This document shows positions 1 to 64,000 of a stretch of 64,000 nucleotides of DNA, piece after piece; the stretch's first letter is position 1, and every line of letters begins with the position of its first letter. The DNA is from Turbatrix aceti (Eukaryota; Nematoda; Chromadorea; Rhabditida; Panagrolaimidae), in contig OZ017768.1 of NCBI GenBank assembly GCA_963969345.1, forward strand, positions 10,890,193 through 10,954,192, read 5' to 3'. The notes beneath the pieces are model-generated. The model made no database searches, was not told the DNA's origin, and saw only the letters and a list, made by a program, of their open reading frames with translations. The position numbers were made by a program, and so were the translations under genes.

Positions 1-544
1 ATTATAAATCAAAAAACAGTATATTCGTCGGGCACTTCAATAAAAATTAACCTGGTCGAATGTAAATAATAATGTCAGCGGTATAAATAGACAATAAGCT
101 TCAAAAAATGAACATGATGGTATCGCGAATCAGAAATTATACAATCAAATGGAACATGTTCGATTGAAAAAGCGGAAATACCAATTGTAACAAATATAGC
201 TATATTTTCCGGCAGTTTTGTCATAAATAACGATCTTCAAAAATGCAATTGCAAAAAAAATAAAACTCGTTAGGGACAAAAACACTAGTTTTTGCTAGGC
301 TGGATACTAGAAAAGAGTAGCACTCTTGTCAGATTTATTTCAGTTAAATATTTTTAAAATAAAAGTTGCGATAAGAATTTGCAATTTCTGATCACGTTAG
401 TAAAAGTCAGTTTTTTTAAAAACCCTTTCGCTAATATTTTAATGTTCAACGTCAAAACTTCAGTTTATCCAAAACCTTTTTCCAAATATCCACAATTGAA
501 CCCGAATTACAACTTCATATCACATTTAGTAGAACGTACATCAG
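1..544. other. Left-edge noncoding DNA downstream of CDK7
   Basis: AT-rich sequence with A/T homopolymers and no convincing coding frame. It lies just beyond the CDK7 stop codon, so its right part is probably CDK7 3' UTR and termination region. The 79-codon frame at 379-618 overlaps the antisense of the CDK7 last exon and resembles no family I know. Confidence 0.6.
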
Positions 545-2008
545 TTACGCAAACTCGAGTCGTCTCCTCGTCGCAGGAGGCGCATCAGCATCATGCATGT
601 CCCGGAGACGAGTTCTAGCAGGTCTGACCTCGCCGCCACCGGTGACCTTGGCAATAGCGGCGGCGACGTCCGCATCGGGAGCGACAAAGGGCTCCGAGGT
701 GAAGTAGGGCATCTGGAGAGCCTGCGTGGCGGTGCAGCGCTTGGCGGGGTCGAACTCCAGGCAGGACTGGATGAGTGCGTGGAGGTCCTGGCTGCAGGCG
801 GTGAACACGGTTTGCAGCGTATGGGTCCGAGTGATGTTGCGAAGCTTATAGTAGCAGGGGAGGCTTTCCATGCCCTGAAAAAGGAAAACCGGTTAACAGT
901 GTCGTAATTCAAAAATGATCGTAGTAGATGATTTTTATGCATTGGTATACAAAAATATAAAATTTTTCGGAAATATCAACCTCATAGGGCAGTTAAAAAA
1001 ACTTAAAATTTATGAACCCAACCAATCAGTTACCCTCTCAACCCCAAAAAAACCCACCGGCCACTCCTTCTCGGTCGGGATGCCCAGAACAGTGCAGATC
1101 TTGATCATCTGATCGATGTCACTCGAGCCGGGGAAGAGAGCGATGCGGATGAGCAGTTCTCCAATAATGCATCCAACAGCCCAGATATCCACTCCGGTGC
1201 CGTACTTCTTGGCGGCATAGAGCAATTCTGGAGACCGGTACCACCGCGTCACGACCATGTGCGTGTAATCGCAGCTGGGAGAGCCAAAGTAGCGAGCCAG
1301 ACCGAAATCGGTCACCTTCAGTCTGCCCGCCGAGTTGATGAGCAGGTTGTTGGGCTTGAGATCGCGGTGAAGGATGAAGTTGGTATGCAGGTGTTCAACG
1401 CCCAACATGAGCTGGAGGACGAGGTTCTTGATGTGGGAGGGCGTCAGAATGACTGACTGCTCGCCGATCACTTTCTAAAAAAAATGTACAATAAAAGGGC
1501 AAAATTTTTGTATCGAAATAAATAGAAAAAAATACTTCAATCCATCAAGTATTGGATACAGTTTGAATTATTGTTACATAGTAAATTTAAAAAAAAATTG
1601 CACAACATTGTATTCCCCAAAACACTGATGACAGTTACAACATCCTTCTCCTCCCCAAATTTGACAAAAAAATCCAGCCAAACCTTCCAATTTAGTTAAA
1701 AAAACCCCATCACAAACCTGCAAATCAGTCTCCATAAAATCCATGACAAGTTGTATCGTAAATTTGTGTCCGATGACGTCCCTCAGATTGATGATATTCT
1801 CGTGATCGATTTCCTGGAGCAACTTGATTTCGCGGAGCGCCGATCGATCAACGCCGTCCTGCATCTCGCGGATGTTGCCAATCTTGATCTTCTTTATGGC
1901 CACAATGTCGCCAGAAGTCGTGTCGCGGGCTTTGTAGACGTTGGCAAACTGACCCTCGCCCAAATGCTGGATCTTCTCATAGCGCCGCTTGTTGACGACG
2001 TTCATCAT
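545..2008 (-). CDS. CDK7: Cyclin-dependent kinase 7 (CDK-activating kinase, TFIIH subunit)
   Basis: This kinase phosphorylates the T-loops of other CDKs and, within TFIIH, the RNA polymerase II C-terminal domain. The model has three exons, complement(545..874, 1058..1474, 1718..2008), giving 345 residues, close to human CDK7 (346). Visible motifs are the glycine loop [13 protein letters not shown] (17-29), the lysine in VAIKKIKIG (K39), HRDLKPNN (D135), [11 protein letters not shown] (D153) and the activation loop [16 protein letters not shown]. The two CDK7 T-loop phosphosites are kept as S162 and T168. FMETDLQ and LTPSHIK are also typical of CDK7 rather than other CDKs. The C-terminal tail ends in a basic stretch (RRRLEFA). 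Both introns fall between whole codons, with GT/AG ends on the minus strand. The first of two adjacent ATGs was chosen; the second is equally possible. Confidence 0.95.
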
Positions 2009-3239
2009 TCTTGGTCAGTGAGGTTGGATGTGAAATTGTTGTAAAAAACAAAATAATAACTGAGAGATGATCAGTTACAAAAAAAGTAAGCCAGTTACCC
2101 CAAAAAAAAGCTCGAAGTAGTCAAAGAAAGAATAATGCAAAGCGGCAACTTGCAGATGCTGACGCACGTTGCGCGCAGGGTTTTGTTGTATCCCAAGGTT
2201 GTTTGGTCCTTTATTGATCTCAAACCAAACGCCTATAAAACCACATATCCAAATTGATATTTTTGGAGGACAATCCACGTTTTTACAGTTTCGATTTCTG
2301 TGACTGATTTTTACAGGCATCGCATTCGTATGCTCAGCTATATCACGATTGATTACGGAATGTTTGATCTAATTAACCGTAATCAATCAATCGTGATATA
2401 ACAATTGGCAACGTCAGTTTTTTTTTTCTTTTTCGTTTTACTCGAGCTCGAGTCGGCCCCAGTTTTTTCCATCGTAATCGCCCCCCCCCCCCCCAAATAC
2501 AACTTTTCGAACTTCAGTGATCTTGTAAAAGCATTTACTTTTGTGCTGTTGGATTGGATGATTGAATACAACTGAACCCGAGCAGATGATGATCGGCACG
2601 TGGTTTGAGAGAGAGAAAGGAGAGAGTGGTTTTTTGTGTCTTGCATGTAGTATAGTAATAGTAGTGGTAATATGGTAAGAGAATGAATGATAACAATATG
2701 AGAGTGTGGTTGTGGTAAACAATCGTAAATGGTTAGTAATGGGAGCAAAAAAAGGTACAAAAACAGGTGGTGACAGTAAAATAATACGGGTTCAAACGAT
2801 CAAAAAAAAGAGGAAATTGCTTTTTGAAACGGGTTCAATTTCGTTGGTGAAGCAGAAGTTTTTTTGTTGACGAGAGTAGATGACGTAGAGGAAAGAGCAG
2901 GATGAGGAGGTGGTGGTGGTTGTTGGTGGTGGTGGTTGGTGGGCGATGATCTGTTTCGTTCACGAATGAATGAATGACTGGTTTGTCGAGAAGATTGGCG
3001 GCTGAAAAAAAACCAATAGTAGATGAATGAGCCAGTTTAATAAAAAAAAACTCACCAATGATATACGAGGATGGTAAATTACAACAAAAATACAGTTGAA
3101 AAATAAAAAAAAAGTGTGGACAGGTAGGCAAAAAAAATCGACTCGCAAGGATATATTGACTGGCTTGGCATTTTTTCGGTAATAATTTTTCATGGATGAA
3201 AGAGGAGTTGGAAGGAAGTCCGATGAACGACGCATTCAG
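2009..3239. other. Intergenic DNA between CDK7 and the first GW182-like gene
   Basis: No coding exon was found. It contains the CDK7 upstream region, a small hairpin (2339-2400), a C homopolymer near 2482-2494, and GT-rich repetitive DNA near 2900-2945 (GTGGTGGT and GTTGGTGG). The right end should hold the 3' UTR of the minus-strand GW182-like gene. Confidence 0.55.
2339..2400. repeat. Short hairpin, about 20-bp stem
   Basis: The left arm (2339-2358) reads TATATCACGATTGATTACGG. Its reverse complement returns at 2377-2400 with an extra CAAT. The loop is about 18 nt. It lies upstream of CDK7. It could be a tiny palindromic repeat or a small structured RNA; nothing decides between them. Confidence 0.6.
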
Positions 3240-6200
3240 TTACCAGAGTTGTCCAACTTCGTTGCCAAAGGGTACGGCAGGATCACCGGGTTGGACGACG
3301 GGTGGAATGGGTAGTCCAGAATCGAGATTGGTCAACTCATCGGCAAGTGAAACTGAAAAACTCAAAAACACTTACGAACAGTCAAAATCAAAAAAATCCA
3401 ACCTCGAGGTCCATTGGACGCAGTGGCAGCGGCAACGGTGGCGGGGCCGCCTTTCTGGGATAGGGCAGCGTGAATTCGTTCGCGATGGTCTTGAAGCTCG
3501 GCCTTGACTTCGGCAATGTCGGCTTGGAGGCGATCGAATTCAGCTTTACGGGTGGGGTTGTGTTCGAGGGCTTTTGCACGCGTTTCGAGAGCCTCAAGCT
3601 GCGTGACACGATTGAGCATCGTGTTGAGGAGGTTGACGGTGTTGGTGCCAAGCTGCTGGTTGTTGAAGTTGGAATTTGCGCCCGCGTTGACGAGGAGATT
3701 CATGTCAAGGAGGCCTTTCGACACAGCAGCACGCAGCTTTTCGGCAATTCGACGAGTTTCGTAGGTGTGGTCTTGAACTGAAAATATAACAAAATTTATA
3801 AGATCAAATGATGGGGCTCCAGTTAAAAACATCAAAAAATGCTCTAAAACTGATCGAAAGCAGATTGAACTCACATGAGAAAGGAATAAACAGGTGGGCG
3901 TGCCATCGCGTAGAGGTAAATCAAGTTTGATGCGCTGGTTTCGTGATAAGAGTATCAAATATTGTTTATAAGGCTTATACTGTACATTTGTTTCGTCCAA
4001 ACTCGATAGAGCCGAGATATGAAGTTACAAAGGTGGCATTTTTGGGTTTTTGTATTCTAAAAATGTTTTATGTCGTAATTTTTTTAAATGATTTAAAATC
4101 AATATTCTCCTTGGACCCAGTAAAACAAAAAATAAAATTCCCGACTATCAGTTTTTTGTAAACCAGCGCATCAAACTTTCATCCGCGATGGCAAATTTGG
4201 GCAAACGCACAAAAGTCAACCAACCCACACACAACGCCAATTTACGATACCGACAAAAAAATTTTTAGTTACTCACCAGGAGGCGCCTGCCCAAAAGGCT
4301 CGAATCCACCGATAGACTGTTGTGGAGCGAATGCAGTAGCACCAGCCGAAGGCCCAGAACGCGTCCAGTCAGGTGCGGGTCCCGTCGCTGGCTGACCCCA
4401 TCCGTTGGCCGGTGCACCGGTGGGCACAAGAGGCGTGAACGACGGCGTCATCTGGAAGCTGCCGGGAAGAGGGCCGCGGGGGCCTTCACCCCAGGCGGGG
4501 CCGCCGAGAGCGAGGTTCGCGGGTGGCTGCGCGGCGGAGGGCGTCAGGACGGGGGGAACAACGGATGTCGCGGATGAGGCTGATTTCTGTCCGGGGGGTG
4601 CAGGTGGAGGACCCCAGCCGGTTTCCATGTCGTCCTTGCCTTCGCGAAGGGGATCCGGGGTGACGAGGTTTTCTTCGTCCGAGTCTGTGGGAGGCTGGAT
4701 CCAGCGGCGAATTTCGGATGCTGAAATGGATTCACGTAAAGTTCAGTCATTGTGCAAAAAATAGTTGTAGATATTCAGCTATTGTGCAACAAACACAGTA
4801 TAAGTACCTGCCAACAGTTTAAAAAACTTACAATTTTGCTTGGCAGGATCGCCCCAAACAGCGGTGCCAGTATCGCGTTGCCACTTCCTGAGCTCTCCAT
4901 TCGGGTCTTGCCACATTGAATCGTCGTTCTGGACAGGTGTCTGGAAGGAGCCAATCGAGAAGTTCTGCTGAACACCTCCGCCGACGCCTCCATGATGCCC
5001 ATGGTGTGGCTGCTGCATGGGAAGCAAAGTCGGTCGTGTCGGCATCATCATCGCCGGCGGCCCACCTGGAGGCCCGGGTTGTTGTCCGGGGTGTCCAAAA
5101 GGTGGGAATCTTCCTCCCCCAGTTGGCCCTCCAAGCGGGTGGTGCAGCTGGTGATGACCACCTCCGCCGGCGCCAAACTTATCAGCCATCCACGGCTGTC
5201 CACCGGTATTGTGGTGTCCATGGTGGAAGCCAGCAGGACCATTGCGCATTTGGAAGGGCTGGACGTGATCGGAGTACGATGGACGTGTACGACGTGGACC
5301 GCCGTGGGGTCCGCCGACCATGCGATCGCCGTAGACCGCGCCCTGCTGTTGGGGGACAAAGGTGTTGCCCATGCGACCGTATTGACCTGGCATGGGTCCC
5401 GGAGCGAAAGGGGGAGCACCGGGGCCAAAGTTGCCGGAGCCACCCTTTGGCGGATCGTCCCAGAGTCCTTGGCCGTCCCACGAGCGGTAGTAGATGCTCT
5501 CGTTGTCAAAGTGGACTAAAAATAGGGGGAATTATGAATTGAATAGTTCCGAGTAAGTTAAATTTGTTGTACAACAAAAAAATATTGAAATAAAAATATT
5601 TTTATGGTAAAATGCGCAAAAAAAGGGTTTTGCGGCAAAAAATGTGAATAAACAAACCGTTAGTACGAGAACAGTTTCATAAAAAAAATCATGAAAAAAA
5701 ATAACTCACTCGGTTGTTGTATAAATCCACGAGGCGGAAGATTGTCAGGTCCCGCACCGAAAGGAGGCCGAACGTGTCCCGATGCATCGAGATTCCACGG
5801 TGTTGCCTGGTTGACTTCCTGTCTTCCCCATTGCCCGGGTATACCCGTAGGAAATCCTCCAGCATCACCCTTGAGGTTTAGCTGCATGAGTTCGTGATCG
5901 AGTGCGATCTCATTGGTCATAGCGCCGTCTCCGGACGGAGGACACCATGCACTGCCGCCACCGGCACCGGCACCACCACTGTTGCCGCCGGCACCACCGA
6001 CGTTACCACCACTTGCGCCACCGGGCTTTGCACCACCATCGCCCGGTTGACGTCCCGGCATACCACCTGCCGGACGACTGCTTCCTGCACCACCGCCGCC
6101 GTTGTTCCATGCGGCTTTTGCACTCGCATCGTCGTAGAAGTCACTCTTTCCTCGTGTACCCGCTGAGGCCCATGTGCTCAGTTTACTGTTCTGAAATTTT

Positions 6201-6540
6201 ACGGGGATGAGCATTTTATTAACAGTATGATTTACGGCTGCAGTTTTCTGATAACAAAAAATTGAAATTGTTCTATCGCAGTTTACGATACTCAAAATTG
6301 CAAAAAAGTTACAAAAATCACTAAGTAAAGTTTTTCGCCTCGAGCTCGAATACACCAAAAAATGGTATCAAGAATTCCGAAAAATTTCGCGGTAAGAGTC
6401 GCAATAATATAGTTTACTATGTAATTAAACTATAAAAAACTGACCTGATTGTTGAGATCACCATGCTGTGGATGTGGTTCCCATACGGATGCATCACCAG
6501 TTCCACCACCAAAATACGGCTCATCTGTTGTAAACATCAT
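3240..6540 (-). CDS. GW182/TNRC6 (AIN)-like silencing scaffold, long paralogue
   Basis: GW182 proteins bind Argonaute through tryptophan motifs and recruit deadenylases in miRNA silencing. Six exons, complement(3240..3352, 3403..3777, 4277..4720, 4832..5515, 5710..6190, 6445..6540), encode 730 residues. Residues 1-568 are rich in G, P and H and carry many spaced tryptophans: VWEPHP, STWASAG, AAWNNGG, TPWNLD, RSWDGQGLWDDPP, SMWQDPN, AVWGDP, TGWGPPP, PAWGEGP, NGWGQP, PDWTRSG. Residues about 570-640 hold the helical segment LRAAVSKGLLDMNLL...TVNLLNTMLNRVTQL, which matches the conserved mid-region of TNRC6 proteins (AVxxGxL...LLNxLLxxxxxL). No clear PAM2 motif or RRM is seen near the C-terminus, so it is shorter than vertebrate TNRC6 and closer to nematode AIN proteins. 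Four of the five introns are phase 1. The start is the first of two adjacent ATGs. Confidence 0.82.
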
Positions 6541-9500
6541 AATTTTTGTTCGCTGTTATGTTGTGTTCTCGAAAATAACTACGCAACTGTCGATGACGAT
6601 GATGGCTGCTGCATATGATAGATGTCGTAACCGATAGCAGATGATGTTGAATCAATCGATGACTGAACCAAACGAAAATTAGATGCCAACCGACGACAAG
6701 AAACAATTTGGAATCAGGCAGCCTGACGACGGCCGATTGGTGTTGTTTTGTTTCAAATCGATCACTTGACACAACCAGCAAAAAAAAGGAAGTCAGACAG
6801 ACAACCTTCTTCTCCTTCTTTTTCAGACACGCACGTTGCAGCCAGTACGCAAGGTAGTGGACGACAAACGAGCGCGATCAGTAGTAACAAAAAAAAGTTG
6901 AGTTGGTTGATTGACTTGATGAGAGTCAGGGAAAAAATAGGTTGGATGAAAGGAGTGTAAATACGGAAATATAAACCCAAAAATATTATCAGAAGGAACA
7001 CAAGTTTGAAAAATAAAGACACGTGTTATCGATTTGATTTTCTGGCTTTGTTTTGAGGCGCTCTCGGCGTTACCGTAACTGTACAATACGTCGTTGAGCT
7101 TTGGGGATCAACCTGAAACAAGTCGATGAATAAACAGTTTCAGGAAATTATTTTTGTTGGATTAATTCGTTCAATTTGGTTCAGTTAAAAAATTTACATT
7201 TTGGTATCTATTACGATCAAAGTTTATTTTGTATTAAAATTTCTTGAGAACAAAAATGTTACTCAGAATAATAAAAAAAATAACTTATCGACGCAAAAAG
7301 AAAGAAACTATTTTTTTGTACGGTATCAATGCATTACAGTTTTTCAATACTTGAGTGTTATGTTACGCACAATGCTTTGTATTCAGTCAAAATAAAAAAA
7401 AAACTAACCGTATTGTTTTCGCAGATCGTAAAAAAATAAACCCAGAAAGTTGATACCAGTCGTCTACCGTGCACTTACTTGCTAGCTTGACTGACTGATA
7501 GATAGATGATGGTTGATAGGCAAATGCTGTGATTACACGTACACAATCAACCGTTCTTTGCAGCAAAATAAGTACAAATCAAAAAATATTTTTCTTTCTG
7601 AGGATGTGTGTGTACGCGTAGATTTTTAAAGAAATCAGGCTAGTTTTGGTATAAAAAATTGTTCAGTGCCGTAGAGAACTGTCGTTTTGTCTGACCACGT
7701 TTTGTTTGTAGGAATCGAGATCGAATAAAACTCGGCTTCGTGTATGTTATTTGGGTTGTTGATAAGGGTGGGCAGACAAAAATACGCGTTTTGAAAGATT
7801 GATGATGATCCAAAGAAGAGAAAAATAAGGTAGTTGGCGTTGGCTTTTTTGTTGAAACAAATTTTTCTTTTGTCGATTTGAACTGACAAAAGAAAAATTA
7901 TTACACGTACTTATTTTCAAACTTCGTCTGGGTAGTTGAAGTTGACTTGCTTTTTACAATTGGAAAATTTTAAACAACAGTAGTTAACAAAAATACCACA
8001 GAAATTCTTTGTCTTGTTGATCCGCTTTGATTAATACACGTAAAAAATGTGATTTGGAGGAGGAAAAAAGAGAAGACAAACGCGAGGTCACGTTGGAGAG
8101 TTTTTACACCTCTCTGTTCGCACTCTCGAGTGTATTGTTCCTCTTTTTCTAGATACCAACAACCACCGTTTTCTGGACGATTAGATCAGACGACGATGTC
8201 GGTATAGCTTGACAATGATGTCGATTGTGTTGTGTAATCAATTTGTTGAAAAAATTACAAAACACACAAAAGACGTCGTCTTGACACGATGTTTTGTGGC
8301 GTTGTTTGTCAATTTTCTTTTTGATTCTGGCTGGTCAAAAAAAATTTGTTATCAACAAAATAGAATTGAAAGCCGAAAAACAGTGGAAAATTATAAAATG
8401 CACAATTTTTTCACTGCTGATTGACGATGATGATATCAACAGGATAGAAACAAATATTACAGACAAGGTTATTGTCGGGTAGAATTTATTTGAGTTGCTT
8501 TGTAATTGGTGGTCCAATTAACCCACATGCGTTGGGGCTTGTGACCCTTCGTGACAAGAGCCTTGTTCTAAAACAAAACAATTTAAAATACATCACAGTT
8601 ATTATTCAAATCAAACGCGTGGAAAACGTGAATTAACCAATAAACGCCAGCGATAAAAGTTATACAACGCCTACAAGGTGTTGGTTGTTTGAAATGCCAT
8701 CGAACACAATGAATGCATATCATCTAAAAACAGTTGTATACTACATCACAGTCCAAAAATTACTACAAACTATAAAAGTATGATGTATAAGAACCGTCAA
8801 CCTAGTTATCATATAACGACAAATTTCCGTGCGTACTAGTTTTTAAAACCTATCGATCCATTCATTTATAACTTAAAAAAATCGTTTCAAAATCCAAACA
8901 CTCCAAAAAAATTGTTTTGCAAGTTGCACACGATGGATGGATGACTAACGAATCACCTCAACAAGCTGTTCTGCGAAAAATCCCAAATCGAGTCAAGCAC
9001 TCTACAACAAAAAGCTGTTGACGTTGGTGGTGAGGTGATGATGTGATGTGGAAAGGTGAAGCAAGCTCTGCGAGCACAAACCATTCATTCATCCATCCAT
9101 CGCATCCCACAACCACCACCCTCGACGACCCTAACCAACCAAAACCAACACTCGTGGTTGGTGCTCGCTCGCTCGCAGGCAGCAGCCAGCGGTGGTGGTG
9201 GTGGACTGACTGCCCTACGACAACGACGACGTCGGACCACCGAAAAGAAACGTTAAAAATATGTGAACGTGTAGAGTAAGTTTTCAGTTCTCTCTCTCAC
9301 TCTTCTCTGCCTGTCGCCCGGACTTTTTCGTCTTTAGTTTACCAACAACAATCGACACGAAACATCCTATCTCTCACTCCTCCCCCTCACCTGTCGTATG
9401 GTCCCTCACCTGTCTGACTGACTGTCGACTCTCATCTATGTCACGTATTTTTATCGGTCCGTGGTAATCGTCTCGTCAGTATCATCCAGGTAATAGTTCA

Positions 9501-12195
9501 ATGGGAAATCGACATTTTGTTTCATTTTCCATCCTACCCTATTGAATTCAATCTGTGCGTAGCTTTACCGGTAAACAGGTAAGAGAGACAGACAGACTGT
9601 GGGTGATGACATCTAGTTCCTGGGAAGCAAGTTAAATTTTGATTTTCACAATGAGTCAGTTAGAATGTTGTTTTTTTACCTTTTGGGGTATCAGAATCCA
9701 ATGAAAACAGGGCGGAACATTGTTGCTTCAAAGTGCTAAAACAGTAAACCGCATTGATATACTGTTTCAGTAACTATTCCTTGCTCCAGAGCATCCATCG
9801 ATCTATGTGCCGGTCAACAGTGACAACCTCACCCCTAGCATACAAGTCTGACAAATTGTCTAAACAAACAATTTTCTTTTTTTGGCTATTTATAAACATC
9901 GTTTTGCATCAAATTCAACGTTAACGACGACATGCCGGTTTACGCGTGGCATTGAAAACGCATTTGTTAACGTGAACACCAGAAATTAATTTTTTCAGAG
10001 TGAATGTTTCACTAAAGCTAAAATTCAAGAAAAAAGTGCGTATAATTGAACTTCGTTAGTGTTGATTATTGACGTCAAAAAATGATATTGAATCTGGCTA
10101 CTAGTTCATTTTTTCCACAATAAAGCAGCAAAAAAGCTAAAACTAATCAAAGAAACACGAAAAAAGGCGATCAAAGGCCACAAATATCTCTGATGAAATT
10201 TGGACAGTAAAAAATTTGCCATACAATCCATACGAATCCACGACTCCCTACCGATTAGGCACGCAAACAAGAAAACAAACAACATTCTAAAAAATACAAG
10301 AATGAATATTTAGCAGTTGTGAAATAAATAAAATTCACAAAAAAGGAAAGTCGCGTGGTTTGTTTCTTTTTCGCGGCACTACCGGTTTTACTCCTCCGCT
10401 TGGCCGGCAAACAACGGAAAGCAGGCCGCGGCAGAGCAGAGACGCCGAATTATTTTACAGAAACGCAAAAAAAAGAAGCCAAATAGCAAGTGTATAAGTG
10501 CGTTACAAGAGCGTTCGTAAAAATTTGTCGACAACATCGCGAGAAAGAGAAGTGAGAGAAGTAAAGTACCACAAAGAGAAGAGAGAAAAGGGACGGAAAG
10601 AAAGCCTACGCGTACGCACAAGCATGATTTAGTAGGTGTAAGTTGTGAAAACACAAATAATACGCACAGTGTATTTTTAAGTACATGAACGAAAAAGCGT
10701 CGGCCACTCATGGAGGTCGGTCATCACAGTGCATAAGCATAGGCGTGCGCACTTGAAGTGTCGACACACGGACGCACACCGGCTGGACACTTGACGGACG
10801 GACAGACGGGCGAGCTTTTGGTTTTTTTTCTCTTTTCTGCTCTGCAGGCCGGGAAAGAGAAAGAAATGGTGGAATACGCGCATCGTGTCGCTTCAATCGA
10901 TCATCGGTCGCGTCGTGCACAACACTGTCATCCTGCCTGCGATGAAGAAGAAGAAGAAGAAGAAGCAAAAAGCCAGGCTGACTGGCATAAGGGCGGCGGC
11001 AGGACAGGCAAGCAGCAAACAACACCCTCCCCCCGGACTCCTCGGACTTTTGCACCAATACAGAAAAAATTGAACAGCTCGCCTACCTTTTGGAATAGAT
11101 TAATGGGGGCTATGGAAAATTGGGTATAATAGGAGACAGATATATCTCATTTTTAAAAACATTTTTGAGATCCTTTTTTGGGTGTTCGCGTGGATAGCAT
11201 ATTCTAGTTGGGTAAATATTAGTAACCCATTCTTCGTTCTTTATACTCAGTTTTTTTTAAAATTAAAATTTGGATTAAAATAGACTCCGCCAAAATCTTA
11301 AAAAAATTACAGTAATTTATTTTTTATGCGAAATAAATTTTTGAGTTACAAAAAAAGGCTATAAAAACATAAAGAGCCCTCTAATCGTAATCTAAACTAT
11401 GTTACGATCACTTGTTCACCACGAGGAGTAATAAAAAATTGCAACCAGCGGCGGGTTAGATCAGGCAGGCGGGGGTAGACTAAAAAATAGCAACAAAACA
11501 GAATGCAAGAAACATTTCTTTTCGGAGTTGGGTAAAGAAAGAAAAGTAGCTAACATAAATAGTAAAAAATATCAAAATTTATTCTTATGTTAGTGAAAGC
11601 AGACACGCGCGAACAACCTACGGACTGTACGAACAATCCAAATCAAAAAAATATGTATTCGGCAAAAGAATACAATGCAGTCCTTTTTATGTAAAAGGAA
11701 GTTCTATACTATTAAAATTGACATCAATATACATGCTAGGCAGTCTTTCAGTGAAATCAGTTATAAACAATAAAAAATACATATATGTTATTTGTAACTG
11801 CAGTACGGTAACATAAGCAGGGAAAGACTTTGCACAACCGAAAAGTATGCAATGTTCCCTGGAATTTGAAAATTGAATGTTTTCTTTTTATTTATTTACC
11901 GCTTATCTTTTATAAATTTATTTATTTATTTATTTATTTCCCCATTACTCAGTGGTTAGTATATATTTATTTATGATAATCATTACCATGAATAAAAACG
12001 TGTTCGTTCGCGAACAGATTTTTCCAAATTTATTTTTTTAATTTTTTATTGAATAAAACAATTCGTAAAAATTGTTATGTAATTTACCGAGGTCGAAAAA
12101 CTAATAAGTGATTATATCAAAATAATCGGCATTTTGCGATTCGGGAAGTTTTTGAGCGAACGGTTTTTTTCACAGAATTATTTTTGGCGATATTA
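6541..12195. other. 5.6 kb gene-poor region
   Basis: No exon chain was found on either strand. It is AT-rich with homopolymers, plus GC-richer patches at about 9040-9260 (CATC/CCACCACC simple repeats) and 10380-11060 (purine-rich, including a GAAGAA run). Those patches could be promoter or 5' UTR exons of the GW182-like gene. The open frames at 10708-11129 run on both strands and look like by-products of composition. A short retrotransposon tail copy lies at 11917-11980. Confidence 0.5.
11917..11980 (-). mobile_element. Tail fragment of a non-LTR retrotransposon, copy 1
   Basis: A (TTTA)n run is followed by CCCATTACTCAGTGGTTAGT. The same tail occurs at 21995-22095 and 30450-30727. This is the shortest copy, retaining only about 20 bp beyond the microsatellite tail. 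Target duplications cannot be judged because both flanks are ATTT repeats. Confidence 0.6.
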
Positions 12196-13735
12196 ACGTT
12201 AAGTTCCCCACATAACTTTGGTTCCCCACAAAGTTCCCCCCCGAGTTCCCCACAACAGCAACGCCTTATGTGGGGAACTCGATCCCCCATAGATGGTTAA
12301 GTTCCCCATATCGCAAATGGGGGAACTCAACCCCCCTGACAAAAAATGTGATGTGGGGAATGCAGATTGCAAATTTCTCCTTGGAGGGGACCTCAATACG
12401 CACACGTTAAGTTCCCCAGCTCCCGTTCCGGAGGTTAGGTTCCCAAAGAGTCCGAACTTGAATAGCACCGTTTTTTAGTTCACCCCAAGCTTGGGGAACT
12501 ACATATACGTCATATTTGGTACACAACATGGATGGGGAACTAAAAGTTTGTACGATTTAGTTCCCTATTCCGTATCGATGTATATTTGTGAATTTAGGCT
12601 TACTTACAGTAAGAAGAGGGGGGAACTAAAAGTATGTCAATTAAAGTTCCCCATCTAATCCCGCTTTCAGGGGGAACTTAAAATGCACAACGTTTAGTTC
12701 CCCGCATGAGTGGGGAACCAAAAGTCTGTACGATTTAGTTTCCCATTATGAATCGATGTATATTTGTATATTTAGGCTTACTTACAGTAAGAACATGTTT
12801 TATTTCACTGTAAACATGTGTTTTAGGATGGGGAATTAAAGGTGTGTCAGTTAAAGTTCCCCATCTGTTCCCGTCTCCGATGGGAGCTTAAAATGCACAA
12901 CGTTTAGTCCCCCACTTAAGAGGGGAACTAAAAGTTTGTGCGATTAAGCTCCCCACTAAAATTTAGGCTTACTTACAGTGAGAACGTGTTTTTGGATGGG
13001 GAATTAAAAGTGTGTCAGTTAAAGTTCCCCATTTATTCCCGTTTTCAAGGGGAACTTAAAATGCACAACGTTTAGTTCCCCTCGTTAAGGGGGGAACTAA
13101 AAGTTTGTGCGATTAAGCTCACCACTAATATTTAGGCTCACTTAGAGTAAGAACCAGAGGGGAACTTAAAGTTTCATTTCATTTCATTTATTTAAAGTTC
13201 CCCACGCAAAGGTCATTATGAACAACTTAAAAAAACCTAAAATAACAACATAAGATTAAAACCCGTGTTCAAAAATATCCAGTTTTGACCCCAAATTTTA
13301 TCTTGACAATTACTTGCAAGCAATTACGATAAACTTACAACTAACAAAACAAACATAATCAGCTTACACTCAGGTACGAATTGAATCAAAGATAAAACGC
13401 CGAAACTCGCAAAGCGATGCACAAAAAGCGGGAAAACAGACATAGCGATGCTCAAAAGGCTGGAAATCGCGCGCGTTTGAGGACGCACATCATTGAGCAA
13501 AAAAACAAGTATGCACATAGTTCTTTTTTGCATAGGGGGGAACCTAATCATCTATGGGGGATCGAGTTCCCCACTAAGAAAGTCTTTTTTTGTGTACATG
13601 TGGGGGACCTATAGGTGGGGAACCTATAGGTGGGGAACTTAACCATCTATGGGGGATTGAGTTCCCCCCCAAAAGGATAGGGTGGGGAACTGAATGAGGG
13701 TGGGTATCGACATGTGGGGTATGGGGAACTTAAAG
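12196..13735. repeat. GTTCCCC/GGGGAAC palindromic repeat block, about 1.5 kb
   Basis: The block is saturated with GTTCCCC and GGGGAAC. Its ends form inverted repeats: GATCCCCCATAGATGGTTAA at 12280-12299 returns inverted near 13634-13660. The centre (about 12533-13150) is a tandem array of roughly four units of about 170-220 bp. Each unit contains GGGGAACTAAAAGT, TTTAGGCTTACTTACAGT, AAAGTTCCCCAT and TTAAAATGCACAACGTTTAG. Outermost sequences are TTAAGTTCCCCA and its inverse, so TTAA sits at both borders. No protein-coding frame is visible. It looks like a non-autonomous foldback element whose interior has expanded as a satellite. Confidence 0.8.
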
Positions 13736-13967
13736 TAAATATAGCCTTATTTTTTTTAAAGTAACCAATTTTTTGTTTTAAATAAAAAAAATATTTATTT
13801 GTTGTCCTTCTCGATGGTGAATATCCATTTTTAACAACAATACCAGACAGAATACTGTCGTCTAAAGGCACTACAGTTCCCACTCTTCGATCTTTGCAGT
13901 TATGAAAACGCACAATCATCGATATTTGCATGCAAAATGCAATTTTAGAACTTTTTTGGAGTGTACA
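13736..13967. other. Spacer between the two repeat elements
   Basis: AT-rich single-copy-looking DNA, no recognised gene. The minus-strand open frame across 13647-14078 runs through both neighbouring repeats and has no family resemblance. Confidence 0.5.
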
Positions 13968-14506
13968 ATCCAAACCAAGGTGTTGCATCGCGCTCCCGAG
14001 CGCGGGCGGAGCGGAATGATTCGAAAGCGGGCGCTCAACGTAGCTTCCGCTCATCCAAAAAGTTGAGCGGCCGCTCACGAGAGCGGACGCTCAAAAAAAA
14101 AAGTTGGGCGGCCGCTCTCGAGAGCGGCCGCTTCCGCTCCCGAGAGCGGTGCTCTGGAAATCATCCGCTTTTATAAGCGTTGCTCTGGAAATCACCTCAA
14201 ATGAATGATTTTGCGGAATACTTATGCAAAAAATCTTGATTCCTCAACAGAAAATTTCATGGATTGCTTATTTTCAGTGAAAAAAATATAAGCGTCCGCT
14301 TATTCCTTGAAATCTGACTTGGGCGGCCGCCCTCGAGAGCGGCCGCTCCCGCTCCCGAGAGCGGGTGAGCGGCCGCTACATCCTGAGCGTGAGCGGGCGC
14401 TCACGAGAGCGGCCGCTATTCAAATTCATTGAGCGGCCCGCTCAAGTCCGTGAGCGAGCCGCCCGCGCGAGCATGAGCGAGCGCGATGCAACACCTTGAT
14501 CCAAAC
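13968..14506. mobile_element. hAT-type MITE with GAGCGGCCGCTC-rich interior
   Basis: The element at 13976-14498 (523 bp) begins CAAGGTGTTGCATCGCGCTC. Its right end is the exact inverse of that 20-mer. It is flanked by the 8-bp direct repeat ATCCAAAC (13968-13975 and 14499-14506). An 8-bp target duplication and CARNG termini are hallmarks of hAT elements. The interior has no transposase; it is a GC-rich array of palindromic GAGCGGCCGCTC and GAGCGGGCGCTC motifs, split by an AT-rich centre. It is therefore a non-autonomous element. Confidence 0.88.
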
Positions 14507-14740
14507 TCTGCTGTCGTGTAAAAAATATTTGAACAATACCCAAGGTTTTTTTCACAATCATGGTTCTTGCATGCAAGTTTTAAATTTATTAACCACAAAA
14601 AAACACCGACGAACAAAAAGCAAGAGGCCAGGTTCACTGGGAATGCGTACATGACGTAATACCCGAATAAAAAACAATACCCGAAATAAAATCAGTTGAA
14701 GTACAAAAGACACCGTTCAGGTACGAAAAGGATGTTCAAA

Positions 14741-16090
14741 TCATCCAAACTTGCTCAAAGCATGGGGAATGAGAGGCGGGAATTCCGCGTCCATGTCGAC
14801 GAGTTCATCGGCGAGCGAAGCTGCAAAAAAAGAGGAACGTTACACGGTTCAGTTAAAAAAGCAACAAACCCTTTGAATCGGTAGACGACGTCGCAGATTC
14901 AACACTGGTAGCCCTTGCGAGGTCGAGAGCAGTGTAGATCCGGGATTCGACGTCTCCGAACTGTCGTCGTTGAGCTTCATCCACGACAGTGTTGGGCTTC
15001 TTGGTGAGCATGGTTTCAAGATGGGATACGCCCTCGAGCACGGCACGCAGGAGTTGCATCGTGGCGACGTCCATTTCGTGTATGCTGAGTGCCGCGAGAA
15101 AGTTGATGTCGATCAGACCCTGGGATACAGAAAGACGGAGTTTGTCGACGATTCGGAGGTTTTGCGGCGAGTAGTCTGAAAAAAAAATATATCAAACAGG
15201 GTCAAAAAAGGCTGTCAATTACTTTAATTTTTTAAAGAATAGCCTCCAAATTATTCAGTGTAATCCTCCCCCTAATGTTAAAAAAAACTTACGAAACTAC
15301 CAGTAATCCCTTTATGACAAAAAAGAAACTCACCACGATTGGCCAATCCAGAACTGTCCGAGTTTTCCATCACCTGAGATGTCTGAGGAAGGCAGTCACA
15401 ATCTCTTTGCGTCTTCGAAAGCGCCGAAAATCCATTCCAAGCGTTGCTGGATGAACAAAAACCAGGTTGGAGTTGAAAGTTGTTCATCGGAGGCTGCTGC
15501 GCAACATTCCAAGATTGCCCAGTCGGTGAAGGATGCGGATTCAGCGGAGGAGGCGGTCGGGTCACATCAGGCATCACGGCAATTTTCGGCTTCAGGCGAG
15601 GAAAAAGAGTTGGTGAACCCCAACCAATTTCCTTGACAACGAGTTTTTTGGGTTTGGCTGCGGGGCGGTCGGAATCAGAAGGCTCCGTCCAGAGGTTGAT
15701 TTTTGAAGCTTAAAATCAACAACGTTTCGATAACAATTTTCATAACTAAAAAAATCGCTTACAGTTATGTTCCTCCGGATCGCCCCAATTGGCGGTACCA
15801 CTGAGTCGAAGAAACTCACGATTATCCGTATCCGGGTCCTCCCAGACATCGATGGGACACTCTTCCTGGCTGGGTGTCGGTGTCTGGGTCGGTTGATACC
15901 CCTCAGCAGGCGCACTTGGCTTCCAGGACGAATTCGAGAATCCAGATGAAGGCAGTGGATGCGCGTTTCCGTTGACGAATTGACCAGGAGGAGGCCTGGT
16001 GAAGGGTGGACGTCGTAAATCAGGCTGAACGGGGGGGCCCAAGGAACACACCGGAAACTGCCCTGGATCCCAGGAGTGTGTGTAGGCCAT
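14741..16090 (-). CDS. GW182/TNRC6 (AIN)-like silencing scaffold, short paralogue
   Basis: Four exons, complement(14741..14820, 14870..15175, 15334..15708, 15763..16090), encode 362 residues. It is a shortened relative of the gene at 3240-6540. Both share the sequence order HSWDPGQ / WEDP / NWGDPxxxN, then S-K/E-I-x-x-W-x-x-P-x-D-S-D, GWG, a helical segment (VDKLRLSVSQGLIDINFL...MQLLRAVLEGVSHLETML) and a C-terminal SLADEL. Intron positions and phase 1 are also shared, for example right after the WGDP motif. Tryptophan motifs include DVWEDP, NLWTEP, IGWGSP, QSWNVA and NAWNGF. It lacks the long Gly/Pro/His-rich N-terminal half. The start at 16090 is the first ATG of the exon; the frame stays open to an acceptor at about 16107, so an upstream exon may be missing. 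Confidence 0.75.
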
Positions 16091-16571
16091 GTGAATCAAG
16101 GGCACTAAATCTAACGGGAGCGTGAAAGAAAAAAATTCCGATTGTGTAAAAAAACCGCGATAAAATTTAAAAAATGGCAAAAATAGGCCAAAAAATGAAA
16201 TCGTAAATTTGGTGGTTTTGAAGGGAAAATAATACAGTACATTTAGCATGTCCCTGTCTCTTGAACATAATCATAATGTTACGGAAGAGGTAAAACACAT
16301 ACATAAAAACCACAAAACAAGGACATAAAAAAGAAAAACTGATCACAATATCAAAAAAACCGAAGTAAACTTTGCCAGACACGGAACGCCAGCAGTATGT
16401 ATAAACCAGTTTACCATGTTTTCGTTGTTCCTAAAACGAAAGTTTTTGTCTTTGCATTTTGCACTGATCTCGTGTTTTTATGATGTTTTTGATCTGTTTG
16501 CAGTTCTATTTTTCTTCAATGGGGTTACTTGATGCAGCTAATTTTAATTATGCTTTGTTTCAGAACGAACA
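16091..16571. promoter_or_regulatory. Divergent intergenic promoter region
   Basis: This 481-bp gap separates the minus-strand GW182-like gene from plus-strand DDX56, so it should hold both promoters. A TTTCAG acceptor ends at 16563, eight bases before the DDX56 ATG. That implies either a 5' UTR intron or a trans-splice acceptor. No TATA-type element can be assigned with confidence. Confidence 0.5.
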
Positions 16572-18686
16572 ATGGGTAAGAAATCAAAGTCGAAGCAACC
16601 CCTGCCCGTTGTAGAGGAAACCACGACGCTCGCTGGTTTTTCTGATTTTGACTTTGATGATCGTCTTTTGAAGGTTTGTTCCGCGTAATTACGCGTAATG
16701 GAAGAGTCAGTTTTATTTTAAAATTTTTAGGCTATTGGCGAACTCGGATGGGAGCGGCCTACGGAGGTGCAGGAAGCCATGATTCCGCTGGCACTCGAAG
16801 GCAAAAACATCCTCGCTCGTGCCAAGACTGGATCCGGCAAGACTGCTGCTTTCCTGCTACCTATTTTGAACAGCGTCATTCAGCTTTCATCTGTGAGTAG
16901 TATTTCTGTTCAGTTTTTTACATTTATGATGGGAGAATGTGCGCTCAGTTTTCTAAAACCTACGTTAGGCTGTTTTTTATAAACTTTGTATAAATTTGAC
17001 CCACATTTTAGGGCTCAACCGGTCAAACGGGCCCGTTTACCGTTATCGTGGCCCCGACCAAGGAACTTGCCTCTCAGATCTACATCCTGGCAGTCCACCT
17101 CTCGGCTCCTTTCCCCTTCCTGCAGGTCGTAAACCTCGCTGATCCGAACAACGACCGCGTCGAAGTCATCCTCCAGGAAGTCGTCGACATCGTCATCACC
17201 ACCCCCGGTCGTCTGGTCTCCGCGATCAACCAGCGCAGATCTCTTCTCCAGAACGTGCGCCACGTCGTCCTCGACGAAGCCGACCTCCTCCTGGCCTATG
17301 GCTACAGCCCGGAGATGGCGACCATCAAGGAGGCCCTCCCGAAGACGTACCAGACTATCATGACTTCTGCCACGATCACGGAAGACATGGCCGAGGTCAA
17401 GGAAACTTTCCTCACGGGCCCGGTCGTGTCGCTGAAGTTGAAGGAAGGCAGGCTGCCGAATAGCACTCAGCTCACGCAGTACCAGATCAACTGCAACATG
17501 GAGGAGGAAAAGTTTGCGATTCTGCTGAGTCTCATCAAGCTCAAGTTGCTCGTGGGGAAAACGATCATTTTTGTGTCTTCCACGAAGCGGTGCTACAAGT
17601 TGGTTTTTGTTAATCTAGGAGTCAGTTTTGAGCCCAATCCTATTTTTCAGACTGTCCCTCTTCCTCCAGCCCTTCGACATCCGATCCGCGGTCCTCAACT
17701 CCGAAATGCCGGCCAATTGTCGCTGCCAGACCGTCCGACAGTTCAACGAAGGCAAGTTTCCGTTCATCATCGCTTCCGACCTCGCGGACGTCGTGCCAGA
17801 AGCCACTGAAGGCGAGCCCGGGGATGACGAGCCCGCGAAGAAGAAGAAAAAAAAGTCCAAGCGTCTCCGGGGTGGCGAAGACAAGGAATCCGGCGTCGCC
17901 CGGGGCATTGACTTTCACTTTGTCTCCAACGTCGTCAATTTCGACTTTCCGAACTCCGCTGATGCTTATATTCATCGTGTTGGGAGGTAATCATCTTTTA
18001 CCAGTTAAAAAACGCAAAACGCGTCTTCCAGGACAGCTCGCGGCTTCAACAAGGGCACTGCCATTTCCTTTGCCACGTTGAACGAATCGGAACTCGCGGC
18101 GAAGGTCAAGCAGGATGTTGAGGAACAAAGTGGGTTTTTAAAAAGCAACTTTAACATTTCACTGTTTTTTTTCAGTGGGTGACGGACAAATTCTGCCGTA
18201 CAACATCAAGATGAAGGATTTTGAACCATTTTTGCTTCGATCGAGGGTAAACACTCTTTGAATCGCCTGATGCACAGTTTTTGAGTTTTAGGAAGCCATC
18301 GCCGCTTGCACAGACGATGTCATCAAGGAAGCCCGTCTCGCTGACATTCGTCGTGAGATTCTTCGATCCAAGCAACTCGAAACCTACTTTGAACAGAATC
18401 CCAAGGAAAAAGCAGCCATCGAGAACGAAAAAAAGCGTTTCAAGATGAAAATCAACTCTGAGGGATTCCACGATGTTCCGGAGTATATGAGTGAGTTTTT
18501 CGAGATCGATAATTCAGTTAAAAATATTTAAATTTTGCAGTCCCGAAAGCTTTGCGCGGTAGGGATCTCAAAAACGACGATATCAGCGTCAAGGCAAACC
18601 GGAACAACTACCGTCGCGGCAAGGTCGTCAAAGCTCGTAAACGCAATGCCAAGAAAAATGATCCGCTGCGATCGTTCAAGTTTTGA
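16572..18686 (+). CDS. DDX56: DEAD-box RNA helicase DDX56/Dbp9
   Basis: DDX56/Dbp9 acts in the nucleolus in maturation of the large ribosomal subunit. Eight exons, join(16572..16673, 16731..16892, 17012..17598, 17651..17986, 18032..18129, 18176..18246, 18292..18490, 18541..18686), encode 566 residues (human DDX56 547). In order: Q motif with [13 protein letters not shown], Walker [11 protein letters not shown], motif Ia [13 protein letters not shown], motif II VLDEAD, motif III TSAT, and motif VI YIHRVGRTARG. The family-specific insertion before motif VI is present as a Lys-rich segment ([10 protein letters not shown]) followed by [15 protein letters not shown]. The C-terminus is basic, with repeated Arg and Lys, as expected for a nucleolar protein. 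Intron phases are internally consistent throughout. Confidence 0.95.
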
Positions 18687-18841
18687 GGGGTTTCGGGCGT
18701 GGATTTCGTTGTTGGTTTTGTTGAGTTTATTAAAACGTGAAAAAAACACATGTGAAGTTATGAAAACTGGGAATTTGAAATGTTTTGAAGAAAATCAAAA
18801 TTTTCCAAGTATCGATTAGTCAGTTTTTTTTATAACCTTAC

Positions 18842-19562
18842 CTAAAACTGAGGAACTGTTGGCTCCGAGTTCACTATCAGTGTATTGGCCACCTCGATGA
18901 GAGCTTGGATGTGAGGAGTCAGCTTTTGCTTGTCCGAAGAAGTGCAATCGTAGTTTTGGATGGCAGTGAGCTTCTGAATCGCCTGGCAAACAAGATTGTC
19001 AAAGGCGGAATCTGTTTCCGTTCCAGTGTCGAGAGGGGGAGAGCCTGAGGCCGAATCACTGTCGCTGTCGTCGATTGACATGGCTGTAAATTAAAAAATA
19101 CAGGCTGATTTCCAGTAAAAAAATTCTCTAAAGCAAAAAATGAACGTTTTTTACAAAAAATTACCTTTCTGCACAACAACATGACCAAAATTCGAGACAA
19201 TGCCTTGAACAGCGATTTTTCCATCGACTTCCGTGACGACAGTGACGAAAAACGGACAGCATCGAGACGAATTCACCGGAGGATGCTTGCAGTGGTAAAA
19301 TGAGGTCAGTCGACCGTCGGCATTTCTTTTGTTGGTCTTGTGTATCAACTGGACGCTGTACTTTGCCTTGAATCCAGGGAAAAACTTCTGAAACTCAACC
19401 AATAAGAAATGTGTCTAAAGAACAGTGAAAACGAACCGAGAAAGCAGAACGATCAGGAAACGTCTCCAAAAAACGCTTGGTTTTGACGCCATGGGACTCG
19501 AGGTGGGTTGCCAGGTGATAGGCTGTTCGACAGAACGTGTTACAGACAGTGCAGAAAAGCAT
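18842..19562 (-). CDS. C2H2 finger plus transposase-type zinc domain protein, copy A
   Basis: Three exons, complement(18842..19083, 19165..19387, 19437..19562), encode 196 residues. Residues 4-24 form a C2H2 finger (C4, C7, H20, H24; C-x2-C-x12-H-x3-H). The middle exon encodes FYHCKHPPVNSSRCCPFFV, then V-x-G-I-V-S-N-F-G-H. This Cys/His spacing and strand pattern resembles the FLYWCH/MULE-type (WRKY-GCM1-like) zinc domains found in transposases and transcription factors. The C-terminal exon is acidic and Ser/Asp-rich, then helical (DNLVCQAIQKLTAIQNY). The gene is tandemly duplicated with the one at 20291-21133. Function is unknown; DNA binding is inferred from the fingers. Confidence 0.75.
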
Positions 19563-20290
19563 GATGGGTGATAGGAATTCGTCAGTTTACAATACGGCAT
19601 ATTAGTTAGCGTCGAAACCATGCAAACGAGGGATCGTAAGTAGGGTTCGAACCCCCCCCCCCCCCCGCCCCCGCGGGGATCCCCGCGGGGGTGAAGCCGG
19701 GGGTGGCCCCCCGACCCCCGCCCCCGACCATTTGTGACCCCCGTCGGGGAGTAAAACCCCCGCCCCCGACAGATTCTGCCCCCGACAATGAGCAAAATTT
19801 AGCGTTAAACGCGGAAAAACGTTCAAAAACAACACAAATAGGCTAAAAACAGAGCAAAATACGAAAAATTTGTTCAAAATATGCCTCGGTTTTTGTTTTA
19901 AGATAAAATTGACACCTTTTTTTCTTCTTTTTCATAGGACTCGGGGGCAATTACCCCCGTCCCCGCCGATTTTTGCCCCCGTCGGGGGCAGAATTCCCCC
20001 GCCCCCGACACCTCTGCCCCCGACTACCCCCGTCCCCGACCCGATACGGGGGGGGGTTCGAACCCTAATCGTAAGTGTACGATAGGAACTCTGCGTGCAA
20101 TATGCAAGGCAAGGCACACGTTGATCTTTTTTGTTGTCTTTGCTTTTGACTATTTTTAACGATCTACGCGTAAATCTGATCAGTAAAAACATAACACACA
20201 TTGATCCAGAGCGCTGCATGATGCCCCCTGGACACTGCTTTTTTGAGTTTATTTAAACGAATAACAACGACAGTTTAAAAATAAAACCCT
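19563..20290. other. Spacer between tandem zinc-finger genes
   Basis: Most of this spacer is the GC-rich MITE at 19641-20067. The rest holds copy A upstream sequence and the 3' end of copy B. Part of the copy A upstream stretch (AAGTGTACGATAGGAA) recurs upstream of copy B near 21249-21267, showing that the duplication included promoter DNA. Confidence 0.6.
19633..20075. mobile_element. hAT-type MITE with CCCCCGAC-rich interior
   Basis: The element at 19641-20067 has 15-bp terminal inverted repeats, TAGGGTTCGAACCCC and its exact inverse. It is flanked by the 8-bp duplication ATCGTAAG (19633-19640 and 20068-20075). TARNG ends with an 8-bp duplication fit hAT superfamily elements. The interior is GC-rich repeats of CCCCCGCCCCCGAC on both sides of an AT-rich centre. 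There is no transposase gene. It has inserted between two tandem duplicate genes. Confidence 0.87.
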
Positions 20291-21133
20291 CTAAACCTTT
20301 TGAATCCCGGACTCAATTTCCTTCTCAAACAGTGTGCGAGCCGCTTCGATGAGAGCCTTCATGTCGGGAACCAGCTTTTCCTTGTCCAAAATAGGGCAGT
20401 TGTTGTTCCGGATGGCGGTGAGCATTTCAAACACCTCGGAAACAACTTCGTCGAAGCTGGAATTAGTTTCTGAGTCAATGGCGACTTGCTCAGGGTCGAA
20501 GTCATGAGGTGGCGAATTCGGAGCAGGATCATCTTCGCCGAAAGGCGTGCCTAAAAATTGAAAAATAAATAGTATTGTTTTAAGCGATATTCGCAGTAAA
20601 AAAATCCCCTATTGTTTTTATGGCTAATTCCGAAAAGTATTTTTTCACTAAAAAACCTACGATTTGGCATATCAGAATGACCAAAATGCGTGACAATGCC
20701 CTGAACCGTAACCGTGCAATCGAGTTCTGTCGAGACGTTCATGAAAAACGGACAGCATCGGGCTCCATTCACTGGAGCATGCTTGCAGTGGTAAAACTTT
20801 TTCTGTCGACCATCGGTAGTTCTTTTGAAATTCGATTGCCTCAGCGTGACGTTGTATTTTGTTTTGAACACCTGAAGAAACTTCTGAAAACAAAACAATT
20901 GTAAACATTCGGGTACCCGAAAAAACAATATTTGGTTCCGGTTCGGGAATAATTTTTAGAACCGATAACACTGATAGTAAATGAATGCAAATACAGTGAA
21001 AACGAACCGTAAAATCAGCCTGACAAGGAAAACTTTCCAAAAAGCGGTCGGTTTTGATGCCATGAGATTCTAGGTGGGTTGCCAGGTGGTAGGCTGTTGA
21101 ACATATAACGTTACAGACGGTGCACTGAAGCAT
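20291..21133 (-). CDS. C2H2 finger plus transposase-type zinc domain protein, copy B
   Basis: Three exons, complement(20291..20550, 20661..20883, 21008..21133), encode 202 residues. It is a clear paralogue of copy A: exons 1 and 2 are exactly the same length (126 and 223 nt) and intron phases match (0, then 1). The C2H2 finger is C4, C7, H20, H24. The second domain reads FYHCKHAPVNGARCCPFFM, then VQGIVTHFGH. The C-terminal exon is acidic and helical (DEVVSEVFEMLTAIRNNN), matching the LTAIQ region of copy A. The C-terminal exon has diverged most. The donor after exon 2 was chosen by frame (AATC|GTAGGT), because the alternative one site downstream breaks the frame. Confidence 0.75.
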
Positions 21134-23614
21134 GACGGGTAATAGAAGATCGAATGGAGTAAAACTGTGGGCGAATCAGTTTTTTGTCTTCGTCGTGAAA
21201 TTTTGCGCGCGTACGAATTTGGCGCCATTTTTTTGAGTGAGACATTGTAAGAGTGTACGATAGGAATTGTACGCACATAGTGTGATGCAGTAATTATCTT
21301 TTTTTGTGTAAAATATCGTATTTTATAAATCTTACGGTGGTTTACATTCAATAAAAAATTCTGCAAAATTAAACGTTTTTTAGTGAGTTGCGTTTCATTA
21401 ATGATTGCTACTTCAATTGGAGGTGAAATATTTTCAAAGGTCCCCCCCCCGCAGTCTGATCCGTGCAAATATCACAAATCTCGTCTCACAGCTGTTGGTT
21501 GTTGGTTGCGTATCCCACCCCAACCACTCTCACCACCGCAGGGGAGGAGTAACCAACCCACAGTGTACCTCTGACTTGTAAATACACATCTTGCCGGCCA
21601 ACACACCAACACCTGCAGGCCGGCCTGCTGTTCGAGCCCTAGGGGGGTGGAGGGGAGACAAAAGTGTTTTCCGCCGGATGGATGCCTGATGCGATAGCCT
21701 CCTGGACTGGGTGATCGGTGCAGCTTCCTTCGTCATCATCCTGGCCAGCGGCGGCTGTTGTTATTGCCCTGGCAGTGGGCAGAAAAATGCTGGCAGCAGT
21801 GTTGTTAGCTGTCATCCTCGGAAGCATCCCGACAAAGATAATCTGTTCCACCTTTTTTTATAGTTTTTTTGTTGTTATTCATCGCTGAACAGATTCGTTT
21901 CTATTTTTTTCTTTCTTTCGTCCCGTCCCGCCAGCCAATTTTGATACCTTCCTCTTTTTTGATGACTTTTCTCTTGAATTTGATTATAAAATGTTTATTT
22001 ATTTATTTATTTATTTCACCATTACTCAGTGGTTAGTTATCATTAGACCAGATGTTAGGAGGCACAAATGACGTCCACGTAGGCGTAAATGTCTCGATTA
22101 TAAAATGTATGAACATCAAAATATTTGGTTATCCATTTTCTGGAAGTATTTAGTAAAATTTTTCTTACTAGGATAAAATATTTCCCGGTTTATTTAGTCA
22201 TTCTTATTTATCCCAAGTATTTACAGAAAACCGCAGATGTTTTTTATGTGCAAGATTTTCTTCAGTTATTTTAGCTGAGTTTTCTGTAAATATTATATAA
22301 CAAATACAATACTTGAACCGATCGACTGTTTTTTTTCGGGGGAAATATCAATTTGTCTTGTAGTTCCTTTTCCCAACTGTCTTCTGGGTTTCCGTCGGAC
22401 TAGATTACCTTATTCCTGGGTTTCACTCATCACATCGTTGTTCAATGGTTTGTTTGCACTCAGTTGGAGAAATTTCACAGGGCAGGGGTTGTTGAAGAGG
22501 TGAGGAAGGAGGAAAAGGAGGTCTCGATGTGTTTGGGCTCTGACTGGATCATCGGCAATCATCGTAGACCAGTTCGTCAGCAGAGGGGAGGAGTGCTTGT
22601 GTTTTTTACCTCGCACCCTCACTTGAAGATAGCGAGGGAAGCATTAACCGGAGGGGAAGTACAAGGACAAAAACGAACACCCGTCTCCAGCTCCCGGTCT
22701 CTCGCCCATCCTATCTCCTGTCGTTCAGCCGGCTGGCGACAGCCCTGTGCTTCGTTTACTTGACTATTGCTTATTGCCAGCTTACTTGTGGAATGAGGGG
22801 GAATGGGAAGACCAAATCGCCAAAATGTTGTAGTATTTTCCAATGGCGATTTAACTTATAGGATTCCATGTAATGCACCAGATTAGTGTGGTATAATTTT
22901 TGTTGCTCGTTCCATAAATTCACGTGTGGCAGATCAAAATAGTTTTTTTCCGGAAAAACTCAAACAGGCTTCTCTTACTACTAGCTTTGACTTTGCTTGG
23001 AACCGAAACGCAGTTTTTTTGTTAAAAAAATGTTTGTATACTGATTCTTACAAAGCAAAACCCATGCAGCGAAAACCGGTTCAGTTATATTTAAAAATTA
23101 AGTTTGCGTTTAATTCACACCGTTATAATTTAATAGCAACATTTTTTTAAACTGTCTGTCTTGATGATTACAAAAATGCATTGGGGCAATATTTTTTGCT
23201 TGTTTTGGAGAGTATTTATGGCACTAACTGTCCGTAATAATTTTCTAGTGGTGGTTTGAATTCATCTTATTTTACAGGTTAATCACATTTCTGCTGCGAT
23301 TTTGTAAATATTAAAAAATTCGCCAAGCGTCGTGTAACGCTATTTAAAATTCCGATTTTTTGCATACGATTTTTGTCGTACTATCAAAAACTGCATCATT
23401 TCGTTTTTTATAACAAAGCCCCTGGGATATTTTATTATGTTTTGTTTTACTGAACTCGTTCAAAAATGTGTTTACTATGTACATTATTTTGTAACACGAA
23501 ACGTGCGATTTATATACGTAATACATTTTCGTGATTTAGTTTCAATGTCCTTACATAAAAATATCACATTACATCAATTGTGCCCTTATTGCAGTTTAAA
23601 AACCCCTCCAAATC
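21134..23614. other. Intergenic DNA upstream of profilin
   Basis: No coding exon was recognised. It contains the promoter side of zinc-finger copy B, GC-richer patches at 21480-21840 and 22480-22760, and a non-LTR retrotransposon tail at 21995-22095. The 99-codon frame at 22464-22763 begins with TTG and has no family resemblance. A TTGCAG acceptor at 23588-23593, 21 bases before the profilin ATG, points to a 5' UTR splice. Confidence 0.5.
21982..22108 (-). mobile_element. Non-LTR retrotransposon tail, copy 2, with target duplication
   Basis: The insert (about 21995-22095) begins with a (TTTA)n tail and continues CACCATTACTCAGTGGTTAG on the plus strand, so the element is in minus orientation. 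It is flanked by the 13-bp duplication GATTATAAAATGT (21982-21994 and 22096-22108). Only about 100 bp of the 3' end was inserted, a typical 5'-truncated copy. Confidence 0.85.
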
Positions 23615-24178
23615 ATGTCCTGGGCAGATCTTGTGAACAACAACCTTCTCGGCACCGGCCACGTCTCGAAGGCAGCCATCATCGGCCTCGACGGCTCCAT
23701 CTGGGGCAAGAGCGACAACTTCAACATTGACGGCGCAGAGGCTGCGGCCGCAGCTAAAGGCTTTGTCACCAAGGATGCTCTTCTGGGCACCGGGCTGCGA
23801 TTCGAAGGCCAAAAGTACTTTGTCCTCAACGCAGACGACGAGCGAGTCATCGGCAAGAAGGCTAGCAATGGCTTCTTTATCTACAAAACGGGAAAAGGTT
23901 TGTTTTTGCGTGATGTATTATAAATACAAATCGAAATGCAATGTCTGAAATTTTTCACGCTTCTGACTTAGACATCGGTTAATTTATAAATAAATGTTTA
24001 ATTCCAATTTGGATATTTTTTCTAATCAGTATTTTTTGTTTATCAAATGTACATCATTATCAGTGAAATTTTTGTTTCAGCATTGGTCGTTGGAGTCTAC
24101 GAAAACGGCGTTCAACCTGAAATGTGCAGTAAAACCACCGGTGCATTGGCAGATTATTTCAAAAGCATCGATTATTGA
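23615..24178 (+). CDS. Profilin
   Basis: Profilin binds actin monomers, poly-proline and phosphoinositides and promotes nucleotide exchange on actin. Two exons, join(23615..23897, 24081..24178), encode 126 residues, the normal size. The start MSWADLVNNNLLGTGHVSKAAIIGLDGSIWGKS carries the family's N-terminal helix and conserved tryptophans. The central sheet LRFEGQKYFVLNADDERVIGKK and the C-terminal helix TTGALADYFKSIDY are also typical. The single intron is phase 1. The ATG is favoured because it gives the canonical profilin N-terminus. Confidence 0.95.
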
Positions 24179-25002
24179 TTATCATATTACCAGTCCAACA
24201 TAAACCAGTTTCTGTTTTATCTTTGATATTTTCTTTCAACTATTTTTTTCAATGACAATAACTCCAGTTTTGCTACTGTAATAGCCTGCCGATCGAGGTT
24301 GGGCCTGTAGTTTTGCATTGATATCGCCCCTTCCAGTGTTTCCTCCCCAATCTATTATTTTTTTATCAACTATGACAACGACAAATATTTGCCATGCAAT
24401 TGCCTTTTCTTACATCATTGTTCTATTGATATTTACGTGACATTGTTTTTTCTTGCAGCAAAAATTTATATTAAAATATTTCATTGTGATAATATCGGGC
24501 GGTTTGCTTTTTTTTGCCATTTGTTAAACAAATATGTATTTGTTTTTAAATAAATGATTTATTTAAAAAATGTCAAGGGCACACAGAGTTTCAAAAATTG
24601 CAGACTGCACAACGAATGTACAGTTTAAAAATATTATATGTATTGATGAAACTGAGATCATGAATCAAGACGTCTGATTGTGAACAAGACGAATCAAACG
24701 GTTTCTGACAAAATACGACCGTTTATTACATAACAAGTCTTGTCGGGCCCTTCGGGCTTTTTCTTCAGCAGACCTTGTAAATGTTACCACTTTACAGAGT
24801 GTATGCAGTTTGTAACAATCATCTTATGTGAGTAAAAGTAAATATATTTATGCACTCGGATTGAACGTCATACAAAATCCTTAATCACCGGAAAAAAACA
24901 AAACAAAATTTTAAAAATATAATGCGGTATCTGAAGGCGTAGCTTTTCCCGTACCAACTACCCGTAATTAAATATTTTTTGCAATACATGTTGGCATACA
25001 GT
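24179..25002. other. Convergent 3' region between profilin and the LHFPL-like gene
   Basis: AT-rich DNA without a coding frame. The two neighbouring genes point at each other, so both 3' UTRs and poly(A) sites are expected here. A GGGCCCTTCGGGC stretch followed by T residues near 24755-24770 resembles a small hairpin, but no function can be assigned. Confidence 0.5.
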
Positions 25003-26365
25003 TTATGAATCCATAGAATTCCTCTTCTCCGCAGTGCCATTGGGATTGAGGGGCCTGAAAGTTCTTTGCGCAGACAGTCTTCTTCCGCCGTGGTGGCCCT
25101 GGGAAGGCCCTGCACCAGTTGGAGTGCCCGTGCTGCCCGGATCGGCAGACTGGCGACGAAGATTGCTGTCGATCATGGCTTCGGCGTCGAAACTGTATCT
25201 TCCAGGCAACGCGCCAGATGTTGAGTCGCCCTGGTACCGGTTACGATAAGTGCCGTAGGAAGTTGGTGGATCGAGATCCCGTCCTCCACAGAGAGAAACC
25301 ACGGCACAGAGAAGGAGCAGAGCAGATCCGATCAGCATCGCGATGTATGGCCAGCCTATTTCACATGTTCCTAAAAGTTTTATCGCTTTTAAAGAAGAAA
25401 TCGAACAGTTAAAATATGAAACCAAGAAAAAAATACTAACCAAGAAGATAACTACCAGAATGGGGACCACACGCGTCGCGGACCTCTGGATTGTTCCAAC
25501 CAAGAGGGTAGACGAGGCAGCCGGAGCACACTGCCAGAGCTTAAAAAAAACTTCCGTTGGTTTTTTGAAGTAAAAAAACCTACCGGCAACGACCTGCAGC
25601 AATCCGACAACAAATGCTGAATTTTTTGAAATGATGTGTTTGATGCAGCACGCAGGCACCAGCACAAAAGATAGCACCATTGTGAGGATGCATCCGGCTA
25701 GAATCAGGACTGTAGATATCTGCCAGTAAATGGATGGGATGTCGTTGAAGGTCGCGTATCGACCACAGATGTTTTCCATTCGGAACTGTTGTGTTGTCTG
25801 GAAAATTATAAGGTAAGCATTGTTGTTTATGTGATAAATACCGTTAACCAGTTTTTGGAAGTAATTATAAAAGAAAAAAGTTTAAATGCAATCTTGAAAT
25901 TTATTGTAGTCAATTCAATACATCAAAAAACCGTAATCTACAATATTCGGAAATTTTAAATTGTTTTATCATGAAAAATGTGACAATTTTTTTTACCAAT
26001 TTTTTCAGAACATTCGTATAAAGATATTTTGAAATCCAAGTTATGTATAATTTTTAGGCATAGTATTTTACTAAGGAATGCCAAATGAAAATAATTTTAG
26101 TTATCAAAAACAAATATTGTTTTTAAAAAACTGTTTTTATAACCCCCAGTGCATGAAGTGTTTCGCTTAAAAAACTTACAACATTAAAAGTAGGATAATT
26201 GCAGCGTCTAAAGCTGCCAAAAAACACCGTATTGTTCCTCCCGTTGAGGTAAAGCGTACCAGAAATCCAAAACGGCAGATAGAAACCCACGAGTACGCAA
26301 CTTGATGCCAACAAAGAAAGCACAACCCAGTAATAGCCAATGACCGATAATCCCGTGTTTATCAT
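25003..26365 (-). CDS. LHFPL family tetraspan membrane protein
   Basis: LHFPL proteins are four-helix membrane proteins related to claudins and PMP22; vertebrate members partner with hair-cell channels and GABA-A receptors. Four exons, complement(25003..25370, 25456..25539, 25584..25797, 26180..26365), encode 283 residues. Helix 1 is [19 protein letters not shown]. The first extracellular loop carries the Cys pair (RRCNYP, NICGRY). Helix 2 is [20 protein letters not shown]; helix 3 covers [20 protein letters not shown]; then YPLGW and a Cys (DACGP); helix 4 is [19 protein letters not shown]. The G-L-L-Q-x-x-A-G-L and L-x-Y-P-x-G-W motifs match LHFPL. A long Ser/Pro/Arg-rich cytoplasmic tail follows, which most family members lack. 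The ATG at 26365 sits just before helix 1; the frame stays open to an acceptor at 26459, so an extra N-terminal exon is possible. Confidence 0.85.
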
Positions 26366-29300
26366 GACGGAATATTTATTTATGACAGATGGATGAATCG
26401 ACTCGGGTGCAGGCGCAGCAATAATTTGTTGGCAGAACAGCCTCTCTCCAGTTTTCACTGCAGAAATGATTGTTGCGGTCGAGTTGGGTTGGGTTGGTCA
26501 GATAGACTGAAAAATTCCGGATAAAAATTAGTTAACGCATAGTAAGACACACGCATTATTACCGCAACACATGTGTCCCATAGTCTGAGCCTGAGTTTGA
26601 CGGAGAATGAGTTTGGCAACAAGACCGAGGCAAGTGTTTTGACTAAACCAATTTCCAGATGACGCGTCAGTGTTATTGATACTCTCAGAGCTTTTTGACC
26701 CGGAAACACAGGTGCACAGAACAAGCAGACAGGTAAAAAGTTTCCCAAAAAATGGAAACAGTGAAAATTGATATCATACGACGTGGGAAAAAAGTCGATG
26801 GATGCATTGAAAAATCGAGTAAGCCTTTTTTTCAAAGGAAGTGAAAAATGATAGGACGGGAAAGTGAGAAGATAAATGAAGGGGTTCTTGTCTGCATACC
26901 AAATAATCGTCAGTTGTACATCAAGAACATTGGGTGTTTTTTAAATTAACAAAAAAAATTCAGTTAGGTTTTGTTTTTACAAAAAAAAATGATAAAAATT
27001 CAGAAAAAAACAACACCACACAGTTTAGTCCTTGTCAACAAACAACGATAAATTCGCCATAATCAGTTAAAAAATCTCCAAACAAGCATTCTAATGTAAA
27101 ACCAATCAAAACACACTTAACCCTAAAATCTCATAAATAATCCTCATACTGATTCACTGTTTTTAAATTTGCTTTAATGCCGCTCAAAAAGTCGCGATGT
27201 TATAAGAACTCCTTCAAAAAATACGCAGTGTACATAGTTTCTGTTGCCCGTGGAACCCCTTGACCGCATGGAGCATGCCCCGACCAAGAGAGGCTTACAA
27301 GTTCAGATCCGTCTCGGCCGCAGCAGCCGCCGAAGCTATTACTTTTAAAATATTCCCTTTTAGCCGATGTGCCGTTGTTGTGCGTTGTCATCGTCTGCGC
27401 AGCATAATAATGCCCGAAATGAAAATTGGTGCTGACACAACACCCTTTTCCCCTGCCTGGTCTGGCCATGTGCATGGAAGGGAAGAGGAGGGGTATGGGA
27501 TGTCTCGTCCGGCTTCTCGCATACTTTAAAAAGTTTCGGCATATAACCTTGGGTTTTTGAAAGTAAAAACTCGAAAAGAGGAAATATTTTTGATATGAAG
27601 ACCAAATTTATCCGTATGTTAAAATTTCATGAACACTGTTGAAAAGAGTGTTCAATGAACAGCAAAATCAAATTTTTTAGTACGAAAAATGTAATCCTTC
27701 AGTTTTTCTAAAAAGAAAGAATTTTTTAAGGAGCAAGCGTTTTGAAAATAAAAAAAGTCTTATCTAGGAAACACAGACATCCGTTTGTTTAATTTTTTAT
27801 AAAAAAAAACGCAAAACTGCAAAAAAAACAATTTTTGAAGTTGACGAAACCCTTTTGGTTTTTGAAAACAATGTCCTACAGTTTTTTTCCAAATTTCTAA
27901 CAAAACGTAAAAATAACAAGACAGATCAAACCAAATCAAATTATATCATCCCTGTCGCTCACATCAAACCTCTCTGCCACGCATATATATTTATCTCTCA
28001 ATTTATTTGTCATGGTGACTGATGTGATGCGTCTCCCGTCAAAGTCAGCCATCATCGAATCGAGCCCAGTGACATTGATAATTATTGCATCGCTTCAAAT
28101 GTGTTTTATGAATGAATGCAGAAGGGAAAGATGGACACAGATAAATATTACAGGCGTATCAAATTTCAACCGGACAAGCAGCCGGATGGGAAATTAGCAG
28201 CATGACCTGCCGGCAGAGTCGCGCAGTCAAAGGCGACTGCCCGGGGCCCGGCCATCTTGACGAAGAAAGGGTCGGTCGGGCACAAATCTCGGTCTGGTCA
28301 TTATTGTGGTTTGGTAATTTATGCGCGAGCATGTGTGAGGAGGGGGGAAAGCGGGTATGGTAACATGCGCAAGCAGAAGGATGGACAGGATGAACGATGG
28401 TTTTAGGAAGCGGATGAGGAGATGGAAAAGTGGGCGCCATAACAGTCTACAAATCTAGATAAAATCAAATTTATTAGCCGGAAATAAATTATCTGAACTA
28501 TTTTTTTGTGATGTTTACTTGGTTAAAAATTAATTTTTATTTTTGGTATTGTTTGTTTTGCACACAATTGTAAATTTTGTATAGTTTTCAAATAATAATT
28601 TTTTTGTGTATACAAACAAATTATTATAGTTTGCATATCAGTATAATTAAAAAAATTATATTGAAATACGATTATTTTTCAATTATAATCCTGCAGTTTT
28701 CTTTGTAATCAAAAAGATAAGTTTTTTTTTTATCAAAAAACTCATATTCTTAATCCAGTCAAAAGCGAATCAAAACTGTGTTTGAACAGTTGTCAAAATA
28801 TAAATCTGCTTCCAATTAAGTTTCCAGAAAAACATATTTACGTTCAGTTAGCTAATTACTCACAATGAGGATAATTTTTTTAATCCTCATAGTTCAGAAT
28901 ATTCTTCCAATTTTTAATACCTGAAAACAATTTAATCCTAAAAGATGTGTCCTTCTCAGTTTAAATTCCCTGGTTTCTATTCTGAACAAATCAGTTTAAA
29001 AAAATTACATTTCTTTCAATTTTTGTCCAAAATAAAATCATTTTGGTCCTAAAAAGGATACAAAAAAGAATACAATCCGACATGTAGTCCTAAAGTGTAA
29101 ACACTGCATCCATCTGCTAGCTTTCATCCGTCTACGTGCACAAGAAGTGTGCTGTTCGGAAAGTGTAAGTAGCATGCTACACACCCTTTTTTTCCTGTGT
29201 TTCTTTTTTTCTTTTTGTTGTTCACTAATCTAGCACTCCTAAAACAACATCTCAGGCAGCATGGTAAACCTAATTGTGGAAATCTGTGTATTTCACGCAT

Positions 29301-30438
29301 AAGACAACAAGCGCACATTTCAGTCAGTACTAAACACACTCAAGATTGTTGTTTTCCAAAAAGTTTGGAGTGTACCAAAGGCAATTATTGGAGCCCAAAA
29401 AAAGCAACATGGAAAACGAAAGAAAAACGAGCACCGCTTTATTCAACGCACTTTTTAAAAAACAAAAAGCCGGTAAACTGTTGTCCTTTTTTTGTTCACT
29501 AGCTAACAAAAGCATCAGCATTGAAAAAAAAACTTTTTATAGTCTGCCTCCTCCTCAAATTTGGATTTCAAGCGGACAAAAAATAAATGCATTATGATTT
29601 CGTGCTAGTGTTTAATCCAGTTATGCCTTCAGACCTTTTCCATCGACGTTCAGAAGTTTGACAAACATCAAAAACACGGAACCAAAGACAGTTAGAATTT
29701 TTGAAGACAGTCGACAGACTTTGCGTCATAGATAGAAACATGAAAACAATTCAGAAATTTTGAACTACGCATCCTTTGGATACGTTTACATTTTTACATT
29801 TATTACTCTTACTCGTGCTTAATTATTCATCACAAAAATTAGAGATAGTGAAAAGTTATCCTTTGGACAGAACAGGGTTATTTGACGTAAAAAATATGTA
29901 GATAACATTCGTAGCTGATCGCACTAACAGCAGTGGTAGCACCATTAAATTCGCGTAAAAGTCAAACAGATGGTTCTGCATCTGGTAACAAGTCTCCTGG
30001 TTGCCACTTTTTACGATTTGATTTTCGTACAGTTTTTTTTTCTAAAAATCTGAACAAATATCGTCGAATTGAGCGCGCGCAAAAATCATCGTTGCAATGT
30101 TAAAAAAATCAACAATCAAATGGAGGTTAAGCTTTGAATTAAATAGAAGATGTCGCACCTGTGTCATTTTTGGACAGAAAGACAGTTACACCTAATTTAG
30201 CAAAACGTTATATTAAAGAAAAAAATGTTGATTTTTGTTAATAATATTTTTGCATTTGCAGAGTTTGTTTGCATTCATGTACGGTCACCATGTTGATCTG
30301 TAAGCTTGTTTGCAAGGCTGTAAACGATCTCTGGCAAGGCCATCTTTAATGTTTCACATTAGTAAATTCACAATGATAATTTCACTTGTGAAAAATGTTG
30401 GCATGATCTAAATTCACATTGATTAGCTTTGATCATCA
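26366..30438. other. Gene-poor region, 4 kb
   Basis: No exon chain was found on either strand. The DNA is AT-rich with long A and T runs, interrupted by GC-richer islands at 27240-27500 and 28190-28440 that may be regulatory. A TTCTGCAG acceptor at 26459 fits a 5' exon of the LHFPL-like gene somewhere to the right. Open frames here are short, often non-ATG, and unlike known families. Confidence 0.45.
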
Positions 30439-30738
30439 CAGAATTTAATTATTATTATTATTTTTTTTTATTTCACCATTACTCAGTGGTTAGTTATCAT
30501 TAGACCAGATGTTAAAAGGTACGAATGATGTCCCCGTAGGTGTAAATGTCTCGATTCGTTTTGGTCGCGATTTCTTCTTTCCCATGGAGAACTAGGATGA
30601 AGATTAGCGGGCTTAGCGTATCGCCTTGCCGTACTCCTTTCTGCGTTTGGAGCTCCGCCGTCCTGTCGCCGACTTTGACTGCCGAGTTTCCAGCTGCATA
30701 CAGCCATCGCACAAGTTCGGTGATGCCCAGAATTTAAT
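30439..30738 (-). pseudogene. Truncated non-LTR retrotransposon with reverse-transcriptase remnant, copy 3
   Basis: The insert (30450-30727) lies between 11-bp duplications CAGAATTTAAT (30439-30449 and 30728-30738). On the minus strand it encodes VRQGDTLSPLIFILVL, the conserved reverse-transcriptase region found in LINE-type elements, followed after an apparent internal deletion by RDIYTYGDIIRTF and a stop. The noncoding tail then matches copies 1 and 2 (CACTGAGTAATGGTG) and ends in A/T repeats. It is 5'-truncated and lacks the YADD catalytic region, so it is dead. Confidence 0.85.
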
Positions 30739-31980
30739 ATACATATTATATTGTATTTTTTTGGAACTCCAATAGCAATGAATACAATAATTTTTGTACA
30801 AAAATCCAGAATGACAAAACTGTGGGCTTGAATTGATTGACAAATATGTAATATTCAGTTTTTAAATTTTTGCGCTTTATCCAAGACTGAATTTCCGGAA
30901 TTCAAAGTTAACATTTATTTGTCGGCATCTGACATCCAATGACAAGCAATTTTTTGCGAATTGTTGCAGATTTTGTTTCCATTTATGTACTGTTACCATG
31001 AACTGACAACTTGTGAGGACAGTTATAAATAAAAAAAGAAAGATAATAATTTTGTAAATATCAACATCGCTAATTTTTTTGTTCACAACTAAGCCGTTAT
31101 TGTTTTATTTTAAATATGTCGGTGTTGATTATGATAACATATTAAATTTCACAATTATGGAAAATATGGATGTCCTAACCGTTGACAATAAGTTTTCATT
31201 ATTATAACAACCAGTGGGTATGCAACTGTTGTTACAATAAGCAATAGTGATCGATCCCCTTCACCCTGTTCGAAGTCATCCACAGAAGATAAAACACATC
31301 ACTAAAACAAAAATTCTTGCACGCATCATCATACTCAACAACGGGACGGGTCCTGTGTATCGATTTTTTTAGAAGTCGCACAATGCATCCCATCCCGTCA
31401 CCGCCCGCCCCGCAAGGATTGCATGCGCGTGTTGTACGCGGTCGAGGGACAGGCCATACGAAAAACCGGGTCAGAGCAACGCAACCCGATACCGCAGTGC
31501 GTTCATCTGACGAGGAGAGATGCAGACACAGAATGTTTCAGGCGGCGGCAGGCCTTCATGTCTTTTTTCTTAGTTTCGGTCCGGGAAGGGGTATGGAACG
31601 GGGCGGACACGGGACACACTTCGGCCTTTCAACACGGGCCGCACCGCACGCACCGTGTGGTGGCTGTCTCCGTTCCGCTCGTCCGTCCCTATGGTGGTCT
31701 TTCTCTGCAGCTTTTGTCGAGTCGGACCCGTCCCGCTTACTCAGCCTGCCTTCGGCGGAGTCGACAATAGTGCAACCAACGATCGACTTGGCTTGTACTT
31801 TTTGCAGGGCACTTTTCGGTTTCGTTCACGAGATTTTGGATTTTGTACGATTTTTTTTGGGGGGGAGGTTTCTAAACTCGACAGATAAATATAACGTCAT
31901 TAATGCTAACTGGACATTGTTGATACGTTTTTATTCACGCAGCCTCTTGATTTTTTTAATACGCTTTACTTTTTTTAGTC
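30739..31980. promoter_or_regulatory. Upstream region of the integrase-derived gene
   Basis: The left half is AT-rich. A GC-rich island spans about 31370-31760, followed by a T-rich tract and a TTTTTTTAG acceptor ending at 31979, two bases before the ATG. The island is a plausible promoter or 5' UTR exon. Long frames across it (up to 223 codons from a TTG) exist in two phases and show no protein family, so I read them as composition effects. Confidence 0.45.
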
Positions 31981-34619
31981 ATGGATAGCCTCGACGACGC
32001 AGGTATCAAAGCAGAGTTTGAACGGCAGATCATTGCGATCTGGCGGAGGAAAACGCTGAATTGCACTCTGCTTAACGTCGCTGAGTACAACGCCAAGCTC
32101 CAGCGACTAGTCGAGATCGAGAATCCCCAGGTTCAAAAGACTCCTGCAGACTACAAGCTCACCAAGCTGTATGACTATATCATTGAAGAAAACAATGGCC
32201 ATCCGAGGCGAAGACTCTGCAAGCGGGGCACTTCTTTTTTCTACGTTCCCATCGAAGAGATGTATGATATTCTAAAAAAGTGAGTTTTTAAAACATATCA
32301 CCATAAGCAGTTTCATACAGTGTTGTCGGGTTCGAAAATGTTTCGGGTAACCCGATCCGAACCCGAAATTTTCGGGTAACCCGACCCGAACCCGAAACCG
32401 AAAATTTCGGGTTACCCGAGCCGAAAAATTTAGGTAACCCGACCCGAAATACGGGATTTTCGGGTCAGGTCGGGTAACCCGACGACACTGGTTTCATGGA
32501 TTACTTTTGGGTTTTGTTCACGATTTTTTGGAACTAAATAATATAAGCAACATTTTTTTTGAATTCTACAATGACTACAATGTAGTAAATTGTTTCGGCC
32601 GTTGTATGAGTTTTTTATGTTTGGAACCTTGTTCGAATACAATTTTTTGGCGTATGCTTTTTTTATGTTTTATTAGTTTTTACCAGTTCCTATTGCAGCG
32701 CTCACCTGCATCTCCGTCACGCAGGTCGTAACTCGCTCCAACTCTATTTTCGTAACCGTTACTGCAATATTACAAAAGACTGCATCATGACGTTCCTCGG
32801 TCTGTGCAAACAGTGCCCGAGAAAAAAGAAAATCCGAGAAAATCATCGACATCGGATGAAGTCGAACAGCGTCCTAGACCTGAAGCATTTTGTCGACGAC
32901 GCGATTCATAGCCACGACGCCGAGGCCATGGACGACGACGATGCAGACGTTGACGCGGACATGGACATTGACGACAACCTTCGGCACGTATTTGCTTCCG
33001 CCGGTCAACAGCAGTCAATCGTGGATCATGGATTTGGCTCTTCCGGTTCCAGAAACAATGTGTCTCTGGCCGGATCATCTGGGCAGTCCTTCGGGTCGCA
33101 TCATTCTTCGGGAACGAATCTTGTCGGTGGACCCACTTCTTCGAATTCTGCTGCCCCGGGGGGTGAACCTTTTTCCCGGGCTCAGGTCGACATTATAGAC
33201 ATGACCAAGAATGGGCGTGACGGCGAGTTTGGCTACATCTTCAAGTACACATCGCTTCAAACGATGGAAATCCGACTAAAACCAATGAGGTACGGTACGG
33301 TTGACGAGACAGCCGAGTTGTTGATCGAGGTTTACTGCGAGCAGGGAGCCCCAGTCGTGCTGCAGTCTATCCTCCTCAGCAAGGGCTTTGTCCAGGAGGT
33401 GGTCGACAAGGTGACGGCACTCTGGCCCGATTGCCGGCAACTGTACGGCGAGCGCAGGTTCAAGCCCCCGATGCAAGGTAAAAATTTAGAGTTTTCCAAC
33501 GCATCATATGTATTTGAAACCAGATTTTTAGATCCTCTTCCCAACAATGAGCACGTTGTCCTCGACCGCCTGTCCCAGATGCAAAAGCGCCTCGGCACGA
33601 ATTACTGGGTCAGTCTCCTCAAATTTGTTCAGTGGGAGATGAATTCGTCTTTTTGCCCTGAACTTGGCCGTTCCCCGATCGAAGCAGGCCGTGGTCGTCC
33701 GCCTACTCTCGGCTTGCCCGGATCCAAGCTCCTCGAAGCCGTCTATGACAAAACTAAATGCGAAGACCAGATGCTGGAACTCCTGGCAGAGGCTGAAACC
33801 TTGCGGTACAATAACTTTTGCTTCCCTTCCGTGGGCCCGTCTATGTCGGCTGTCGTCCCGGCTTACCACTCTGCTCCTGCCCCGCCACCCGCTTCGAGTC
33901 AGAATGTGCCTGGAGTGTCAGCAAGTGTGTCCATCACATCTGGGCACTTTCTGGACGAGTCGCAACTCATGCCGGCGTCTAATTGCAAGTCTACGCCATC
34001 CACCGCTGACACCCCACAGCCCCCGGCGTCAGTTTATCACCAGTCTTTGACCGCCAGTGTCAGTGGTGGTACCCCTGTCGGTTCCGATGTTGTCGGGGTG
34101 TCGTCCGTTCCCCCAGCGCCTCAGGTCGATGAACCGGTGTACCTGGACTACCAGGCGCTGCATCACGCTGTTGATCAAGAACAACAAGTACAGGCCATTC
34201 ACCAAAGCCCCGTACCCCAGCCTCAGCAAGCTCCGCCTCCTCAGTACGTACAAACCCAACCACAGCAACAACAGGTGCAACAGCAACCCTCTGTACAACA
34301 GCAACCTCCTCCTCAGTACGTGCAAACCCAACCGCAGCAGCAACAGGAGCAGCCCCCATCGGAGGCTGTCTATGGACAGGCTGGCGTTTTGCCTCCTGGC
34401 GGACAGCAGCAGGGCCAGATCGAGGCGGTTTACACCTCGACCGGACCTCCACCCCAGACCATTGAGCACCGACAGTTCGACATGACTGAAATCAAAATTT
34501 TGGATCTTGAACACCAGGGTGTTGGACAGATGCATGATCCAGGAAACGGAATGCCTCACATGCACGAAACACACCCTCAGCAGCAACAGCACCTTGATCC
34601 AACGGGATATTCATTGTAG
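31981..34619 (+). CDS. Host gene derived from a retroelement-type integrase (KRBA2/SCAND3/GIN-like)
   Basis: Three exons, join(31981..32279, 32699..33477, 33532..34619), encode 721 residues. Residues 102-139 form an HHCC zinc finger of integrase type (H102, H107, C136, C139) in the context HLRHAGRNSL...LGLCKQCPRK. Residues about 262-440 resemble the integrase catalytic core of KRBA2/SCAND3-like proteins: QVDIIDM, DGEFGYIFKY, LKPMRYGTVDE, YCEQGAPVVLQS, ALWPDCRQLYGERR, NYWVSLLKFVQW, GRSPIEA. The first Asp is kept (D264), but the usual S-D-N-G has become S-I-L-L and the last catalytic Glu is replaced, so strand transfer is not expected. Unlike mobile integrases it has an acidic linker (about 150-200), a Pro/Gln-rich tail with two copies of PPPQYVQTQPQQQQ, and introns. 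It is probably a nuclear DNA- or protein-binding factor. Confidence 0.85.
32310..32498. mobile_element. hAT-type MITE with GGGTAACCCGA interior, inside an intron
   Basis: The element at 32318-32490 (173 bp) starts CAGTGTTGTCGGGTT and ends with its inverse (one mismatch). The 8-bp flanks GTTTCATA and GTTTCATG differ at one base. CARNG ends and an 8-bp duplication fit hAT. The interior is repeats of CGGGTAACCCGACCCGAACC. It lies in the first intron of the integrase-derived gene and does not touch splice sites. Confidence 0.8.
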
Positions 34620-35701
34620 AGTGTTTCTATTTTTGTGGTTACATCGTATAAAGTTGAAGTTTTTGATGTACTTTTGCTTTTCTCTCCGGTTTTGAACGGC
34701 TGCAGTTTTGCACCCCCCTCCTCCCGACTTAGGCAGGCCAGCACTGTTGCGAATGCTTCGCAATTTGGGACAGTTTAATTTCAATAACTTTTCTCAACAG
34801 AAAATACATTTTGTAATAATTTCTAGTGTCAAGACAAAAAATGACAGCATTAACGAGAATAATTCTTCTTGCGTTGCCAACCATTTTCCTCGGGGGTCAT
34901 TAGTGGACTCTCTTCTCCCCCAGATGATGATGGCGACAAAAAAGAACACTACAGTCCCTGGCGACCGGTATAGCTAAAGCGGCAGTCTTACCTGTCATTA
35001 ACTCACGGCTCACGCCCCTATTCCCCCTCATCCTCGTGGTAATTACACTCTCCCTCTAGGTATTTCTTGTGTTGGCATTTGCAGAGATGTCGATGCCTGG
35101 CTATAGATATGTCTGCTTTACATTACCTACTGACTCTTCTCTTGCCTTTCTGTGGGGGGGGGGCTTTTTTTGGCGGGCAGACTTGGGGTATATGATTGTT
35201 TTGGTTTGCTGAAATCCACTCGTTTTATAGTTTGTAGATAGTAATTATAGTGAAACGTTCAGTGACTTTGATAAGGTTTAAAATTGCTATGGGGTGGTTT
35301 ATAACGGTACAAATCAATTTTCGCTCCCTTCTGACACATTACACTGCACGCAAGTAAGTGACTACAGTGCACAAAAATAGTATCGTAACTGAATTTTTTG
35401 TTCTCAATGATAATTTTGATAATTTTGTTGACGGTTGTTGGTTTAATGAACCTTAATTTTACAACCAAAAAAATATCACGGTCCAAAAATTATATTGCCA
35501 ACTTTCCAGTTTTTTTCGAAAGATTTCAGATTTCTTCCCTTCAGTTATTGAATTGTGAAAACTCTATTAAGCATTACTCTTCATTGCAAAAAACCTTCTT
35601 CTTTCCTTAATATCAGCAAGGCAGCTTACTTTACCTTTCTTTGTTTGCCTCGTCGTCAACGGCACTGACGATTAGTCTTCGTCTGGATTACCGCTGCGTG
35701 A
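34620..35701. other. Intergenic DNA between integrase-derived gene and guanylyl cyclase
   Basis: AT-rich with a G homopolymer near 35153-35162. No coding exon was recognised. It should include the 3' UTR of the integrase-derived gene and the promoter or first exon of the cyclase. Confidence 0.5.
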
Positions 35702-38700
35702 ATGAAGCGATTAGTTAGTTACGCTGCCGCAAGAATATTACTGTATATTTTGATTAAAAATCTGTGGGGCAGTGAAATGTTTTTTTTTGTTGTTGAACAA
35801 TGTTTTCACCCTAGTTTTTGTACTAAAGTTACCATTTCAGCTTTCATTTGTCTAAAATATTCTCCGAGCAGTTCAAAAAATAAAGTAATCATTTTGCTGT
35901 CGTCATTCAAGCTGTCCCGTCTCCACTTGTGCCTTTTCGCTATCAGCCGTGCCTTAACTTTACCTGCCGGATGCCTACTTGTCAGCCTTATTTTTGCCAT
36001 CGTTATCAACTGCCAGGATACCAGTGTTTCCGTCAGTGTAGGAGTCATTTTCGACCAGGAACATAGCAATGGCGGAATCGAGTTTTTCAATCATGTCGCA
36101 CAATCAGGTTCCAATGCATTTTATAATTTGACGTGAGTTTATGTTTTTTTGAATATTGTACCAAACCAATCCGAAGTTTACAGTAAAATTGTCTATTTTT
36201 TTAACTTTCGGAAAATTTTAATTGACACTAGAAGCTCGGCAGTTTTTATATAAAATATAAATACAACTCTTTATTTTTATATAAATGTTTTTTCAATGAG
36301 CTTTTTGTTCTACAATAAATACATACACACCAGTCAATTAAAACAAAACAGAATAAAACCTTACATACTGACAGTTTTTTTGCTGAACCTGCCAATAGTT
36401 TTTTTTGTTTTACATATTTTTTTGTTTTAGAGCCATTGGCGACGGAGGATGCAATCCCGATGACGATCTTGCCGATGGAGCAGACATGGTGGTACAAATG
36501 TACCTTCATGACAATGTTTCTGCTTTCTTTGGCCCTGTTTGCCAAAATGGTAAGAAAATTGTTTATTGTAGCATTTCCTAATAACGTGACAGTTTTTTCA
36601 TCTTATCACTTTTCTCAGATCTCGAAATAGTAAGCGGTCTTTCTGCTGTCTGGGAAACCATCCAGTTCAACTTCTGGCACGACTACTACCTCGATGTGGA
36701 ACTGAACTCTGTCATCCAGATGTCCACGACGTCGTCGACCAACGTGGCGGCCAACCTTGCAGCCGTTCTTTCGCTACTCAACTGGAGCAGGATCGGACTT
36801 GTCGTTTGCGAGTCTTGCTATTCTTCCGCCGACTCAATGCACTCCAATTTCCGTAGTCTTGAACAGGCGTTGAAGGGTTATTCGATTGAAGTCCTGAGCT
36901 ACGTCAGTCTCGAACAATCCAACGCTACTGACGTCACAAAGCTCGAAGAAGTCATCAACGGCTTCACACAGGAAGCGCGCATTATTGTGTCGTTCCAGGG
37001 AAATTCTCTCGAAGACTACGTGCCGTTGTTGAAGGCTTTCCAGACATCGGGAGTTACCAAGACAGAGTACATGATGATTATACCGCTGACTCATTACGCG
37101 GGCAACACGGTGGAAACCCCCTGGGGCGATGTCGATAGTGCTATTGAAGATCCTGCGACTTTTGATATTTTTAAAAACACTATTGTCGTAAGTTGTTTAG
37201 TTTTGTGAGATGCAAAATGATTTCTGCCCAACACACAGTTTTAATAATATTAATGGAAAACATAAAAAGCGCTTTAACGTTTTACAGTTTCTTCAACACA
37301 GTTTTTTAATGTACATAAATTTGAAAACTAATATATACAAAAGTATTGTCTTGATTATAATTTTTTCAGCTTGCAAATCAATTTTACGACGAAGTGGACG
37401 TCAACAAATACATGTCCCCATATTTTGATTTAAGTGTTGTAAGTTAACCATTTTTCCGTTTACCGCTCACATCAGTCAGTTTTTCCAAAACAATGTTTAG
37501 AAGCAATCCGTCTTCTACGCCCAACTCGCGGAAAGCGTCATCCTGTACCATGATGTCCTCGAGCAAGCCCATGATTTTACAAACAATTCTTCGATTTATG
37601 AAAACAATACCTACATCATGGGCATGATGCGGTGCCGGCGGCAGCCAGGACCCTTCGGCGAACTTGTCATGGACAACCACAGCCAGCGTCTGGCGCCCTT
37701 CAACGTCTACGCTGTTCTCGAAAACTACGACGGTCATGCAGGTCTCATTGAATTCGTGGAAGTTAAGCACACTGTTAGTCAGAATTCTGAGCAATGCATG
37801 GGCTTGAGAGCGACGTTTATGGATGAAGACATGGACTTTGTCCGGTTGCTGCCGGTCGACATCCCATCTTGTGGCCTGCAGGGCGAGCTTTGTGATCAGA
37901 GAGGAACCATCGTTATTGTAGTTGTCGTCATGGGCGCGGTGTCGGTGGCCGTGACGGGGTTTCTCTGTGCCAGAAAGATGAGGTCAGGAGAGACGGCTTC
38001 GATGCCATGGGCTATTCCTTCTTCTGGCGTCAAGTTTTTAGAAAACCACGAGTTCAAGGCTGGATCGGTAAGTGTGCAGTAATAAAACTATTTTCCAGAG
38101 AGGCTTTTGCAACACCAGTTTAAAAACCCGCAATTGCTTTCGTAAACAACAATATTTGCTTTCAGTTTCAAGAATTTCAATCAAGTTCAATCCACAGCTT
38201 GCAAGCACCGGCTCCCGAGCCCCCGAAGCCTTCCGGTGACTTTAGACCCGAGCGCCGGCTTCTCGGAACTATTGATCAGGTCCTCATCCTCGTTGAACCA
38301 GTCCAACTCCGAGAAAAGCTTGTCTTTGACAAACGTGACATGCAGCTGCTCTTCCAGATGAAAAATGCCGTCCACGACAACGTGAACAATTTTATTGGCG
38401 TTTCGATGGACATGTCACACGAAGTCTTTGTCATCTGGAAGCACTGTGTTCGCGGCACGCTTGCCAATCTGATATTTAACGCCAAGGATGCGAGTGAGAG
38501 AAGAGCAATTGATCTGACAAGTGCTTTTGTTAGGGATATCATTAAGGTGGGGAAGAACTAAAATTACAAACACTGATCAGTTTATTTTAGGGAATTGACT
38601 TCCTTCATTCATCGGCAGTGGGATATCACGGAGGCCTGACAACGTCCAACTGTCTCATAGATTCGCACTGGATTCTTAAGTTGTCAGGCTTCGGTATCAA

Positions 38701-40288
38701 TCGACTGCTTTACCGATGGAAAATCGGGGGCATGATTTCCAGTAGAGAGGGGGGACCTCTTATTCCTGATCCTGGTAGGTTTACAAATTAACTAGTAGAC
38801 GAATCCAGTTACTTTAGAAAAAAATGATGTTTCATGAAAATTTCGTTTGCACGAATCTTGAGTTAGTCAGTTTGAATAACGTAACTACTGCCATTTTTGC
38901 AGAACTTTACTATTTTGCTCCAGAACTCCGAATCAAGCTCAAAAAAGCGATCACCGAAAACAAAGGAAACTACGTCGATCTCACAGTTGACGAAGGCCAG
39001 GCTGCTGACATGTACAGCTTCGGCATGGTGCTTTTTGAACTGTTGTACAAGAAACGAGCACATGAAGTTGAGGAACTCAAGGAACCTACTCAAGCTGTCA
39101 TTGGTAAAAAAAATATAAGATGATAAAATACACACCGCCAGTTTTTAGACATGGGAGAGCTCCCGGACGACCTTGATCCCGGGATTGTAAGCGAAGTTGC
39201 ACTGTCCAAACTTCCACCGTATCCCTCGGTGCCAGATGATCCGGATGTTCATCCAGATCTTGTTAGTCTGCTTCACAAGTGCTTCAATGGCATCTACCAG
39301 CAAAGACCTGATGCTAACATGGTCAGAAAAATAACGGACGCGACGCTCAAGATGCCAGGAAGCCTCGTAGATCAAATGATTAAGAACATGGAACAGGTGC
39401 GCGATTATGAAGAAAAGTTGAATTTACATGCAGTTTTTTAGTACAACAACAACCTTGAAAACCTGGTAAAACAGCGAACAGGTCAACTTGAGGAAGCTCA
39501 AAAGCGATCTGAAGAAATTTTGCTCGAGCTGCTTCCCAAATCTGTCGCTGACGAACTGAAATTGGGACGAACGGTAAAAGCAAAGAGGTACAAATCTGTC
39601 ACTGTCATGTACTCCGACATTGTCGGTTTCACGTCACTTTGCTCGGAGAGTCTTCCCATGGAGGTCGTCAACCTTCTCAGCGGGGTCTTCAAAGCCTTCG
39701 ACAACATTATCGGCCAGCACACTGCGTACAAAGTCGAGACCATTGGCGACGCTTACATGGTCGCTAGCGGAGTTCCTGATCCAACGGAGAAAAAACACGC
39801 CAAGGAAATCGCCATGATCGCGCTCAAAATGAGAAATGTGAGAAAAATAATTATATGTGATGCAAAAACATCTTTGCAGTTTCTTTTTGACTATACAATC
39901 CCGCATCGACCAGGGCAGCATCTACACTGCCGGTGGGGCTTCAACACCGGAAATGTCTTCACCGGCGTCGTCGGCATCACAGCGCCTCGATACTGTGTTT
40001 TTGGACAAACAGTAAGTCTGGTATCGCAGTTTTTTTCTTTGAACAAATTTTTAGGTGACGCTGGCAGCTAAAATGGAAAATGGCGGGAAACCGGATCGCA
40101 TTCAGTGCACTGTGTACAGCCAAAAAGTTCTCGCCGACAATTACCCGGAATTCAAGTGTGTGAAACGAGACGAAAGGGTCCTGGTCAAGGGTGTGGGAAG
40201 CTTTCTCACATACTGGCTTGAAGGGTACGAAGAACTTTTGTCGTCTGAAGCCGGGGATGTTCCGTCAACGGAGACCGATACTGCGTGA
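35702..40288 (+). CDS. Receptor-type guanylyl cyclase with altered catalytic motif
   Basis: Such receptors bind ligands outside the cell and make cGMP inside; nematodes use many as sensory receptors. Twelve exons, join(35702..36132, 36431..36549, 36619..37187, 37370..37438, 37501..38067, 38166..38546, 38591..38774, 38903..39103, 39149..39396, 39442..39837, 39880..40011, 40055..40288), give 1176 residues. Order: signal-anchor-like segment (LPAGCLLVSLIFAIVINC), ANF-receptor ectodomain, transmembrane helix (TIVIVVVVMGAVSVAVTGFL), kinase-homology domain (GLTTSNCLID, KLSGFG, FAPEL), coiled linker (LVKQRTGQLEEAQKRSEEIL) and cyclase. Both metal Asp motifs (YSDIVGFT, VETIGDAYM) and the GTP-selecting Glu and Cys (KVE, RYC) are present. 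The usual F-G-D-T-V-N-T-A-S-R-M is FGQTVTLAAKM, so the catalytic Asn and Arg are changed. The true N-terminus is uncertain. Confidence 0.87.
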
Positions 40289-43200
40289 CATATTTTTTAG
40301 TAATGGTGTGTTTACATTTATTATACTTTACACCTAATCAAAGCAATGTTCCAGCTACTTCATTTCGAATGTGTGAAACTGTGCGATTCATGACTGTACA
40401 GTTTTTAAAGCAAAAAAAAATTATAGTGGTGGTATTTTTTATGATACCCAATGAATAGAAGAATAATAAACAATAAAAGCTATTGTATTCAAATGTCATT
40501 GTACCTTTCTGTGCAGTTGTGGAGGTGAAAGGTGTGGCATTCATTGTCTGATGCACATTGACCACACCAGCAATGTAGTGGTGTGTTCCAGTTTTTTTCC
40601 TCGAATGCGTTGCGCTTGATTATTTTTTACCGATTGTTTTAAAAAAATTCAATGCAACAATTTTTTAAAATGTTTTATTTATACACTTACAAAAAATTTT
40701 TGTTTCTGACAAAAGTATAATATAAATGTATTTATTATAATTTGGTAAACCAACAATCATCAGTTTTAAATATAAATTAGGGGGAGGATAAAACGGTCCA
40801 AAAACAACATACGCTCAAATAGGACTGACGCTGTTGGCGGTTTTTTAACGGCGATTCGCTCGATTATTTTTTTCTGATTGTTGATCTTGAAAAAAGTATA
40901 ATATGTATGTAATCATCTTTTATCCTTAGCCAATTTTAACAATTGAAATTTATCACATTTGACAGAAATAGTTTTTTTATTTGCCAAACATACATTCAGT
41001 TTTAGATATCAATCAAACGGCTTTTTCTCCATTTATCATCCAAAAAGTTTAGATATTTTTTAACGAGTCATGAGATTTCCGAAATCCCACGTCCGCCCGG
41101 GCCCCCCAACGCAGTTCAAAAACAACCGACACTCAAACAAACATTTTCATAACTTTTTTATCTTTACTCTTACTCACAGCAGCCAGTTTGTTCATTTTTC
41201 AATTTTGTCTGAAAAGTCTGTCATTTGGAATCAAAAAACAGTGATTTGTTACTTTTTTAAACATACTCAGAGAGCAAAGAAAAGACAAAGAGGGTCGTAA
41301 AGAATGTGAAAATTAGAGCCTTTGGCTTTGACTTTTTTCTGAGTATGCTCTTTTTTTGGGACCTTTGTATAAATGAATAATTTACGCCAGGAGACAACGA
41401 AGATATGAGTCCGGATGTTTTCTTGCTCTTTGTATCTCGGACCAGCTGGGACCAACCAGACATTGACCACGATTGCGTTAGTGTGCTTTATATTCTGTTT
41501 TTCTCTGATATGTTGTAGTTTTATAAAATATTTGAGGCTTGTGCACTTGCAAATATGACTCATTTAATAAAAGTACAGTGATTTTTAAAATTCTTGAAAA
41601 GAAACGGATTTTTTTTATACTAGTTTTTGGAAATATTTTGTTTATTACTAAATATATCGATGTTTTGCGTGCTGTAAAACCGTGCAGTTAAAATTAACAA
41701 AAAATACCGTACTAAAATTAAAACAAATAATTTTTAGTTATTTAAACGCCGAAACGCCAAAGAATTTTTATTTTAATGTACGAAGCTTTCTTGTATTCTA
41801 TTTTTTTCACCCCATACCCAGCTCCTGTAGTCCCCGTTCCGGGTGCAGCAACAGAAAGAAAAACTTTATCACCCTTTAATGGTCTCTATTTTTTTAATGC
41901 GATACAATTAGCCGGTCGCCGATTGCTTCTACTTCGACGGGTGTTTATTTTTATCACCGTCAGAAGTGATTGTGGTAAGCATGACCGCTGAACCCCTTTT
42001 CGACTTCTTTTTTTGAATGCAAAACGGAATACATTTATCTTTGTCCTTGATTTGTGATCAACGGTTTTATTGTTATCAGAAATCTTAGTTGGAAAATGTA
42101 ACAAAATATTTATTTTTCAATTGATTTAAAACAATAAAAAAATATAAAAACAACACTGATTTTAAACATCAGAACATTTATTGTTATCCGTGTCATTTAA
42201 CGGCCGGATTATACATAACTCAATTTGGCACTTTAATAAGATTTTCAGAGATTGAAAATTTACAAAAAGATTGGAATCATCTTTTAGCAGTTTCAAACCG
42301 TTCATACAGTTATATTTTTTACGTTTTCTTTTGAAGGTAATTATTTTTTCCAATTTCTTGTTAATATACTTTTTATATAATGTAATATTCAAATCGTCAT
42401 ACATATATAATATAACACCGCTGCATTAAATTTACTTATTCGAAGTTTTTTAAAACCGAATGGACTTCAATAACAGTTTTGATTGTTGTTTGATTTGTTA
42501 TTATGATCATTTTTGCAGCTTCAGGGATTAATCAGCTACAGGGAACGATATTTTGGAAACAAACTTATTAGTAGTGTGTGAGATTGACCAAACAATTATC
42601 AATATAGATGACAGTATTTCAAAAATCATGAAAAAAATCTGCACTTTCCCCCGTCAGCAGTCCAGTATTGTGAATCAGTAAAAAAAATTATATGAATGAA
42701 TTGGTTTGTGTTTTTCTTTTTTATGACGCATGCTTAACCATCTGACTGCCGTGATTTGCACTCACTCACTTCTAACAGGAATCACATTTGCACCACATCC
42801 TTTGTCTCCGCCGTGAAGCATTAGTATCAAGCCGTTCAATCTCAATTTGTTGTTTTTTTATCTTTTTTGTTTTGTCTTCTCAGAAAATAGTTTGTCGATT
42901 GTTGGGGGCTTGCTTTTGTTTTCGTGCCTGCCGTTGTGACATGTTATGACCGGAAGAAACGTAGTAGAACAGTTATTAAAAGCACCATTAGCACGAAAGA
43001 TTTTTTTACAAACTGAAAAAAAATTGTTTAAGTCGACGTCGATCGGTAGCATTTTTTTATCCGCGGTAATAAACAACCATTAACCGCTGCTTTGTTAATT
43101 GCTTTCACGCAGTAAAAAACTAAAAAAAAAGCTGGAAAGCTCATAAAATTCAATTGTTGTGAAAGAAAATGTCTTTTTTTACACCTTTTTGTTTAATTTT

Positions 43201-45818
43201 TTTTTTGGCGTCTGTTGTACTTTTTTGCTGAACACTTTTATGACTTGAGAGATGCTTTGTCTTTTTATCTTTTTTTTTACGATGAGTAGTCCTACACCAT
43301 GGTCCATGCTAATGAAGATGTTGTTTTTTTGGCTCAGCATATTATTATAAATTTTTCGTTTTTTGTTATTCAATTTTAATTTTGTATTAATTTTTTTTTA
43401 ATTTGGCAATTGTGAATTTCTTTTTCTCCAAGTAAATAGTTGCTATTCACATGTTTTGTATTTTCGATCAAAGAATAAAAAAATCATGATAAAAGTCGTT
43501 TTTTTTCACAATTGTTTGAAAAAGATGACTAATGACCAAGCTACGCAGCGTGTGCGACATCACGGCCCGAAAGAAATTATTTATTTTCTTTAGGACCAAT
43601 CATCAAAGAAAAAAAGAACACTGTCAATATTCATGGCAACAGAGAGGCATTTTTGTAGGCGATAACTAGCGGATCAAATGCAGCTCTGATGTTTTTTCGT
43701 TTTTGTTTTTGTTTTTGCTGACTGACACAAAATGCACACAAAATCACCACTTTTGTATTTCCTGAAAGATCGTTGATTTAATTTATGAAATAAATTTTTT
43801 GCATAAGTTACACATTTGTAATTTTTAAAATTTCTCACGTTTTTTTTAAATTTCGTAACACAAATTTTTACTATCCATATATGTGTGTGAATGAATTGAT
43901 GAATTGAGATGAACTGGTTATTTTTTTTTGATTTTTTTAGTCTCGAGTTTTTTTGCGTTCGATGGTCAGCTAATTGGTCACTACGCATAAAAATTCACTT
44001 TTTTCTGCCTTCCAAAGCAACTTTTGATTGACTGGGCTGGTCTCCTGTCGGGCGTAAGCTCACGGCAACGGGTGATTGATCAATTTTCGAGCTAGCAATG
44101 CTAGCATTGTTCCGGTGATCAAACAGTGTGTGCTTCGCAATTGTTCGCGCGGTCACGGACGGATGCGACATGTTTAAGGAATGAACACCAGCGAGAAAGC
44201 AGAGAAGGCTAAACCAATACGCCAGTTATTATTATCCATTTGCACGCTTTGTCTGCCAGGCCCGGTCAGCAGCACCTGAAAAATGCCGGACAGAGTCCGT
44301 AACAGCGATCGGTCACTCTCATTCTTTTTGGGTGAAGGGGGAGGGAAAAATGGAAAAAGGATGGACACTGGCCAGCGGGAAGCAGCTGCAGCTGCTGGCT
44401 TGATCTAATGTAAACCCCCCCCCCCCCCCGCGGAGTTCTGTCTTTGATTTGGCATACGTTGGCCGAAGCACCGTAAATCATCCGTATACACGGGCGGTAA
44501 CGGCTTTTTTTAATTTTTTAAATTTTTTTGATTGGCCACACTTTTTTGAGGTCGTTTCATTTGTTTTAAATGATTTATTAAAATCATTTCAGTTTTTTAT
44601 TGATTCAAAATATTGAAAAAAAAGAAATTTTCAGTACTCAGAAAAAGGTTTTATGAATTCCAATCAAAACTTGCTGAATTTATTTCAGTGTAAATTTGTT
44701 TCTGCACCAAATAGGAATTGCTGAAGCTAGGTGTGATTTTGCTTAACAGTAAAAAAAATTTCTTCGACAAAAATTTTTTTCCCACATTCACATTTTTACT
44801 TTCACACGAATTTTTGTTCCAAAATATGTAAAAAGAATTTGAGAAAGTTTACGATAGCCAAACGCTTTTGAAAAAATTATGCGTAATCATCAGACACTGA
44901 AATTTTTTTCGCTGCTCAACGTTTTGTTTTCTTCCCCCTTCCACCCCCTTATACGAATGAGGCTTACTAATTCTACTGCTCTAAAAAATTACGTGGATGC
45001 ACTTACGTGGCTCAGGAGGGAATTAGGAGCGGTGATAAGAACTTATGGCGCCTCCGCGTTTAACTTTTTTGGTATATTTAGAGGGAGTGATTAATTTTAA
45101 AGTTCATATTGATAACGATATGGCTACCGTGATTTTTTGAGATGATCCTGTTCTGTTAAAATTATCAGTTTCAAAAGTATAATTTTTTATTAAAAAATTT
45201 GTTGAAAATTTGGAAAAAAATGGATGATTTTTTGTTTAGCTGTTTGATAACAATTTTAATTGTAAAATAATCCGTAATTTTGTTACTGTTCTGTTCATTG
45301 GAGAATCATTTGATCCGGGTAAAAAAACATTTTTTATTTTTAAATAAAAATAAATATTAAGATCTTGAAGAAAATCTATTGGTCGGTCTATCCGGGTTGT
45401 GTCTAGCGTGATGTAAACAGAAAAATATAATTGTTTCGAACTTTTTAGCACCACCAGCAGCGGACTAGCGGATCAAGTCGCTCGCGCAGAGTCATTATCG
45501 GGTCTTGCTAGCACCCCATAATCCCCCTCCTCTTCCTCTTTCCTATTCACTACATACTCATAGCTTTATCTCGTATTTGCAGCTGTAACTGAGAAAAAAA
45601 GCGGAAGCAGTCTAGTACACCTCCTTGGAACAATAAAGGGTGTGAGAGAGCTCGAGCGAGGAAGAGGACAATACTGATCCATACCGCCCTGCCTGTCCTC
45701 TTCTCCCCTTTTTTCTCGCCACGGACTTTTGTCAAATTGAGTCAATTCAATCCGTTTGTCTTCTTATACATACATACATGCCCAATCGACTTTCACACGA
45801 GTGAAAAGTCCTTTACTC
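40289..45818. other. 5.5 kb gene-poor region
   Basis: Strongly AT-rich with long A and T runs and no exon chain on either strand. Notable points are AATAAA signals at 40465-40477 (cyclase poly(A)), a C15 run at 44415-44429, and a palindrome GCTAGCAATGCTAGC at 44091-44105. A GC-richer stretch at 45440-45740 probably is the metalloproteinase promoter and 5' UTR. Confidence 0.5.
40465..40477 (+). terminator. Poly(A) signals for the guanylyl cyclase gene
   Basis: Two AATAAA hexamers (40465-40470 and 40472-40477) lie about 180 bases after the cyclase stop codon. Assignment is by position only. Confidence 0.5.
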
Positions 45819-48800
45819 ATGATTGCTCAATCACTATTTTGTACAATTTTGTTATGGTGCCTGTTGTGGTGTCTTATCACTCCAGGATACGGTAGACCCG
45901 CCAGTGACGAAGATGAACAGAACGATGTTGATGTCGACGAATATGCCGGGGAGGTGTTCGACTCGTCGACCCTGATCAACGATCGGATGTACTGTTTTAA
46001 GGGCTCTGATTCGGGTCCCTTGGTTCCTCGCATCCTGGTCAATAGACGTCGACAAAAACGATACTCAATTGAAGGTGAGAAAAACAAACAAGAACTTTTT
46101 TTATTGTTTAGTAAAAAAATTGAAATTCAGGCTCATACTGGAGTGTAAAGCAAATCAGCTACCGTATCCGACGAGGCATCCCGGTTATGCCGGATGCAAC
46201 ACTCAAGCGGGTTATTCGGAAGGCTTTTGACGTCTGGGAAAAACGATCACCCCTCAAGTTTGTCTACAAGCATCGGGGACCCGTTGACATCGAGATACTC
46301 TTTGCGAAGGGTCATCACGGAGATGGAGAACCGTTTGACGGACGCGGTAAGTGGTCTTAAAATAATACAGGTGATCATTGGGGTTTTGGGAATTTTTTTC
46401 CGGGATCATTTTTTTGAATTTGGTAAACAGACGAAAAATGAAAATTGACAGACAGTCAAATGACTTTTAAAAAATATTATTTGTTTGATTTATTTTAAAA
46501 CAATTAAATCAAAAATAAATAAAAATTCGCGAACAAAATTTTGTGCGCCGAAAGATTTCAAAAAATATTTCTTTGTTGACACTTTGTTTTAAAAAAAATT
46601 ATATCTTTTTAAATCGGTGTAATTTTTTTGTGAACTTGTTCATTAAGAGGCAGTCCACGACAGGATTTAGGAACAAGGGGAGGACGAGGACAAGGCTTTT
46701 TTACACTATCAAATGTTTTGAGCCAGAATTGTTCCCCACCCCTAGGAAGGTCTAAAACCGCGATACACAGATTTTAAAAAAAATCGGAATCTGTAGTTTT
46801 GGCATCTGGAAGGTTTTGACACAAGTTGATGCCACGCGCTGTGTTCATGAGGAAAAGCGCTGAAAAATTTTTTACAGGGGTTTTTATAGACTGGGAACAC
46901 AATGTCGTTATCAGATTTTTTTTATCGTTACTGTAAGTGCCACTTTTAGGCTAAATTTTTAGGTTTTTTGGCTACCATACTTTTGTTTTTTTGTTGGGGA
47001 AAATGTGATATAGCCTATCTTTTTCCCCGTGTTTTGACGCGTCGAATGAGGTAAAACTCAGAATTTTCTGAATCGGGCTTCATTGCCATCCGCGGGCTTT
47101 TATGGTGCGCACTCGAGAAAACGTGCGCAAAAAACCGCTTTTTCTGTGCGAGTGACAAAAAAACTGCGTGCGCGCACGTAAAAGGAGTCATGTTCAAAAA
47201 AAGGCCCTGAAGCCAATTTTTGATTTTTATGCCTACGGTCACCTGAATAGGCTTTGGCATGTCCCAAATATCACTTTAAGCTAGTTGAGCTTTTTATCGG
47301 ATAATTTTGCACAAAGTTACAGTGTTTGAAAGTTTCATGTTTTTTCAATGCCTGTGGCGGTGCCCAATATTGTCAGATAAAAACCCTGAAAATTTAGAAT
47401 CAATCTTTGGGACATGCTTAAGTCGACCAAATTGACCGCGAGCATAAAAAACAAAAATTGGCTTCAGGGCCTTTTTTTGAATCTGACTCCTTTTACGTGC
47501 GCGCACGCAGTTTTTTTGTCACTCGCAGCGATATTGCGCACGTTTTCTCGAGTGCGCACCATAAAAGCCCGCGGATGGCAATGAAGCCCGATTCAGAAAA
47601 TTCTGAGTTTTACCTCATTCGACGCGTCAAAACACGGGGAAAAAGATAGGCTATATCACATTTTCCCCAACAAAAAAACAAAAGTATGGTAGCCAAAAAA
47701 CCTAAAAATTTAGCCTAAAAGTGGCACTTACAGTAACGATAAAAAAAATCTGATAACGACATTGTGTTCCCAGTCTATAAAAACCCCTGTAAAAAATTTT
47801 TCAGCTCTTTTCCTCATGAACACAGCGCGTGGCATCAACTTGTGTCAAAACCTTCCAGATGCCAAAACTACAGATTCCGATTTTTTTTAAAATCTGTGTA
47901 TCGCGGTTTTAGACCTTCCTAGGGGTGGGGAACAATTCTGGCTCAAAACATTTGATAGTGTAAAAAAGCCTTGTCCTCGGTCCGAAATCCTGTCGTGGAC
48001 TGCCTCTTAAGCTTTTTTATAACTAAAGAAAATACAAATCATTTTTTTTTAATTTTAGGAAAAGTACTTGCGCACGCTTTCTTTCCTCGTTACGGCGGAG
48101 ACGTTCACTTTGACGCATCAGAAAAGTGGTCAGCCAACAAGCACGGTCCCGGCCTTGATCTCTACGCTGTTGCAGTCCATGAAATTGGCCATGCTTTAGG
48201 CCTGAAGCACTCCCAGGAGCCGGCTGCCATCATGGCGCCCTTCTATCAGAAATACACAGGGTCTGACCTATACCTCCATCGCGACGACCTCGCAGCTCTG
48301 CAGAGGCTTTACGGCTTCGGTGACGATGGCCAGAGAAAACCGAAATGGTCACCGCCGCCAGATTTGTGCACTCGATTCCGACTAGACGACATCACGGCGC
48401 TCGCCAATGGCACTATTCTGGCTTTCTCCGGAGACTACTTTTACGAGTTAAAAAATGGAATTTTTGACTTGGATCGCCCGAGGCTTATCTCCGATGTTTG
48501 GAAGAGCGTAGGGGGAAGTATTGATGCCGTGGTCACAGACAACGATGACGATACGTACTTTTTCAAGGTAAGATCAAAAATAAATATATTTGGATTTAAA
48601 GCGAAGTGTGGTTTCAGGGCGTCCAGTACTGGCTGGCTAACCAGGAAGGCAAAATCTACCGTAATTATCCTCAGTTGATTGAGCGAGGACTCGTTTCGAT
48701 GCCCAACGATATTGACGCGGCTTTCATCTGGGGTTACGATGATCAGGCTTATTTTTTCAAAAGTAGGTTTTTTGAACATAAAATTTTTTTATAATTCTAC

Positions 48801-49131
48801 TGTTGAACTAATGTTTCAAAAAAAAGTTCACTTGTAAATTTTAGATGACAAATACTGGCTTTATTCGACGCAAGGCATGCCATCCGGCTGGCCACGACCC
48901 ATCTCCCAGCTTTTTTCAAACATGCGTCACACGCCTCAGAAAATCGACGCTGCCGTCACGCTGCCCAACGGCGACACCTATCTTTTTACGGGTGATTGGT
49001 ACTACAAGATGCAGCCCAATCGACTCGCAGTTTCTCGGGGTTATCCACGAAGAACGTCCAACGTCTGGTTCGGGTGCCATAAACGTCGACGCATGATCGA
49101 AAACAAACGCTTGTCAACATCGAACGGTTAA
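45819..49131 (+). CDS. Furin-activated matrix metalloproteinase with hemopexin domain
   Basis: Secreted zinc endopeptidase that cleaves extracellular matrix. Five exons, join(45819..46074, 46131..46346, 48059..48567, 48618..48762, 48845..49131), encode 470 residues. A signal peptide (MIAQSLFCTILLWCLLWCL) is followed by a short acidic propeptide and the furin site RRRQKR (76-81). The catalytic domain has HGDGEPFDG, the zinc site HEIGHALGLKH (H198, E199, H202, H208) and the Met-turn Met (M216). The hemopexin domain runs from DLCTRF to the closing Cys (WFGCHKRR), with blade motifs DAVVTDNDDDTYFFKGVQYW, DAAFIWGYDDQAYFFKNDKYW and DAAVTLPNGDTYLFTGDWYY. No PRCGxPD cysteine switch and no peptidoglycan-binding-like prodomain are seen; the only nearby candidate is RMYCF. 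No membrane anchor follows. The upstream in-frame extension lacks an ATG, so 45819 was chosen. Confidence 0.92.
46643..48010. repeat. Large foldback (inverted repeat) in a metalloproteinase intron
   Basis: The left arm (46643 to about 47270) starts TTAAGAGGCAGTCCACGACA. The right arm (about 47408 to 48010) is its inverse and ends TGTCGTGGACTGCCTCTTAA. The arms are about 600 bp and near-identical, with small differences (AAACCGCTTTTTCTGTGCGA against TCGCAGCGATATTGCG inverted). About 140 bp separates them. TTAA is at both tips. Matching open frames in the arms (around 47015-47260 and 47458-47649) are mirror images and not evidence of coding. The whole element lies in the 1.7 kb intron between the second and third exons. 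Confidence 0.9.
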
Positions 49132-49323
49132 GCTCCGATTCTGAGCTAGCACTAAAATTTCCTGTATATTGTTTAGAAAACCATATTTTATAGTTCGAAT
49201 CTGTGTATTTTTCCTTTCCTTGCCGCTTTCTTTTGATTATTGTACTATCCAGGAACAATCGTAATACGTTGACGCTGTCTCACGGTATTTTCATATGCTT
49301 TTTTATTTACTTTCACGATTTGC

Positions 49324-49329
49324 AATAAA
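49324..49329 (+). terminator. Poly(A) signal of the metalloproteinase gene, inside the repeat arm
   Basis: AATAAA, 193 bases after the stop codon. No AATAAA occurs between the stop codon and the repeat border, so transcript end formation probably relies on repeat sequence. Confidence 0.5.
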
Positions 49330-49365
49330 AGCAATCCAACTGTAGTATTAGCAATCATTTTTAAG

Positions 49366-49503
49366 TTTGTGGTAATCCAAAGTCAGCTAACCAATGTTGT
49401 GGGGCGGATCGACGCATTTTTGGATCTCTATCTGCCGTCCTGCATGAGCTGCAGCGTGTGCGTTGCGGTCAATGACGAAGTGAGTTTTTTCTTGCGGGGT
49501 TTC
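49366..49503 (+). pseudogene. Argonaute exon fragment in the left arm
   Basis: This stretch is roughly 85-90% identical to the fourth exon of the Argonaute gene and its donor site (minus strand, 56501-56639). The reading frame is intact and ends in CSVCVAVNDE followed by GTGAGT, exactly as in the Argonaute gene. It is a fragment without the rest of the gene. Confidence 0.88.
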
Positions 49504-49580
49504 TTCTCTCTTCCGTGCATCTAGGTCAATTATCCCCGAGGTGTGTGATTCATAAAAACACGTGGGCGGCGTAAAACCAA

Positions 49581-49651
49581 GCATCGGTGGTTCAGTGGTA
49601 GAATGCTCGCCTGCCACGCGGGCGGCCCGGGTTCGATTCCCGGCCGATGCA
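49581..49651 (+). tRNA. tRNA-Gly (GCC), left copy
   Basis: A 71-nt gene with acceptor stem GCATCGG/CCGATGC, A box TGGTTCAGTGGTAG, anticodon loop around CTGCCAC (GCC at 49613-49615), B box GGTTCGATTCC and discriminator A. No intron. It looks fully functional. Confidence 0.96.
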
Positions 49652-50141
49652 ATCCCTTTTTGACTCCGGAAGATATGGCATGTCATTTTAGGACCTCCGA
49701 ACTTCAATTTCGTGCCCCCTTTATTTTGTTTGTATGAATAAACATTTTTGAAGTCCGAAATTTACTGTAAAAAGTGTTGCTTTTTGCGACACTGCCAAAC
49801 CAGAGTTCTATTCCCGGCTTGTGCTAGCTCTTTTTGTCTCCGGTAATCTTGAGGGTATGGGGAGTATTCCGTATAGCGAAAGACACATATGGTGATCATT
49901 CATGGTGAAAAGCCCTATGGTGAAACGCCTTATGGTAAAAGTTCCTTATATTTACTGTAATCCAACAGTTGCAGCTGTTTGATTAGTGTCAATATCACGA
50001 ACGCAACTGCACCTTGTCAAATTAACCTGTATTTCAGACATTCCAACATTGCAGGTGCACCTTGGTACATAAGTAAATAACAGAATTAATGCTTTCGTCC
50101 TAGCCGGCATTTATATGTATTAGTAACTTTTACGAATAATA

Positions 50142-51859
50142 ATGAAAGTTCTAGCATTTGTTTTTTACATTCAAAATATTCTGTCAATTGCATTGTTCGT
50201 TAAAGTGTGTCCTCCTCATTTCGAGTTCAACGCCACTATAAACAATATCTCCAAGTGCTACGCCAACGTTCACATGAACGGAGAATATCTCGATCAGTGT
50301 GATTATCCCTCAGAATGCCGCTTTCTTCACAACGATTCCATTCCTGTGGTTATCCAAACTGAGGTCGAAAATCAAATACTTTGTATGTTTTTTTGTTTTT
50401 TGTTCGTTAAAATGTCTTTTTACTTTAGTTAATCAGTACAAAGATTACCCTCAAGCTTACATCGGATTGTACTATCCATGCGAAACAAAACCTTTAGTAA
50501 ATGAAAATAATTACACCGAATACTTTGAATGGGTTGATGGGTCGCGTGTCACAATAAATCATTTTAAAAGCAGTCCTTACAACGTTTTTGCAACGATTGG
50601 CAAACACAAGATATATCCCTGGTGGAACCACCAAAATGGCATGCCATTTGAAAATACCTCTAACATCCTTTGCCAAATTGTGCTGGATTCCGATGAGAAT
50701 ACAAATTTCTATTCCATAAACAATACAAATGTTACAGATTGGGACAATGTCGAATTCTACGAGGATGAGTATGAGTTTCCGATGAAATCCGAGCTCGTAG
50801 CATACAGTGGTTTCCATTTTAACATAGGAACTTCTAATTCAATGTTAGTGTTGAGCCTGAGAGTATGCAACACTTTGCTTATGATAGTTCTTGTGTATTT
50901 CATGGCAGAAAACATGTTCTCTAAAAATAGCACAATGAAGGCATCCTACTTTTTCATAGTTTTGTTTGGTTGCGGTTATCAGATTCTATTTGAAATTGTC
51001 GATTTGGTTTTTTATTTTACTTATAATGTAATTCCAATGATATTTATTTTCATTCATCACTTTTTGGCCCAACATAAAAACTTATTCACTGGAATGTGGT
51101 TTATGCTTATGTCGTACAACAGATTTTCAGGTATGTTTTCAAAAACTAAAAACTTTTACAGAGGGTTTTGCAGCCATTATTCTCTGGCGTCGAATGAACT
51201 TGCTCTGGAGTAATTTTTTTACAACCGGGTACATTGTCTTGACCATTGTTATTCCCTTTGCTATCAAGTTTCCTCTTATTCTGCACTGGAACTGTGTGAT
51301 TTATTACGATGATAGCTGTTACAGAACGTATACTTTTATTAACGACTGGTCTAATTATACAAACAGCATATCCGATGCGGTCACTACAACGATATCGGTA
51401 TTGTTCTGCCTGTCAGCTGGATTAACAAGTCGATTTCAAAAATCCGAACAATTTGTTTCAAAACAAATACGAAAAGCTGAAAACATGCTGCTCATACAAA
51501 CATCCATCTTTACAACATTTTACGCGGCGCAAACGATTCTCGTATTCGTTCGTTATAGCCTAGGGCATAATTTAAGACTCGATCCTCGATTCTACCTAAA
51601 AATGAGCAGTGATTTATGCTGGGAATTAGCTATAACATCTCTCATAATCCCTTTTTTTATCTGCAAAACGTGGAAAACAAAAATGTTCCGTTCTTTTTGG
51701 TTGACAAAATTTTTCTCCAAACATTCTTCCAATCGTGTAGTCAGTTTTCTGAAATCTGTTTCAATTATTTTCTATCTAAGTTTGTTTTATTTTTCATTTG
51801 GCGGCATAATTTGTTTTTGGTACCAATATGCGGGCTTTTATGAAGGTACAGCGTTTTAG
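50142..51859 (+). CDS. Serpentine (nematode chemoreceptor-like) 7TM receptor with large ectodomain
   Basis: Three exons, join(50142..50382, 50429..51130, 51174..51859), encode 542 residues. The first 20 residues are hydrophobic (signal-like). About 230 residues follow with paired cysteines (CPPHF, SKCY, DQCDYPSECRF, PCET, ILCQ) and many N-glycosylation sites (NNTN, NIS, NATI). Seven hydrophobic segments then run from VLSLRVCNTLLMIVLVYFMA to ELAITSLIIPFFICKTW. After helix 3 comes MSYNRFSAIILWRRMNLLWS, like the N-R-x-x-A signature of nematode Srg/Srx-type receptors. The acceptor at 51173 was preferred over one at 51161 because it restores this motif. Ordinary nematode chemoreceptors are about 330 residues, so the ectodomain is unusual. 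The gene fills the space between two inverted-repeat arms. Poly(A) signal AATAAA is at 51875. Confidence 0.7.
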
Positions 51860-51997
51860 CTCGATTGATTAAAAAATAAATATACTTAAAATTGTTTTAC
51901 ATGATCAGTGAAAATGTTGTTGTTCACACAGTTATCAATCTGTCGCTCTCTGAAAAACTCTAAATCTGCACGTTTCTCAGCTTATCAGAAGATGTCG
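51860..51997. other. Short spacer between receptor gene and right repeat arm
   Basis: AT-rich; contains the receptor gene's AATAAA signal (51875-51880). Nothing else seen. Confidence 0.5.
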
Positions 51998-52298
51998 AAT
52001 ATAAGGAACTTTTACCAAAAGGCGTTTCACCATAGGGCTTTTCACCATGAATGATCACCATATGTGTCTTTCGCTATACGGAATACTCCCCATACCCTCA
52101 AGATTACCGGAGACAAAAAGAGCTAGCACAAGCCGGGAATAGAACTCTGGTTTGGCAGTGTCGCAAAAAGCAACACTTTTTACAGTAAATTTCGGACTTC
52201 AAAAATGTTTATTCATACAAACAAAATAAAGGGGGCACGAAATTGAAGTTCGGAGGTCCTAAAATGACATGCCATATCTTCCGGAGTCAAAAAGGGAT

Positions 52299-52369
52299 TG
52301 CATCGGCCGGGAATCGAACCCGGGCCGCCCGCGTGGCAGGCGAGCATTCTACCACTGAACCACCGATGC
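52299..52369 (-). tRNA. tRNA-Gly (GCC), right copy
   Basis: Identical inverted copy of the left tRNA. Anticodon GCC is at 52335-52337 on the minus strand. Stems and both internal promoter boxes are intact. Confidence 0.96.
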
Positions 52370-52446
52370 TTGGTTTTACGCCGCCCACGTGTTTTTATGA
52401 ATCACACACCTCGGGGATAATTGACCTAGATGCACGGAAGAGAGAA

Positions 52447-52584
52447 GAAACCCCGCAAGAAAAAACTCACTTCGTCATTGACCGCAACGCACACGCTGCA
52501 GCTCATGCAGGACGGCAGATAGAGATCCAAAAATGCGTCGATCCGCCCCACAACATTGGTTAGCTGACTTTGGATTACCACAAA
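52447..52584 (-). pseudogene. Argonaute exon fragment in the right arm
   Basis: Mirror copy of the fragment at 49366-49503. It lies on the same strand as the Argonaute gene located 4 kb to the right. Confidence 0.88.
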
Positions 52585-52696
52585 CTTAAAAATGATTGCT
52601 AGTACTACAGTTGGATTGCTTTTATTGCAAATCGTGAAAGTAAATAAAAAAGCATATGAAAATACCGTGAGACAGCGTCAACGTATTACGATTGTT

Positions 52697-53293
52697 TTAA
52701 CCTTAAAAGGTCCTATTGCAATCATAACATTTTTGTCAACTCTTCTTTCCGTTTGATTACGGAACTTATTATAGAAGACAAAATCAAGCGGGACCATTAC
52801 TTTGTAAAAAAGTTTCGTTATCAGTATTTTTTACAGGTGATAATAAAAAAAAAGAAAAAAAAAGATTTTTCTTCAGGAACACACTCTACTTGTCGATGTA
52901 CACCGCGTCTTCCCGAAGTTCAGAATGTCGAATGTTTACCATAGAAGACAATGGTAAAACAGGGTTCACCTTTAGCGCTTGTTGTTCAAAGGTGTGTATA
53001 ATACAATAATGTTTGTGGCCATAAATTCAAAAACGTCTTATAGGTTCTGTGTTTTTTAAAAAATCGTAAAAAGTTTTACATGTGTATATACATGTATATA
53101 AACTATGCTTTACCAAGAGAAATACATTGAAGTACGTATAAAATATCGAAATCCGTGAATTGTTTGCGTGTCCTGTGTAGTACTGTTCTTATCACCGCTC
53201 CTCTGAAAGAGTTCTCCATGGTCGCCTGAGTTCTTGTTCATTTCCATTTTTCAGCAGTGTTTAGAGCGGTTGCTTATTGCTTTGCAAGTCGAA
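52697..53293. promoter_or_regulatory. Upstream region of the divergent DEAD-box gene
   Basis: AT-rich, with A runs near 52845-52865. A TTTTTCAG acceptor near 53256 is 37 bases before the helicase ATG and implies an upstream noncoding exon or trans-splicing. No coding frame recognised. Confidence 0.45.
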
Positions 53294-55251
53294 ATGTCTA
53301 GATCTATGGGTTTTTCTAGACCCTCTGCTGCTAGCAGAAATGTTGATTCAACACAGTAAGTGCGGTTTCTAGCAAGATTTAGGGTTTATTATAAATTTTT
53401 TAGTAACGTATTACCTGAAAATCCGAACTCTTATGAACCACAACGTCCCCGTACTAATGGAAATAGAGCCAATCAACGAAGAAATTTTTCGGTTGAAGGC
53501 CCTCCTCCCACACCACGAAATCCATTAATGCGAGACCCTGATCTTCCAGCTGAACACACAGGTCCGGAATACAGACTAGATAAACGTCGCACGTTGCCCC
53601 CGCAAGGTTCGGCGTTTGCTTATCAACCCCGTAGCGTACCTGTACCCCAGCCGGATTCAGCAAGCAATATATTTTTTGATAATGCAGGGAACAAGCGTTC
53701 ACCCGCACCATCAACCAAAAATGCATCCAGCTTTTTTAATGTTGATGACACAGAAACCAACCGCGAGCAGCATGAACAAATGAAAAGGGAGAATTTAGCG
53801 ACATCAGAGCTAAGAGAGGGCTCTGACGTCGAAACCACCCCTTACGTCAATTTTGAACCACTATTGTATGCATTATTTTATCTTGGTGAAAGTTAGTACG
53901 ATATTTTTTTAGGTCATGGATCGACACTCGTCTGGATCATCGGTTAAGACATGTTATTCAAGACAGAAAGTATAAACCACCAACAAAAATCCAGCAAGTG
54001 GTTATACCCCTGATTATGAAAACAAACAGGCACATAAAGTGCCAAAGTGAAACTGGTACTGGAAAAACAGAAGCTTTTCTTCTACCGATTATTAATGAGA
54101 TCCTGGTCAGCAAAGTGGCTTCATGTAACTACTATCCCTACGCCTTGATCATCGAACCCTCAAGAGATGCAGTCGATCAAGTTTATTTTGAGGCTACGTC
54201 ACTCGGTGAACGCTTGGGAATAGCGACATTTAAGATTCACGGAGGAACGGTTTATCCAACAATGCCAAAGGGTTGTGACATTACTTGTGGAACACCGCAA
54301 ACAATTATAAATTTTTATCGACGCAACAAACTATTATTGCAACAACTGCGATACGTTGTTGTTGACGAAGTGGATAAACTTTTAGCCAGAAACAATCAAG
54401 AGAAAGACACATTTCTGGAACTCATAAAAATTACGGTAGGTTTAAGCATTTAAAAACCTTCAAAGGAAAATTACGTTGTTTAGGAGCAAATAAATCCTAG
54501 ATTTATTACGGTATCCGCGACCTTATCCGAATTAAAAATTCGAATTCTGCAAAATGCAATCGTGGCACGCTCTATTTCAATGTCAAATGAACTGGTAGAT
54601 TACAAAATTCTGGTAACAAAAAACTCGTATGCCGACAGATGTTCCCTGCTAGAACAATGTGTGAAAAAAATTCGTAATGAAGACAAGGATTCTAAAATTC
54701 TCATCCTGATGTCTAATCGAGATAATGTTGATGAAGTCTGCGCAAAGTTGACAATGAATGGCTTTCCTTCGATCCAGCTGCACGGAATGCAAGATAACGC
54801 CATGCGCACCGAAGCCATGGAAAATTTTCGGTGGGGCAGCAACAACATTCTGGTTGCAACCCCCGTGGTAGGTCGAACCAGTGACATCATTGGCCTAAAC
54901 TACGTTATCAATTTTGATATCCGCAAACGTATGTCAAAATCAGATTTCATTCAATACGGCGGTCGAACGGGACGCTTCCAGCGAGGCGCTTATATCACAT
55001 TTTACTCACCAGTAGATACCCCTCTTGGAAGAATGATCCAGCAGGTAATTTCTGAAGCTGGTCAGAATCCACCAGAATTTCTGAAGGATCGAATATTACA
55101 TATTAATTCCTTGGAACACACCAAAAGCGAACTAAACCGTCCTTGGACTTATGAAAAAGTCCAGAATGCACGACGACAACCAAAAGACGACCACAGAGCT
55201 GGACCCTCAAACGCTAACGACAACGAATACTATAACGAATTTGATGTATGA
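53294..55251 (+). CDS. Divergent DEAD-box helicase, Vasa/PL10-like, with DEVD box
   Basis: Four exons, join(53294..53355, 53404..53865, 53913..54435, 54484..55251), encode 604 residues. The N-terminal 170 residues are polar and low in complexity (NQRRNFSVEGPPPTPRNP). The core follows: KYKPPTKIQQVVIPLI (Q motif), CQSETGTGKTEAFLLPI (Walker A), IEPSRDAVDQ (motif Ia), CGTPQT (TPxR changed), VVDEVD instead of DEAD, VSAT, and QYGGRTGRFQRG in place of H-R-x-G-R-x-G-R. The layout resembles Vasa/PL10 helicases, which act in germline and translation control. The changed motifs II and VI suggest altered ATP use. It ends 86 bp from the convergent Argonaute gene. Codon and intron structure look like a normal expressed gene, not a pseudogene. 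Confidence 0.83.
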
Positions 55252-55316
55252 AACTGATATAACACGATAATTACAGTTTTTTAACCATTATATTATTGTT
55301 TATATAAATTACATAC

Positions 55317-55322
55317 AATAAA
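55317..55322 (+). terminator. Poly(A) signal of the divergent DEAD-box gene
   Basis: AATAAA 65 bases after the stop codon, within the 86-bp gap to the convergent Argonaute stop. The two transcripts probably overlap at their 3' ends. Confidence 0.5.
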
Positions 55323-55337
55323 AATTATATCAATAAA

Positions 55338-57962
55338 TTATATAAACCAGTTGATACCATTGCAAAACAGACTATTCAGCCTGTTCACAGCATCGGAGCA
55401 TCCGTCTAGGAGCCCGTTGTCAGACGCTAACTTTGCAAGTTTGTTTCCCTTTTCCTGAAGTCGTTGAACAGTCCGCAGCACTGCCGGCCATCCATCGCCA
55501 GCTCCTTGAAGGCACTGTGCTAGGATGAACTCTCTTACAGCTTCGCCGTCGACGCCGATGGAATCATGAGTGACCTCCACGCGAAGTGGTCGGTGACTTG
55601 GTTTCCCTGTGGAAATCAGGATGCTTTTAGTGCCGTCGCTACCTGAAAACCAAGATCCCGGTTTTAGCTCAAAATCCGTGATGGTGCCGTGATTCTGTGA
55701 GAGCGATAGTAGCAGGATTCCAGCTAGTTTTGTGGGCAGAAGGGCTTCGCGAAGCAAGTTGAGATTCTGCTCAGAGTGGTACAGCCGAATATCAGGCCGG
55801 CAGGTGTCACAAATCGTAAACGCGACGATGGAAAGAGCTGGGTGCTTACGGTAGTCGATGGCACTGGAGAGGAATCGAAGACAGTCAATCAAAACAGACT
55901 GGTCATTCTGTTTGGATCCAAAGACGAAACGACCCGTAAAAACGTGAGGATTGGAACTGCAACTTTTTTTATAACAATTAAATTATATAAATAATTTTTA
56001 CCTAATATTAGCAGCAAAAGCAGCCGTCCAGCCATTGATGCATGCATCTGACGTAACGACATGCCACCCGACCACCAGCACGTTTTCACGACTTAAGTCG
56101 AGCTCCATCGGGCCTACGGGAACCCGTGAAAGAAGTCCTAGTTTTTCACAAATTATTTTGGAGAGTGCCTTGAGCGTCGAACGGTGCCCGGCAGCCAAGG
56201 AGAGAGATACTGAGGGACTGACGTAGTGAGTAGCAACGCCGTGGCCGACGCCTTCAGCAAGTAAAATACAATTCTTGACATTTGGAATGTCTTGGGGGGA
56301 TAAGTCTACGAAAACTACTAATTGAGCCGGGTTTCGACGTGAGGTTATTTCAACGTGAAGAACCTTAAAAAAATTACAGTGATTAGTCCTGTTAGGGTTG
56401 TGCGCATCTCTTTTCCTTGCATCAAAACCTTGATAACACATATTATTTCATGCGAGACCTTGTTCTTCCAGCTGAACACACAGGTCAGAAATACAGACGC
56501 GAAACTCCGCAAGAAAAAAACTCACTTCGTCATTGACTGCCACGCACACGCTGCAGCTCACGCAGGGCGGCAGGTAGGGATCCAAAAATGCATTGATCCG
56601 CTTCACAACATCGATTAGCTGGCTTTGACTCACCACAAATTCGACAACAACGTTCGCCGCTTCGCTCGATTGTTCTTTGTGCGGGAAAAAAAAAGTGTCA
56701 ATTCTTTTCGTTGGCATCGAGCGCATCACAAGCGGACACACCTATGAAGGGAGGAGGTTGTCTTAGTTAGGACTAGATAGAAATACTTACAGGCGACCAT
56801 GCTGTTGATCGTAAAAACCCAATGTTATGCAACTCGCCGGCCATGGCTTTAATGAGTTTTGTGAGATTTTCTATATTCAAAGGTTGTTTTTTGTTCAACG
56901 AGTAACTCAAAAAAGGGGGTGGCTTTTGGTTGGCCATAAGCATGAGGTGACGCGAGGATATGATGTATCGTCGTCGGTGCTCGGGATTTGTGGATACCGT
57001 GGTCCATTTTCTGAAACAAGAAACACATTGGTTTTGTCAATTATGTAAATATTGATACCTATGTTTTCAATTTTGTTCAAAAAATACTTACAAATCCCTG
57101 GAAACATTTTCTATTATATAAATTTTTGTCGGGTCATCGATTGAAAACACACGTAATCCAACAACAGATTTTCTGAATCCGAAATTCTGGACCGCATCAA
57201 AAACTATGTTTTCGGATACTCTCGCTTCTCGGTCAAACCACATTGTAACCAATCCACCAGTCGTGAAAGCCAGTCGTAGAAAGGTTACGGTAGTCATACC
57301 GGATGAATGGACTCGTTCTTTCGTGACGAGACTCACAGGATCGTCGTACATGATTTTTTTAAGATGCCTACAAAATGTTTTTACCGAACAAGAAATAAGA
57401 GTTTGCTTTACATATTGTGTCCTAGAACAAAAGTCAGAAGCTTGGTGACGTCATCGATGCATGCCTGCATCGGCAGAGCTGAAAGACCATCGTAGCGGAG
57501 GGTGCACTTGATACCGGGACTTTTAAAGTTTTGTCCAAGTTCATCAGAAGTTAAAATTCCAACTTTTGTGCGGTCACGTTGATCTCGGTTCTTTTGAAAA
57601 ATTTTCTGGGGCTCGGTGAGCGAAGGACAAGAAGCTGGCATGAAGCCTTCGAGTGCCAGAAAATGTACCGTAATAGGTTTGGGTACAATATACAAGTCAG
57701 ATACAGTTTCCTTTTTCGTGCCAAAACAAAATGGGTTTTCGAAGAACACAATACGGTTTCCCGGATACAGGTAAGGTCCCGTAATCTGGGCTCTATCATT
57801 TAACAGCCGACAGACCAAATCCTTGACCAGGTAATCTGAAGTCGACCCGAATGATCGATTCTCCTGGGTCAGTGGAGCGACTCGGAGCACGCCGTGGCTA
57901 ACGAGCAGCAGCCCCGCAAGCGGTGAGACCTCGAATCGATTGACGTGGCCACCTTGCATCAT
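55338..57962 (-). CDS. Argonaute, WAGO-like, with altered slicer site
   Basis: Argonautes bind small RNAs and silence targets. Six exons, complement(55338..55956, 56002..56363, 56526..56741, 56791..57010, 57092..57367, 57412..57962), encode 747 residues. The N-terminal half (HVNRFEVSPLAGLL, ... GIKCTLRYDGLSAL) fits the N and linker regions; a PAZ-like stretch lies near 230-275 (VVGLRVFSIDDP). MID is around 425-500 (AQLVVFVDLSPQDIPNVKNC, LSKIICEKLGLLSRVPV). PIWI follows: NVLVVGWHVVTSDACINGWTAAF, IVAFTICDTC, and STGKPSHRPLRVEV. The first catalytic Asp is a His (H522); D592 and H663 align with the later Asp and His. Slicing is therefore unlikely, as in nematode WAGOs. A short upstream ATG frame (about 57981) overlaps the start. 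Fourth-exon sequence is copied in the inverted repeats at 49.4 and 52.5 kb. Confidence 0.82.
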
Positions 57963-59428
57963 TTTGAAGCCTCATGCATTGCTGAAAAATGGACAGCGAA
58001 ATCATGAAATTCCCAAGTTGTCATTGACAAGCATACGGACGAAGGTAATAAAATCCGCTTCAGGACAATTCGCGGAGGGGGGGCTATTATGATGTTGTCC
58101 CATTAAATTCCGAAAAACGGACCCCATTTTGAGGTCTACATGCACTCCCTGGAGTAAAGAGAGAGTTGTTTTTTGCAGTTTGAAAGTCACAAAATACGCA
58201 CTTACAAAACCTTCCTGAAGTTACTTGGTGGCCAATCTTTAGAAAAAACAGTCATTACCACACCCATGCTCAGATGCTTATTGTTCGTTTGAACCATAAA
58301 ACCGTTATGCTTTTCAAGCAAAAAAGTCCTACGAAAATTAATTATTTATAAAATATCTGTAAATTAAAATAAAATAAGGGGTACTTAAAAAAATCAACTG
58401 ATTTTGAAATTTTCTAATAATAACTCCTCATTTCATTATTTTCAATAAATGTTTCGGTATTTGTACATTGTCAGATCGATCGGTCTGCAAATTCTGTTTT
58501 GCAAAACTTCATAAAGATTGGCATTCAAGAAGCTTCGGAAAGTTCTTTTTTTTAAATTTTTTTTTGTAAAAAAATGTTTGTATTAATATGTACAGTAATC
58601 TGATTTTACTGTTTTTCAAACTATGATTTACAAAAATTGGAGCAGTTATACAACTCAGTTTTTATCAAAAAACAAAAGAATCAACTGACTTTTTGAGTTC
58701 TTGGAAAACAATTTAGTAATTAGTCATCACACATCCGGTCAAATCAGGTACCCTTGCACATTCATCCATTCACATCAGACAATTCCAGCTAAATCATCGT
58801 GTCTAATGCAAAAAGTCACGTCTTCTCCGTTGCATTTATTTTTAAATCTTATTCAAAAAATTTAAAACAGTCTTTCCAACAACACAATGCCCGCCCAAAA
58901 AAAGCGCATACATAAACGGCGTTCATTGTCAGAATCAAATAAAAAATCAAGACACACAAATCGGGCAAAACCCTCCCGAAAACGGAACGGAAAAAGAACG
59001 TAAAGATGTGTCGTCTTGAATGCTGCCTAGCCTCCTCATGCGGCGGCTGCAGTCAATCACAATCGTCGCAATTGTTAAGCACAGGACGTAACCCGGCTTC
59101 TTTCCACTAGCCACACCTCTTCTACAGAATTGGGCTTGCTTGTAATGTTTTTGTGTTCCTCAAATTGGAAGGGAAGGCATAACCGCACGAAAAAAAAGGG
59201 TCCGTTCAAAAAAAAGACTGCCGGCACTCCTCATCGCCCGCCCAATGCTTTTTGTCCTCTCCGGTGGTGGTCTTGCCGCCGACGCCTTCGTGCCTGGTCT
59301 TTATTACATTGTCGGGGGGTACAAGGAGCCAACAAAATTGCACCCACACCCAAAACCCCGTGCGTACAAATTTATTACAAAAAAATGGAAAGCCAGAAAT
59401 TGCAAAAAAAGAAAGAAATTGTTGCTCA
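57963..59428. other. Intergenic DNA between Argonaute and macro/FLYWCH gene
   Basis: AT-rich left two-thirds; GC-richer near 59030-59330. No coding exon recognised. A TTTTTCAG (minus strand) ends about 25 bases before the Argonaute ATG. The right end holds the 3' UTR of the macro/FLYWCH gene. Confidence 0.5.
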
Positions 59429-61703
59429 TCAGTCGGTAACTGAAATGTTACGATCCTCATCTGGAGCTGTTGTTCTTGTTTCTCTCGATGAAGGTCCAGG
59501 TCCAGGATCCACGTACTCGACAGCTTCCTCGGCGTCACCTGGTTCGATGTAGTCATCGTAGCCGACATCCAAGTCCCCTTCGACGCCTGCTTCTTCTTGG
59601 CTCGCATTATCCGCTGCAGCAGCAGAGGCGGCCGCGGATTTCTTTCTCCGGGTTACGGTAGCCCAATCTGGGAAATCCGGAACTTCGACCATCTTTGAAT
59701 CACCCATCGTTGACGTGATTCGGTAGAGCGCCTAAAGCATACCATAATTTGGGGTTTGATGAAAGAAAAAAGTTTTTCGTGGCATTGCCATGGTGTCCCG
59801 TGATGTGATTTTTTTAACATACACGTGCCATAAAGCACGAGGCTGACAGACAGCTTCCCTCCAAAATGAACATAGGCTTGGCTAAATTGGTCGTTAGGCA
59901 AAAAGAAATCCGTTGGCATGTTGTATCTTTCTCTTGGCGTGGTCTTGCGTGTGTAGCCGCTACCGGCCCTCCAAGCCGTGGGCCGTCAAAAAAATAAATA
60001 ATTGCATATTTGGGTGAAAGTGAAAAATGTATCTAACGAATAAGAAAAAAGGATACAGGAAGAAACAATGTATGGCACAAAAGAAGAAATTACAATGCAA
60101 AAAAAATTCTAACGGGGATTTCTGGGGCAAATTATAAATATTTATAGCCTCATGGTGCAAAAAAAGGTTATTTGGAACAAATTAGGAAAAAATAATATAA
60201 AAAATTACAACAAATTCTAGTCTTTGAATTTTAAACCCTACAAAAAAGTGTAAAAAACTCACATTTTGATAAGCCTCAAACGGTTGCAGCAGCCCATCCT
60301 TGACTGTCTTCCTCGACGACCGATCGATCTGCTGAACGAGCAACTGCTCTTCCGTCCACGGCTCGCAATCGGGGTGGTGCGTCGGTGGTTCCTCGTTGAT
60401 GATCTCGCCATTGCTGATGATGATCCGAGCCCGCACCTTGGAAGAGTCCTTCTTCGCGAGGGTGTCGCATCTCGAGCACCGGAAGTACAGCTTGTGACCG
60501 TCCCGAGACCGATTTGTCAGCCTGTACTGCCTCTTCTTCCCGGTTTCGTCCTTGAGATTGAGTATCGAGGGTTCAAGCTTCGCGGAGAGCATCAGGTACA
60601 TGCCGTTGGAGCGCATGAGTTCGAGGTCATCGCGTGGGATGGGATCGTGCTCCTGGCCCCCGGCATTCTTTCGCCGCTTTCTCGTCTTTCGTGCGGGAGT
60701 CTCCTCGGGGTCAAAGTCTTCCTGGGAGTCGTCGTCGGGCTTCAGCTTGCGTTTGCGACCTCTCGTCCGCTTGGCTGGCGTGGGAGACGAGGGTTCGGGG
60801 GCCTCGATGCCGATTGCCATGTCCGCCGAGGTCGAGCAGTAGTACGTGTACTCTTCTTCTGAGCAAATCAGCTTGATTGATTCAATCTGAAAACAAAAGG
60901 CATTTTTTGAAAATTAATCGTTGCCCAAAAAAACTCACGCTATCGAAATAAAAAGATTCCATGGGATAATCCTGCAGCAATCTGAGCATGAACTGTGCCG
61001 TCCATGCTGGCTCGGCATAATTGACAGATGCGCCTACGACTATGGATGAGTAGCCTTGCTCGATGGCAAGGTCAAATGCGTTCTTGAAAACGTTGTAGAA
61101 TCGAATGGAATCGATGTTCTCGTAGGATGCGATGATGTTGTCGGGTACGATGATGTGAAGAATCGCTGAAATAAGAAAAACGATATCGTAATAGTCGAAG
61201 AAATAAAAGCCGTGGAAAAGTTTTACGACACACCAAAGTAAATGAAGGCTCAAAAAGTAAAATAAAATTCTGTAACGATATTATGGTAGATCGATTTATC
61301 AAATATTATGCACCGACGCTATAAAAAATCGTATTTTGAACGCACATATACCAAATATGAGCAAGGAAAACAGAACTCATGCTTGAATTTTGATTTTCCT
61401 CCCCCTAATGTTTACAAAAAATTCTCCAACGCCCTTGTTCCAGTGAAAACCACATTTACCAGCAAAAAACAAACCTTTGAAGTTTGTTAACTGAAAAGCC
61501 GGCGTCACCCTGGCAGAACCGATCATGAGGGTTCGGTACTTGGCGACAGCCTGCTTGAGCTCAGGACCGGCCTTCTCGTGTATCTCATCAAACCAGCCGA
61601 AGCCAGATTCCATGCCATAGGACGAAAAACATACAACTACGTCTCCGGAACTCTCTTCCAAGTTTCCAATCATGAAATGCGACTTGGTAGGATTAGTCGC
61701 CAT
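59429..61703 (-). CDS. Macro-domain plus FLYWCH-like zinc-finger fusion protein
   Basis: Four exons, complement(59429..59731, 60263..60886, 60939..61165, 61475..61703), encode 460 residues. Residues about 12-140 resemble a macro domain: GDVVVCF, HEKAGPELKQAVAK, GSARVTPAFQL, AILHIIVPDN, then a helix and SSIVVGASVNYAEPA. The usual N-A-A-N and G-G-G-V loops are changed, so ADP-ribose binding is doubtful. Next come a basic AT-hook-like stretch (KRTRGRKRKLK, 191-201) and a FLYWCH/MULE-type zinc module: QYRLTNRSRDGHKLYFRCSRC (C289, C292), then RARIIISNG and THHPDC (H322, H323, C326). The last exon is Ala/Glu/Asp-rich. I know of no established family with this domain order. The role is probably nuclear and chromatin- or DNA-linked. 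Intron 3 (531 bp) holds no recognisable gene. Confidence 0.78.
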
Positions 61704-62236
61704 GATTGATAAACCTGAAAAACGATAACTTTCAAATCATTGGCAAAGCGCGGAGAATCAAAACGCCAGAGAAAATAAAAAGGTGAATTCTCAATTGCAC
61801 AGAAAACATGGCAAAACGCGTCCATCCACTGAAAAGCGCGAGTCAAAAATTTTCGTTGTAAAAAACCAAAGTGCGCTGGTCGTCGATCATTTGGCTGAAA
61901 ATCTGGGAAATTGGTGTAGAATAGCTTTTTGCTAGCTGTTTTTTTCTCTATTTTCTTTGGCATTTTTATTTTAAATTAGACAAGGAAAAACAAAATAATG
62001 CAGTTTTATAAAAGTTTTATGCAACAAAAACACAAAATTTTCCATTCAAGAGCGCCGCTTTCGTGCCGAGAATCATGTTTTCAAGTTGTGCAGCTTTTGT
62101 CACCGCAGTGTCTCTAGCAAGCTGCTCGTCCGTCTTGCATCCATCGATACCAACACGATCTCAATCTGTGACCTCTGTGAGGCTTTGCAGCGTTGCCCTG
62201 GCCAGTCCACTACCTCCAGTCTCTTTCGACGCCCGA
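61704..62236. promoter_or_regulatory. Divergent promoter region
   Basis: This 533-bp gap separates the minus-strand macro/FLYWCH gene from RYBP/YAF2 on the plus strand. The frame upstream of the RYBP start is open back to 62063 and has an ATG at 62075. That would add a Ser/Leu-rich N-terminus not found in the family, so I treat it as 5' UTR. Confidence 0.5.
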
Positions 62237-63860
62237 ATGTCAAAGAAGTCGAGAAAGTCGAATGGGGAATCAAAAAAGCCAAAGCGGGAGTCTTCGGATG
62301 ACTCAGAGCCAGAAGCCGACGATACCGATCCGACTGCGACGTGGGATTGTTCAGCGTGTACTTTTAAGAATCGTTTTGAGGCTTTTAAATGCGAAATTTG
62401 TGATACGAGGTGGGTTTTTATTCGCCTTGTTGTTTTTGTCCTTTGTCAAATCCAAGTCAGGCAACGTAACATGGGATTTATTTTTTTTCAGGAAAGGCAC
62501 GTCAACGAGAAAGCCAAGAATCAATCAAAACGTTGTCCAACAACAAGTCCTGGCACAGAGCCTTGCGCAGACACATGATAAGGCTTCTAGGTGAGCGTGA
62601 ACACCAAGAAAGAAATGTTTTTTTGGAAAAAAAACCACTTTCTGGCAACATTAATTTTCGCAAATGTTTTATTATTTTGTGTTACTTGGGGTGGATAACG
62701 CTCTAAAATGCTTATTATGTTACTTCATCGTGCGACGAATAACGTTTTTTGGTCGCTATTTTGTTACTTTATGTACGCCGAGTAACATTCAAAAGTCACT
62801 ATTATGTTACTTCAGGCGCACTGAATAACATTGATTTGGCGTTTTTTTGTTACTTCAGGTTGAATTAAAATTCAATTGTTTCTATAGATAACGATATATC
62901 GTCTGTTATATAGAACACATCATTTTTGATGGCGTAAAATTTATTACTAATCTTACAACGAATATTTTTTTTATAATGTAGCCTATTTTTTACACGTAAC
63001 GTTTACGTTCGTTTTTGTGTTAATCTTCTTTGACAGTAACTCGACTTTTGTTTTACGTCACTGTAGCATTGTCGAATTCTCTCGAATCGTTTTCTCATTT
63101 TCCCGTGTTTAGCGAACTTTCTGGAAGTAATGTTTATATAAAAACAAATTGTATTATTTTGTCGTCAAGCGTACATTTTTGTTCATTTTTACTTTATATA
63201 ATGCCGAATTCACGTACTCAATTATTTTCCAGAAAATCCAAGCTCCGCGCCCACTCCCCCGACCATCGTTCGACGTCTCCGTCGTGTTCCACGACCTCTG
63301 TTTCCAAACGCGAATCCTCCGTCCTGTCGAAGCGTGACTCATCAACGGAGGCGGAATCTCCGGCCTCGGTTAGCCATGATCCCTCCCTCATCCCTCGCTA
63401 CCGCTTTTCCGACGCCTTCGTCGATATGTCCTCTCCCACCGTCGTCGAGGTCTCCGACTCCGAAGACGAGGACTCAAAAATCAAAATTTACGTTTTCAAA
63501 TCCCGAAACGAAGACGAGGCGATAGCAGCGTTCGAATCCGGACTGGCCTACGAAAAGATGCGGGAAGACAAAATCAACGCTGCTCGTGCCGAGCACGAGG
63601 CCTTCAAGGCGCGGCATGAAAAACATCGAGAACAGCAGAGACGGGACAAGACTGAGCGCAGCAGGCTACGAAAAGAACTCCGCGATGCCCTCAGGCTACA
63701 GCACAAGTCAGAACGTTCCTCGGCTCCTGGACCCTCGCATAAAAGAAAAACCGGACCAAAGACCAAGACCCCTGCACGAAACGGCCGTCCACCTGGCAGT
63801 CGGAAAAATAATCAGAATCCAAAACACAGATCCAATGGTACAGAGAGAAAAAAACACTGA
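62237..63860 (+). CDS. RYBP: RYBP/YAF2 homologue (Polycomb PRC1 subunit)
   Basis: RYBP/YAF2 joins RING1 in variant PRC1 complexes that ubiquitinate H2A and spread the mark. Three exons, join(62237..62409, 62492..62590, 63233..63860), encode 299 residues. The start MSKKSRKSNG leads to an acidic patch, then the RanBP2-type zinc finger WDCSACTFKNRFEAFKCEIC (C38, C41, C52, C55), followed by DTRKGTSTRKPR, the family's signature. QQQVLAQSLAQ matches the next helix. The C-terminal exon has PRYRFSDAF and KIKIYVFKS, comparable to the RING1-binding strand region of RYBP. A long charged tail (RAEHEAFKARHEKHREQQRR) and basic end are extensions. ATG 62237 matches the family start. Intron 2 (642 bp) contains a GTTACTT minisatellite. 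Poly(A) signal at 63920-63925. Confidence 0.9.
62683..62870. repeat. GTTACTT minisatellite in RYBP intron
   Basis: About four imperfect units of roughly 50-60 bp, each with TTATGTTACTT or TTTTGTTACTT, then a GC-richer stretch ending in GAATAAC or GAGTAAC. No coding meaning. Confidence 0.65.
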
Positions 63861-64000
63861 TGATTCGCTCCAATTTGCCTGAAGGTTTGGTTTGCGTTTT
63901 TTCCTTCGGAAAGGGATACAATAAATTGTGTCTTGAAGCGATCGAATAATTTTTCGGGGGGTTCTGAACATGGCTACGTCGCGTATGAGACACGAAGAGG
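63861..64000. other. Right-edge DNA downstream of RYBP
   Basis: Contains AATAAA at 63920-63925, 60 bases after the RYBP stop, taken as its poly(A) signal. Nothing else can be assigned before the window ends. Confidence 0.5.

Follow-up and report, generated by a model that had tools for sequence, protein, structure and literature searches.

A 699-bp inverted repeat around an Srx-like receptor gene in Turbatrix aceti, read as the scar of a recent rearrangement at an old Mutator/Foldback-type element

The closest described relative of the elements discussed here is Tm1, a Mutator/Foldback family of root-knot nematodes, in which two asymmetric short end motifs, A1 and A2, lie outside the inverted repeat (PMC3169594). 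Tm1 elements have an internal repeat unit of about 14 bp, 9-bp duplications, a MULE transposase and MITE-like derivatives, and some copies are proposed to have picked up host sequence (PMC3169594). Other known systems produce inverted repeats around a segment of DNA. A staggered-break inversion in Drosophila leaves a fragment of one breakpoint at each end of the inverted segment, the two copies being inverted relative to each other (PMC5080602). Galileo inversions have opposite copies of the element at both ends; ectopic recombination between copies predicts exchanged target-site duplications, and a hybrid-element model is also discussed (PMC2775673). In the alternative transposition of maize Ac/fAc, paired element ends invert neighbouring DNA, and the junctions fall precisely at the termini (PMC8225341). 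The maintained inverted repeats of Caenorhabditis have long near-perfect arms, possibly kept alike by gene conversion (PMC1803023).

Here we analyse an inverted repeat in a 64,000-nucleotide stretch of the Turbatrix aceti genome (the window), whose arms flank a chemoreceptor gene and end at the terminus of a transposon of the Mutator/Foldback type. The reading that fits it best is a scar left when a small rearrangement took place recently, neither a new mobile unit nor a genetic switch. We see modest novelty in it: an old transposon-derived segment that carries a passenger tRNA gene was recently duplicated in inverted orientation, possibly as part of a small inversion.

The inverted-repeat arms and their contents

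The arms, the interval that they enclose and the genes and fragments found in them are as follows, in window coordinates.

49254-49952, plus strand: left arm, 699 bp, with 2 mismatches to the right arm; read as the inverted copy
49953-51997, no strand: enclosed interval, 2,045 bp
51998-52696, minus strand: right arm, 699 bp; read as most of the original element
49366-49503, plus strand: fragment in the left arm (arm positions 113-250), 87% identical to 56501-56639 on the minus strand
52447-52584, minus strand: fragment in the right arm, mirror counterpart of 49366-49503
56501-56639, minus strand: source or sister copy of the arm fragment
49581-49651, plus strand: tRNA-Gly(GCC) gene in the left arm (ARAGORN; Rfam, 66.7 bits), with a run of five T downstream
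52299-52369, minus strand: tRNA-Gly(GCC) gene in the right arm (ARAGORN; Rfam, 66.7 bits)
49800-49843, plus strand: decayed repeat (77%) of the 3' part of the tRNA and its downstream flank
50142-51859, plus strand: intact Srx-like 7TM chemoreceptor gene, with exons 50142-50382, 50429-51130 and 51174-51859

A preliminary description had reported equal inverted repeats around the interval, and their coordinates and lengths are borne out. It had noted that the arms appear nearly identical, and a base-by-base alignment finds just two differences (49348 against 52602, and 49932 against 52018), an identity of 99.7% over 699 bp, far above chance. The 60 bp past the arm edges are unlike, both on the outer side (747 of 1000 shuffles reach its score of 12) and on the inner side (score 13, reached by 769 of 1000). 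We searched the window's own genome (59,928,900 bases in 28 contigs) for further copies. The full-length arm appears twice among the 48 matches listed genome-wide, both times at this locus, and at least 46 matches are partial (40 of 63 candidates scored). The first 228 bp of the interval occur once in the genome search.

By its matches, each arm is a mosaic. From the outer to the inner edge, it consists of a stretch without other listed matches, the 87% fragment, the tRNA gene, the decayed-tRNA stretch and the transposon end. The tRNA-Gly gene described for each arm is there in both, found by two programs. All 71 bases are the same in the five other genomic copies examined (L004-L008), so the gene looks like a passenger. 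The fragments had been taken for pieces of an Argonaute gene, an identification that we do not retain: the Piwi domain has 45 matches genome-wide and none inside the window, and five minus-strand ORFs compared with Pfam around the fragment source (55338-57971) match no domain. In the same area, positions 56447-56498 are 90% identical to 53525-53576 over 52 bp, which pairs the fragment-source region with an ORF that directly precedes a DEAD-box helicase ORF; on this alignment the neighbourhood of the source carries several small duplicated pieces.

The window has a second inverted repeat 2 kb away, with arms at 46685-47130 and 47534-47979 (446 bp, 100% complementary as reported), a spacer of 403 bp and a further inner pair of 136 bp. 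It belongs to a dispersed family of palindromic elements, with at least 42 matches (40 of 463 candidates scored).

The three-exon receptor gene described between the arms stands. Its exons give one stop-free protein, with intron 2 taken as 43 bp (a 31-bp alternative is equally in frame), and the protein is a 7TM receptor of Srx-like type: residues 299-447 match Pfam PF10328 (7TM_GPCR_Srx) with an E-value of 1.1e-4 and 22.4 bits, just missing the cut-off of 23.8. Its start codon lies 189 bp from the left arm, and its end 138 bp from the right arm. Paralogues are numerous: at least 98 matches to single exons have an E-value of 1 or better, three of them in the gene itself (80 of 287 candidates scored), and those at C4:1451558, C2:2989289 and C4:447721 pass the Srx cut-off. 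The best other match by E-value, among those listed, has 43% identity over residues 79-532, and short pieces of other paralogues, again among the matches listed, reach up to 65%. As judged from these matches, the receptor is an ordinary member of a large family. A protein search returned no relatives at E 0.001 or better among 2867 candidates.

We considered and rejected a fourth exon entering the right arm: by eye, paralogues L011, L013 and L014 end no more than a few residues from where the three-exon gene does. In paralogue L018 the frame continues past that end for some 25 residues, also by eye. The receptor and its paralogues share an extracellular part of about 210 residues (50142-51129) that appears by eye to be C-type lectin-like. 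This assignment was dropped. The top solved-structure match to a profile of the ectodomain is the mannose receptor at a weak E-value of 0.21, Pfam matches no lectin domain in the receptor, and a predicted model of the exon-2 part alone is uninformative (mean pLDDT 52.9, with residues 1-130 under 50).

Transposon ends and target-site duplications

The following features lie at the edges of the arms.

49856-49950, plus strand: left-arm transposon end at arm positions 603-697, with its terminus (49952) facing the receptor
52000-52094, minus strand: right-arm transposon end, with its terminus (51998) facing the receptor
52697-52723, minus strand: candidate degenerate A2-type end, the 27 bp just outside the right arm

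The inner 95 bp of the arm match dispersed copies at 78-88% where about 90 bp or more align. The elements of this family have two unlike ends, for which we take over the Tm1 names, A1 = GGTATAAGGAMCG and A2 = GATTGTAGGAMCG. We scanned for both ends, allowing up to 2 substitutions, in 20 loci that had all been picked by their match to the arm (L019-L038). Both ends are present in 10 of the 20, one A1 and one A2 each, with an additional A1 in L023; the remaining 10 have a single end, unpaired ends or no end. The 9-mers flanking the ten two-ended loci agree at 9/9 positions in six cases, 8/9 in two and 2/9 in two, and in these last two the flanks align by eye once shifted one base. The element at L030:531-2482 (L030 being C1:1427800-1430800) has 261-bp inverted repeats at 99% identity and a 9/9 flanking duplication. 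Between its repeats lies a MULE transposase match above the cut-off (C1:1428608-1428829, 30.6 bits), and this element is a possible source of transposase for the family. None of the nine MULE matches found falls in the window, and neither the 83-aa ORF nor the 30-residue piece of the arm that we compared with Pfam has a match. For an 866-bp family member, at least 133 pieces match on one strand or the other (40 of 111 candidates scored), and many of these belong together, two or more to a palindromic copy. Among seven loci examined, several Mutator-type copies are long near-perfect palindromes, as in L019 (309 bp at 100%).

The inner edges of both arms start AATATAAGGAAC, and family copies start GGTATAAGGAAC or GGTATAAGGACC. 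The arm edge coincides with the A1 terminus to within 0-2 bp, with the family GG changed to AA in both arms. Repeat units of 15 bp occupy 49902-49941 in the A1 end of the left arm. Since the A1 termini face inward at both arms, the receptor lies outside the transposon ends.

A candidate for the other end adjoins the right arm. The A2-type match at 52697-52723 has a score reached by 5 of 1000 simple shuffles, as the best of three end sequences; at the same site a second A2 form is reached by 73 and the A1 end by 84 of 1000, and six such tests were run. Among 4264 windows of 60 bp, 32 score 22 or more; eight of these are at the arm ends and one is the 52697-52723 site. Beyond the left arm the A2 score is 13, reached by 600 of 1000 shuffles, and a second element end in the left flank was rejected at this shuffle level. 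With a candidate A2-like end beyond the right arm and none beyond the left, the original element would be the one on the right, and the left arm would be a copy of 699 of its 726 bp, though the match is weak. At one of the two arm differences, 49932/52018, the left-arm base is the usual one among the family copies compared, so it would be the right arm that changed after copying.

Target-site duplications were looked for in these flanks. Compared with their own flanks, the right element has 3/9 and the left arm 2/9, and an arm that is a complete fresh insertion was rejected for want of a duplication. Had the interval been inverted, one copy of the original 9-bp duplication would now flank the A2 end on the right and the other the A1 end of the left arm. 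The exchanged pairing of the A2 flank with the left-arm A1 flank agrees at 6/9, against 3/9 for the unexchanged pairing with the right-arm A1 flank. This is a post hoc hint that weakly points to an inverted interval: 6/9 or better is reached by a random 9-mer at 553 of 23,982 positions (P about 0.02), and when the A2 position is moved 2 bases (shifts up to 3 were tried) the unexchanged pairing rises to 5/9. The new duplication expected of hybrid-element transposition, between the left outer and the reversed right inner flank, is absent at 2/9; it may have disappeared along with the 27 bp that would have been lost on the left. The outer flanks of the whole composite agree at 4/9, and further pairings of the arm flanks at 2/9, 2/9 and 1/9.

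Origin, age and rival readings

We tentatively prefer a reading to which we give somewhat less than an even chance, in which an old element, now the right arm, was recently copied in inverted orientation across the receptor by aberrant transposition or by a staggered-break inversion. The right arm and the next 27 bp (51998-52723, 726 bp) would be an old, decayed Mutator/Foldback-type element that contained the tRNA-Gly gene and a fragment related to neighbouring sequence. In one recent rearrangement, 699 of the 726 bp would then have been copied, inverted, to the far side of the receptor. In one variant, hybrid-element transposition, ends on two sister chromatids would act together and insert nearby, and the segment between would be inverted. 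In the other, a staggered-break inversion, the element would be a single-stranded overhang filled in on both sides. Both variants would yield the order L - A' - inverted interval - A - R, and the view in the preliminary description that such arms could invert the enclosed gene is reasonable; some inversions do leave this structure. Observed directly are the arms, their boundary within 0-2 bp of the element terminus and the element family, all of which fit this reading; the second end, the choice of the right arm as the original, the inversion and the enzyme are inferred. The A2-type end and the 6/9 pairing, both found after looking, weakly favour this reading. Three points count against it: as the left flank has no A2 end, 27 bp must have been lost there; as the element was already decayed, its recognition by transposase is doubtful; and the new target-site duplication that the hybrid-element variant predicts is not seen, which makes that variant less probable.

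At an assumed 1.5e-9 to 1e-8 mutations per site per generation, two differences in 699 bp date the separation of the arms to some 1.4e5 to 9.5e5 generations ago, provided that no gene conversion has occurred since. That the arms are either young or kept alike by gene conversion, as proposed earlier, is reasonable at this number of differences, and in our preferred reading their identity would reflect youth, of the order of 1e5 to 1e6 generations, with or without conversion.

The most serious rival, possible although less probable, is a plain inverted segmental duplication by template switching during replication. The gene would not have been inverted, and the boundary at the terminus would be a coincidence or a stall site. 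Inverted duplications of this kind require no transposase, and the abrupt, nearly identical arms and the junctions without a 9-bp duplication are what it would leave; long near-perfect inverted repeats have also been reported in C. elegans (PMC1803023). Against it, a random breakpoint would be unlikely to land 0-2 bp from the element terminus, as one boundary does here, and the better match of the exchanged pairing (6/9, against 3/9 unexchanged) is a hint that the interval was inverted.

That hint serves equally well for two opposite insertions of the same element, either kept alike by gene conversion or later recombined as in Galileo, since exchanged target-site duplications would yield the same 6/9 pairing. 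The termini do face the receptor from both sides, and there is a precedent in Drosophila (PMC2775673). We nevertheless consider this origin improbable: no other full copy occurs among the matches listed, the left copy lacks a second end, the right copy lacks a target-site duplication of its own (3/9), and the identity ends abruptly.

It is more improbable still that the element flipped the receptor by hybrid-element transposition and left arms competent to recombine, such that the receptor still flips and both orientations occur in the population. A functional reversible inversion switch, or a hairpin-RNA locus controlling the receptor, is very unlikely. Arms of 699 bp at 99.7% with a 2-kb spacer could recombine, and the left arm is close to the start codon (189 bp), but the window's other long near-perfect inverted repeat is a dispersed element. 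As a switch the locus would matter more, if this were true. An assembly artefact has equally little to recommend it, as the arms differ at 2 sites, the outer flanks are unique and the contig is 11.6 Mb long. Finally, a new gene-carrying mobile unit, proposed in the preliminary description, is rejected: the termini face the gene, the full arm is found only as this pair among the matches listed, the start of the interval occurs once, and the outer flanks of the composite agree at just 4/9.

If aberrant transposition is the true origin, the locus would be a small, datable animal case of a Mutator-type inversion, with most of the element at both breakpoints, to set beside the inversions made by a hAT element in maize and by Galileo in Drosophila. 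The locus also illustrates one route by which tRNA genes can be copied beside members of a large receptor family.

Comparison with known systems

The Caenorhabditis repeats described in PMC1803023 are pairs of paralogous genes with short spacers that are also found in sister species; here a single gene lies in the spacer. Maize Ac/fAc elements are of the hAT type with 8-bp duplications at the junctions, and this locus has none. Galileo inversions differ in that the exchange here reaches only 6/9 and one copy is without an end. The locus is like the staggered-break inversions of Drosophila in having an inverted duplication at both ends of a segment, and unlike them in spanning only 2 kb and in having a transposon terminus at one boundary. 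With respect to Tm1, the locus is unusual in that the receptor is outside the element ends; of the two ends of the arm one is good and the other doubtful, and no clear duplication flanks it. The family to which the arm edges belong is closely like Tm1, with A1/A2 ends, 9-bp duplications, a MULE transposase and a repeat unit of 15 bp, against about 14 bp in Tm1 (PMC3169594).
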